This document shows, piece after piece, positions 1 to 49,751 of a stretch of 49,751 bases of DNA. The position numbers and the translations under genes were made by a program. The notes beneath the pieces were generated by a model, which had not been told where the DNA came from, ran no database searches, and saw nothing but the letters and a program-made list of their open reading frames with translations. Position 1 is the first letter of the stretch. Each line of letters opens with the position of its first letter. This DNA comes from Nitrospirota bacterium (GTDB lineage Bacteria; Nitrospirota; Thermodesulfovibrionia; Thermodesulfovibrionales; JdFR-88). The stretch covers positions 1-49,751 of the forward strand of contig JAKAJM010000011.1 of the NCBI GenBank assembly GCA_021813765.1, read 5' to 3'.

Positions 1-372
1 CAGGCCGATGTCCATTGCCGCGCGGTATGAAAGGTCAATGCACCTGCCGTCCTTGAACGGCCCCCTGTCGTTGACCGTTACCCTGGTTGAGCGGCCGTTT
101 TCCATATCCACGACCTCCAGTATTGTGCCAAACGGGAGATAAGGGTGGGCCGCTGTCCTTTTATACATATCGTATATCCTGCCCGAGGAGGTGAGCCTGC
201 CATTGAAATCGTGGCCGTACCAGGAAGCCCTGCAGGTAATCCCCTCCGGCCTTTGTATTTCCTGTTCCTTCTGCTGCACGGTGGCGCAGCCGGCTAAAAA
301 AAGGATTACCAGGAAAGACGGCAGGAAAAAGGCGAGGGCGGCCCTACAGGATATAGCGGCTGAGGTCCTCAT
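1..372 (-). CDS. rlpA: RlpA-like septal ring lytic transglycosylase / double-psi beta-barrel lipoprotein (3' end cut by window edge)
   Basis: Minus-strand translation from ATG at 370-372: [34 protein letters not shown]...[76 protein letters not shown]; lipobox LAGC and RlpA signatures. Not listed as a minus ORF because it is open at the edge. Confidence 0.85.
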
Positions 373-1684
373 CCTTCACTATCTCGGAGAGTTTTTCATC
401 CACGTAGGCCTTGTCAATGGCGAGGACGCTCTTTTGTTTTTCCGGCGCCTCGAAGGAGATGTCCTCAAGGAGCCGCTCAAGGACCGTATGAAGACGCCTG
501 GCGCCGATGTTTTCGGTTTTTTCGTTCACGGAGGCGGCTATAGAGGCTATCTCCTCCACGGCGTCGTCCTTGAACTCTATATGCACGCTCTCCGTTGCCA
601 GAAGCGCGGCGTACTGCTTTAGAAGGGCGTTGTGGGGCTCTTTCAATATTTTTATGAAATCGTCTTTTTCAAGCGGGTCGAGCTCCACGCGGATGGGAAA
701 CCGGCCCTGCAACTCCGGGATGAGGTCAGATGGCTTTGCGGTATGGAAGGCCCCCGCAGCTATGAAAAGAATATGTTCGGTCTTTACGGGGCCGTACTTG
801 GTGCTTACGGTAGAGCCCTCGACAATTGGAAGGAGATCTCTCTGGACGCCCTCCCTGGAGACATCAGGGCCATAGCCGGAGCCTTTTACCGCGATCTTGT
901 CTATCTCGTCGATAAAGACAATTCCGGACTGCTCGACCCTGTCGACCGCCTCGCGGCCCACCTTGTCCATATCTATAAGCTTGTTTGCCTCCTCATCGGT
1001 AAGCAGGACAAGGGCTTCCGGGACTTTTACCTTTCTTCTTTTCGTCTTTTCCGGCAGGAAGCTGCCCAGCATATCCTTAAGGTTTACTTCAAGCTCTTCC
1101 AGCCCCACATTTGAGACCACGCCGAAAGGCAGGGTCTTCTCCCGGACCTCGATCTCGACGTACCTGTCGTCCAGCTTGCCTTCCTTAAGCCTGGCGAGGA
1201 GTTTTTCTCTAGTCTCGCGGTGCTTTTCCCTTTCCTCATCGGTGACTGGCGCACCTCTCTGGCCTCTTGCCGGGGGGAGAAGCAAATCTATCAGCCTGTC
1301 TTCGGCGAGCTGGCGGGCGCGCTCCATCACTTTATTCAGGTGCTCCGTGCGCACCATGTTCAGGGAAGTCTCTGTGAGGTCCCTGATTATGGATTCCACA
1401 TCGCGTCCGACATAGCCCACCTCGGTGAACTTTGACGCCTCCACCTTGATAAACGGTGCGTTCACAAGCCGGGCCAGGCGCCGTGCTATCTCCGTTTTGC
1501 CGACCCCGGTGGGGCCTATCATGATGATGTTCTTTGGCAGGACCTCGTCCTTCAGCTCGGGGGAAAGGTGCTGCCTGCGCCACCTGTTCCTGAGGGCTAT
1601 GGCCACGGCACGCTTGGCCTTTTCCTGCCCGATAATATATTTGCCCAGCTCTTCTACTATCGCCCTTGGGGTAAGATTGTCCAT
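344..1684 (-). CDS. hslU: ATP-dependent protease ATPase subunit HslU
   Basis: [38 protein letters not shown], Walker [10 protein letters not shown], Walker [10 protein letters not shown]-terminus EDLSRYIL; abuts hslV. Confidence 0.97.
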
Positions 1685-2211
1685 TATAGTTTCTCTAAAA
1701 GTATCTGGTCGTTTGTATATATGCAGATTGAGGAGGCTATCTTCATGGCCTTGTCAACGATCTCTGTTGCGTTCAAGGCGGTATTGTCCAGAAGGGCGAT
1801 TGCGGCCGATTTCGCATACATTCCCCCCGAGCCGATGGCCGCCAGGCCGCGTTCCGGCTCAATAACGTCTCCATTGCCCGACAGGATGAAAGTGTGCTCG
1901 GTGTCCGCAACTATGAGCAGGGCCTCAAGTCTGCGCAGTACGCGGTCGGTACGCCAATCCTTCGCTAGGTCAACGGCGGCCTTCACGATATTTCCCCTTA
2001 GCGCCTCGACTTTTTCCTCAAATTTTTCAAAGAGGGTGAACGCATCGGCGGTGGCGCCAGCAAAACCGGCCAGTATCCTGCCGTCGTAAAGCTTTCTTAT
2101 TTTTTTTGCATTATGCTTGAGCACTGTGTCCCCGAGTGTTACCTGCCCGTCACAGCCGATGCAGACCTCGGACCCGCGCCTCACGCATATCACAGTTGTT
2201 CCTTTAAACAA
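1684..2211 (-). CDS. hslV: ATP-dependent protease peptidase subunit HslV
   Basis: [38 protein letters not shown]; overlaps hslU start. Confidence 0.96.
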
Positions 2212-2445
2212 ATGGTTTTTATTCCTCCGGTTTCTGGCCAGCTAAAAAGGTCCGTCAGGGCAGCCCTTCAATGCGGCATCGTTAAATATATCATATCAGC
2301 CTTTGCGGTACAAGATTCAAGGAATCCACCAGAAAACACTACCCAGAGTTGTCTGAAACGCCTTGACAGCATATAGCACAGGTGGTAAATCTTTAATCAG
2401 GAACGGCCACCAACGCCAAATCTGAGAAATAACACCAAAGAAACC

Positions 2446-3033
2446 ATGTACATCCTTCTGGCAATAATAATGATGTTTTCAATGGGCGGCAGCGCAAGAG
2501 CGCAAAACCATTCTGCTGACACCCCGGTGGCCCAGTGCCTGAGCTGTCATCCCTTGGCCTTGCCAACGCACCCGCTTGAGTCGGGCGTATCGGTGCCTCC
2601 CTCATGGCCTGTAGGCCCTGGTGGGCAGATGATCTGTCAGACCTGCCATGACTGCAACGGGATAACATGTTATCCGAGGGAACCGGCGCCTCAATTGTGC
2701 CGCGCCTGTCACAACAACTGCTCCCAGGGGATGGCGTGCCTGATCAATTCAGCCCATATCGGAAACGCAAGCGACATCGTTAGTATCACGGACCAGTGCC
2801 TTCAGTGCCATAACAGTCAGCCCCAGGCTTTGCGGACCTCGCAGGAGGACCATCCGGTAGATATAAACTACACTACGCAGGCCGGATATAAACAGGTAAC
2901 TGACCCAAGGGTAGTGCTCTTAAACGGGAAGATCACCTGCATTACCTGCCACGACCCTTATCAGACCACCCCGGCCAGGCTGGTCATGCCGAACGATAAA
3001 AACCAATTGTGCCTTACGTGCCATGCAAAGTGA
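2446..3033 (+). CDS. Secreted multiheme (six CXXCH) c-type cytochrome
   Basis: Signal-like N-terminus MYILLAIIMMFSMGGSARAQ; CLSCH, CQTCH, CRACH, CLQCH, CITCH, CLTCH motifs. Confidence 0.85.
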   Translation: MYILLAIIMMFSMGGSARAQNHSADTPVAQCLSCHPLALPTHPLESGVSVPPSWPVGPGGQMICQTCHDCNGITCYPREPAPQLCRACHNNCSQGMACLINSAHIGNASDIVSITDQCLQCHNSQPQALRTSQEDHPVDINYTTQAGYKQVTDPRVVLLNGKITCITCHDPYQTTPARLVMPNDKNQLCLTCHAK

Positions 3034-3657
3034 AATCCTTCAAGTAAAAGTATAAAAGCGCTCCATAGAAAATTCCGACTTCTTAAACAAACATATTAAG
3101 ATAATAGGCGGAATTACGCATATTTAAAGAAGTAATTCTCTTGAGCCGGGTTTTTGGATGGCGTTTTGATGTCTTGAAATTTATTATTGTCCGGAACCCG
3201 CCACTAAATGTAAGTGGAAACACAAAAAAGTAAGTGAGAGAGGTGGCAGGCAAGACAAACTTATCAGCGTATTGGCTTTCTGCAGAAAATGCCTGGGATT
3301 CGCAATTCCTGCACGGCCATGATTCAATTAAAAATAGATGCAGAGGGGAATCCATTTTAAACATTAGTTACTGGAAAAATAGGATTTCCGCCTCAGCGAG
3401 AATAGTCTCAACGTATCTTGCACGGTATAAAATCATTTTTAAGCAGCCTGTTAGATATAAATGCGCCACTTGACTTGGCATCCCGGCAGATATGATAATT
3501 TAACATAATATATCTTATCGGACATTCCTTATCAACGAGAAATGTTAAGAATCTGTTACAAAACCGTGCCGGAGGCATGTTTCAGCATTGTGGCCTTTGC
3601 TTTTGTACGGGGATGGTCAGATTTTGAGCAAAGGGATTTTATTTTTGAATCAAGGGA

Positions 3658-4956
3658 TTATGGCTTGATTAAAGGCTTTCCGATGGCTATGTCGTGCTTT
3701 CTGCCCAGAATGCTTATATCCATACCGCTTCCGGCCGGCAAATCGCTTTGATGGCCTGTGTTTTCAATGGGAATGAGGACCTTTACATAATTGTCCGTAA
3801 TACCGGTATAGCCTGCCTGGCCGGCCTCGGGCAACTCAGGCCCTTCCTCAATTATTACATTAAATTCCTCATTTGCAAGAGAATCCATGAAGATCTCCTT
3901 TTTGCGCTGCGCCAATTCCCTTATCACCGAAGCCCTCTTTTTTTTGACTAGGCCGTCTACCTTGCCAGGAAGACAGGCGGCATCGGTCCCCGGCCGCTCC
4001 GAATACGGAAAGACGTGCATGTAAGCCAGCGGAAGCTCCTCCAGCAGCCGCATTGTGTTTCCGAATTCCTGTTCTCCCTCGCCAGGAAAACCTATGATCA
4101 CGTCAGTTCCAATTGCAATAAATGGTATTTCTGAAACCAGTTTATTAACTTTATTTGCAAAAGCTTGCGATTTATAACGCCTTTTCATTAAAGAAAGAAC
4201 TCTGTCATCACCGCTTTGAAGCGGTATATGAATGTGTCTGCAAAGGCGGCCCGTCCTCATCAGGTCGATGAGCCTGTCGTCGATCTCGTTTACTTCGAGG
4301 GAGCTCAGTCTGATGCGCCCAATCCCGGTTTCTGCAAGTATCTTTTCAACAAGTGTGGATAAGCCTGCGGATGTGCCGTAGCTGTTCCGGTAAGAAAAGA
4401 GCCCCAGATGAATTCCGGTAAGCACGACCTCCCTGTACCCGCACTCTTCCGCCTGCCGGACTCGCTCAATAACCGTCTCGGGAGCGACGCTTCTTGCAGG
4501 CCCCCTTGCCTTCCGGATTACACAGTAACTGCAGGAGAAGCTGCAGCCATCCTGTATTTTAAGGAAATGCCTGCTCCTGCCTGAGCCAGGTTTCTTAAGC
4601 GCCTCTGAAGTTGATAATTCGCTTGAACCTTCGGCTGTTATTATCTTGATTATGCTAGTTTTATCGACATTAGGGACTATCCGGATATTGCCCTTCATCT
4701 CAGCCAGGTCCGCGGCATTGAGCTCGGAATAGCATCCGGTAACTATAAGATTGGCTCCGGTCTGTACCGCCCTTCTGATGAGCTGTCTGGACTGGTAGTC
4801 GCTTTTTGAGGTGACCGAGCAGGTGTTTATGACGCAGACATCAGGTTTTTCGTCCAGAGACACTATCCGGTGGCCTGACTGGACAAGTCCGGCCTCTATA
4901 GAGGCGGTCTCGGACTGATTCACTTTGCACCCAAGGGTAAGGAGCGTTACTTTCAA
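3658..4956 (-). CDS. mtaB: tRNA (N6-threonylcarbamoyladenosine(37)-C2)-methylthiotransferase MtaB-like radical SAM protein
   Basis: MKVTLLTLGCKVNQSET N-terminus; radical SAM motif CSFSCSYCVIRKARG; ends next to miaB start. Confidence 0.88.
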   Translation of the reverse strand: MKVTLLTLGCKVNQSETASIEAGLVQSGHRIVSLDEKPDVCVINTCSVTSKSDYQSRQLIRRAVQTGANLIVTGCYSELNAADLAEMKGNIRIVPNVDKTSIIKIITAEGSSELSTSEALKKPGSGRSRHFLKIQDGCSFSCSYCVIRKARGPARSVAPETVIERVRQAEECGYREVVLTGIHLGLFSYRNSYGTSAGLSTLVEKILAETGIGRIRLSSLEVNEIDDRLIDLMRTGRLCRHIHIPLQSGDDRVLSLMKRRYKSQAFANKVNKLVSEIPFIAIGTDVIIGFPGEGEQEFGNTMRLLEELPLAYMHVFPYSERPGTDAACLPGKVDGLVKKKRASVIRELAQRKKEIFMDSLANEEFNVIIEEGPELPEAGQAGYTGITDNYVKVLIPIENTGHQSDLPAGSGMDISILGRKHDIAIGKPLIKP

Positions 4957-6374
4957 AGGCTGATCCCGTCTTCCGGGGGTAGGCCTGCAACATTTCCTGT
5001 AAAAAGCTGTCCTTCAAGGCTGTGCAGGCCGGCTCGAATGATCCTCAGACAGACGGTCCTCCCCGGCAGCAGGTTTTCCATTTTTATTTTTTTTGCCTTT
5101 TCCAGGCCGGGTGACGGGTCAAAATTAACTATCTTGTTGGACCTTGTCCTACCGGTCAGCTTTTTTTCGTCTTTTTCACTCGTGCCTTCTACCAGGACCT
5201 CCTGGACGGTGCCTACCAGATACATGTTTTTCCGGGCAGTTATCTCATTCTGAAGGGCAAGGATGTCACTTAAGCGGCGTGCCCGTACGGCATCGGGCAC
5301 CTGTTTTTCAAAAACGGACGCGGCTGTGCCGGGTCTTGGCGAATATTTGAACGCGAATATGCCGTCATATTCAATTTCCCTCAGGGCGGTCATTGTGGCC
5401 TCGTGGTCCTCATCCGTCTCCCCCGGGAAACCAGCTATTATATCGGTTGTGATGGAGATGCCCGGCGCCTGGCGGCGAAGCTTTTCTATTTTTTCCCTGT
5501 AACCGGCGAGACTGTACCGCCTGTTCATGCGGGCAAGGATAGGGTCCGAGCCGGACTGAAGTGGCAGATGGATGTGCTCGCAGAGCTTTTTCAATGAGCC
5601 AAACGCCTGGATAAGACCGTCTGACAGGTCCCGCGGATGGGATGTCACGAACCGTATCCGCTCGATGCCATCTATGGCGTCCGCCAGCTCAAGCATGCCC
5701 GGGAAATCAAGGCCTCCGCTTAGGTAGGAGTTGACGTTCTGTCCAAGGAAAGTGACCTCTTTAAAGCCATCCGAGGCCAGGGCCTCCACTTCCCGCCGTA
5801 TGCTCTCCCACGGGCGGCAGACCTCCCTGCCCCTGGTATGGGGCACTATGCAATAGGTGCAGAAATTATCACACCCGTACATTATGGAAACCCAGGCCCC
5901 CGGTCTCTTCTTCCTTTCAGCCGGCAGCTCCATGGAGGCCAGCTCCGGATTTTCGGCAACGGATAACAGGGGCATGTCCACGCTCTTTTTGTCTTGAACA
6001 GGAACAATATCCTTGATCGCATGAAGGTTCTGAGGCCCTATGACGTAATCAATATAAGGGGCTTTTTTTAAAAGCTCTTTGCCCATCTGCTGGGCCACGC
6101 ACCCGGCCACGGCTATCCTTAAACCCGGTTTTTGCTGTTTCAGCTTCCTGATCCTGCCCAGCTCGCTCAGGAATTTCTGCTCCGCCTTTTCCCTTATGCT
6201 GCACGTATTGAAAATGACAAGGTCGGCCCCCTCCCCGTCAGACGCCTCGGAAAACCCGTTTTCCGAAAGCAAACCCGATATCTTCTCGGAATCGTGGAAG
6301 TTCATCTGGCAGCCAAATGTATGTATGTAAAACTTATGATTTTTATTTTCGTTCTTCTTCCAGTCCATGGACAA
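4953..6374 (-). CDS. miaB: tRNA-2-methylthio-N6-dimethylallyladenosine synthase MiaB
   Basis: YIHTFGCQMNFHDSEKISGLL; CDNFCTYCIVPHTRGRE; C-terminal TRAM-like region. Confidence 0.95.
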   Translation of the reverse strand: MSMDWKKNENKNHKFYIHTFGCQMNFHDSEKISGLLSENGFSEASDGEGADLVIFNTCSIREKAEQKFLSELGRIRKLKQQKPGLRIAVAGCVAQQMGKELLKKAPYIDYVIGPQNLHAIKDIVPVQDKKSVDMPLLSVAENPELASMELPAERKKRPGAWVSIMYGCDNFCTYCIVPHTRGREVCRPWESIRREVEALASDGFKEVTFLGQNVNSYLSGGLDFPGMLELADAIDGIERIRFVTSHPRDLSDGLIQAFGSLKKLCEHIHLPLQSGSDPILARMNRRYSLAGYREKIEKLRRQAPGISITTDIIAGFPGETDEDHEATMTALREIEYDGIFAFKYSPRPGTAASVFEKQVPDAVRARRLSDILALQNEITARKNMYLVGTVQEVLVEGTSEKDEKKLTGRTRSNKIVNFDPSPGLEKAKKIKMENLLPGRTVCLRIIRAGLHSLEGQLFTGNVAGLPPEDGISL

Positions 6375-6730
6375 AAACCTCCGTTAGAATCCCAGAATAA
6401 TATTATCCAGATAAAGGAGGTCCAAAGCAATTTTACATTATATTCCTCATATTCGTTGCGGCAGATGAAAGCCGGGCTCTCCCCGCTTTTTCCAACTCTC
6501 AGGTCCAAAAAAACCCGGAGGGTTCTTTTTGTATCACATAGAAACACCCGCATTGGATCAGCCTGTCAAAATGTATCCTTAAGTTACAAACCTTCAACTA
6601 TGGCCAATGAGAAAAGGGGCAGAAATCCCAAGACAAAAAAATCCCAAAAAAGTAAAAAAAAGGATTCCTTACTGCCTAAAGGCATTTACAGGGTATCAGG
6701 GAGGTCACCTCGCGAGCCGGCGGTCGTTCA

Positions 6731-6746
6731 TGGCATATGCTTTGCT
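6731..6746 (+). promoter_or_regulatory. Candidate sigma54 (-24/-12) promoter upstream of polysaccharide export gene
   Basis: TGGCATATGCTTTGCT fits TGGCAY-R-N4-TTGC-W exactly, in the non-coding space between miaB and the Wza-like gene. Confidence 0.6.
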
Positions 6747-6916
6747 TATTTTAAACCGGAGATATTTACTTTCTAAAGCAAAAATAAAAAAAGAATTCTT
6801 TTATCCGGGTGATTCCTCAAAAAGATTCCGCCAACGGTATCCCGCAGAAAAATAGCGTGGAATATATATCGGGACGGCCAAAACCCAAAAAAGAAAAAAG
6901 AAAGATCCCGGAAAGG

Positions 6917-8008
6917 ATGAAAAAAATAAAAATGCTTAAACTGACAGGCAAAACAAAAATAAAGGCAAAAAAATCTAAAATTGCGGATTTCGGGCAGACC
7001 GTTTCCCGGCTCATTTGTGCGACGGTCCTATTTGCCCTGCCCGTTTTTTTTCTCCTTTCCTGTTCAAGCGGAGAGGTGCGCCCGGATAAAGTAATGCTTC
7101 AAAACAGCAAGGCTGGCAACCCGAAGGTAACCAGCTATAACCTTGGAATCGCTGCCAGGGCGGTCCGCGACGCCACATACGGTTCCAGGGACTACAAGAT
7201 AGGCCCCGAGGACCTGCTTGAGGTATCTATATTCCAGGTCAAGGAGATGACTTCAACGGTGCGCGTAAGCGGCAACGGCTATATAGGGCTTCCACTGGCT
7301 GGAAGGATCAAGGCTGGCGGACATACGGTAAGCGGACTGGAGGACGTCATCGCAAAGAAACTCGGCCGTTACCTTCAGAACCCGACTGTAAGCGTTTTCA
7401 TCAAGGAATACCGCAGCCAGCCTATTTCGGTTGTTGGAGCGGTCAAGACGCCAAAGGTCTATTATGCCAGGGGTACCACTCACCTGCTTGACGTGCTGTC
7501 CATGGCCGGAGGGCTTACGCCGACAGCCGGAAATGTCTGTATAGTGGAGCAGGTCTCGCCGGAAGGCCAGTGTATGCATAAAACGGTGATAGATCTGGAC
7601 CATCTTCTGGCTAAGGGAGATGCAAGGCTGGACATCCCTTTGGAGGCTGGTGACATAGTGGATGTCCCCGAAGGAGGGGTATTCTTTATTGATGGCGGTG
7701 TCAAGGCTCCTGGCTCTTATCAAATAAAGGGGACAACCACCCTTACTCAGGCCATAACCATGGCCAAAGGGCTTGAGTTTGAGGCCATGAAAGACAGCAT
7801 AAAGATATACAGGGACGATGGCAAGACCAAGAGGAAGGTGATACACGTGAAGTATAGCCAGATAATAAACGGCAAACGCCCTGACATAGTCCTTCAGGAC
7901 AAGGACATAATAGTTGTACCAAGGAACGGGTTCAAGGCCATCCTGAAAGGCATATCGACCAGCCTGACCTTTGGCGCTTTCAATGTCGGCAAATACTCCT
8001 TTTACTAG
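6917..8008 (+). CDS. Polysaccharide export protein (Wza-like, SLBB) lipoprotein, copy 1
   Basis: ORF 6809..8008; likely start MKKIKMLK at 6917. LLSCSSG lipobox; YKIGPEDLLEVSIFQVKEM...GYIGLPLAGRIKAGG, SLBB repeats. Confidence 0.88.
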   Translation: MKKIKMLKLTGKTKIKAKKSKIADFGQTVSRLICATVLFALPVFFLLSCSSGEVRPDKVMLQNSKAGNPKVTSYNLGIAARAVRDATYGSRDYKIGPEDLLEVSIFQVKEMTSTVRVSGNGYIGLPLAGRIKAGGHTVSGLEDVIAKKLGRYLQNPTVSVFIKEYRSQPISVVGAVKTPKVYYARGTTHLLDVLSMAGGLTPTAGNVCIVEQVSPEGQCMHKTVIDLDHLLAKGDARLDIPLEAGDIVDVPEGGVFFIDGGVKAPGSYQIKGTTTLTQAITMAKGLEFEAMKDSIKIYRDDGKTKRKVIHVKYSQIINGKRPDIVLQDKDIIVVPRNGFKAILKGISTSLTFGAFNVGKYSFY

Positions 8009-8067
8009 TAGCTATTGGGGCTAGAAACATGCGATTTTGATCACAAAACCGGAGAGGAGACAGGGGT

Positions 8068-10311
8068 ATGAACATAGACGGCGAAGGCCCGGGAAACGAG
8101 ATAAAACCGTATGAGGCCAGGGAGCTTTCATCGGAGCAGCTCAGGTTCGAGGATTTCGAGCCGCAGGAAGAAACTCACCTGCGAGATTACCTGGGAGTTA
8201 TCCTGCGCAGGAAATGGGTGGTAATCTCGTTTGCCCTCTTTGTGATCATATCTGTGACTATATCTACCTTCATGATGCGGCCCCTATACAAGGCCACCGC
8301 AGTTATAAGGATAAACGCCGGAAACCCTGAGCCCATATCGTTCAAGGGCGATCCGGCTGCGCCTCCCGATGATGACAATAATTATTATGAAACACAGTAC
8401 AAGATACTCAGGAGCCGTGCGCTGGCGAAACAGACCATTCAGAAATTGAAATTGTATGTTAACCCGGAATTCAATCCAAGGCCCGGGAAAACATTGTTTG
8501 CGACTCTCAAGGGGTGGGTCGTAGACCTTATCCCTTTCAAAGGCCGGAGCAATGACCCCGCCGGGAATGCAAAAGAGCCTTCGGCGGAAGAATACAGCGC
8601 CCTGATAAACAAATTCCTCTCGATGATACAGGTGACTCCGGAAAAGAAAACGCAGCTGGTCCGGGTATCCTGCGTATCGCCGTTTCCCGGGCTTGCCAGG
8701 CATGCTGCAAACGGCCTGGCTGACGGTTATATCGATTTCAATATAGACAACAGGCTTGACGCCTCGAAAAAGACAGGCGCCATTCTTCAAAAACAGATAG
8801 ACCTGTTCAAGGCCAAAGTCGCTGCCTCCGAAGCGGCCCTGGACGATTATGCCTCAAAAAACGGGATGCTCATTGTCGGAAACAAGGATAACAAGCAGAA
8901 CATCATGGTCGAAAAGCTTGCGGAGATATCTCAGGCTTTGAATGCAGCCACTACAAAACGCCTCCAGGCCGAGGCCCTCCGTGCGCAAGTGGACAGGCCA
9001 CAGGCCGAGGGTTCGCTTTTCGTGGACAACAGGCTCATCCAGTCCCTCAGAAAACAATATGAGTCTCTGCAGGCGCAATATTCCAACCTGCTTACCATAT
9101 ACAAGCCGGAATACCCCAAGATGCAGATGCTCAAGAGCCAGATGAGGGCCATATTACGCAGCATAGCCAGCGAAAAAAGAAAACTCGCAGGCTCCGTGAC
9201 CTCGGATTACCAGACCGACCGGAGGGCGGAGAATTATCTTTCTCAGGAGTACGCCAAGCAGGAGGCGGCGATCCTGAACTATCAGAAAGCAAACTCACAG
9301 TATCAGATTTTGAAAGGAGATGTCGACTCAAACAGGGCGCTTTACAACACCCTCCTTGACAGGATGAAACAGGTGACGGCGGCGGCAACACCCATCAGCA
9401 CTAATATACAGGTGCTTGACAGGGCGGAGCTTCCAATGGTGCCATTCAAGCCCAACAAGCCTTTAAATATCTTTCTTTCCCTGGTGTTCGGCCTGGGTGG
9501 GGGAATAGGTCTGGCCTTCTTCATCGAGTATTTTGACAATACCTTCAAAAACACGCACGAGATAGAAAGGGCCACGCGTCTTCCGGCCCTTGGAATGATA
9601 CCCATGCAGAAGTTCCCTGCTGTGGTTAAAAGGCCTCTGATCGCCTATTCACAAAGCCGCAGCCCGGTTGCCGAGGCGTTCCGCTCCATAGGCACTTTCA
9701 TAATGCTTTCATCCTCAGCAAAACCCCCGAAGACCATCCTGATAACAAGTCCCGGGGAGAAGGAGGGAAAGACGACCATCTGCATAAATACCGCCATGGC
9801 GCTTGCCGAGTCCACGGGTAACGGCATAATAATAGATGCGGACCTGAGAAAGCCAAAGCTCCACCACTCTTTCGGGGCTGAAAACGCCATAGGGCTCTCA
9901 ACTTTTCTTTCAGGGAACGCGGAATTCGAGGAAGGGCTCATTCAGAAGACACAGATAAACGGCCTGAACATCATAACCTCCGGGCCGATCGCCCCAAATC
10001 CCTCAGAACTGATCGTTTCAAGGCGCATGAAAGACCTGCTGGAGGCGCTCTACACCATGTATGATTTCGTGATAATCGATTCGCCCCCGCTCATGGGGAT
10101 GTCAGACAGCATATATCTGAGCCGGATAGTGGACGGGTCGGTCATTGTCATAAAGGCGGGAGAGACGACCAAACAAGTCCTTTCCGAGACGAAAAAGATA
10201 TACCGGAACATAAACGCCAAGATACTTGGCGTTGTGCTGAACGGGATAAAGGAAAGTGACCTGAAATACAACTATTATTCAAACTATTATTCGAGCTACT
10301 TCAGGGAATGA
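8068..10311 (+). CDS. Wzc-like polysaccharide co-polymerase / BY-kinase, copy 1
   Basis: Wzz N-terminus (LRDYLGVILRRKWVVISF), PFKPNKPLN motif, Walker A SPGEKEGKTT, DADLRKPKLH, IIDSPP, C-terminal Tyr cluster KYNYYSNYYSSYFRE. Confidence 0.93.
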   Translation: MNIDGEGPGNEIKPYEARELSSEQLRFEDFEPQEETHLRDYLGVILRRKWVVISFALFVIISVTISTFMMRPLYKATAVIRINAGNPEPISFKGDPAAPPDDDNNYYETQYKILRSRALAKQTIQKLKLYVNPEFNPRPGKTLFATLKGWVVDLIPFKGRSNDPAGNAKEPSAEEYSALINKFLSMIQVTPEKKTQLVRVSCVSPFPGLARHAANGLADGYIDFNIDNRLDASKKTGAILQKQIDLFKAKVAASEAALDDYASKNGMLIVGNKDNKQNIMVEKLAEISQALNAATTKRLQAEALRAQVDRPQAEGSLFVDNRLIQSLRKQYESLQAQYSNLLTIYKPEYPKMQMLKSQMRAILRSIASEKRKLAGSVTSDYQTDRRAENYLSQEYAKQEAAILNYQKANSQYQILKGDVDSNRALYNTLLDRMKQVTAAATPISTNIQVLDRAELPMVPFKPNKPLNIFLSLVFGLGGGIGLAFFIEYFDNTFKNTHEIERATRLPALGMIPMQKFPAVVKRPLIAYSQSRSPVAEAFRSIGTFIMLSSSAKPPKTILITSPGEKEGKTTICINTAMALAESTGNGIIIDADLRKPKLHHSFGAENAIGLSTFLSGNAEFEEGLIQKTQINGLNIITSGPIAPNPSELIVSRRMKDLLEALYTMYDFVIIDSPPLMGMSDSIYLSRIVDGSVIVIKAGETTKQVLSETKKIYRNINAKILGVVLNGIKESDLKYNYYSNYYSSYFRE

Positions 10312-11267
10312 TCCGGGGCCGCAGCCGGAAGTTTAGTTTACAATATTCATTCCGTCCTGGAAAGGCAATGAACAGCAGAACAGAAACTTCGGGCGCAAGA
10401 TATCTTTCCGCCGTGTGGCTTTTCCGCGAGGTGATCAGAGGGGACCTCATAAACGAAAAAATGAGGGAGGCCGCCCTGCACAGTTATGAGATCGTGCTCA
10501 GGGCGCTTGAGAGCTCCGAGATGGCAAGCTCGATATCCGCTTCAGGGAAGCTTCCGCCGGAAAAGATAAGGCCGTCCGCCAAAAAAATAGTGGAGTCCCT
10601 TCTGTTTGAAAGGAAAGGCAACCCGTTTGCCTCCCTGGGCCTGTCTCCATTTGCGACCACTGAAGACATACACCACAGGTGGAAGAGATTGATAGCCATC
10701 TATCATCCGGACAGGCATCCCGAAGAAAGGGATCTTCAAGGCGAGGAGGCGGCAAAAAAAATAAATGAGGCCTACAGAAAGGCGATGGACATCAAGGCCC
10801 TTAAACCGGCAAGGGCGCCCTTTTCTCCTGAAAAAATGTCCCATAGATACCAAGCCGACACAACTAAAAAATGGAGTATCAGGACAAGACCGTGGAAAAA
10901 GGCGTTTGTAGCCATTTTCAGGCCGTCTTCCATTTTTTTTGCTGTGGGCGTCATTGTTATGGCCTGGGCCATGGCATCGATCTACTTTCAAATAGGGTAT
11001 ACCCGTGACGGCCTTAAAAAAGATCCCCCTTCAGGTGGAAGTTACATGGAGTCTCAGGCGGGAAAAGAAAGACATCAATTGACAGGGGCCGTGAACGCAA
11101 AAAACGGAAAAGATCCTGGCTGGCCCGTCCTGATGGAAAATAACGCGCCCAGCAAAACGTACCTTCTTTTGCCGGTAATGGAAAAGGACAGTCAGGGATT
11201 GTCAATAAAGGAGGCGGGAAAAGGGAATGGACAGCGCGCGGGAAAAAAGAACGCAGCCAGTCCCTGA
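10308..11267 (+). CDS. J-domain (DnaJ-like) single-pass membrane protein
   Basis: NPFASLGLSPFATTEDIHHRWKRLIAIYHPDRHPEE...KINEAYRKAMD (HPD motif) followed by TM FRPSSIFFAVGVIVMAWAMASIYF; 4-nt overlap with the Wzc-like gene. Confidence 0.82.
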   Translation: MIRGRSRKFSLQYSFRPGKAMNSRTETSGARYLSAVWLFREVIRGDLINEKMREAALHSYEIVLRALESSEMASSISASGKLPPEKIRPSAKKIVESLLFERKGNPFASLGLSPFATTEDIHHRWKRLIAIYHPDRHPEERDLQGEEAAKKINEAYRKAMDIKALKPARAPFSPEKMSHRYQADTTKKWSIRTRPWKKAFVAIFRPSSIFFAVGVIVMAWAMASIYFQIGYTRDGLKKDPPSGGSYMESQAGKERHQLTGAVNAKNGKDPGWPVLMENNAPSKTYLLLPVMEKDSQGLSIKEAGKGNGQRAGKKNAASP

Positions 11268-11327
11268 ATGAAGAGAAAAGGCAGAGATAAAAAAATCAAA
11301 GATTTACTGGTCCGGCCAGGCAGGATG

Positions 11328-12041
11328 TTACTTCTTTATGATAAAGTCTTTCTGAAGATACTCCTTGCTTAAGAAAATGGTCTTGCCCTCAAAAAAAATG
11401 TCGCCGTCCTTCTGCGCCTTGTTAAGTATCCTCGTAACGGTTTCTCTGGTGATCCCGGTCATATCTGCTATGTTCTGATGGGTGAGCTTTATGTTCAGCA
11501 TGGTGCCCTTTTCAGTGACCTGACCGTTCATGTCAGCAAGCATCATTAAAAGCGTTTTTACCCTTTGGGCGGCGTTGTTGAAGCTTAGTATCTGTATCCT
11601 CTCATATGCCCCCCTGATGCGCGCGCAAAAGATCCTGAGCAGCTGCACAAGCACCTTGTTCTGGACAAAAAGAAGCGCGTAAAAATCATTTTTCGAGATT
11701 ATTGCCACTTCGGAGTTCTCGATAGCCGCAACAGACGCCGGGACCGTCTTGCCGTCAATGAGCGACATCTCTCCGAAAAAGTCGCCTGAGCCGTGGAACG
11801 CCAGTATCGTTTCCCGCCCCTCCTCGGTCACCTGGAGCACCTTGACCTTGCCCGAAAGGATTATGTACATGTATTCGCTGGTGTCTTCCTCGTGCAGGAT
11901 GACCTCGTTTTTTTTGAATTTTTTGACGCTGATCTTGCTGCTTATCTCGGCAAGCTCTGCATCAGAAAGCAGGGAAAACAGCTCTATGCTTTTAAGAGGA
12001 AGTAAGTTCACATTGCTATTATACATCTTTCTGCCGATCAT
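11328..12041 (-). CDS. Crp/Fnr family transcriptional regulator
   Basis: Cyclic-nucleotide binding fold (EYMYIILSGKVKVLQ...GSGDFFGEMSLIDGKTVPASV) and HTH (LTHQNIADMTGITRETVTRILNKAQKDG). Confidence 0.92.
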   Translation of the reverse strand: MIGRKMYNSNVNLLPLKSIELFSLLSDAELAEISSKISVKKFKKNEVILHEEDTSEYMYIILSGKVKVLQVTEEGRETILAFHGSGDFFGEMSLIDGKTVPASVAAIENSEVAIISKNDFYALLFVQNKVLVQLLRIFCARIRGAYERIQILSFNNAAQRVKTLLMMLADMNGQVTEKGTMLNIKLTHQNIADMTGITRETVTRILNKAQKDGDIFFEGKTIFLSKEYLQKDFIIKK

Positions 12042-13388
12042 TTACCGTATTTGCCTCTGTTGTTTTCCTGCCGCCAGCGACAATCCCAGGACCATGAAAA
12101 ACAAAATGGCATTGGAGGGGATATGCAGGTTGAAATCAACCAGGCTGTGCACGCCGATGGTGGCCAGTGAAGAAGCAAACCCCGCCTGCAGATAAGCACG
12201 TTTCCCTTCCCACTGGCGTCTGAAGGCCTCCCGCAGAACGGTAAAAATGAAAAAAATGCCGGTCAGAGTTCCTGCGATGCCTTCATCAAGCAGGAACTCA
12301 AGGTAATCGTTATGGGCGTGGTCCCAAAAGTGGTGAAGGCCTGGCGGATGGTAGAGCGTAAATACGTATTGGAATGTGCCAAGACCCGTCCCGAAAACAG
12401 GGAAGTCCCTGAAAGCCGCGAGCGTCCCCTTCCATGCCAGGACGCGCTGACTATCCGAGACGCCACCCGCTGAAAATCTTTCCATGAGAGGTGAGATCCC
12501 GGCATAAAGGACAAATGAGACAAGCGCTATGGCAAAAGCGGACAATGACACAAATTGCCACTTTGAACGTCTTGTTTTTCTTTTCGAAAGCAGGATGGCT
12601 GAGAACATCGCAAGCCCCGCAATGAATGATATGACGCCGCCCCTTGAAAGAGTAAGGAAAACCGAAAAGGACATTATGACAGAGAAAAAGGCAAAGAGCG
12701 TTTTTTTCCAAGGCCTTCTTGAAGCCAGAGAGACCGCCAGCGAAAGGGGGACGATCATATTGATATAACCGGCAAAATGGTCCCTGTCCACGAAAGGTCC
12801 AAAAGGGGAGCCTCCATGGCTGAGAGCTCTTAACCAGTACAGTTTTCCATTGCCCGCAACGTTCTGGACCATGCCAAACAGGGCAAGCATGAAGCCAAAG
12901 CACGAAAGTGCCTTTAAAACGCCGGGCACCGCCCTTCCCTGTCCCGGCAACAGGGTGGCCATAAAAAAAACAGTAAGATAAACGATCAGCCTGGCCAAGG
13001 CCATCTCCGTGGGGAAAACGTATAATGAAATGCTGTGAAAAGAGGCCGCTGCGGGTGCAAGCGAAGTCAGACTGACCGTGCGCGGCTGCAAAAGCCCAAG
13101 GATGAAGGCAGGCAGAGGCACCATCTGGAACAGGGGATAGGCCAAAAGAGCCGAGGCAGCAAAAAAGACATCCCATGGCGCATCGGCGTTCAGCCCCGCG
13201 TTGAAAACGTTGGCCGCAAAAAAGGCGGCAGTCAAAGCGGCCACCAGGGCCATGGCCCAGTATTCTACCGAACCGAAAAGCAGCGCGGAAAATGCCGCTA
13301 CAATTACCAGCCCGGTGACGGCCGGGCCTGCTGCAACCCCCGCCTCCTTTTTCACTTTATACCAATCATATGAATGGAATCTGCCCAT
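12042..13388 (-). CDS. O-antigen ligase/polymerase family (Wzy_C) membrane protein
   Basis: Polytopic; GTGLGTFQYVFTLYHPPGLHHFWDHAHNDYLEFLLDEGIAG signature. Confidence 0.88.
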   Translation of the reverse strand: MGRFHSYDWYKVKKEAGVAAGPAVTGLVIVAAFSALLFGSVEYWAMALVAALTAAFFAANVFNAGLNADAPWDVFFAASALLAYPLFQMVPLPAFILGLLQPRTVSLTSLAPAAASFHSISLYVFPTEMALARLIVYLTVFFMATLLPGQGRAVPGVLKALSCFGFMLALFGMVQNVAGNGKLYWLRALSHGGSPFGPFVDRDHFAGYINMIVPLSLAVSLASRRPWKKTLFAFFSVIMSFSVFLTLSRGGVISFIAGLAMFSAILLSKRKTRRSKWQFVSLSAFAIALVSFVLYAGISPLMERFSAGGVSDSQRVLAWKGTLAAFRDFPVFGTGLGTFQYVFTLYHPPGLHHFWDHAHNDYLEFLLDEGIAGTLTGIFFIFTVLREAFRRQWEGKRAYLQAGFASSLATIGVHSLVDFNLHIPSNAILFFMVLGLSLAAGKQQRQIR

Positions 13389-14683
13389 ATCTCTCCCCTG
13401 ATCCTGTTGTCAAGACTGGTGGAGGAGGACCTCCTGATCCCGACGGTAACGGCTCTGCACGCCGGGGGCACCCGGAATTCAACCGATTTTTCCTCCCAGG
13501 GGTTCGTGCCCGTAACGGGCTCGGAGCTTTTGTCGAGTCCACGGCACTTGTACCCCTTGATTTCAAAAAAAATGCCGCTGTCTGAGGTTATCCCCGATGT
13601 CTTCAGGTATCCGGAAACAGCATAAGCATGTTTCGCTTCAACCGGGACTATCTGCCGCGCCAGGCATATGTCCGGGTTGGAAGTGCCATCGAATGACGCG
13701 CCCAGAGAATACCGTCCAGACCTCCTGACATTCCCATCCAGGAATATGCTGACCCCTTTTGCCTTGCCGATCTTCCAGTCGAATCCTCTCTCAAGCGGCG
13801 GCAGATCGAACCCTCCATTCCATATCTGGCCTGACTTATGCAGAAATTTCAGTGATCCGAACGACAAAAATTCGTTCCAGACGGCCAGGGCGCGCATGAA
13901 GTGTCCCTTGTCTATAAGGAAACCGCAATATCCCAGGTAATCGCCTCGATCAGGTCCTGCCCGCCTCAGTTCAGACCATGCCGGCCCTGTGGCCTCCGTA
14001 AGGCCGGAATCCATGAGAAAGCTCAGCCATCGGCGCAGGAAGGGTTTTTCCTCCGGGACAAGGTTTTCCTGCAGGTACCTGGGGGCCAGCCCAAGTGTAA
14101 CGCATAACGTATATACCTTCCGCTGCTCATCCGGCCTGATGCGTATATATCTTTTCATCTGGGCCACAGCCCTGGATGTGTCGCCCGTCTGGAAGAGCAG
14201 CACCCCGGAGTCCCAGACGGCTCTTGGGTCGCCGGAGCTCCTGTGCAGGGCCTTTTCGAGCGCAAAATCCATCCGTAGCTTATCTCCCGCCTCGTCATAA
14301 ACCCTGGCAAGAGAGAGCCATGTTTGCGCGTCCAGAGGGTTTTTAGACAGGGATTGCCTGTATAAGGCCGCGGCTTTCTGCAGGCCCACAGTCCCTGAAG
14401 CGTTCTGGTACAAACAGCCAAGCGCTCTGGAATACCTCGCATCCTCGCGGGTAATGGCCATGGCCGTAAAGATATCCCGGCTGCCATTGTCCTTCAGAAA
14501 TCTTGACGCATAGAACTCCGAGACCGCGGGTCTTGCGAACGCGGCAAAGGCCATGACCGGAACGAGGGCCAAAAGCACCCTGGGGAGATCAAGCCTCAAG
14601 GCCGGTCTTTTTCTTTTTTCTTGTTTTCCGGCTGGCACCATTTTCTTCGCCGTTGTAATAATCGCTGTAATAATACGAGGCAT
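13352..14683 (-). CDS. Membrane-anchored TPR-repeat protein of the polysaccharide locus
   Basis: N-terminal TM; TPR-like helices (AQTWLSLARVYDEAGDKLRMDFALEKALHRSSGDPRAVWDSGVLLFQTGDTSRAVAQMKRYIRIRPDE). Confidence 0.65.
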   Translation of the reverse strand: MPRIITAIITTAKKMVPAGKQEKRKRPALRLDLPRVLLALVPVMAFAAFARPAVSEFYASRFLKDNGSRDIFTAMAITREDARYSRALGCLYQNASGTVGLQKAAALYRQSLSKNPLDAQTWLSLARVYDEAGDKLRMDFALEKALHRSSGDPRAVWDSGVLLFQTGDTSRAVAQMKRYIRIRPDEQRKVYTLCVTLGLAPRYLQENLVPEEKPFLRRWLSFLMDSGLTEATGPAWSELRRAGPDRGDYLGYCGFLIDKGHFMRALAVWNEFLSFGSLKFLHKSGQIWNGGFDLPPLERGFDWKIGKAKGVSIFLDGNVRRSGRYSLGASFDGTSNPDICLARQIVPVEAKHAYAVSGYLKTSGITSDSGIFFEIKGYKCRGLDKSSEPVTGTNPWEEKSVEFRVPPACRAVTVGIRRSSSTSLDNRIRGEIWADSIHMIGIK

Positions 14684-16853
14684 ATTTCAAGTCCGTTTGC
14701 TTCATGGCGTTCAGCACAACCCCGAATATCCTGGAATTGATGCTTGCGAGGGATTTTCTTGTCTGGTGGAGCGCCTCCCTGGTGGTCCGCCCTGTCCGGG
14801 CAACCATTATCACTCCGTCCACTGAGGCGCTCAGTATCAGGCTGTCGGAAAAACCGATGACCGGCGGGGAATCGAAGATTATAAAGGAGTATTCGGGCTC
14901 GATCTTTTGCAGCAACTCGCCCAGTCTTGGCGAATTCAGAAGGTCCGAGGCATTGGGCGTCCTCAGCCCTGCCGTTATTATGTCCAGGTTCTCCGTTGCC
15001 GTCTTTTGGATAAATCCTTCCTCGATCAGCGCCTGCCCTGTCAGGTAGCCCGAAAGGCCCTTTGAGTTCTCGACATCAAAAATCTTGTGGAGCTGTGGAT
15101 TTCTCATGTCGGAGTCGATTATTATGCCTCTGCCCTTATAGGTGCGCGCCATCGTGACCGCCAGGTTTGCGCTCGTTGTTGTCTTGCCTTCTCCCTTCTG
15201 AGGGGAAGTGACCAGCATGAGCTTGGGGAACCTCCCCCCGGATGAGAACTGGATATACGTATTTATCGAGTTATAGGCTTCCACCAGGGCTATCTGTCCC
15301 TCGCCCGGTTCCGGCAGCCGTTTGTCGACGGCGGGCGTTTCAGTGCCAGCTGCGACATCGAATTCCGGGACAAGGCCCAAGCATGGGAGGGCCACGGACC
15401 TTTCCACATCTTCGGCATTTTTCACTGTGTTGTCGATGTAATCCACGAAAAAGGCAAGTCCGATACCTCCAAGCGCCCCCACGAGGACCGCGGCGAGCAG
15501 GTCCCTGGTCTTCTTTGGTTCGTAAGGCATTTCGGGCGGCTTTGCGGCATCCAGCACCTGTATGTTGCTGGCTGTAAGGGTTGCGGTCACTCCTATTTCC
15601 TTCATCCTTTGCAGAAGACCGTTATAAAGCTCCTGGTTCGTCTCTGCCTCCCTCTTCAATATGTTGTACTGCACCATCCTGTCTTTCAGGTCCAGAGCCT
15701 CTTTTTTTGCCTGCTCATATGTGGCTGAGAGGACTTTCTCCTTTTCAAGGGCCGCCTCGTAGTTCATATGTATCGAGTCGCCGGCTTTTTTGACCTCATC
15801 GTTTATCCTTTTTTTAAACTGGTCCATCTGTCTCTTTATCTGTATCATTCGCGGGTAGTCCGGGGTATAGTCAATCGAGAGCCTGGCGTACTGGGCCTCC
15901 AGCCCCGTGTAGTTGCGCATGAGCGACTGGATGAGAGGGTTGTTCATCACTTCGGGAGTGGACCAGGCCCCGCCTTTTTGCATCTGGTAATAAAGCGCTC
16001 CCTTGCATATCCTTTCTGAGGTCGCCTGGATGAGCAGCGCCGAGATCTGTTCCAGCCTGTTGGTTATTATGTCCGAGACTTGCCCTTTTGCTCCGTCCTT
16101 TCCCGGGCCGGTCAGGATAATGCCGTTTCGGGCGGCATAAGTGTTCAGGGCCTCCTCGCTTTTTTCCAGCCTGCCTTTTATGTCATCGAGCTGGCCTTCG
16201 AGCCAATCGCGGGCAAGGCGGGAAACGGCGAGTTTGCTTTCGGTACTGTATCTTATGTACTGCCGGGCTATCTCGTTTGCGGCGCGGGCTGCCAGTACAG
16301 GGTCCGGATCATCGAAGCTGACCGAGATTATGCTGGAGTTCCTGACCGGCCGTATGGTTATCCTGGAGCGGACCTTGTCAATAAGGTCAGGGGATATGTA
16401 TCCGGGTTTTCCGGAAAGCTCTACCATGGAGCTGCGGATGGGCCCCCCGGCGGCTCCGGCAAACTCCGGTAGCCGGTCCAGCCGCATGGCACGAACCACG
16501 CGTTCAGATATCTTTCTGCTTTTAAGTATCTGATACTGCGTTTCGAAATATTCAAGATCGTCCTTCCGCTCTTCGTAAATGTCCTTGAAGGCCAGCACAG
16601 AGGGGGTCTCCCGTTCTATCCTGATAGTGGTCTTGGCGCGATATACAGGTTTTGCGAACAGGACCGCCATCAGGACGGTCACCACCACAAGGGTAAAAAA
16701 GGTCAGGACTATCCATTTTCTCCTGTGGAGGACGTAGAGGTAATCCCTCAGGTGCTCTTTGTCCTGTGCCTGCACATCCGGGATGAGCGCGGTGGCAAGG
16801 CTTTTATGAATCCCGGAATCTTTATCTGCAGCGTGTCCGTTCCCGGCGCTCAA
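14589..16853 (-). CDS. Wzc-like polysaccharide co-polymerase / BY-kinase, copy 2
   Basis: LRDYLYVLHRRKWIVLTFF, Walker A SPQKGEGKTTTSANL, IIDSDMRNPQLH, Tyr cluster KYASYYYSDYYNGEENG. Confidence 0.93.
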   Translation of the reverse strand: MSAGNGHAADKDSGIHKSLATALIPDVQAQDKEHLRDYLYVLHRRKWIVLTFFTLVVVTVLMAVLFAKPVYRAKTTIRIERETPSVLAFKDIYEERKDDLEYFETQYQILKSRKISERVVRAMRLDRLPEFAGAAGGPIRSSMVELSGKPGYISPDLIDKVRSRITIRPVRNSSIISVSFDDPDPVLAARAANEIARQYIRYSTESKLAVSRLARDWLEGQLDDIKGRLEKSEEALNTYAARNGIILTGPGKDGAKGQVSDIITNRLEQISALLIQATSERICKGALYYQMQKGGAWSTPEVMNNPLIQSLMRNYTGLEAQYARLSIDYTPDYPRMIQIKRQMDQFKKRINDEVKKAGDSIHMNYEAALEKEKVLSATYEQAKKEALDLKDRMVQYNILKREAETNQELYNGLLQRMKEIGVTATLTASNIQVLDAAKPPEMPYEPKKTRDLLAAVLVGALGGIGLAFFVDYIDNTVKNAEDVERSVALPCLGLVPEFDVAAGTETPAVDKRLPEPGEGQIALVEAYNSINTYIQFSSGGRFPKLMLVTSPQKGEGKTTTSANLAVTMARTYKGRGIIIDSDMRNPQLHKIFDVENSKGLSGYLTGQALIEEGFIQKTATENLDIITAGLRTPNASDLLNSPRLGELLQKIEPEYSFIIFDSPPVIGFSDSLILSASVDGVIMVARTGRTTREALHQTRKSLASINSRIFGVVLNAMKQTDLKYASYYYSDYYNGEENGASRKTRKKKKTGLEA

Positions 16854-17899
16854 GGCAGGCCCACCCCCTCCGGTCCAAAGTTTATGTATCCGTGCAGGGT
16901 ATTTAAGATGCCGTAAAAGACCGCTTTGGCGCCGCTTGTCGGAACGAGGATTATGTCGTTGCCGCAGAGCTTCACGTCTTTCTGCTTGCCTTTTATTATG
17001 GCGTTATAGTCAACTGTTAGAACCTCCCGTTTAGCCGGCCCACTGCCATTGTCCACGTTGGACCCGCCACGGACCTCCCTGTAAATCTTTATCCGGGACC
17101 TGTAGGCGTCCTTACTTAGTCCTTCAGCCATTGCAATGGCCTTTACGAGAGTCGTGTCTTGCCGGAGCTGGTAAGCGCCCGGTTTCCGTACGCTGCCGTC
17201 AATGTATACCGTTCCTGCCCTTTGCACGTTTATGATGTCTCCGCTCCGCACGGGGACATCCAGCGCCAGGTCCCCCTTGTCAAGGAGTTCATCGAGGTCT
17301 ACGATCATAGTTTTTGTTTTTTTGTTCCTTCCCCCTCCAGCTGTCCTCATGATAGTGCAGGTCTGTCCGGCCTGCCCGGTGAGCCCACCGGCCGCCGCAA
17401 GCATGTCGACCAGATTTTTTTGTCCTCTTATTACATAGACTCTTGGAAATCTGACTGCTCCCAGTACGCTTACTCTTTGGGACCTGTAGTTCTTTACCAT
17501 CACGGAGACGAAAGGTCTTTTTATATAAACCAGCAGTTTCTGTGCTATCACCTTTTCCAGCTGGACAGGCGTCATCCCTGCAGCTGATATCTTCCCCGCC
17601 AGCGGGAGTTCTATAAGGCCTTGAGAACTTACGCTCACCGCCCCGCCGATGTCTGGCGAATGATAGACCCGGATATCCAGAACGTCGCCAGGGCCGATAA
17701 CGTAATCCGCTTCACGGCCCGGGGTGTTTTGAATGGCAAGCATGGACAGGGCCTCCTGCAGACGGGCCTGACGGGCGCCTGCTTCATTCTTCGACCGCAG
17801 GGCCAGTTGATCACGCCTGACATCTCCGCTTCCGGAACATGCCTGAAGCATGCAGGCAATGACAAAGATAAAAATAATGAAAGGAGTTTTTAGCTTCAT
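16850..17899 (-). CDS. Polysaccharide export protein (Wza-like, SLBB) lipoprotein, copy 2
   Basis: IIFIFVIACMLQACSGSG lipobox; DYVIGPGDVLDIRVYHSPDIGGAVSVSSQGLIELPLAGKI; SLBB-like repeats. Confidence 0.9.
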   Translation of the reverse strand: MKLKTPFIIFIFVIACMLQACSGSGDVRRDQLALRSKNEAGARQARLQEALSMLAIQNTPGREADYVIGPGDVLDIRVYHSPDIGGAVSVSSQGLIELPLAGKISAAGMTPVQLEKVIAQKLLVYIKRPFVSVMVKNYRSQRVSVLGAVRFPRVYVIRGQKNLVDMLAAAGGLTGQAGQTCTIMRTAGGGRNKKTKTMIVDLDELLDKGDLALDVPVRSGDIINVQRAGTVYIDGSVRKPGAYQLRQDTTLVKAIAMAEGLSKDAYRSRIKIYREVRGGSNVDNGSGPAKREVLTVDYNAIIKGKQKDVKLCGNDIILVPTSGAKAVFYGILNTLHGYINFGPEGVGLP

Positions 17900-17987
17900 G
17901 CAACTTTTGCGATGGATTCCTAATTAAAAAGAAACAAGAATGAGAGAAAAATGAAAAAAAGACTGGATGGCATGGCAGCCATCATGT

Positions 17988-18767
17988 TCATGGTTGGGAA
18001 GGGCTAACAGATTGCTGCTGGTCCAAGCTTCCTCCTCCTCCCCCTCCTCCGCCCGCAGAACCAAGCGCCAGGCCTATTCCGGCAGCAGCAGCCACACCGC
18101 CGGCAACAAGCAGGATAGTGGAACCACCTCCGGAGACGCCCGGTGCCGGTGCCGGGTTTTTTGAGACTGCCGCCTCAATTTCAGCCTCGTCGAAAGCAGA
18201 GGGAGTTGCAAAATACCTGCCGTCCTCATGACTTACGACAATGGTCTGCCCGGTCCTCATGAAGATCAGGTTATGGCCGTCCGGGGCATATACGGCAAGA
18301 CTGCCCGCTGCCGATCTTATGTACGTCTTTTTCCCCTGGCCCACAAAACCTTTTGAAAGCGGGTCTGCTGTCATTTTTGAATTTGCCGTGTTTACCTGTA
18401 GCTGAGCGGACTGGGGAACGTCGTAAGCTATGGAACCCTGCTGTAACATAATCGAATATCCGCCAGCGGCCGACCCGATGGAGACTTCGGAGTGCTCCCC
18501 GACTTCTATCCGGGTGCCGTTTCTGGTAGTGATGGTCATTTTGCCCCTGACCGTACGGAGGACGGAACCGCTTGCCAGTGGGTAGGTTTTGTCCGAAACT
18601 GCGATCCACTTGCCAGAGAAGGTCTTCATACGGGAGGTCCCGATCCCCCGTACCTGCCCTACCATGTCAAGCGGCGACTGTGCGGAATAGACAGTCTGGA
18701 CAGCGAGAAAGAAAAACAGCGTTAAAAAAACAACGGCCGCATCGAGGACTTCATAATTTTTTTTCAT
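17988..18767 (-). CDS. FecR-domain secreted protein with C-terminal hydrophobic segment and poly-Gly tract
   Basis: ORF 17988..19163; likely start MKKNYEVLDAA at 18767 preceded by AAAGGTGGCAC. ASGSVLRTVRGKMTITTRNGTRIEVGEHSEVSIGS; tail STILLVAGGVAAAAGIGLALGSAGGGGGGGGS. Confidence 0.75.
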   Translation of the reverse strand: MKKNYEVLDAAVVFLTLFFFLAVQTVYSAQSPLDMVGQVRGIGTSRMKTFSGKWIAVSDKTYPLASGSVLRTVRGKMTITTRNGTRIEVGEHSEVSIGSAAGGYSIMLQQGSIAYDVPQSAQLQVNTANSKMTADPLSKGFVGQGKKTYIRSAAGSLAVYAPDGHNLIFMRTGQTIVVSHEDGRYFATPSAFDEAEIEAAVSKNPAPAPGVSGGGSTILLVAGGVAAAAGIGLALGSAGGGGGGGGSLDQQQSVSPSQP

Positions 18768-18813
18768 GTGCCACCTTTTTGTCTTTCGTCTTTTACGCGT
18801 TTTAAAATACAAG

Positions 18814-20385
18814 CTACTCTCCGATATGGAAAAAATCAAAGGAGCCACCATAGGACCATCCCCCTGGTCTGGCGTCTTTATTGGCTTTTTTCCGTTTAAA
18901 TCTCCCGGAACCCCCCGCAACGGCACAGCCGGAGGGGTAAAAAGATGTCCTGGCCAGGAACTGTGCGGTTTCTTCCGAAATGGCATGAACGAGGCCTGCG
19001 GCATGGGGGATAAGATCATCCCTGGCACAGACTGATATGGATATCTGCCCTGGACAAAACGGGCTGTTTTCCTGGCAGGCAATAGGAAGGGAGACCGTGA
19101 ATGAACTTCCAGAGGTTTGCCCTCCCGAATAAAGGAAGAAAGGTATCTTGCCGGCAAGCGCATGCAGGACTATTTTCAGTTCGCTCAAATGGACCGAGAC
19201 AGCAAGCTTTCCTATCTCGGACCAGAACGGCTCGAGGGAACTTGCCCTGGATGCATTTCTTCTGAACCTCCGTACGGCAAAATCACAATAACGTCTTTTT
19301 CTGCCGTGCCCCATGTTTTTGGCCATCTCTTTCGCGAAGGGTCGAAATTTTATATAGCCGAAGCCGCGCAGCCCAAGGATTGCTGAGGCAAGCAGCACGG
19401 CCAGAATACCCACCGGGCCTTCCGTTTTTGACATCAGCAGGCATAACGATATTATCGCCACGTTCAGTGAATAAAGCACAAAAAGAGCTTTTTTCCCGGA
19501 AAGCCCCTTTTCCAGAAGTTTGTGGTGGATATGCTCTCTGTCCGCCATGCCCAGGGGAAGCCCCCTGTAATACCTCCTGAGGACGGCATAAAGCATATCC
19601 AGTACGGGCACGCTGAGTACCGCTATGGATACCATGCCCGATGCCAGCGTGGCGGCCCTGGAAAAGCGGGAAACGGACAGGCATGCAAGAACAAACCCGG
19701 TAAAAAGACTGCCTGAATCACCCATGAACACCGATGCCTGAGGGAAATTGTAGATCAAAAAACCGGCAAGGGCGCCTGCAAGGGTCATGCAGGCAAAGTC
19801 TCCATATGCTGTCAGTCCGCCGAAGGCAAAAAAGGCTGCAGATGCAAGAATTCCAGTCCCGGCCGACAGACCATCAAGACCGTCAATAAGGTTCATGGAG
19901 TTTGTCACTACCAGTATCCAAAAAATGGTCACAGGCAGGCTTAACCATCGGAAAAAGTAAAAAACCCCATGACAGCTCCACGGTATGGCGACCCTTAGAC
20001 CCGCGAAATATACGAGCAGCGCGGCCATGCTCTCCACAAGCAGCCTTGCCGCGATGCTCGACCCTTTTGTATCGTCGTAAAGACCGACAGCAAAAACGGC
20101 TGCGGAGGCAATGAGAATATACGGAAGCTCTCCTTGATATCCAGTAATTGCCAGCCAAAAAATCGCAGGCAGAAGAAAGGAGCAGAAAATCCCGGCGCCG
20201 CCAAGCCTGGGGACTATCCTGCCTGCCTCAGGGTGCCGGTCTGATGCCAAGCCTCTTTGATTGCGGGCTCCCTGTCCGCCCCCCCCTGCTGCCAGGGAAA
20301 GTCTGCGGACGACAGGCACCGTCAGGGCTGAAACGGTGAATGATACAAACAAATATGGCAAATAGACGGTCAATCTGCCTGGCAT
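18814..20385 (-). CDS. WecA/TagO/MraY-family undecaprenyl-phosphate sugar-1-phosphate transferase with C-terminal extension
   Basis: GLYDDTKGSSIAARLLVE, NSMNLIDGLDGLSAGTGI, FMGDSGSLFTGFVLA, DREHIHHKLLEKGLS motifs; about 170-200 extra C-terminal residues. Confidence 0.9.
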   Translation of the reverse strand: MPGRLTVYLPYLFVSFTVSALTVPVVRRLSLAAGGGGQGARNQRGLASDRHPEAGRIVPRLGGAGIFCSFLLPAIFWLAITGYQGELPYILIASAAVFAVGLYDDTKGSSIAARLLVESMAALLVYFAGLRVAIPWSCHGVFYFFRWLSLPVTIFWILVVTNSMNLIDGLDGLSAGTGILASAAFFAFGGLTAYGDFACMTLAGALAGFLIYNFPQASVFMGDSGSLFTGFVLACLSVSRFSRAATLASGMVSIAVLSVPVLDMLYAVLRRYYRGLPLGMADREHIHHKLLEKGLSGKKALFVLYSLNVAIISLCLLMSKTEGPVGILAVLLASAILGLRGFGYIKFRPFAKEMAKNMGHGRKRRYCDFAVRRFRRNASRASSLEPFWSEIGKLAVSVHLSELKIVLHALAGKIPFFLYSGGQTSGSSFTVSLPIACQENSPFCPGQISISVCARDDLIPHAAGLVHAISEETAQFLARTSFYPSGCAVAGGSGRFKRKKANKDARPGGWSYGGSFDFFHIGE

Positions 20386-20418
20386 TTTTTACCTGACTTT
20401 TCCCGCCTGAGCGGCGGC

Positions 20419-21201
20419 TTACAGGGCCTCCATCGGGGGGAGGTGCGGTCCTTTGGTTAGGAATTGCCCTATCTTCCTAAGCGGCTTTGCCGCCAGGGTG
20501 AACGGATATGGCTTCAGTCCATTGACCTTCCAGGCTTTTCTGTCCATCCTGTTGGCACGCAGCCGGTTTAAAATCGAGGCGTTGCTTTTTCCGCCGGTCC
20601 GCATCCTCACGAGCACGTGGGGTATATAGATGGCAGGCACTTTGTGTTTAAGCAGCAGCCTGAGCATCAGCTCGTAGTCAGCCGCGGTCCCGATGCCGGG
20701 ATTGAAGATGCCGTATTTGCTGTATACCCGGCTTCGCACAAAAAATGATGGATGCGGAGGCATCCAGCCAAGATAAAAGCTGTTTGCGCTGTACTGGCAG
20801 GATTTCCAATAACGGAACACTTTGTTCAAGTCGGTTTGATGGACATAGAGGAGGTCTCCATAACACGCATCGTAAGATGGGTCCACAAATGCCTCCCTTA
20901 CCCGCTTCACCACATCAGGGGCTGCAAATACATCATCCGCGTTAAGAATGCCAATGATATCCCCGGTTGCCATCCCGATTCCCTTGTTCATGGCATCATA
21001 TATCCCGCCATCGGGCTCGGATACGAACCGGGCTATCTGGGAGAGACGCGAGAGGACGATATCAATGGTGCCATCCGTGGATCCTCCGTCAACAACGATG
21101 TGTTCGACGCCGGCCCCCTGGGCCTTAACGCTGTCCAGACAGTCTTTTATCGTGTTTGCCGCATTGAGGGACACCGTGATCAGGGATATCTTCATATTCA
21201 T
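20419..21201 (-). CDS. Glycosyltransferase family 2
   Basis: MKISLITVSLNAANTIKDCLDSVKAQ...HIVVDGGSTDGTIDIV...GILNADDVF. Confidence 0.92.
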   Translation of the reverse strand: MNMKISLITVSLNAANTIKDCLDSVKAQGAGVEHIVVDGGSTDGTIDIVLSRLSQIARFVSEPDGGIYDAMNKGIGMATGDIIGILNADDVFAAPDVVKRVREAFVDPSYDACYGDLLYVHQTDLNKVFRYWKSCQYSANSFYLGWMPPHPSFFVRSRVYSKYGIFNPGIGTAADYELMLRLLLKHKVPAIYIPHVLVRMRTGGKSNASILNRLRANRMDRKAWKVNGLKPYPFTLAAKPLRKIGQFLTKGPHLPPMEAL

Positions 21202-22115
21202 TTCCCAAACGGTTTCAAAAAAACGCTATGATGGGAAGGCAAATGCCTGTCAAATTCTAAAAAAGATTTTTTTTGTTTTTTTTGACGTCTGAAAGACTTT
21301 GATATTTCCCTTTCGTACCGGCTCATGAAAAGGCACAGATCGAGACCTGCCCGCCCGTCCAGGAACCCCCTTTTAAGGATAGACATATAGATGAGCCTCA
21401 AAAGCCACCTCGAAGGAAGATAGGGCCAGATGTGTTCTTTAACGGCCCTGCGCCTCTCAAGCGGATTGCCAAAAAATGCCGGCCTGAATCCTTTTTTCCC
21501 CTTTTCAGCTTCTTTGTCCGCCCCGCTCCATATGGCGTTAAGCATTTCCGCTGCTTCAAGCTCGGCATAACGCAGGTGTTTTCTCCAAAGTTGCCTTCTG
21601 CCGCGCCTGTCCTCGTGGCGCATCTCTCCTTTAAGGTACCCTGCCTGGCCTTCAAGGAGCATGTGCTCATGCACCGAGCGCTCCTCGTACCGGGCCTTGC
21701 CACGCTGGAAGAAGCGGAGGTTCCACGAGGGATAATATCCACAGTGGCGGATCTTTTCCCCTTTCCAGACAAAAAATCTGTTTACATAAAACCCGGCATT
21801 CCTCGTGCGGGCTTTGCCCCTCGATATAGAAATAAGTTCGGCGCCGAGCTCTTCCGTGATCTGCTCGTCCGCATCCAGGATAAAGACCCAGTCCGTCCCT
21901 ATTGGCAGGTTTGCGAGCCCCCAGTTTTTCTGGCTGGCGTATCCCTCCCATGCGTGGTAAAAAAAACGTGCGCCAAAATCCGCTGCAATTTTTCTTGTGC
22001 CGTCTCTGGAGCCTGAATCAAGTACGAAGACCTCATCTGCGAACCGGCAGCTTTCAAGGGCAAAGGGCAGGTTCCTCTCCTCGTTCAGTGTCGGTATCAA
22101 GACTGATATGCTCAC
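21198..22115 (-). CDS. Glycosyltransferase family 2 (WaaE/KdtX-like)
   Basis: SVLIPTLNEERNLPFALESCRFADEVFVLDSGSRDGT...WVFILDADEQIT...RRGRRQLWRKHLRYAELEA. Confidence 0.9.
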   Translation of the reverse strand: MSISVLIPTLNEERNLPFALESCRFADEVFVLDSGSRDGTRKIAADFGARFFYHAWEGYASQKNWGLANLPIGTDWVFILDADEQITEELGAELISISRGKARTRNAGFYVNRFFVWKGEKIRHCGYYPSWNLRFFQRGKARYEERSVHEHMLLEGQAGYLKGEMRHEDRRGRRQLWRKHLRYAELEAAEMLNAIWSGADKEAEKGKKGFRPAFFGNPLERRRAVKEHIWPYLPSRWLLRLIYMSILKRGFLDGRAGLDLCLFMSRYEREISKSFRRQKKQKKSFLEFDRHLPSHHSVFLKPFGK

Positions 22116-22119
22116 TTTT

Positions 22120-22965
22120 CTATATTCTCAGGCCCGGAAAGAAGCGGCGGGTGATCCCCCTTGCGGTCTGTTTGGCAATCTCTTTTGCGCCGGAATAGTT
22201 TTTATTTCCATGACCGGCAAGCCCCCGGAACCGGGGCTCTATCTGAAACCTGCAGCTGACTTTATCGCTTACCTCAAGCGGTTTAATTACCTTGTAATAA
22301 TTGACCTCAAGCCCGAAATTCCCGTGCCTGTGATCTGATGCGAGTCCCCTCAGATGCTCCATGAAAAAATCCGGACGGAACACGATAAACCTGGTGTCGC
22401 AATAACGCCCGCAAAACGGCAATCCAAGCAGCTCATAAAATGCATGGTCCCTGAGATCACATGAAATATCCACTGAAGGGGCGATCCGGTCCAGCAGCTT
22501 GTCCATGTTGATAAGAAATATCCTGCCCGTCATCTTGGCGACGTAACCGGACCCTCTTATGAGGCTTGAATGCTCAAGCGCGGCGGAAATAAGCTTGTGC
22601 TCACCGAACCCCTTCCCGAATTCCCGCGGGTAGCTGTTTTCGTCCATGGAAAGGAATTCAAGTTTTTTCCGGTGAGGATTGTCAAGCCCGGCCTCCCTGA
22701 CCGCGTCAAGCGGCCACCCTGAATTGTCCGCAAAAACGATCTTGCCTATCCGCGGAAAATTCCTTACATAGAACGAGAAGGCTTTAACGTAGTCTGAAAG
22801 TCTCCCTGAAGGCGATGAAACGGCCCCGGGCATATTATTTGGGTTGACGGAGGCTGTGAGGAGGAGCACCGTCCGGCCGGCAATGTCTCCATTTTTTGAC
22901 TGGGAGTTTTTTTCCATCTTCTGGCATGCCTTTTGGAATAACAGCATGGTCCGCTCAGCGCCCAA
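22120..22965 (-). CDS. Uncharacterised glycan-locus protein, possibly glycosyltransferase-like
   Basis: Long ORF in operon; VLLLTASVNPNNMP...KIVFADNSGWPLD...GYVAKMTGRIFLINMDKL; no firm family recognised. Confidence 0.55.
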   Translation of the reverse strand: MGAERTMLLFQKACQKMEKNSQSKNGDIAGRTVLLLTASVNPNNMPGAVSSPSGRLSDYVKAFSFYVRNFPRIGKIVFADNSGWPLDAVREAGLDNPHRKKLEFLSMDENSYPREFGKGFGEHKLISAALEHSSLIRGSGYVAKMTGRIFLINMDKLLDRIAPSVDISCDLRDHAFYELLGLPFCGRYCDTRFIVFRPDFFMEHLRGLASDHRHGNFGLEVNYYKVIKPLEVSDKVSCRFQIEPRFRGLAGHGNKNYSGAKEIAKQTARGITRRFFPGLRI

Positions 22966-22986
22966 TCCGCGATTGATTGCCTTTTT

Positions 22987-23559
22987 TCAAAAGTCTTTTT
23001 CTTTTTTCAGGCTGCGAGCTTTAATGAACTTTGCGGGATTGCCGGCAACTACGGCCATAGGGCTAACGTCCTTTATCACAACTGACCTCGCGCCCACTAT
23101 CGCCCCATTGCCGATTCGCACCCCTGGTCCGATGAACGCATCCGTACAGATCCAGGCCTGGTCACCGATGATGATGCGAGGCTTAAGCAGCGGCAGACTG
23201 GGGCTGCCATAATCATGTGTGCCTGAGCAGAGGTGGGCTCGATATGAGATCGTAGCCCTGGTGCCGATCGTCACTTTGCCCAGGTTATATATAAAGGCAT
23301 GTTCGCCGATGGAAGACCAGTCGCCTACCTCGATGTTCCATGGCATGTATATATGTGCCGTATTATATATATGCACCTCCCGCCCGATCCTGGCCCCGAA
23401 TGCACGAAGCAGGGCCCGGCGCCAGCCAAAAAAGACCCGTGGGCTGAACCTGAAGAGGGGCAAGGCCAAAACTCCCCACAGCACCCGCTTGAACAGCTCG
23501 TGCCTTGAATACTTTACGGACCTCCTATTGGCCTCAATGTCCAGCTTTGTGCTTCCCAT
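22987..23559 (-). CDS. Left-handed beta-helix (WcaF-like) acetyltransferase
   Basis: ORF 22987..23685, likely start MGSTKLDIEANRR at 23559. Hexapeptide repeats IEVGDWSSIGEHAFIYNLGKVTIGTRATIS...AIVGARSVVIKDVSPMAVVAGNPAKFIK. Confidence 0.85.
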   Translation of the reverse strand: MGSTKLDIEANRRSVKYSRHELFKRVLWGVLALPLFRFSPRVFFGWRRALLRAFGARIGREVHIYNTAHIYMPWNIEVGDWSSIGEHAFIYNLGKVTIGTRATISYRAHLCSGTHDYGSPSLPLLKPRIIIGDQAWICTDAFIGPGVRIGNGAIVGARSVVIKDVSPMAVVAGNPAKFIKARSLKKEKDF

Positions 23560-24721
23560 GAAAAAAAACGAAGTCCGGCCTCTCTCCTTCTCCGCACAGC
23601 CACCTGTAGACCTCTGCCATTTGCCTGGCAATTTTATCCCATGAAAAATTTTCTGCCAGTTTTCGACCCCGAAGCCCCATTTCATTCCGCTGACTATCGG
23701 ACAGGGCGATGGCCTCTCTCAGTGCCGCGGCAAGCGGCACTGCTCCGCTGTCTATCCACCAGCCGCAGCGTTTTTGGGCTATGGTTTCCCATGGGGTCCC
23801 CTTTGTGGTAATTACCGGGACGCCGCATGCCAGGGCCTCAGCCACGGAAACTCCGAAATTCTCGGAATAGGAGGGCAGGACGAAAATATCGGCGTTGCTG
23901 TAAATACGCCACTTGTCCTCTTCAGGCACCATGCCGGTGAAAGTGAAATGTCCCTCCAGGCCTTCGGCTCTGATGGTACGCAGCACGGCATTCTTATGGT
24001 TTTGCTCGTCAGGGCCGGCTATTATGACACGCCAGCCCTGGGGACGAAGAAATGACCAAGCCTTTACAAGGTCCAGCAGCCCTTTTTTGGGATTGATCCG
24101 GGACAGGAACAGCACCGTCCTTGCTCCTTCTTTCCTCCGGGGCGCTGAATGCGCCGCAAGAGGAAAGCTCACTCCATTTGGAATGATGGCGATGGGTTGG
24201 GTCAGTCCGATTGTCCGCAGGTCCTCGGCCTCCTGCGCCGATGAAGCGTGGAAACAGCTTACGGCCTCAAGATCACGCCGCTGGTAAGCTCGCATGGCCA
24301 GCTTCTTTTTCCAGCTCCTGTAGCCGAGCGACCATTTTGTTAGCATCCCCCGGGGACTCAAAACCAGTGTTTTTTTCTGTCTTCTTGTGGTCCTTGCGGC
24401 GGCATGGTTTGTGGCCAGCCAAACGCCATTGTCATGGATCAGGCAGGGTCCTTCATGCATGCAGTTTCTTTCAAGTATGCGTCCGAAGGCGCGTGTCTGC
24501 AGCCACGGATGACTGCGAGAAATGAAAACGGTCTTAACCTGCCTGTTTGCAGGCATCAGCGGACGGCCAAAAGCCGGTCCTGCATCCAGGGTGACTATTT
24601 CCATTTTGTCGCCCATTCCGAGGTCCGCCAGCGAGGAGCTAAGTGCTGAAACCGTCCTTGCAGGCCCACCGCTTTCAGGCGTTAAAGAGGCTACGGTGAA
24701 TATGATCTTCATTGTGCCCAT
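23534..24721 (-). CDS. Glycosyltransferase family 4
   Basis: GGPARTVSALSSSLADLG...VLFLSRINPKKGLLDLVKAW...ADIFVLPSYSENFGVSVAEALACGVPVITTKGTPW. Confidence 0.92.
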   Translation of the reverse strand: MGTMKIIFTVASLTPESGGPARTVSALSSSLADLGMGDKMEIVTLDAGPAFGRPLMPANRQVKTVFISRSHPWLQTRAFGRILERNCMHEGPCLIHDNGVWLATNHAAARTTRRQKKTLVLSPRGMLTKWSLGYRSWKKKLAMRAYQRRDLEAVSCFHASSAQEAEDLRTIGLTQPIAIIPNGVSFPLAAHSAPRRKEGARTVLFLSRINPKKGLLDLVKAWSFLRPQGWRVIIAGPDEQNHKNAVLRTIRAEGLEGHFTFTGMVPEEDKWRIYSNADIFVLPSYSENFGVSVAEALACGVPVITTKGTPWETIAQKRCGWWIDSGAVPLAAALREAIALSDSQRNEMGLRGRKLAENFSWDKIARQMAEVYRWLCGEGERPDFVFFHGKHKAGH

Positions 24722-24813
24722 GACAGGTGCTGGGAGCTCAGAGGGTTTTTATTTTTTCGGGTAAAACGATCTTAAAACCATTTTCCCAAGAAATATTAAG
24801 AAAGACTCTAATT

Positions 24814-24842
24814 CGTCATTCCGGGCTTAACCCGGAATCCAG
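24814..24842. repeat. Short palindromic REP-like element
   Basis: gtcattccgggcttaacccggaatccag: inverted repeat ATTCCGGG/CCCGGAAT within a 230-bp intergenic gap. Confidence 0.45.
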
Positions 24843-24950
24843 CGACCTTATTTAATTTTTTTAAAGTCACTGGCGCAGAAGCGGCTTTCGCCGTTATGGC
24901 GGACGTTACAGTAAATGCAATTTTGAGATTGGTTCTATTTAAACAGTGGC

Positions 24951-26531
24951 TCACCGCGCCATGTGCCTGCTTTTAAGAAGGCTGATCAATACTGCGAAAA
25001 GGATTATGTCGTAAATGATATTCCCGAACACCAGGGAAAAGTCTGACTCTATGTTAGCCAGTCCTGTGAATATGAGCAGCCCTACCAAAAACCCACCCTC
25101 TCCGCCTTCAGGGTGGCAAAGCATTTCGTATATAGACCTGTAGATCATGCCCATGATGAACATCCCGGCAGCAACCCCAAAGGAGCCAAAGTTGGCATAC
25201 ATCTCTATAAGTTGCGGGAAATTGAAGGAAGTGGTGGTGTCCGCGGGGGCCAGCAGGCCGTAACGGTGGCCGAACTGCTGGCCCAGTGTCTTTTCCGGCT
25301 TCCAGGGGAAGAGTATCCTTGGCAGAGGCATCCAGAGCAGGGAGAGGTAAGTCCTGCCCATCCAGTAGGGTATCCTCTCCGGCGTCATTTCCACAACATA
25401 GGCAAAGGGCACCACAAGGGACGTGCGCGCGGAAATGGCTGCATACTCCTTGCCATATGGTTCCACTCCTGCAAATGCCAGTTTCATAAAAATAAGACTC
25501 TTCTCTACCGGATTTTTATGCTCATATTGCCCTCCCCACGTCAGATACCGGTACTCGTTCCTGGCGTTAAAAAAAAATAGGAACAGCACCAGGCCCGCAG
25601 TCATTTGCTTCCACGGTATCCTTCTTTTAAAATGCCAGGAAGCAAGTATCAAAAAGACAAATATAAGGAGGATTTGGGCCAGCGAGCCGGTTGACAGCCT
25701 GATGAGGAAGATGAGCGGCAGAAAAAGGCCCCAAAGGACAAGCCTTCCTCTGACTCCCAGATTGCCCCGCAACTGAAGTATATACAATATCCCTATCCCG
25801 AGCATGGACATCTGGGACATGAAATTTACCGTGGAGGCGTACCGCACTGGGATAAGTCCGTTCGATATGAAATTCACCGCGGCCCCGGCCAGAAAAAAAA
25901 TGACCGCCCAGGCCTTTGCCTTGTGGGGGGCCCAGGAAATGCCAATCTTGGGCAGATGCCTGCCAATGGCCCGCCCCGGGAACATGTAAAACGAAAGAAG
26001 GAGCATGACCAGGCCGGAGGCGGACAGCATCAGGGATTTGTCCATTGCTTCCTTCGATACGGGTAAGTATCCGTCCTTTACGGAATATCCACTTAATAAA
26101 AAAAGCGGCAGAGCGTAATAGATACTGTAGATGATGCCGAACAGGGGAAGAAATGGTATCCCCTGCTCAGAGTTTCTGATATATAGAAAAGTGGGCAGGC
26201 AACCGGCCACTATGATGAAGGAGGCAATGACCCGCTCGGCAATCGTAGGGCCGGCAGGCGCAAACATGTTCAAGGCTGTTATAAGCATTGGAAGGCCAAG
26301 CAAAAGAAGATATGGGCTTTTGTTTTCAGTTGTGCCAGCCAGCTCACCTTGCGCTCTGTCCCCGCCTGCCGCCCGGAGGTGCACGGGCCTCGATAGCACT
26401 GCAACCATAAGAGATGGCAGCATGGCTGAGGACACCGCAAAAAAAAGCCTTCCTTCAACAACCAAGATGGCTGATATTAAAGCAAAGGCGGCAACGACCG
26501 CAAAGAAAGCCTTTTTTTTAGTGGGTGGCAT
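24951..26531 (-). CDS. O-antigen/EPS polymerase (Wzy-like) polytopic membrane protein
   Basis: About 12 hydrophobic segments; YLSLLWMPLPRILFPWKPEKTLGQQFGHRYGLLAPADTTTSFNFPQLIEMYANFGSFGVAAGMF. Confidence 0.78.
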   Translation of the reverse strand: MPPTKKKAFFAVVAAFALISAILVVEGRLFFAVSSAMLPSLMVAVLSRPVHLRAAGGDRAQGELAGTTENKSPYLLLLGLPMLITALNMFAPAGPTIAERVIASFIIVAGCLPTFLYIRNSEQGIPFLPLFGIIYSIYYALPLFLLSGYSVKDGYLPVSKEAMDKSLMLSASGLVMLLLSFYMFPGRAIGRHLPKIGISWAPHKAKAWAVIFFLAGAAVNFISNGLIPVRYASTVNFMSQMSMLGIGILYILQLRGNLGVRGRLVLWGLFLPLIFLIRLSTGSLAQILLIFVFLILASWHFKRRIPWKQMTAGLVLFLFFFNARNEYRYLTWGGQYEHKNPVEKSLIFMKLAFAGVEPYGKEYAAISARTSLVVPFAYVVEMTPERIPYWMGRTYLSLLWMPLPRILFPWKPEKTLGQQFGHRYGLLAPADTTTSFNFPQLIEMYANFGSFGVAAGMFIMGMIYRSIYEMLCHPEGGEGGFLVGLLIFTGLANIESDFSLVFGNIIYDIILFAVLISLLKSRHMAR

Positions 26532-27696
26532 TAATTAAGTACGGTCCTGTTTTTTCGGGGTTTGTGCCAGTCAATATTTTTTGCGCAGCTTCAAGGACCT
26601 GGGCGACAGTGATCATACTTAGACAAAGGCCGCGATGAGTTACGCATTCTTCAAGCATGCAGCCGGCGCACTGGGTGGCATGACGCAATATTATGTGATT
26701 GTCTCCATAGGGAGCCCATTTGCCAGGCCGGTCTCTTGCGCTAAACAGCGCCACGCAAGGCGTGCCGACCATGGCTGCCAAATGCATCGTACCCGAATCG
26801 TTTCCAATAAACCCGGCGCATCTTTCCAAAGCGGCCGCCGAGCCGTAAATCGAGAGCTTGCCGGCCAAATTACAGGCCCTTTCTCCCCAGGCCTGGCATA
26901 ATTCGCGGCCTGTTTCCTCGTCCTCACTGGCCCCAAGCACAAGCAGATGAAGCTGCGGGAATTTTCTAAGCAGAAGTTTGCCAAGCTCGCAAAAGTTCTT
27001 GACTGGCCACTTCTTTGCCGGCATCCTGGACCCGGGCCCAATAGCCAGGAGTCTTTTCTCCTTCTCCCCGCGGCGGGCCAAAATGCCCTTAACCGCGGCA
27101 AGCCTTTGAAATCCTTCCCTTTTGCATTCAGGGACAGCAAGCCTGAAACCGGAGTCGGGTTCCCGGCCGCCCGCAATCCTGAGGAGGGTTTTCCACTCAG
27201 GCTCACATCGGTCCGTCCTGCAAGGTTCTCCTTCCGGATGGGGAGCGCTGAATAAGAAGCTCCTCCACGGCGGGCCATAGTAACTAGCCTTGTGGCTGGC
27301 AAGGTGTCTGAAGTAAAAAAAATCGCGGAAGGCCTGCCACCGGCTTCTCTTGGGCGACAGGTTGAATATATGCTCCGGCGAAAGCTTTCTGATCGTACGC
27401 GCAAGTGACAACCCGTTTTTTGCCATTTCCCGGACCGTCCCGCCTGGCGCATAAACTATCACTTCATCAAACCATCCGATTGGCCCCAGGACATCCCATG
27501 ACGAGACACGATTTTTGCCATCGTCTGTCTGCCGGTTGGTCAGAAGCACAAACCGGTGGCATTGAAACCTCTTTTTTACCTCCAGGATGGCGGGCATCGA
27601 AACGAGCGTATCACCAAGCTGGCCCGTCCTGAAAATAAGCAGGTTTCTGGCTTTTTTGGTTTTTTTACCCTTTCGGGAATTCTTTTTGTTATAAAT
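26518..27696 (-). CDS. Glycosyltransferase family 9 (heptosyltransferase-like), probable non-ATG start
   Basis: First ATG at 27597 but conserved N-terminus NLLIFRTGQLGDTLVSMPAI reads upstream in frame; SGTMHLAAMVGTPCVALFSARDRPGKWAPYG C-terminal signature. 27696 is the outermost candidate start (ATT). Confidence 0.8.
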   Translation of the reverse strand: MYNKKNSRKGKKTKKARNLLIFRTGQLGDTLVSMPAILEVKKRFQCHRFVLLTNRQTDDGKNRVSSWDVLGPIGWFDEVIVYAPGGTVREMAKNGLSLARTIRKLSPEHIFNLSPKRSRWQAFRDFFYFRHLASHKASYYGPPWRSFLFSAPHPEGEPCRTDRCEPEWKTLLRIAGGREPDSGFRLAVPECKREGFQRLAAVKGILARRGEKEKRLLAIGPGSRMPAKKWPVKNFCELGKLLLRKFPQLHLLVLGASEDEETGRELCQAWGERACNLAGKLSIYGSAAALERCAGFIGNDSGTMHLAAMVGTPCVALFSARDRPGKWAPYGDNHIILRHATQCAGCMLEECVTHRGLCLSMITVAQVLEAAQKILTGTNPEKTGPYLINATH

Positions 27697-28699
27697 TTGC
27701 GGCCTTCTTTAACATATCCTTGATCCGGTCATGATTATTGTAACCGCTTTTTACGCATCTCTTCCGCCCGCAGGCCGCTATCTTATCCCTCTGCCCGGGA
27801 TGTGCGAGATAATAACGGACCTTGTCCAGCAATTCCTCATCGGAAGAAAAAAATTCCGCCTCCCTACCCTCCTCAAAAAGGCTTTGATGCTCTTCCGTAC
27901 GCTCGGCAAGCATAAATCCGCCGCAGGCTGGTATTTCAAAAGTGCGTGTCGTACTAGTGTCAGGGACAAGCTTTGAAAGAAGTCCCAGGCAAATTTTTGC
28001 CGAGGAGATGGCCCTGGGATATTCTTCTCCCCAAATGCCGTCACCCTGTACGCGCTGCGAGCACCACCGGGAAATGCGCGAATGCCGCACCCAGCCGGGG
28101 CCCCACACTTTTATACTGGTCTTTTTGAGCGCGGAGAGTGCTCTTATCCTGCCTGCATAATGACGTTCATAATGCCCGACAAAGGCGACATCGGAAGAAA
28201 GGCCTTGCGCTGGCTTGCGCGGATAAAAACGCGTTTTCTCATACGCCTGGTGCGTCAAATGAATTCTTCTTGCTCCCATGCCCCGATACAGATCGACCTC
28301 AAAAGGCTTTGTGGTAAACAGAATATCGTATTTGGGAATGGACCCGGCAAAGTGGCGCGATTTATGAAATACCAGTGCTGCATCGGGTGTATAATGAATG
28401 ACAGCGGCACCCGAGAGCCCTTTTATCCTGTCAATTGTATCAGGCCATATCCATCTTCCCTTGTCTATCCATATGTGGGATATCTTTCGCATTCCGTCGA
28501 CGGACCGGCACAAGGCGCGATTAATGCCCGATACCAGCGGCCCGTAATTAAAACGGTTGGCCAGGCTTCTGGCGATCTTAGGCACATATTTCATACTTGA
28601 AACGTCAAAGGGGATGACCTCATGCCCCAGGCTTTCAAGGCACCGCATGCGGTCCAGGCAAGTGCCTCCGGTCAGATGGCCAACATAGAATATCTTCAT
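27689..28699 (-). CDS. CgeB-like glycosyltransferase family 1 protein
   Basis: MKIFYVGHLTGGTCLDRMRCLESLGHEVIPFD...DVAFVGHYERHYAGRIRAL...TRTFEIPACGGFMLAERTEEHQSLFEEGREAEFFSSDEELLDKVRYYLAHPGQRDKIA. Confidence 0.8.
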   Translation of the reverse strand: MKIFYVGHLTGGTCLDRMRCLESLGHEVIPFDVSSMKYVPKIARSLANRFNYGPLVSGINRALCRSVDGMRKISHIWIDKGRWIWPDTIDRIKGLSGAAVIHYTPDAALVFHKSRHFAGSIPKYDILFTTKPFEVDLYRGMGARRIHLTHQAYEKTRFYPRKPAQGLSSDVAFVGHYERHYAGRIRALSALKKTSIKVWGPGWVRHSRISRWCSQRVQGDGIWGEEYPRAISSAKICLGLLSKLVPDTSTTRTFEIPACGGFMLAERTEEHQSLFEEGREAEFFSSDEELLDKVRYYLAHPGQRDKIAACGRKRCVKSGYNNHDRIKDMLKKAANL

Positions 28700-28751
28700 C
28701 TGAGCTAGCTCTTGTACTTTTTAAAGGCGAAAAATCTTTTTCCCACTCTGG

Positions 28752-29465
28752 TTACGTATTGATTGCCGGCATGCAGATGGAAGAAAGCCATGTCATCGGC
28801 CCCGGTCCCATTCTTTTTAACTTGAAGAAATCGTCTCCCCTGAGTACAAAGCCTCTCTTTGAGGAAGTTGCGCCAAGAAATCCAGCCTCCCTTACTTCTC
28901 TCATGACATCTTTGTTGTAATCGCCGTAGGGATAGCAGAAAAAATCTACAGGGCTGCCGGTCCTGTCTTCGATCTCCAGCTTTGAGTCGAGGATTTCATC
29001 TTTCATGCGGGCAGCCGGTATCCTTGTCAGATGGGGATGCGTCATCGTATGCGCGCCAAAGGTAACGCCGCCTGCAGAAAGTTCCTTTGCCTTTTGCCAA
29101 TCAAGCAGGGGGCGTTTTCCATAACCGTTTTTGTATTTTGCGCTGTCCCACAGGTTCACACGCCCGGCAAGCCCCGAAACCATAAAGACAGTGGAAGGAT
29201 ATCCGTATTTTTTTAAAACAGGGAAAGCATTATCATAAAAATCCATGTAGCCATCATCAAAGGTAAGACAGGCAAACCTTCCCCGTTTTTCTGTTCCGCC
29301 TGCAAACTCGAGTATCTCTTTAAGTGATACGACCCTGTACCCCGCAGCCTTCAGGCTCCACATCTGGAAACTGAACATTCGCTGACTTACATTAAGCCTT
29401 CGCGTTCGGGCGTCCACAGCAGGCCCTCCGACACTGTGATATACGAGTATGACCGCCCTGTTCAT
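28752..29465 (-). CDS. Polysaccharide deacetylase (NodB homology)
   Basis: VILVYHSVGG...FACLTFDDGYMDFYDNAFPVLKKYGYPSTVFMVSGLAG...FGAHTMTHPHLTRI...FCYPYGDYN. Confidence 0.93.
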   Translation of the reverse strand: MNRAVILVYHSVGGPAVDARTRRLNVSQRMFSFQMWSLKAAGYRVVSLKEILEFAGGTEKRGRFACLTFDDGYMDFYDNAFPVLKKYGYPSTVFMVSGLAGRVNLWDSAKYKNGYGKRPLLDWQKAKELSAGGVTFGAHTMTHPHLTRIPAARMKDEILDSKLEIEDRTGSPVDFFCYPYGDYNKDVMREVREAGFLGATSSKRGFVLRGDDFFKLKRMGPGPMTWLSSICMPAINT

Positions 29466-29516
29466 ATATATGGCCCTTCAGGCTTACATCAAAAAAGGCC
29501 TGCGAGAAATGAAAGA

Positions 29517-30878
29517 TCAGCCAGCCCCCTTCAGCGCCTGCCTTGCCATGACGGCAGATACGGCAAGTTGAATCCCGAAATATACCGGCACCGCCATTGA
29601 GGCTCCCAGCAGCCCGTAATGGCAGATCATGGGTATTCCTGCTCCAAGACTAGCGGCGGCCCCTGCCGACTGAGCAAAGAAAACGCTCTTGGTCTTTTTG
29701 TAGGCGTAGCATATCTTCTCAAAAACATAACTTACAACAAGAAATGCGTATCCGAGGGCGATCCATGGTATCAGATCGGCCCCGGCGCTGTATCTCCTTT
29801 CAAGCAGAAGACCTGCTATTTCCCGCCGCATAAGCGTTATAACCGCTACCAGGCAAAGACTGGCCAGTACTGTTGCGGAAAGCAGCGCGAAAAACGTCTT
29901 CTTTTCCCGAGCCTTGTCGCCCGCAGAGACAGCTTCAAAATAGAGTGGCCTCAATGTCTGTTCGATCACTCCGCCGGCCATAAGGAAAGGCCTGCTTACA
30001 AGACCATATGATGCAGAATATATTCCCACCTGTTCAAGACCAGACAGCGCGCTTATTATATAGCGGTCGCCGAGCGACGCTATCCACCCAACTATGGCCA
30101 TGGGTATTATCGGGATGGCATACCGCCTGATCTCATCCGGTAAGTTGGCTTTTTTTTCTTCCATTGTTGAGGGGGCGACCGCACGAGCGAGGCCTGATCC
30201 CTTCCGGAAATAAAAAAAGGCCAGTAACAAAAGAGAACCCGCAAGATAGCCCGACAGAACGGATCCGGTGGAGCTCCCAAAGACCAGAACCATTATGATC
30301 GCTCCCAAAAACCTTGCCCATGTGTCCGTTGCCAGCCAGACAGCCATAGCCTTTTGTCTTCTGCCTGCGTTCAGGAAATTTCGTTCCTTTGCCTTTACCG
30401 CGTCTACAACCAGCAGACCGCACAATGATGCCATTGCCATGAGGAAAGCAGTTTTTTCCCTGTACAGGAAAAATAAAAGAAGTCCTGCAGCGCCAACGAC
30501 AGGAGAAAGCGCTTTGGCAGACCTGATCAAAAAGGAGTTTGTGACCTCCCGCAGCAGCGGGACTTGCCCGTCTCTGGCCGCATCCGGATAGAACCTAAGG
30601 GCAGCCTCGATGAATGGGGCGCAAAATGTGGCCGTCAACAGAGTAGCCGTGCCAAGAAGAAGACTGACAGTTCCAAAAACATCGGGTCTTACGTATTGGG
30701 TCATAAGGCGCATACCTGCCAAAAACCCAGCTGCAGCAGCAAGCTGGCCAAGCGCAGTCCAGGCCCAGTCGCTCAATACACGGCCTTTTTCTCGGGATAT
30801 ACGGAGAACAAACGTTTTTAAGACTGGAATGGCTAAATCATTTTTTTTTAAAATCATCGTATAGCTCTGAACCGTCAA
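29517..30878 (-). CDS. Oligosaccharide flippase (Wzx-like, MOP superfamily)
   Basis: Polytopic; WTALGQLAAAAGFLAGMRLMTQYVRPDVFGTVSLLLGTATLL...GDRYIISALSGLEQVGIYSASYGLVSRP. Confidence 0.88.
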   Translation of the reverse strand: MTVQSYTMILKKNDLAIPVLKTFVLRISREKGRVLSDWAWTALGQLAAAAGFLAGMRLMTQYVRPDVFGTVSLLLGTATLLTATFCAPFIEAALRFYPDAARDGQVPLLREVTNSFLIRSAKALSPVVGAAGLLLFFLYREKTAFLMAMASLCGLLVVDAVKAKERNFLNAGRRQKAMAVWLATDTWARFLGAIIMVLVFGSSTGSVLSGYLAGSLLLLAFFYFRKGSGLARAVAPSTMEEKKANLPDEIRRYAIPIIPMAIVGWIASLGDRYIISALSGLEQVGIYSASYGLVSRPFLMAGGVIEQTLRPLYFEAVSAGDKAREKKTFFALLSATVLASLCLVAVITLMRREIAGLLLERRYSAGADLIPWIALGYAFLVVSYVFEKICYAYKKTKSVFFAQSAGAAASLGAGIPMICHYGLLGASMAVPVYFGIQLAVSAVMARQALKGAG

Positions 30879-31117
30879 TAGAGATCCATTGGATAAAGAA
30901 AACAGGTCATTCTTGAGAGATCTTTTATTTCAGGTCATTTTTTTGTCAAAAAAACATGCCCCGGGCACTGCTCCGCCCCTTCAGTCCCATTTTTCTAAAA
31001 AGAAAAATCCGGCCTAAAGGGTTTTAATAAAAAATAAAAAAAACTGTCAGGCCAAATCGTGTCTTTCTAACCGCAGGCATGTGCCTGGCTGCCACGCTAA
31101 ACATACTTCGAAGCCAT

Positions 31118-32644
31118 TTATTTTTTTTGCCCTTTATTTTTCTCGATAGACTGCAACATATTTTTCAGGGCTTGAGCTGCCATATCCAATATCTTTTTTC
31201 TTTCTACGGGGGTAATGTTGCCATCATTTTTTGAACCCGGGCCGCTCATTGCGGTTTTTCCCTGGTAAAGCTGAATTGATTTGAGGACCTGCGGCAAATC
31301 GCGGTCTAGCGCCAGGAAAACTGGATCGGAGGAGACCGATGGCAAGATATGCAGTATTTCCCCATCCTGCAAAATTGCAATACCCTCTCCGTTATCAGTT
31401 ACGCCGAACAGAGTTTTCATATAAGGAGCGATATTGTTCCAGTTTGGAGGCTGCAACGGGATAGAAAATGCATATGCCGAGTTTGCTAGTGAGCCGACAA
31501 GCGCAGTATCGCCATATGCACTGAGGGCAACGGAGACGCCAAAATCGCCGTTTGCCGCCGCATCCGAGGCCGAAAGCACTTGCTTTTGCGTCCATATACC
31601 ATCTTTGCTCGTGAATACATAAACCGCGCCTGCCCTGTCATTTTTACCGTTAGCGCCGACGAGGGCAGTATCGCCATCTCCACTTAAAGCCACTGACGTG
31701 CCAAATATTTCCTTGCCGGAAACCGTTAACTCCCGCTGCCATTTCCACGCAGTGCCGTTGCGCTTGAATACATATGCGGCGCCAGCACCCGCGTTTTTGC
31801 CTATGGCGCCGATAATGGCTGCGGTACCGTTTGAGTTCAGTGCCACGGACCATCCGAATGCCTCCGGTTCATCGCTGACCGGGGGCGTCAGTTCCTGCTG
31901 CTCTTTCCAGGCCGTTTTACTGCGCCGGAACACGTATACCGAGCCGATCTGGCCGTTTTTCTCATATGCTCCGATAAGGGCGGTGCTCCCGTCCGCGCTT
32001 ATTGCAACCGCAGAGGCAAACTCATCATATGCCGACGAATCGGGGTTGCTTAATTCCTGCTTCTGTATCCACCTTGAGCCGGTGCGCATGAAAACGTATG
32101 CCCGGCCATGAAAGGAATCCGCTGCAGGGGCTCCGATAATTACTGTGCCGCCATCGGCGCTTAGCGCCAATGAGAAACCAAAATTGTCACCTGCCGCTCC
32201 ATCGGAGGCCTTGAGCTTCCGCTGCAGCTTCCACGAAGTCCCGGTGCGAGAAAATACGTATGCCGCACCGGCTTTCATGTCTTTGCCAATGGCCCCGACG
32301 ATGGCCGTGCCGCCGTTTCCGCTTAACGCCACAGACCATCCGAATGCCTCCTGTTCATTTCCGGACAAAGGCGACAATTCCTGCCGCTCTTTCCAGCCTG
32401 TCCCACCGCGCGTAAACACGTATGCCGCTCCGCATTGGTTTTTTTTCTCGTACGCACCTATGATTGAAATCCTGCCGTTTGCACTGACGGCAAGCGAAAA
32501 ACCAAAATTAGCGCCTGGAGCACCCCCGGAAGCATTCAGTTTGGCCTTTTGCAGAAATTGGCAATTGGCATTTGCGGCGTGCAGGACAGGCAGCGCTAAA
32601 AATAAAAAAATAGCTGCCGCTCTGGAAAAGAGACCCCTCCGCAT
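31118..32644 (-). CDS. Secreted seven-repeat FG-GAP-like beta-propeller protein
   Basis: ORF 31118..32815; likely start MRRGLFSRAAAIFLFLALPVLHAANA at 32644 after GGGGGT. Seven xFGxSxAxSxxG...xGA...AYVF units. Confidence 0.75.
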   Translation of the reverse strand: MRRGLFSRAAAIFLFLALPVLHAANANCQFLQKAKLNASGGAPGANFGFSLAVSANGRISIIGAYEKKNQCGAAYVFTRGGTGWKERQELSPLSGNEQEAFGWSVALSGNGGTAIVGAIGKDMKAGAAYVFSRTGTSWKLQRKLKASDGAAGDNFGFSLALSADGGTVIIGAPAADSFHGRAYVFMRTGSRWIQKQELSNPDSSAYDEFASAVAISADGSTALIGAYEKNGQIGSVYVFRRSKTAWKEQQELTPPVSDEPEAFGWSVALNSNGTAAIIGAIGKNAGAGAAYVFKRNGTAWKWQRELTVSGKEIFGTSVALSGDGDTALVGANGKNDRAGAVYVFTSKDGIWTQKQVLSASDAAANGDFGVSVALSAYGDTALVGSLANSAYAFSIPLQPPNWNNIAPYMKTLFGVTDNGEGIAILQDGEILHILPSVSSDPVFLALDRDLPQVLKSIQLYQGKTAMSGPGSKNDGNITPVERKKILDMAAQALKNMLQSIEKNKGQKK

Positions 32645-32805
32645 ATTGACCCCCATTAAAAATTTCGCGGCCAATAACTCTGTATACTCCAAAATATCTG
32701 ACTTTTCAACGGCATTTTTCAGGACAGAAAACATGCCGTTCTCCCGGGTACGCATCATCGAGGCAAAAAATATACCGGCATGGGGTGCATGCCTTGGGCA
32801 AAAGG

Positions 32806-32829
32806 AGGGTGCCACTTATCGGGCACCCC
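32806..32829 (-). terminator. Stem-loop after the 32856..34244 gene
   Basis: gggtgcc acttatc gggcaccc inverted repeat immediately downstream of the minus-strand stop codon; T-tract weak. Confidence 0.4.
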
Positions 32830-32855
32830 CCTTCCGGAACTGGCCTGAAAGAAGG

Positions 32856-34244
32856 CTAATGTATCATTATGTTATCGCTTGCAGGCACCGAAAGGCCCGG
32901 CAATATGCCCGCTGGTGCTCCAAAACCGCTTGAGCTTACCGGGATCACAAGCAGAGCGCCGTTTGTATGGTCGCAAACCACGACATATTTCCCGTCAATA
33001 GTAAATCCGAGCGTTGTTATCTGGCCCAATGTCACGCTTGTGTCGCTGATGCTGTAGGACGGAGCGTAGAGCTGTCCCACCTGCGAAAGCGCTCCGGAAG
33101 CAACCCCCGAAAACATGAGGAGCCCATTGTCTGTGCCGACCACAGCCAGAGTGCCGTCTGGTGAAACCGCCACGGTATTGACTGTGTAGTCCACGCTTGT
33201 GGAATTTGACAGTACCGGGGTGCCGGGCAGTCCGGTCAGTAGATTCACAGTGCCGCTTGTGCTATTTACAATATTAGTGATGACCACGGCACGGCTTGAA
33301 TCTATGGGGCTGATGGCCATGCCGCCTCTGCCGTCAAACTCAGCACTCGAAGTGCCAAGGCTGGGGATGTTTGCGGTCTGATTAAAGTCGCCGGGCTGAG
33401 GAGTACTGGAAGCGATGGAATAGACGGTAAGTCCGTTTGCGCCGCGCGCCAGAAGCACCTTGTCATCATTGGAGATGACGACGGCATTGCGGTAGTCCGG
33501 AATTCCGATGCCGCCCACTATCTGAGGGGTTCCGGAAAGAATGCCGGTAACCAGAACAAGATAGGTGTTATTGTCGAGAGAAACGACCGCCTCATCCCCG
33601 TTGCTGAGAATGGCTACCGAATCGCCGTCTACGCCATAGTTCGTGTTAAGCGTGTTGGCTGCAGACACCGTGCCGTTTTGTACCGAAAAATAATAAAGCT
33701 TATTGTTATAACCATCCATCAGGACACCCTCGGACCCGTCTGGAGTGAGCGCCGCGCCATCAAAATCATTTTCCCCGGAATAGCTTATTGAAGACATTGA
33801 CGGTGTAGACAGCACATTGCCGTTTGAATCATAAATATGCACGATCTGAAGGATGCTGGGAGAGTTTGTGATGGATTGTGCATCATCAGATGGATCGCTG
33901 GGAATAAGGACGAGTCCCTGGTCCCCCACGGAACCGCTGCTTTGCCCGGAAGATGTGGTGCTTCCGGATGTGCCTCCAGATGTGCCTCCAGATGTTTGGG
34001 ATGTAGGAATAAATGGATTGCTAGGGGTGCTGGTAACAGATCCTGAATTGCTGCTGGATGCTCCCGATGCTCCCGATGCTCCCGATGCTCCCGATGCTCC
34101 CGATGCTCCCGATGCTCCCGATGCTCCCGATGCTCCCGATGCTCCGGTTGATCCACTACCGCCCGAGCCCCCACCGCAGCCTGTAAAGCCAATGGCAAAA
34201 ATCATGCAAAAAGCCGGTATTAATATCTTTTTTAAGACTTTCAT
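32856..34244 (-). CDS. Lipoprotein with (GAS)10 linker and beta-propeller-like domain
   Basis: ORF 32856..34343; start MKVLKKILIPAFCMIFAIGFTGCGGG at 34244 with strong RBS AAGGAGGGG; lipobox FTGC; SPDGTLAVVGTDNGLLMFSGVASG-type repeats. Confidence 0.75.
   Translation of the reverse strand: MKVLKKILIPAFCMIFAIGFTGCGGGSGGSGSTGASGASGASGASGASGASGASGASGASGASSSNSGSVTSTPSNPFIPTSQTSGGTSGGTSGSTTSSGQSSGSVGDQGLVLIPSDPSDDAQSITNSPSILQIVHIYDSNGNVLSTPSMSSISYSGENDFDGAALTPDGSEGVLMDGYNNKLYYFSVQNGTVSAANTLNTNYGVDGDSVAILSNGDEAVVSLDNNTYLVLVTGILSGTPQIVGGIGIPDYRNAVVISNDDKVLLARGANGLTVYSIASSTPQPGDFNQTANIPSLGTSSAEFDGRGGMAISPIDSSRAVVITNIVNSTSGTVNLLTGLPGTPVLSNSTSVDYTVNTVAVSPDGTLAVVGTDNGLLMFSGVASGALSQVGQLYAPSYSISDTSVTLGQITTLGFTIDGKYVVVCDHTNGALLVIPVSSSGFGAPAGILPGLSVPASDNIMIH
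34057..34146. repeat. Nonanucleotide tandem repeat, (gatgctccc) x about 10, encoding (GAS)n
   Basis: Ten consecutive gatgctccc units on + strand, last unit ending ccg. Confidence 0.95.
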
Positions 34245-34603
34245 AATACCCCTCCTTAGGATGTAGTTATCTTTTGAACTGCTCCGGCACAGCAAAAATT
34301 TTATTACGCGCTTTTTTTTGTAACCTTCTTGCATTTGGAACAAAGGTGTGCCATTTCTGATTTAGCAAGCAATATACCTGGCCTGTTTTCGAGAGATGCA
34401 TTTATCGGAAGGGCACACATAAGTAATTCAATAAAACGGACAGGCATGCATAAGAGTCTGAAAAAATTCATATTTTCAATTAAAGCCTGCCGCCGCATTT
34501 TGGCTTTCACTGCCAGGGGAAAAAAAGTTTGTTATAAGGTTTGTCTGTATAGAATGGAAACAATACCTGTTTACTTTTAATACAGGCCTGAATGTTAAAT
34601 ATA

Positions 34604-34640
34604 GAAAAGGGGCGGCATCAAAAAGGCGCCGCCCCTTTTA
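34604..34640 (-). terminator. Intrinsic terminator after the beta-helix/Fn3 gene
   Basis: aaaaggggcggc atcaaaaagg c gccgcccctttt perfect stem just downstream of the stop at 34656. Confidence 0.75.
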
Positions 34641-34655
34641 CAGTTCAACAGGCGT

Positions 34656-36605
34656 CTAGTTAGTCTGGAAGCTGCCTGTCTGGCTTTGCACGGTATTTCC
34701 GGCGTTATCCTGTGCGACCACCTTCCAATAATATGTGGTCTTGCTGGACAACCCGGAGACCGTATAGCTCAATGCACCCGTACTGGGGCTTACGCTTGAA
34801 GCAGGGGAAGAAGACGAGGTCTGCGTGCCGGCGCCCCCTCCACCGCATGATGCCAAAAGCCCGGCAGCCATAACGCCGGCCAGAAGGAGCATGAGCAGCC
34901 TGCGCCTGCGTCTGATGCCCCCGGGGACGACAAGCCCGAACATAAACAGCGCGGCCGCGCCGCCACCCATCGCGTACATGCTGTTTTGCGCGGATGCCAC
35001 CTGTATGGGGCTTGCATCCGAGAAGTCCGGTTTTTTACCGACGTAGAGCGTATACGTAACGGGAGCCGAGTCCTTGGAGGGGCTCCATTGGAACGTGACA
35101 GTGGTGCTGACTGTCTGCCCTTGCGATGGCGTCAGCAACTGGGGCGCCGTTACCTGCCCGGATGAGGTAGTTGATGCTGGTGCGGTTGTTGCAGTGGAAG
35201 CGTTGCTGATTGCAGGTGTCGAACCATATGATGAAGTGGTTGAGGTGGAACCTGTGGTTGTTGAAGTGGAGGCCGTTCCGGAAGTTGACGTTGCCCCCGC
35301 TGTCGATGAGGTCCCTGAAATCATCGATGTTGTTCCTGTAGTTGACGTATAAGTTGTTGTCGTGCCGGTTGTCGGAGTGGATGTTGTTGATGTGGTTGTC
35401 GAAGTCGAAGTCCCGCCCGAGCCAGATGTGGACGATGTTGAGCCTGAGGTTGAAGTCGATGTAGAGATCGATCCTGATGTTGAAGTTGAGGTTGAAGTTG
35501 AGGTTGAAAATTCATATGCCCCGATATCGGGAGGGTTTGCCAGGGGGTTTCCGTTTGCATCATATGTTCTGCCGGACCACGCTGTGCCGGTGCCTATGGC
35601 CGGAGATGAAGATTGCAGGTAAAAATCAAGGGCAGCCGCGTCTGCAAATATTGAAGACGGGCTGGCGTTCAATATGTTTCCTGTCCCCGAGGCATCGGCA
35701 CCCATGGTAGAGGCTGTGGTCAGGTTATAACTTGCAGTAAAGCTTTGGCCCGAGGGATATGAAGCCGCGCCCCCTCCCGGCATATAAAAAATGTTGTCCT
35801 CCACCAGCGCGTTTGTCATGGGCATATAAAGACCAAGCTGCCCTGTATTGTTAGGGTTTGTGGAGGCGAAAGTATTGCCTATTATATAAAGTCCTGTAAC
35901 AGTTGGGTTAGCATGAGAATTATCATATATTTGAATATCCCACCCTCTATCGTTATCATAGGTGACATTGTTTATAACCGTAAGGTTAGAGAATGCACCA
36001 GTAGAACCCGCTTGCCCCTCAAAATCTATTCCATGATCGGCAGAATATCCGTCGCTGCCACCACCTGAATCATGCACAACATTACTATCTACAATTATGT
36101 TAGATGCAAAATCAAAATCTATACCAGCGCATCCATTATTGCCGGTACCGTTTGCACCTACTGGGCCAATGTTATTGCCATAGATGGTAATATCATGAAT
36201 TCCGTCCCTTCCAACAATGCCATCATATGCGATATTTTGCATCCTGAAATTCATTATATTTATGTAACTGGCACTAATAGCCACTGCATAGGAACCACCA
36301 CCTGCATCAATAACAGCACCCCATTTATTTTGTGACTCGAAAGTTATAGGAGCACCGGACGAACCGCTGCGGCTTATGGTAAACGGAGAATAAGTACCGT
36401 TCTCTATAATGACCGAATCACCAGGATTCACAATGCTAGCTGCATAAGATGGCGTACGAAAAGGAGAACTCTGAGAACCGTTGTTGTTGTCGCTTCCCGA
36501 GGTGGAAACATAGTAGGTGGCGGCATTTGCCTCTCCAATAAAGGAGGAAATGCCTAAAACCACTACTGCCAAAAGGAAAATAGGGAGGAAAAAACTCTTC
36601 TTCAT
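34656..36605 (-). CDS. Secreted right-handed parallel beta-helix protein with Ser/Thr linker and Fn3-like domain interrupted by an internal TM/lipobox cassette
   Basis: ORF 34656..36689; start MKKSFFLPIFLLAVVVLGISSFIGEANA at 36605. YYVSTSGSDNNNGSQSSPFRTPSYAASIVNPGDSVIIENGTY; internal MGGGAAALFMFGLVVPGGIRRRRRLLMLLLAGVMAAGLLASCGGGG; C-terminal TYYWKVVAQDNAGNTVQS. Confidence 0.8.
   Translation of the reverse strand: MKKSFFLPIFLLAVVVLGISSFIGEANAATYYVSTSGSDNNNGSQSSPFRTPSYAASIVNPGDSVIIENGTYSPFTISRSGSSGAPITFESQNKWGAVIDAGGGSYAVAISASYINIMNFRMQNIAYDGIVGRDGIHDITIYGNNIGPVGANGTGNNGCAGIDFDFASNIIVDSNVVHDSGGGSDGYSADHGIDFEGQAGSTGAFSNLTVINNVTYDNDRGWDIQIYDNSHANPTVTGLYIIGNTFASTNPNNTGQLGLYMPMTNALVEDNIFYMPGGGAASYPSGQSFTASYNLTTASTMGADASGTGNILNASPSSIFADAAALDFYLQSSSPAIGTGTAWSGRTYDANGNPLANPPDIGAYEFSTSTSTSTSTSGSISTSTSTSGSTSSTSGSGGTSTSTTTSTTSTPTTGTTTTYTSTTGTTSMISGTSSTAGATSTSGTASTSTTTGSTSTTSSYGSTPAISNASTATTAPASTTSSGQVTAPQLLTPSQGQTVSTTVTFQWSPSKDSAPVTYTLYVGKKPDFSDASPIQVASAQNSMYAMGGGAAALFMFGLVVPGGIRRRRRLLMLLLAGVMAAGLLASCGGGGAGTQTSSSSPASSVSPSTGALSYTVSGLSSKTTYYWKVVAQDNAGNTVQSQTGSFQTN
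35160..35512. repeat. Low-complexity Ser/Thr-coding segment
   Basis: STSTSTSTSGSISTSTSTSG...TTTGSTSTTSSYGS, with ttgaggttgaagttgaggttgaa repetition at one end. Confidence 0.85.
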
Positions 36606-36641
36606 CTGTGAACCTCTCTTTGCTATTTGAAGATTTGAAAC

Positions 36642-36678
36642 AAAAAAGGCCTGTTTCCCTCGAAAGGGAAACAGGCCT
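36642..36678 (-). terminator. Intrinsic terminator in the 5' leader of the beta-helix gene
   Basis: Minus strand AGGCCTGTTTCCCTTTCGAGGGAAACAGGCCTTTTTT: near-perfect long stem followed by T-run, between riboswitch and start codon. Confidence 0.9.
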
Positions 36679-36717
36679 AATCCATCCATACCGAGATAAA
36701 ACTCAGGCAGGTAAGCA

Positions 36718-36804
36718 CTGTTTCTTCGGCAGCCCGGCTGGCCTTTTCAAGGCCCCGCGGCTTTGTGCCCCCTGGTCGCCCAAGGTTTACCTTTTCGGAA
36801 ACGT
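36718..36804 (-). ncRNA. GEMM / cyclic-di-GMP-I riboswitch aptamer
   Basis: Minus strand GUUUCCGAAAAGGUAAACCUUGGGCGACCAGGGGGCACAAAGCCGCGGGGCCUUGAAAAGGCCAGCCGGGCUGCCGAAGAAAC: P1 GUUUC/GAAAC, UAAACC, GNRA (GCGA) loop, CAAAGCC and AGCCGGGCUGCC segments typical of GEMM-I. Confidence 0.8.
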
Positions 36805-37136
36805 CGTACAGCGGAGAAAAAACTCAAAGATCTACGCCTTAAGGCACTAATATTTTAAAATTAAAAACTTTTAAAAAAAGTAACAGATATCACATTGATA
36901 AGCTTTTCAGGGGAAATCACGGGGAATCAAAGAAATAAAAGGACGTATGGGACTTGGCTCGAAAAATCCAGGAGGGAACGGGTAATGACAAGAGAGCAAA
37001 AAATACCGCAAAGGCAGAAATGGCCGCAGTTCAGGCTGCAAGGCACATGTTACGGCCCGGCTTTTTTTAAGAGGTCTTAATGGAAATTAGAAAGGTACGC
37101 GCTGAGGTGAGGATAGATGTGCTTGGTGGGACTGTC

Positions 37137-38177
37137 TTATCTTGTAAGCGGAGCGTCCAGGATCTTTTTCTTTTTATCTTTTTTTAGCAGCACAAAATCA
37201 ATAATGCCCTTCAAATATCCCAGACCGTAACTGAAATGGATAGTGTTAAAAACAACAAAGAATGGACCCAGGTAAACCATTCCGTGCCTTGACGAAAGCA
37301 TGAACGAGAATGCCGCACTGCTTGCCTCGTAAGCCGCCAAAATAAAAAGGGACAGATAAATCATTTTTGGCGTTATAAGGCCAAGCGCCGTCCACAAAAA
37401 AAGATTTCCAACGAACAGGGCCGGGATCATTTGCCTCCAGGTAAGGAACGCGCCTATTTTTTGCGCAACTTTAACTTTGAAATAACCATATTGGAAATGC
37501 TGTCTCCAAAGCTTCTTTAAAGAGGGCCTCAGATGCAAATGAGATTTTATTTCCGGGGAAAAAAATATTTTCCCGCCGCGTTTCAGAAGCCTGTAGTTGA
37601 ATTCTTCGTCCTGGTCCCGCAGCAATTCTTCATCTATCATTCCAATCTTGTTGAAAACATCTTTTTTGTAGACACAATACGGAAGGGTATCAGACACAAG
37701 TCCCGGCTTTTCCCTGTTCCTGTATCTCCTCCCTCCAGCCCCAAAAAATGAATCGGCTGCGATAGGGATGCTCCTGGCAAAGATTTTCTCACCGTCATTG
37801 ATTGTGTTCAGCCTGCCGCCAACCGCATCAGCGCCTGTTTCCTTCAGTGCCGAAACGCTTTTTGAGAGAAAACCACTATCCAGCACTGCATGCGAGTTTA
37901 TTATCGTGATAAGTTCTCCGGCGGAATTTTTTATGCCCGTGTTCATTGCTGCCGGAGTGACCCTTTTTTTGTTATCCAGGACCTTGATGAACCCGTATTT
38001 TTTCGAATAGTCATTCAGGATGCGTTTGGTTGCGTCAGTGCTCATTCCGTCAACCACCAGGACCTCCATCCTGTCTGTGGGGTACTTATTTGCGATTATC
38101 GAGTCCAGACAGTTTGCGATGTGCTTTTCCTCATTTCTGCAAGGTATTATTACTGAGATGAATGGTAATTTTTCCAC
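37137..38177 (-). CDS. Glycosyltransferase family 2 with C-terminal TM segments (ExoA-like)
   Basis: FISVIIPCRNEEKHIANCLDSIIANKYPTDRMEVLVVDGMSTDATKRIL...RDQDEEFNYRLLKRGGKI. Confidence 0.88.
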   Translation of the reverse strand: MEKLPFISVIIPCRNEEKHIANCLDSIIANKYPTDRMEVLVVDGMSTDATKRILNDYSKKYGFIKVLDNKKRVTPAAMNTGIKNSAGELITIINSHAVLDSGFLSKSVSALKETGADAVGGRLNTINDGEKIFARSIPIAADSFFGAGGRRYRNREKPGLVSDTLPYCVYKKDVFNKIGMIDEELLRDQDEEFNYRLLKRGGKIFFSPEIKSHLHLRPSLKKLWRQHFQYGYFKVKVAQKIGAFLTWRQMIPALFVGNLFLWTALGLITPKMIYLSLFILAAYEASSAAFSFMLSSRHGMVYLGPFFVVFNTIHFSYGLGYLKGIIDFVLLKKDKKKKILDAPLTR

Positions 38178-38239
38178 CGCAGCGCTCCCGGATAATTTTT
38201 TATTTTTTTGTTTTTAGCATTTTTTTTAAGAATGCTCAA

Positions 38240-38965
38240 TCAGATTACGTCCATCCATTGCAAGAACTTAAAAGATGGCTCAGGACCCTCAACTGCAAGA
38301 CAAGCAGCATATCCCCTTCCTACGCTTATGCCGGTAAAAGACCACCGTCCCTTCACGTTTGTTTCCAGCAGGTCGCGGCGCCCGGCAAACCCGGTGCCGA
38401 TAGCCTTCAGATATGCCTCGTTTCGAGTCCAAGCCCTGAAAAAGGCCTTCTTCCTGATGTAACCCGGGGCCGGTTTAAGGCTCATGCCTTCTTCGGTCAT
38501 TAAGAATTGTCCTGCAATTTCGGCAATTGAAGGGGCGGAAGAAATGTATTCTATATCTACGCCTACTTTACGGTTCCGGGCAAATGCAAAAACCGCAAGG
38601 TCTTTTGAATGGGACACGTTGAAGCTGATCGTTTTTTCATTTGCTAGCTCAGGCTTTCCAAAGAGTCCGTATCTGAACCTCACTTTCCGCGGCTCCTCAT
38701 TTAAATATCTCCCAATGATGGCCCTGAGTGTCCCGCGGGCGGCAATAAAATTGGCGCTGTCCCGCTGAAAACGGAAGCAGCCTGCTCTTTGCAATTCATC
38801 TGATGACAGAGTTTGCCGCAGCATTTCCGTTTGCTCAGCAGGCATTTGCAGGCTGGAGCGCCATACGTGCACTTCATCTTTTTTCCACTCGGGAAAGGAG
38901 GAAAAAAAAGACCATACGGGGAAAAGCTCCTTTTCAGAAGCAGGCACTGGCTGCATCAAGGTCAT
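38240..38965 (-). CDS. 4'-phosphopantetheinyl transferase (Sfp-type)
   Basis: ORF 38240..39088, start uncertain. AARGTLRAIIGRYL...KPELANEKTISFNVSHSKDLAVFAFARNRKVGVDIEYI...KKAFFRAWTRNEAYLKAIGTGF. Confidence 0.88.
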   Translation of the reverse strand: MTLMQPVPASEKELFPVWSFFSSFPEWKKDEVHVWRSSLQMPAEQTEMLRQTLSSDELQRAGCFRFQRDSANFIAARGTLRAIIGRYLNEEPRKVRFRYGLFGKPELANEKTISFNVSHSKDLAVFAFARNRKVGVDIEYISSAPSIAEIAGQFLMTEEGMSLKPAPGYIRKKAFFRAWTRNEAYLKAIGTGFAGRRDLLETNVKGRWSFTGISVGRGYAACLAVEGPEPSFKFLQWMDVI

Positions 38966-41651
38966 CTGCTGAAGCTCTGTTTGGTCTTCCGGTCCGCTGC
39001 TCAGGCCGGCTGCATTTCTTTTCATCTGCGTGGACCATGTCCAGGTAGTGGCCAAGCTCTTTGGTCCATATCCCGACATAGGGTTCATCCATCATGGTAT
39101 GATGCACTGTCCCTTCAACTTCAGAGACGAATGTCCCCTTACCGCCAAATTTGCTCCAGAATTCTTTTCCACCGCTGTTCTCTCTCAGAAAAATAGCGGT
39201 CTTTCCGGGATAAGACCTGGCGGCATACCTTCCTGCCGTATAAAGACGATAAAAATCACGATAACGCCGCGGCACCGAATTGCCCATGGTGATGAGGCTG
39301 CGGCAGAAAAAGAAATTGATCTTTCCCATGGCGGATTGAAGGATTACGCCTGATATATATGGAATTTTGCGAATGTTCAATAAAAGGGGGAGTTTCCTTC
39401 GCACATATCCGGCTTTGGTTTTTAATGGGGCATTGGGGGCAAGCGCGGCGTCAGCAGGGGGCATGCAATACGGAAGAGGCTCAATGAGGCAAAGCATTGA
39501 TACCTCCTCCCCCTGCTTTATAAGCTGCTGAGCTATCTCAAGGGCCACCATCCCGCTGAAACAGTAGCCCCCAAGCAAATAGGGCCCCTTTGGCTGGACA
39601 GCCCTTATTTCATCCATGTGGTGTGCCGCCAGTTCTTCAACGGTACGGAAAATTATGGGCTTGCCATAATCACCCTGAAGAATGATGCCGTGCACTGGGC
39701 GGCCGGGGCCAAGATATGGAGGACGGTAAGTGTTTATACCGATCCAGAAAAAAGGTTGTTTTGAGCCTCCTGACTGGACCATCACCGATGCAAACTCAGA
39801 GCGCGGCCCGTCTGCACGGAGGACTTTGGCCAACTGGCCTATCGTTGGCGACTGCAGTATAGCATTTACCGGCAGGGTCCTCCCCGTTTTTTTTCTTATC
39901 TCCGCTGCCAGCGCCGCTACAAGTAAGGAATGCCCGCCCAGGTCAAAAAAATTGTCAAACACCCCTGCCCGGTCTATCCTCAAGATTTTTTTCCAGATCC
40001 CCTCAAGCAGCTTTTCCTCAGGTGTGCGCGGTGGCAAATAATTCTCTTCTAGTTCGGAAATCCTGTAATCCGGGGGCGGCAGTGCCATGCGGTCCAATTT
40101 GCCGCTCAGGGTAAGTGGCAGTGCGTCAAGAAAGACGAACCGTGACGGCACCATGTAATCTGGCAGCCGTTCTTTCAGTGAATTCCGAAGTTCACCTGGT
40201 GTTAAGGACTGGCCGTTATGGAGCACAATATATGCGGCCAGCAGCTTGCCTCCGTAAGAGTCATCACGTCCTGCCACGACTGCCTCTTTTACCGCCGGCA
40301 GCTCATTGAGCGCTTTCTCAACTTCGCTTATCTCGACCCTGTATCCCCGCACTTTTACCTGCAAGTCCTTGCGGCCCAGATGAACCAGACATCCGTCCTT
40401 CTGCATATAACCAAGGTCGCCGGTTTTGTATGTGATCATATCTTCGTCACTGCCGTCACGCAGGAATGGAGATGGGCCCGGACCTTCTATCCTGTAATAG
40501 GACGAAGGAAGATACCGGCTTCTGACGGCAATTTCCCCCGCGCAGCCCGAAACAACCTCCCTGCCGTCCTCATCGAGTATCATCACCTGCATGTCTTCCA
40601 CCTCATAGCCCGCGGGCACGGCCTCGCTGCTCACCAGCGTTTCGTGATCGCAAAAAAACTGCCGTATGATGTTCGTCTCAGTAGAAGCAAGAGACACATG
40701 AAAGATACAGCCCTTATGAAAATGCTTCTTGTAGATCTCCAGGTCGCTCTTACGGACGGCCTCGCCGGACAGCTTGATCAGCCGGAGTCTGGAAAAATCC
40801 TCGTTGCCTGTCAGTGAGGAAACGAGTTGGCGATATACCGAAGGGGCGAAGTGCAATATGGTTATCCCTTCCCTTGCCAGCCAACCGGCAATATTATCGA
40901 TCCCATTTCTTTTAATGCTGTAGGGGTGCAGGGCCGCGCCATTGAGCAAGGCAACGAATATATTTGGCACCGACGCCGCGAAGCTGCAGGACCAGAGTAG
41001 AGATAGACGGTCATCGGAAGCGCAATGGAGCATATTGGTGCACCTCATGACATTATGAAGCACGTTCCTGTGGGTCTGGAACACCCCTTTTGGCACTCCG
41101 GTTGAGCCTGATGTAAAAATCAAATGGGCGGTTGCCGCCGGAGAGATCGGCAGATTCAGGTTTTCAGAAGAAAATTTCCTGCCAATCTCATCGGTGACCA
41201 TAAGCCGCGAGGCGTCTGCACCCAGTCTGGAAGCGAGGCTTAAATTTTTTTTATCGGTAAGAACGAGCCCGGCCCGTGACTCCTTGATGACGGAAGCGTT
41301 TTTTGCAGAAGGGAAGGATGTGTCCAAAACGACATAGGCTTTGCCTGCCTTCAATACCGCAAGCATAGCGGATATCAAGGGGGCACCGTGGTCAAGAAAA
41401 ATGGCAACAGGCTCGGCGGAGAGCCCTCGCCTGTCAATTATTGCGCGCGCGGTCCGGTTGACCTTTCGATTTAAGGACTCATAGGTAAACTGCGCTTCAT
41501 ACGAACTTATGGCAATGTGCGATGGGTATTTGGCTGCCGTTTGCTCGAAACGGTCTGCAATGGATTGATTGATCTCGGACTTTTTGAATTTGGTGAACGG
41601 TTTGTCCGGCTCGACTCTCCGGTAAACTGGACAGGCCCTCTCCAGCTCCAT
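38934..41651 (-). CDS. Stand-alone NRPS-like A-T-TE protein
   Basis: AMP-binding core LIFTSGSTGVPKGVFQTH, YKTGDLGYMQKDGCLVHLGRKDLQVKVRGYRVE, LTLSGKLDRMALP; carrier DNFFDLGGHSLL; TE elbow LLGGYCFSGMVALEIAQQL. No condensation domain seen. Confidence 0.9.
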   Translation of the reverse strand: MELERACPVYRRVEPDKPFTKFKKSEINQSIADRFEQTAAKYPSHIAISSYEAQFTYESLNRKVNRTARAIIDRRGLSAEPVAIFLDHGAPLISAMLAVLKAGKAYVVLDTSFPSAKNASVIKESRAGLVLTDKKNLSLASRLGADASRLMVTDEIGRKFSSENLNLPISPAATAHLIFTSGSTGVPKGVFQTHRNVLHNVMRCTNMLHCASDDRLSLLWSCSFAASVPNIFVALLNGAALHPYSIKRNGIDNIAGWLAREGITILHFAPSVYRQLVSSLTGNEDFSRLRLIKLSGEAVRKSDLEIYKKHFHKGCIFHVSLASTETNIIRQFFCDHETLVSSEAVPAGYEVEDMQVMILDEDGREVVSGCAGEIAVRSRYLPSSYYRIEGPGPSPFLRDGSDEDMITYKTGDLGYMQKDGCLVHLGRKDLQVKVRGYRVEISEVEKALNELPAVKEAVVAGRDDSYGGKLLAAYIVLHNGQSLTPGELRNSLKERLPDYMVPSRFVFLDALPLTLSGKLDRMALPPPDYRISELEENYLPPRTPEEKLLEGIWKKILRIDRAGVFDNFFDLGGHSLLVAALAAEIRKKTGRTLPVNAILQSPTIGQLAKVLRADGPRSEFASVMVQSGGSKQPFFWIGINTYRPPYLGPGRPVHGIILQGDYGKPIIFRTVEELAAHHMDEIRAVQPKGPYLLGGYCFSGMVALEIAQQLIKQGEEVSMLCLIEPLPYCMPPADAALAPNAPLKTKAGYVRRKLPLLLNIRKIPYISGVILQSAMGKINFFFCRSLITMGNSVPRRYRDFYRLYTAGRYAARSYPGKTAIFLRENSGGKEFWSKFGGKGTFVSEVEGTVHHTMMDEPYVGIWTKELGHYLDMVHADEKKCSRPEQRTGRPNRASADDLDAASACF

Positions 41652-41775
41652 TTCAGCCTCCTTCAGGCTATTTATTTGAAGATCATGCCCGTGTCAATGA
41701 ACCGCAAAAAAGTCGTTCATACGCGGTAGCACCCATAAGGTGACAGTCCGCATATTGAATGTTATTTAGCTTTTA

Positions 41776-42885
41776 TCAGAGAGACCGTTTTGTATTTTTT
41801 GTCCTTAGATAATCGGCCAGTGATTTTGCCGCTTTTTTTGGGGCCCCGATGGACGCTGCACTTTTTCTTGCCTGCGGTATTCCTTTTAGCCTGTAATCAT
41901 GATTTGCGGGGTCTACGAATTCTGGCTCAACTCCGACTAAATTGCTTTTTATCTCTGAATTTAAGGGCGCTGGCCCGCACAGGAGAGCAATACCTCTTGA
42001 AGTTATATTATTTTCAATTGTAATCGGCGCCCCTTTGCCGGGGAAGATGGCACATCTGTTTGGCTTAAAAAAGATATTATTTCTGATCACCACATTCCTC
42101 TGTCCGCTCGCTATAAGTATCTGTCCCTGTCTGCCCGGATTTGCGCCTGCAAATGTGTTGTCATAGATATAAACCCTGTCAGCTGGCCCGCCATAAAGAT
42201 GGACTTGCCAGCCAGCTCTGAAATCGTAAAGAATGTTGTTTCTGATCACTATATCCCGGCCTCTTACATAGATGCCATGGTCCTGGTTATAGTCCTGGTC
42301 CGCGCCGCTGGGGAACCTGCCGACCGTATGAAGCACATTTCCGGCAATAACTATCCGCCTTGGCTGCCGCCCTATGAATATTGCGTCCGACCCATCGTCT
42401 CCAGGGGGCACTATCCTTCTGCCTATCGAATGTATCAGGTTGTCTCTAAGCTCTATGTCGTGGTCATCGCTGTTTAAAAAAAATCCGACACGGCAAAAAC
42501 CCCTAAGCTGAAAGCCTTCAACCTTTATATAACCAACATCGTCGAATGACACCCCGTAATTAGTCGTATTACTGCCCCCGTCCAGTATAGCTCCCCATTT
42601 CTTCGCGGATTTAAAGGTTATCCATAGGTGAGCGGTCCCGCTCTGCCTTATCCTGACAAGGCTGCTCCTGGTAAGATCCACATAGAGGCCGTTTTCCACA
42701 ATCACGGTATCACCGGGCCTCACATGGTTTGCGGCCTTTTGGATGGTCCTGAAAGGCTGCTGTCTCGTGCCAGGGCCAAAATCGGAACCTGAAGGCGAAA
42801 CGTAATATACTGCGGCCCTTACGGCCGGTGTTGTAATCTGAACATAAAAAAGGACGAATGCCAGCACAAAAAGTGACTTTCTCAT
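41776..42885 (-). CDS. Secreted right-handed parallel beta-helix protein
   Basis: Signal peptide; YYVSPSGSDFGPGTRQQPFRTIQKAANHVRPGDTVIVENGLY; IVIRNNILYDF, VVIRNNIFF rungs. Confidence 0.83.
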   Translation of the reverse strand: MRKSLFVLAFVLFYVQITTPAVRAAVYYVSPSGSDFGPGTRQQPFRTIQKAANHVRPGDTVIVENGLYVDLTRSSLVRIRQSGTAHLWITFKSAKKWGAILDGGSNTTNYGVSFDDVGYIKVEGFQLRGFCRVGFFLNSDDHDIELRDNLIHSIGRRIVPPGDDGSDAIFIGRQPRRIVIAGNVLHTVGRFPSGADQDYNQDHGIYVRGRDIVIRNNILYDFRAGWQVHLYGGPADRVYIYDNTFAGANPGRQGQILIASGQRNVVIRNNIFFKPNRCAIFPGKGAPITIENNITSRGIALLCGPAPLNSEIKSNLVGVEPEFVDPANHDYRLKGIPQARKSAASIGAPKKAAKSLADYLRTKNTKRSL

Positions 42886-42901
42886 TGGTGAATAACTCCT
42901 T

Positions 42902-44110
42902 TCATCCAGCCTTATCGTTATCTGATCCCCCGTGAGCCAGGTCAGAGCCTATGGACACTTTCTTTTCCGTATTAGCGCTCACGTTAACAAGAGGTATTCC
43001 CCTGTAAAAATTCAGCATCTTCTTTTTTTCGCCCTCCCAGCTGTATTGCTCGGCTATTGCTCTCCTGCCCCTCTGTCCCATCTGGCTTGCCGCTTCCGGA
43101 TTAGAGGCCAGAAATTCAAGGGCATGGGCAATGTCCATTGGGTCATAGGGATCGACACATATTCCGCACCCGCTTTTTTCAATTATTTGACGCCATAGCG
43201 GGAAATTTGAGGCTACAACCGGTAAGCCCGCCGCCATATACTCGAACATCTTTACCGGCAGGGAAGTGAGGAAATTCGGTTTAACGTGGAGACAGACAAG
43301 TCCGGCATCGAACCTGCTTAAATTCCCGACTACCTCGTGGTGCTGCTTCCATCCCGCAAACTTGACCTTTTCGCAGCCCTCTGTGGCCTCAATTTTTTTG
43401 CGGCAGCTTTCTGACTCAAAACGGCCGTAAACTGTCAGTTTGATTTTCCGGTCAACCGCAGCAAGCGACCGTACCATCTCGAAGATGCCGCGCTCCTTAT
43501 TGATGCCTCCGATATAAACGGCATTGAACTGGCCGTTTCCGCTTTTCAGTTTTTGCGGTCTGTCATTGAAATACGAAACAACGGGATAATTTTTTATGCA
43601 GATTGCACGCTTATGGAAAGAAAAATTTTGCAGTATGTCTTCCGTGGCTGTCATGACCCCGTAAAAAAACCTTGGGACGGTTTTTTCAATCTTCTTGAAC
43701 AGGAAGGCCGCAGCGCGGGTAAGCCACCAGGGCATATCATCCCTGTAGCGTGTCTGTTTTTCATAATCTTCGTGCACGTCATAAATGACCTTGCCTCCTG
43801 TAACCGCGCCTAGTACGAGTGCGGCTATTATGAACTCGGGGTCGTGGAAATGATAGACATCCGCCTTATGCCTGACTGCTTTTACAAGGGCTTCCGCTAC
43901 AGTTACAGTCAGTTTCCAGAGAAGCCCCCGGCTTTTGGAGATAGCCAAAAGCCGTACTCCGTCTATAGTCCCGCCATTGTCATGCTGGGCGATCAGGGCA
44001 ACATCGAATTCACCACTGGCGGCCAGGGTCTTGCATTCCTTGTGAAAAATCCTGTTATCGAAGGCTATATGGCCGGTCGTTATATGGCATATCTTTGTTT
44101 TCGTTATCAT
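42902..44110 (-). CDS. Glycosyltransferase family 4
   Basis: ORF 42902..44146, likely start MITKTKICHITTGHIAFDNRIFHKECKTLA; FNAVYIGGINKERGIFEMV...KMFEYMAAGLPVVASNFPLWRQI. Confidence 0.9.
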   Translation of the reverse strand: MITKTKICHITTGHIAFDNRIFHKECKTLAASGEFDVALIAQHDNGGTIDGVRLLAISKSRGLLWKLTVTVAEALVKAVRHKADVYHFHDPEFIIAALVLGAVTGGKVIYDVHEDYEKQTRYRDDMPWWLTRAAAFLFKKIEKTVPRFFYGVMTATEDILQNFSFHKRAICIKNYPVVSYFNDRPQKLKSGNGQFNAVYIGGINKERGIFEMVRSLAAVDRKIKLTVYGRFESESCRKKIEATEGCEKVKFAGWKQHHEVVGNLSRFDAGLVCLHVKPNFLTSLPVKMFEYMAAGLPVVASNFPLWRQIIEKSGCGICVDPYDPMDIAHALEFLASNPEAASQMGQRGRRAIAEQYSWEGEKKKMLNFYRGIPLVNVSANTEKKVSIGSDLAHGGSDNDKAG

Positions 44111-44117
44111 TGCAGTC

Positions 44118-45332
44118 TTATGACTCTCTTTGAAGCACCGATTCATACATCGAGATCATTTTTTGTGCGTTTGTTTCCCATGTGAACTTCTCTTTAATGG
44201 CTTTTTGAGCCAGGGTGGCCATCCTTTTTGCGGTAGCGCCGTTTTTGAGAACAAAATCCATCGCTCCGGTCAACTCCGAAGTGTTTTTTGGCGCTACGAG
44301 AAGCCCGGTTTCTCCGGTTGTTATCACTTCCGGGATGCCGCCAACACGTGTAGATATTACCGGCACCCCGCTTGCCATAGCTTCCAGGACCGCGTTTGGC
44401 AGACCTTCATGGTACGTAGGCAAAACAAAAAAATCGGCTGCGCCGTACCATTCCGGCATCTGCCGGCTTGGTACGCTGCCCGGCAAGCTTATGGCCCCGT
44501 TCAAATGACCGGACCTTGCAAATTTACTGATCGCCGCGTAATCCGGGCCGTCTCCAAGCATAACGAGATGTACGGAGCGATCCCTTTTACGGATATCATT
44601 GAAAGAATTTACAAGCTCATAAACCCCTTTAGCCTTCGCTATCAGTCCAACGAAAAGGAAGACTTTGCAGTTGTGAGGGATTTCAAGAGAAGACCTGATC
44701 CCGGATGCTCCCGTCCGGCTGTTAAAAAACCTTTCCTCGCAACCGTTATATATCACCTCTATGGGAACAGTCGGCTTTGCCAGCCTTTGTGCCTCTTGCC
44801 TTAGTGCCCCACTCACGCTTGTCAGGCCATCGGCATTTAAAAGGACCTTTTTGGTCAATGCATAGGTTATCCTGTCAAAATTCGGATATAAGTTGATATC
44901 GCTGCCTCTCAGGCTGCATACAAGCGGCAAACGGTGCCTTTTGCTTATACGAAGACCAAGATATCCTTCGGGCGTAGCCATATGGGCGTGTATGATGTCA
45001 GGCCGAAAATCGGAGATGACGTAATCCAGCCGCCCGAGAATATTCGAATATATGCTGTAGCAGGACGGCAAATGGAACCACTGGCCTGGCAAATTGATAT
45101 AGCGCGGGTAATGGACAGGAATCCCGTCAACCAGTTCAAAAGATGGGACCCGGCCGTAATTTTTCCATTTGGGCCTGAACCACAGGGGCCTGGGCGCATA
45201 CGGGACCGGGGCTGCAACTGTCACGCTGCATCCCGACTTTTGCAGGTATCTGGCCTGACTATGTATAAAAACCCCGTTATTTGGGTCATATCTGTTTGGA
45301 TACATCATGGAAATCATCATTACCTTCATCAA
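44118..45332 (-). CDS. Glycosyltransferase family 4
   Basis: MYPNRYDPNNGVFIHSQARYLQKSGCSVTV...VFLFVGLIAKAKGVYELVNSF...FFVLPTYHEGLPNAVLEAMASGVPVISTRVGGIPEVI. Confidence 0.93.
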   Translation of the reverse strand: MMKVMMISMMYPNRYDPNNGVFIHSQARYLQKSGCSVTVAAPVPYAPRPLWFRPKWKNYGRVPSFELVDGIPVHYPRYINLPGQWFHLPSCYSIYSNILGRLDYVISDFRPDIIHAHMATPEGYLGLRISKRHRLPLVCSLRGSDINLYPNFDRITYALTKKVLLNADGLTSVSGALRQEAQRLAKPTVPIEVIYNGCEERFFNSRTGASGIRSSLEIPHNCKVFLFVGLIAKAKGVYELVNSFNDIRKRDRSVHLVMLGDGPDYAAISKFARSGHLNGAISLPGSVPSRQMPEWYGAADFFVLPTYHEGLPNAVLEAMASGVPVISTRVGGIPEVITTGETGLLVAPKNTSELTGAMDFVLKNGATAKRMATLAQKAIKEKFTWETNAQKMISMYESVLQRES

Positions 45333-45391
45333 AGCAGGTTTTTTCTTGCTTGCAGGGAGCTCAGCGGAACGGGAATAGTTGACATTTTAAA

Positions 45392-47317
45392 TTAAAAAGT
45401 CAGCAAATTTTGCGATTTGGATATGACCTTATCGATGAACATGAGGTGCCACAGTTCGAGGCATAAGAGCGCCCACAGCCTGTATGCATGATCCGCCTTT
45501 CCCTCCAAATGTTCCGTTACCAGGCGGCGAATAAAACCATGGTCAAAATAGCCCCTGCCGGCAGCCCTTTTGCCAAGCAGGATATCGTTGAGCAAAGCCC
45601 TCATTTCTCCTTTTTTGAACCAAAAGCCTATCGGTATTCCGAATCCCCATTTTTTTCTGTAAATGGCGTCATGCGGGATAAAGCGTTGTGCCAGTTTCTT
45701 AAGCAGGTATTTCTGCCGTCCGTTTTTCATTTTGATCTCTGAGGGGATCTTCGCGGCAAACTCCATAAGTTCGTAATCCAGAAAAGGCGACCGCGCTTCG
45801 ACGGAGTTCATCATTGTTGCCACATCAACCTTGGTCAGAAAATCATTTGGAAGAAGAGTTTTAATGTCGATATAGAGCAGCCTTTCAACCTCATCCGTTC
45901 CGTCCGCACATTCCAGATGTGTCTCAAAAACCTTCACCGGGTCGTATTCTGCCAATTTCTGTTTAAAACCGGGCGTATACATTTCTTCTCTGAAGCTTCG
46001 CCCAAAGATCCCCCCAATGCTCAAACTGTCTTTAAAGCTGCCCCTGCCGTACTCTGTCAGGGTCTTGATCTTTCCCGAAGCAAGGCGCCTGCCAAGGGCA
46101 GCGGAGACTCCGCCTGCAAGCGCCGGCAACACACCGTTACGAAAAAATCCAGAAAAAAACTTTCGGTACCGCCACGCGTAATAATATGCCGCCGCCCTGC
46201 TGTACCCGCAAAATGACTCATCTCCCCCGTCGCCTGTCATCGCCACCGTTACATGCTCTTTTGTCATCCTGGACACGTAATAAGTTGGGATCTGTGAAGA
46301 GTCGGCGAAAGGTTCTCCGTAGGCCCAGACTATCCCAGGCAGGATGCGCAGGGCATCGGGCTCCACTATGAACTCATGATGATCGGTCGAATACCTTTGG
46401 GCTACCATCCGAGCGTATTTTAATTCGTTGTAGGATTCCTCCCGGACCCCCATCGAAAAAGTCTTTACGGGTGAGCCTGATATTGTAGCCATCAAGGCGA
46501 CCACGAGACTTGAATCGACCCCGCCGCTCAAAAAAGAGCCCAGGGGCACATCGCTGATCATTCTGCGCTTCACTGCGGAAAAAAGCCTGTTTGACAGTTC
46601 CTCAATATATTCGTCTTCTGTCATTTTTATTTTAGAAGCGAAACTGAGATCCCAGTATTCATGAAAGCTCGTCCCGCCCTTTTTAAAAATCGCATAATTT
46701 GCGGGCGGGATTTTTTTGATCTCCGTGAAGATCGATCGCTCCTGCGGTATACAGTAGGAATAAAGAAAATCATCGATTGCATGGAAATCCAGCGTAAGCT
46801 CTTTTTCATAGGAAAGAAAGATGGATTTGATGTCGGAGGAGAAGTATACCTTCCCGTTTTTCTCCATGTAGAAAAGAGGCTTTACTCCGACCCGGTCTCT
46901 AGCCAGGTAGAGCTCCTTTTTTTTCGAATCCCAGATCGCAAAAGCGTACATGCCGTTTAATTTTTGAAGAAGTCTGTTGATGCCCCATTCTTCATAGCCG
47001 TGAACAAGCACCTCGGTGTCGGTGAAAGAGCTGAAAACGTGCCCGCTTCGGACGAGCGCATCGCGCAGATCGGGGAAATTGTATATCTCGCCGTTGAACG
47101 TGATCCATACGGTTTTGTCTTCGTTGTGCATCGGCTGATGCCCTGCCGCCGAAATGTCTATAATGCTCAGGCGGCGATGGCCGAGTCCGATGTGCGGGGC
47201 AATGTATTTTCCTGCATCATCAGGCCCCCGTGTGACCATAACGTCCCGCATTTTCAGTAAGACGTCTTCGGCAATTTCCGGACGGGTCCTGTCATATATG
47301 CCGCATATACCGCACAT
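45392..47317 (-). CDS. asnB: Asparagine synthase (glutamine-hydrolysing) family amidotransferase, copy 1
   Basis: N-terminal MCGICGIYDR (Cys2 nucleophile), GHRRLSIIDISAAGHQPM, FLSGGVDSSLVVAL. Confidence 0.92.
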   Translation of the reverse strand: MCGICGIYDRTRPEIAEDVLLKMRDVMVTRGPDDAGKYIAPHIGLGHRRLSIIDISAAGHQPMHNEDKTVWITFNGEIYNFPDLRDALVRSGHVFSSFTDTEVLVHGYEEWGINRLLQKLNGMYAFAIWDSKKKELYLARDRVGVKPLFYMEKNGKVYFSSDIKSIFLSYEKELTLDFHAIDDFLYSYCIPQERSIFTEIKKIPPANYAIFKKGGTSFHEYWDLSFASKIKMTEDEYIEELSNRLFSAVKRRMISDVPLGSFLSGGVDSSLVVALMATISGSPVKTFSMGVREESYNELKYARMVAQRYSTDHHEFIVEPDALRILPGIVWAYGEPFADSSQIPTYYVSRMTKEHVTVAMTGDGGDESFCGYSRAAAYYYAWRYRKFFSGFFRNGVLPALAGGVSAALGRRLASGKIKTLTEYGRGSFKDSLSIGGIFGRSFREEMYTPGFKQKLAEYDPVKVFETHLECADGTDEVERLLYIDIKTLLPNDFLTKVDVATMMNSVEARSPFLDYELMEFAAKIPSEIKMKNGRQKYLLKKLAQRFIPHDAIYRKKWGFGIPIGFWFKKGEMRALLNDILLGKRAAGRGYFDHGFIRRLVTEHLEGKADHAYRLWALLCLELWHLMFIDKVISKSQNLLTF

Positions 47318-47464
47318 GATCAACGCCTCTCTGTTTTCTGAAAATTAGAGGAAAGTTTAGAATTTTCTAAAGGAATGGACGGTAATATCAGTGCTTTATC
47401 GTGAAATGCCGGTTTAGCAATGGGGAGCCGCTGCCACTCCATAAAAGATGGCCGCTCCGGTTTA

Positions 47465-49330
47465 TTAAAAAAGTGTATTTTTATTTACCTTGAGCCACTC
47501 TTCAAAGAGTTCGGCCCTGTTGTATTTGTTCATTGATCCAGGAGCGGCAAATCCGATCTTATCCCTGCGCCAAAGCACCTCATCGGGCAACAGTCCTCTC
47601 ATGGCCAAACGTAACAGCCATTTGCTCCACCCGTTATGGAATTTATACGAGGCTGGCACCGCAAATACATAATCGACCAGCCTGTAGTCGGTAAATGGCG
47701 TCCGCGACTCGATTGAAAAAGCCATGCTGTTTCTGTCCTCATAATGTAGAAGCTGGGGCAGACTATATTTCATCTGATATGAATGGAGAACACCATTTAG
47801 ATTAGGTACAAAAGAATGCATGAATTCCATTGGCATTCCGCAGTTTTTAGCCTTCAGTAAGTCCAGACTTTCCTTGATGAGTCTTTTTTTCCATGCCATA
47901 TAAAAAAATGATTTTAAAGGACGCGGGCTCAAAAAGATAGGAAGCGATTTCATTTCCGAGAGCATTTGCTTGAAGGATCCGGCAGTCCTGGATACGCAGG
48001 CAGACTCTAAAAGCAGGCTTTTGATTTTCAATTTGCTTGCAAGCTGTGAAATGTAAGCGGCTCTGTAAACCGCGTATCCGCCAAAGACCTCGTCGCCCCC
48101 CTGGCCGTCCAGTATTACCCGCACATGATTGCTGGCTTCCTTCATGACCTCCCACTGCGCATAGACCGAAGGGCCTCCAAATGGCTCATCCTGATGCCAT
48201 ATTACCTGCCCGATCTCTTTTTCCAGGCCCTCCGGCGAAGGGAAGACAAAATGGCTTTCCGCTTCAGTAAGAGCGTTAATTAACCCGGCAAAAAAAGTTT
48301 CATCAACGGGCTCATTTGGGAACGCGGCGGTAAATGTTTTTTGCCTGCTGCCTATCTGCTCCACCCCGATGCCTTCCTCTTTGAGAATCCTGTTGATTAT
48401 CACCACAATCGAGGAACTGTCCAGCCCTCCAGAAAGACAGGTGCCTATGGGCGTATCGGCCCTTAATCTTATCCTGACTGAATCGAAGAGCAGTTCCCGT
48501 ATGTCATCAGCGTAGCTAAGGGCCTGCCGGGCATTGTAATCTCCAACGGAGGCGTTGTGGGCCAATTCATAATATCTGCTGAACTTGAAATCAAAGGTCT
48601 TGAGATCGAAAACGAGATTGAAGCCCGGACTTATCTGACAGACATCTTTATACATTGTCTCATGCGAGTGTTCCTGCAGATCGAAGGCCAGGAATTCAAA
48701 AATCCTGTCGGCATTTATGTCCCTGCTTAAATGAGGGGCCCTTAACAGTGACTTTACTTCCGAGGCAAAAGCAAACATCTTAAGGTCCGGTTCATAATGA
48801 TAGTAGAGAGGTTTTATTCCGTACCTGTCCCTTGAGATGAGAACGATTTGCCTTTTCCTGTCATAAAGGGCAAATGCCCAGTCTCCATTGAAGAGCCTTA
48901 CGCAATTCTCCCCCCATTCCTGGTAGGACGCAAGAATCACCTCGGTGTCGGAATTTGTCCGGAATTGGTGCCCCTTTGCCTTAAGCTCATCTCTCAGTTC
49001 CCTGTAATTGTATATCTCCCCGTTGAACACGATCCATATTGACCCGTTCTCATAACTCATCGGTTGATGTCCCGCGGCGGACAGATCGAGTATCGACAAC
49101 CTTTTGTGCCCAAACAACAGGTTGACACGCTCGCTTGAAAGAGAAACATTTTTCCCTTTTTTGGCCAGGCTCTTTCCCGAATGAAATTCATAAATGGAAT
49201 TGTTGGCCGTATTTGCGCCCAAATATCCCTCGTCATCAGGCCCCCTGTGGCTTAAAGCGGACAGCATATTGACGACCTGAGCCTGATGGCGCATTTCATC
49301 CATTGTCAGTATGCCGGCTATGCCGCACAT
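47465..49330 (-). CDS. asnB: Asparagine synthase family amidotransferase, copy 2
   Basis: ORF to 49378 but Cys2 start MCGIAGILTMDE at 49330; GHKRLSILDLSAAGHQPM, CLSGGLDSSSIVV. Confidence 0.92.
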   Translation of the reverse strand: MCGIAGILTMDEMRHQAQVVNMLSALSHRGPDDEGYLGANTANNSIYEFHSGKSLAKKGKNVSLSSERVNLLFGHKRLSILDLSAAGHQPMSYENGSIWIVFNGEIYNYRELRDELKAKGHQFRTNSDTEVILASYQEWGENCVRLFNGDWAFALYDRKRQIVLISRDRYGIKPLYYHYEPDLKMFAFASEVKSLLRAPHLSRDINADRIFEFLAFDLQEHSHETMYKDVCQISPGFNLVFDLKTFDFKFSRYYELAHNASVGDYNARQALSYADDIRELLFDSVRIRLRADTPIGTCLSGGLDSSSIVVIINRILKEEGIGVEQIGSRQKTFTAAFPNEPVDETFFAGLINALTEAESHFVFPSPEGLEKEIGQVIWHQDEPFGGPSVYAQWEVMKEASNHVRVILDGQGGDEVFGGYAVYRAAYISQLASKLKIKSLLLESACVSRTAGSFKQMLSEMKSLPIFLSPRPLKSFFYMAWKKRLIKESLDLLKAKNCGMPMEFMHSFVPNLNGVLHSYQMKYSLPQLLHYEDRNSMAFSIESRTPFTDYRLVDYVFAVPASYKFHNGWSKWLLRLAMRGLLPDEVLWRRDKIGFAAPGSMNKYNRAELFEEWLKVNKNTLF

Positions 49331-49452
49331 ATCAAAAAATTCTCCTCTGCAACACTTTTTTCTGACTTGCTGCCCCAATCATAAATCTGTAATCCATCCC
49401 TCCAGCACAAGATACCATTAATCTAAAAAAATACGCATTCCAACCTGACACT

Positions 49453-49751
49453 TTAAAAGAACTTTTGCCCCCACTTTTCAAGGATATAAAAACGGAAAAA
49501 AATGTCGCTCTGATAAAAGGTTTTCCGGCCCAAATACCGGTCAAAACAATCCTGCAGTCTGTCCATCCGTACATATTGCTGTAGGAAGGTGGCATTCAAA
49601 AAAACCTTTTGTATTTCCTTGCTGATGCACTTCCGGAACCAATGGTCCTCTGGAGTAACGAAGCCCAGCTTGCTTTTTCTGAGGCGGATCTTTTCAGGCA
49701 GAATACTTACCATCGCATTTCTGAGAACGTATTTTGTCCAGCCATTGCTCA
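49453..49751 (-). CDS. Asparagine synthase family amidotransferase, copy 3 (C-terminal part, continues beyond window)
   Basis: Frame open to edge: SNGWTKYVLRNAMVSILPEKIRLRKSKLGFVTPEDHWFRK, matching the AsnB C-terminal region (compare HNGWSKWLLRLAMRGLLPDEVLWRRDKIGFAAP in copy 2). Confidence 0.82.
   Translation of the reverse strand, partial: SNGWTKYVLRNAMVSILPEKIRLRKSKLGFVTPEDHWFRKCISKEIQKVFLNATFLQQYVRMDRLQDCFDRYLGRKTFYQSDIFFRFYILEKWGQKFF

Follow-up and report, generated by a model that had tools for sequence, protein, structure and literature searches.

The P0001 locus

The window, a stretch of 49,751 nucleotides from a Nitrospirota genome (GCA_021813765.1, contig JAKAJM010000011.1), encodes a predicted secreted protein, P0001, in whose C-terminal tail two hydrophobic segments, an arginine cluster and a cysteine lie between the parts of an Fn3 domain (Table 1). 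The earlier note had placed this cassette at positions 34845–34980 of a beta-helix protein; translation of the open reading frame gives exactly the sequence quoted there, and those coordinates bracket the cassette, which runs from M543 (34979) to the codon of Cys587. Close to the end of the passenger lies a weak match to choice-of-anchor Q (23.5 bits against a cut-off of 25).

Third-position GC content (GC3) is 0.40 in the passenger, 0.58 in the linker and 0.69–0.74 in the Fn3 halves and cassette, and the higher values in the tail would fit its acquisition as one unit. The neighboring gene (32856–34244, minus strand) encodes an ordinary lipoprotein whose start reads CGGGSGG and which contains a long GAS (Gly-Ala-Ser) repeat.

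Table 1. Features of the P0001 gene and its leader, in window coordinates
Feature	Position	Strand	Basis
c-di-GMP-I-GGC riboswitch aptamer (RF03167), 5' leader of P0001	36724–36800	minus	Rfam, 61.5 bits (gathering threshold 59)
Strong hairpin with T run, terminator-like, probable expression platform	36642–36678	minus	Sequence and fold
CDS of P0001	34656–36605	minus	649 aa; coordinates include the stop codon
N-terminal Sec-type signal peptide, aa 1–29	36519–36605	minus	Sequence, by eye
Secreted passenger, right-handed beta-helix type	35508–36518	minus	Weak PelN and choice_anch_Q matches, and sequence
Ser/Thr-rich linker, aa 367–485	35151–35507	minus	Sequence
Fn3 half 1, aa 486–542, strands A-B-C-C'	34980–35150	minus	Pfam scoring and AlphaFold
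TM1, about aa 547–563	34917–34967	minus	Hydropathy over 55 homologues
Arg5 loop, aa 565–569, predicted cytoplasmic	34899–34913	minus	Loop charge in 55 homologues
TM2 / lipoprotein-type h-region, aa 570–586, ending LLAS	34848–34898	minus	Predicted helix and lipobox statistics
Cys587 (TGC), predicted lipidation and LspA cleavage site	34845–34847	minus	Invariant in 55 sequences
Gly/Ser/Thr-rich linker, aa 588–610	34776–34844	minus	Resembles linker of ordinary lipoproteins
Fn3 half 2, aa 611–649, strands E-F-G, protein C-terminus	34659–34775	minus	Pfam scoring and AlphaFold

An Fn3 domain split by the cassette

The regions flanking the cassette are one Fn3-type domain, as the earlier note had supposed. 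When the cassette was deleted in silico and the flanks joined, they matched Pfam fn3 at 29.4 bits (cut-off 25) and Pur_ac_phosph_N at 32.4 bits (cut-off 30), whereas no Fn3-type model reached its cut-off on the tail with the cassette in place. Intact Fn3 relatives have merely a short loop at the cassette position.

AlphaFold, run on the tail as one continuous chain with 55 homologous sequences supplied, placed strands from both halves in a single sandwich in which all strands are present (lettered in Table 1 according to our reading of strand order). Mean pLDDT was 78 overall and 89–98 across nearly all of both Fn3 halves, with low confidence for TM1 (about 50) and for the linker; a helix was predicted at tail residues 86–104, just ahead of Cys106 (Cys587 of the full protein). 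Because the tail was modeled as a single chain, the prediction shows that the halves are compatible rather than that two chains pair. Foldseek searches against the PDB retrieved Ig/Fn3 domains with probabilities of 0.96–1.00 but with E-values above 0.001, probably because the long insert disturbs the superposition.

A putative internal lipoprotein signal with an invariant cysteine

Homologues with the cassette in the same position were found in several phyla, and 55 tails were aligned. Some copies were detected with a pattern demanding a cysteine; the aligned tails came instead from tblastn hits that extend across the Fn3 halves, so that pattern does not build in the invariance of the cysteine. 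It is present in 55/55 tails and is the sole invariant column of the cassette.

The context of this residue supports the possible lipoprotein signal that the earlier note had read ahead of it. Position −1 is S, A or G in 53/55 tails (the few exceptions being N and Q), position −3 is L, I, A, F, V or S, and a glycine follows the cysteine in 47. All 55 tails carry at least three Lys/Arg residues, and in every one a hydrophobic stretch of 14–20 residues (mode 17) separates the last basic residue from the cysteine. The cassette of P0001 thus has the parts of an SPII signal, namely a basic n-region, an h-region, a lipobox and an invariant cysteine, and the source genome encodes both Lgt and LspA. 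It shares these elements and the Gly/Ser linker with ordinary SPII (Lgt/LspA) signals, which are N-terminal, whereas here the signal is internal, is preceded by a TM and lies about 60 residues from the C-terminus. Among 17 N-terminal lipoprotein-like starts identified by pattern in the same loci, the cysteine is followed by Gly in 10 and by Ser in 3, and a CGGG-Ser/Thr run is common; the neighboring gene at 32856–34244 provides one of these starts.

Across the 55 homologues, the net charge of the loop between the membrane segments averages +3.6 and never falls below +2, and the outer flanks are near neutral (+0.1 before TM1 and −0.8 after the cysteine), the pattern that a hairpin with its two ends on the outside should show. 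Mean pairwise identity is 24% in the membrane segments and 35% and 50% in the two Fn3 halves, and TM1 is short in some copies. Neither Gly-Gly nor any other motif before TM1 is conserved across the alignment.

Distribution and passengers

Searching 101 genomes gave matches in 24, and the tails from strong matches carry the cassette in the same place. Further genomes extend the range to Nitrospirota (including Thermodesulfovibrionia), Geobacteraceae and other Desulfuromonadales, SAR324, Gammaproteobacteria, Troglogloeales, and Deferribacteres. Of 246 Nitrospirota genomes screened with a profile at an E-value of 1e-10, 23 contained the Fn3-type tail, with up to eight matches per genome. Matches in Bacteroidota mostly covered the second Fn3 half alone, and those inspected were intact Fn3 domains without a cassette.

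The tails follow different passengers, including the beta-helix type, a GDSL lipase, a subtilase, a rhodanese-domain protein, and beta-propellers of the SBBP, PD40, and FG-GAP types. Most complete cassette-bearing open reading frames examined begin with a signal-peptide-like stretch. Judged by sequence, the cassette is a C-terminal module shared by unrelated passengers, its conservation ruling out chance.

Related architectures in other Ig-like scaffolds

The closest known family is NCBIfam NF058595 (invert_tail, “lipo-invert putative C-terminal anchoring domain”; cut-off 37), against which P0001 scored 33.4 bits as a whole protein, 30.3 bits as the tail alone, and 37.6 bits within a 696-residue open frame, which makes it a borderline match. 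At an E-value of 0.01 or better, 51 of the 55 Fn3-type tails matched this model. Its clear members (L120–L124, one Nitrospirota family) resemble P0001 in being C-terminal and in the order of their parts: half of a beta domain, TM1, an Arg cluster, TM2, a lipobox cysteine, a linker and the remaining strands. They differ in splitting another Ig-like domain (TTLTITT...TPAGT..V.VTA), where P0001 splits Fn3, and no Fn3 model matched the flanks of the member L120.

A third scaffold was found in one locus (L039), where the cassette lies within a choice-of-anchor D domain. Its joined halves matched a HYDIN-type Ig model over the full length, while the sequence with the cassette in place covers only the first 76 of its 100 positions. 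This is the sole such case found; a search of 246 genomes with the L039-type form returned no second clear one. The recurrence in different Ig folds, always with a few strands after the cysteine, matches the prediction of complementation.

The earlier note had not known this arrangement to be described, and a search of the accessible literature found no paper on it or on lipo-invert; NF058595, however, models the same architecture on another Ig-like scaffold. The kind is therefore already modeled by NCBI, apparently without publication, and what appears to be new is the Fn3-scaffold variant with its wider range. Our results suggest that the Fn3 form is distributed more broadly than the single curated model implies.

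SEA and GAIN domains are likewise cut internally into two chains that stay paired non-covalently. They cleave themselves by autoproteolysis, whereas P0001 would be cut by LspA and would gain a lipid.

A proposed anchoring mechanism

We consider it probable that the tail is a split Ig-fold C-terminal anchoring module, which combines internal lipoprotein processing with Fn3 complementation. P0001 would be exported by means of its N-terminal signal peptide until TM1 halts in the inner membrane with the Arg loop on the cytoplasmic side; TM2, resembling a lipoprotein signal, would turn the chain outward again. Lgt would then lipidate Cys587 and LspA would cleave before it, so that the last 63 residues would become an ordinary lipoprotein. 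Strands E-F-G of this lipidated chain would pair with strands A-B-C-C' of the passenger, rebuilding the Fn3 domain, and the lipid would hold the passenger non-covalently at its C-terminal end. With such a module the cell can probably attach a lipid to a large exported protein at its distal end.

We infer cleavage, lipidation, and strand pairing in the cell from the anatomy of the tail, its conservation, its predicted fold, and the presence of Lgt and LspA. The putative two-chain, non-covalent state is plausible. In favor of the mechanism we count the invariant cysteine in its lipobox-like setting within an otherwise drifting cassette, the charge pattern of the hairpin, the similarity to N-terminal lipoprotein starts in the same loci, the short loop of intact Fn3 relatives, the unrelated passengers, the recurrence in two other Ig-like scaffolds, the joint fold, and the two lipoprotein enzymes; against it stand the non-standard −1 residues (N, Q) of a few copies, a TM1 that is poorly modeled and sometimes short, and the continuous chain supplied to AlphaFold, a set-up that favors joined halves. 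If TM1 were never cleaved, moreover, the hairpin would already hold the passenger and the lipid would look redundant.

Should the proposed anchoring be correct, bacteria could lipidate a completed secreted protein at its C-terminus without a dedicated sorting enzyme, relying on Lgt, LspA and domain complementation. This would explain how numerous surface-type proteins of little-studied phyla are anchored, and the module would serve as a split-domain tether ready for use. It is possible, though short of probable, that the tails represent a general anchoring mechanism of Gram-negative bacteria that has so far gone undescribed, in which the ordinary N-terminal lipoprotein machinery adds a lipid at the C-terminus of large secreted proteins through an internal signal in an Ig-fold domain, with two chains holding each other, in at least three Ig-like scaffolds.

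Alternatively, TM1, the Arg loop, and TM2 may form a two-helix anchor in a single uncleaved chain, with the cysteine serving another role. The hairpin topology fits the charge pattern, and in the single-chain AlphaFold model the Fn3 domain closes over the hairpin. A simple anchor, however, needs no conserved cysteine, and the invariant residue with its lipobox-like context and lipoprotein-type linker makes this reading unlikely.

Relation to C-terminal sorting signals

The first part of the cassette shares a Gly-rich stretch, a TM, and an Arg cluster with the GlyGly-CTERM signals processed by rhombosortase (PMC3237569, PMC6219818). In P0001, by contrast, the cassette is internal, Gly-Gly is unconserved, and rhombosortase falls under its cut-off; GlyGly-CTERM and PEP-CTERM signals occupy the extreme C-terminus, whereas here TM2, the cysteine, and half an Fn3 domain follow. 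MYXO-CTERM, the substrate signal of myxosortase, is similar in its C-terminal-end TM and cytoplasmic Arg cluster, and a lipid has been proposed on the invariant cysteine of the secreted protein (PMC11980579). Its cysteine precedes a single TM, lacks a defined lipobox, and has nothing beyond the Arg cluster, while that of P0001 comes after a second TM and is followed by half a domain.

This resemblance leaves room for a double cut, in which a dedicated GlyGly/CTERM-type protease would act before TM1 and LspA before the cysteine. TM1 with the Arg cluster looks like a CTERM tail, to the extent of a weak match to MYXO-CTERM (TIGR03901; 15.4 bits, below the cut-off of 20), and reaching the outer membrane would require TM1 to be removed. 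We nevertheless regard a double cut as quite unlikely, since no Gly-Gly or other motif is conserved before TM1 and the candidate enzymes are not in evidence: rhombosortase was below its cut-off in 41 of 41 genomes, though rhomboid-like matches occur; exosortase (PF09721) had no match in the source genome, whose assembly is 85% complete; and CPBP proteases were absent from two cassette-bearing genomes of high completeness (G008, 100%, with four Fn3-type tails; G010, 97%).

The cut by a GlyGly-type sorting protease that the earlier note had put forward is thus not borne out, nor did its suggested candidates, exosortase and CPBP proteases, turn up in the genomes just named. With none of the three tested enzymes fitting, a dedicated protease for TM1 removal was rejected. 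A general rhomboid or some other protease may act on TM1.

Genomic context

The leader of P0001, with a z-score of −3.9, shows a 14-bp hairpin in its predicted fold. Scanning of other loci revealed five further riboswitches of the c-di-GMP-I class (L062, L024 with two, L089, and L052), each directly upstream of a cassette gene by our reading of coordinates and strand. In the source genus, an SBBP-type cassette paralogue adjoins the type II secretion system (T2SS) cluster gspC-D-E-F (L204:5690–11407, L205, L206); GspD occurs in most relatives whether or not they carry the cassette. The riboswitches and the T2SS neighborhood weakly point to a surface or biofilm role.

These hints bear on a further alternative, in which LspA cleavage and lipidation take place and TM1 is kept on the passenger, giving a doubly held periplasmic anchor in the inner membrane instead of a surface tether. 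The failure to find a dedicated enzyme for TM1 removal agrees with it. The upstream riboswitches and, in one genus, the paralogue beside the T2SS cluster are weak signs of surface location or export that speak against retention, which we judge very unlikely.

An assembly or gene-fusion artefact has practically no chance of explaining the cassette: the sequences are metagenome assemblies and frameshifts or chimeras affect a few copies, but intact copies recur at the same position in many independent genomes and phyla.

Natural two-gene versions were also rejected, as the apparently split copies (L196 and L199) are frameshifts in draft assemblies; the second part of L196 has no start codon. The idea that the lipoprotein half is translated on its own from an internal start was discarded, the alignment showing no Met conserved ahead of the hydrophobic stretch. 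In a further locus (L198), the second Fn3 half and lipobox are fused in frame to an AMP-ligase-like open reading frame, probably in a chimeric contig.

A phospholipase D (PLD)-like gene was considered as encoding a general processing enzyme and rejected, since it accompanies the SBBP-type paralogue only and not P0001. The gene lies 3' of that paralogue and is translationally coupled (L204:1100–4428, L205, L206–L212). Its product is a membrane-anchored protein of about 228 residues with an HKD motif that appears degenerate by eye, and the gene is conserved beside the SBBP-type paralogue throughout the family of the source genome.
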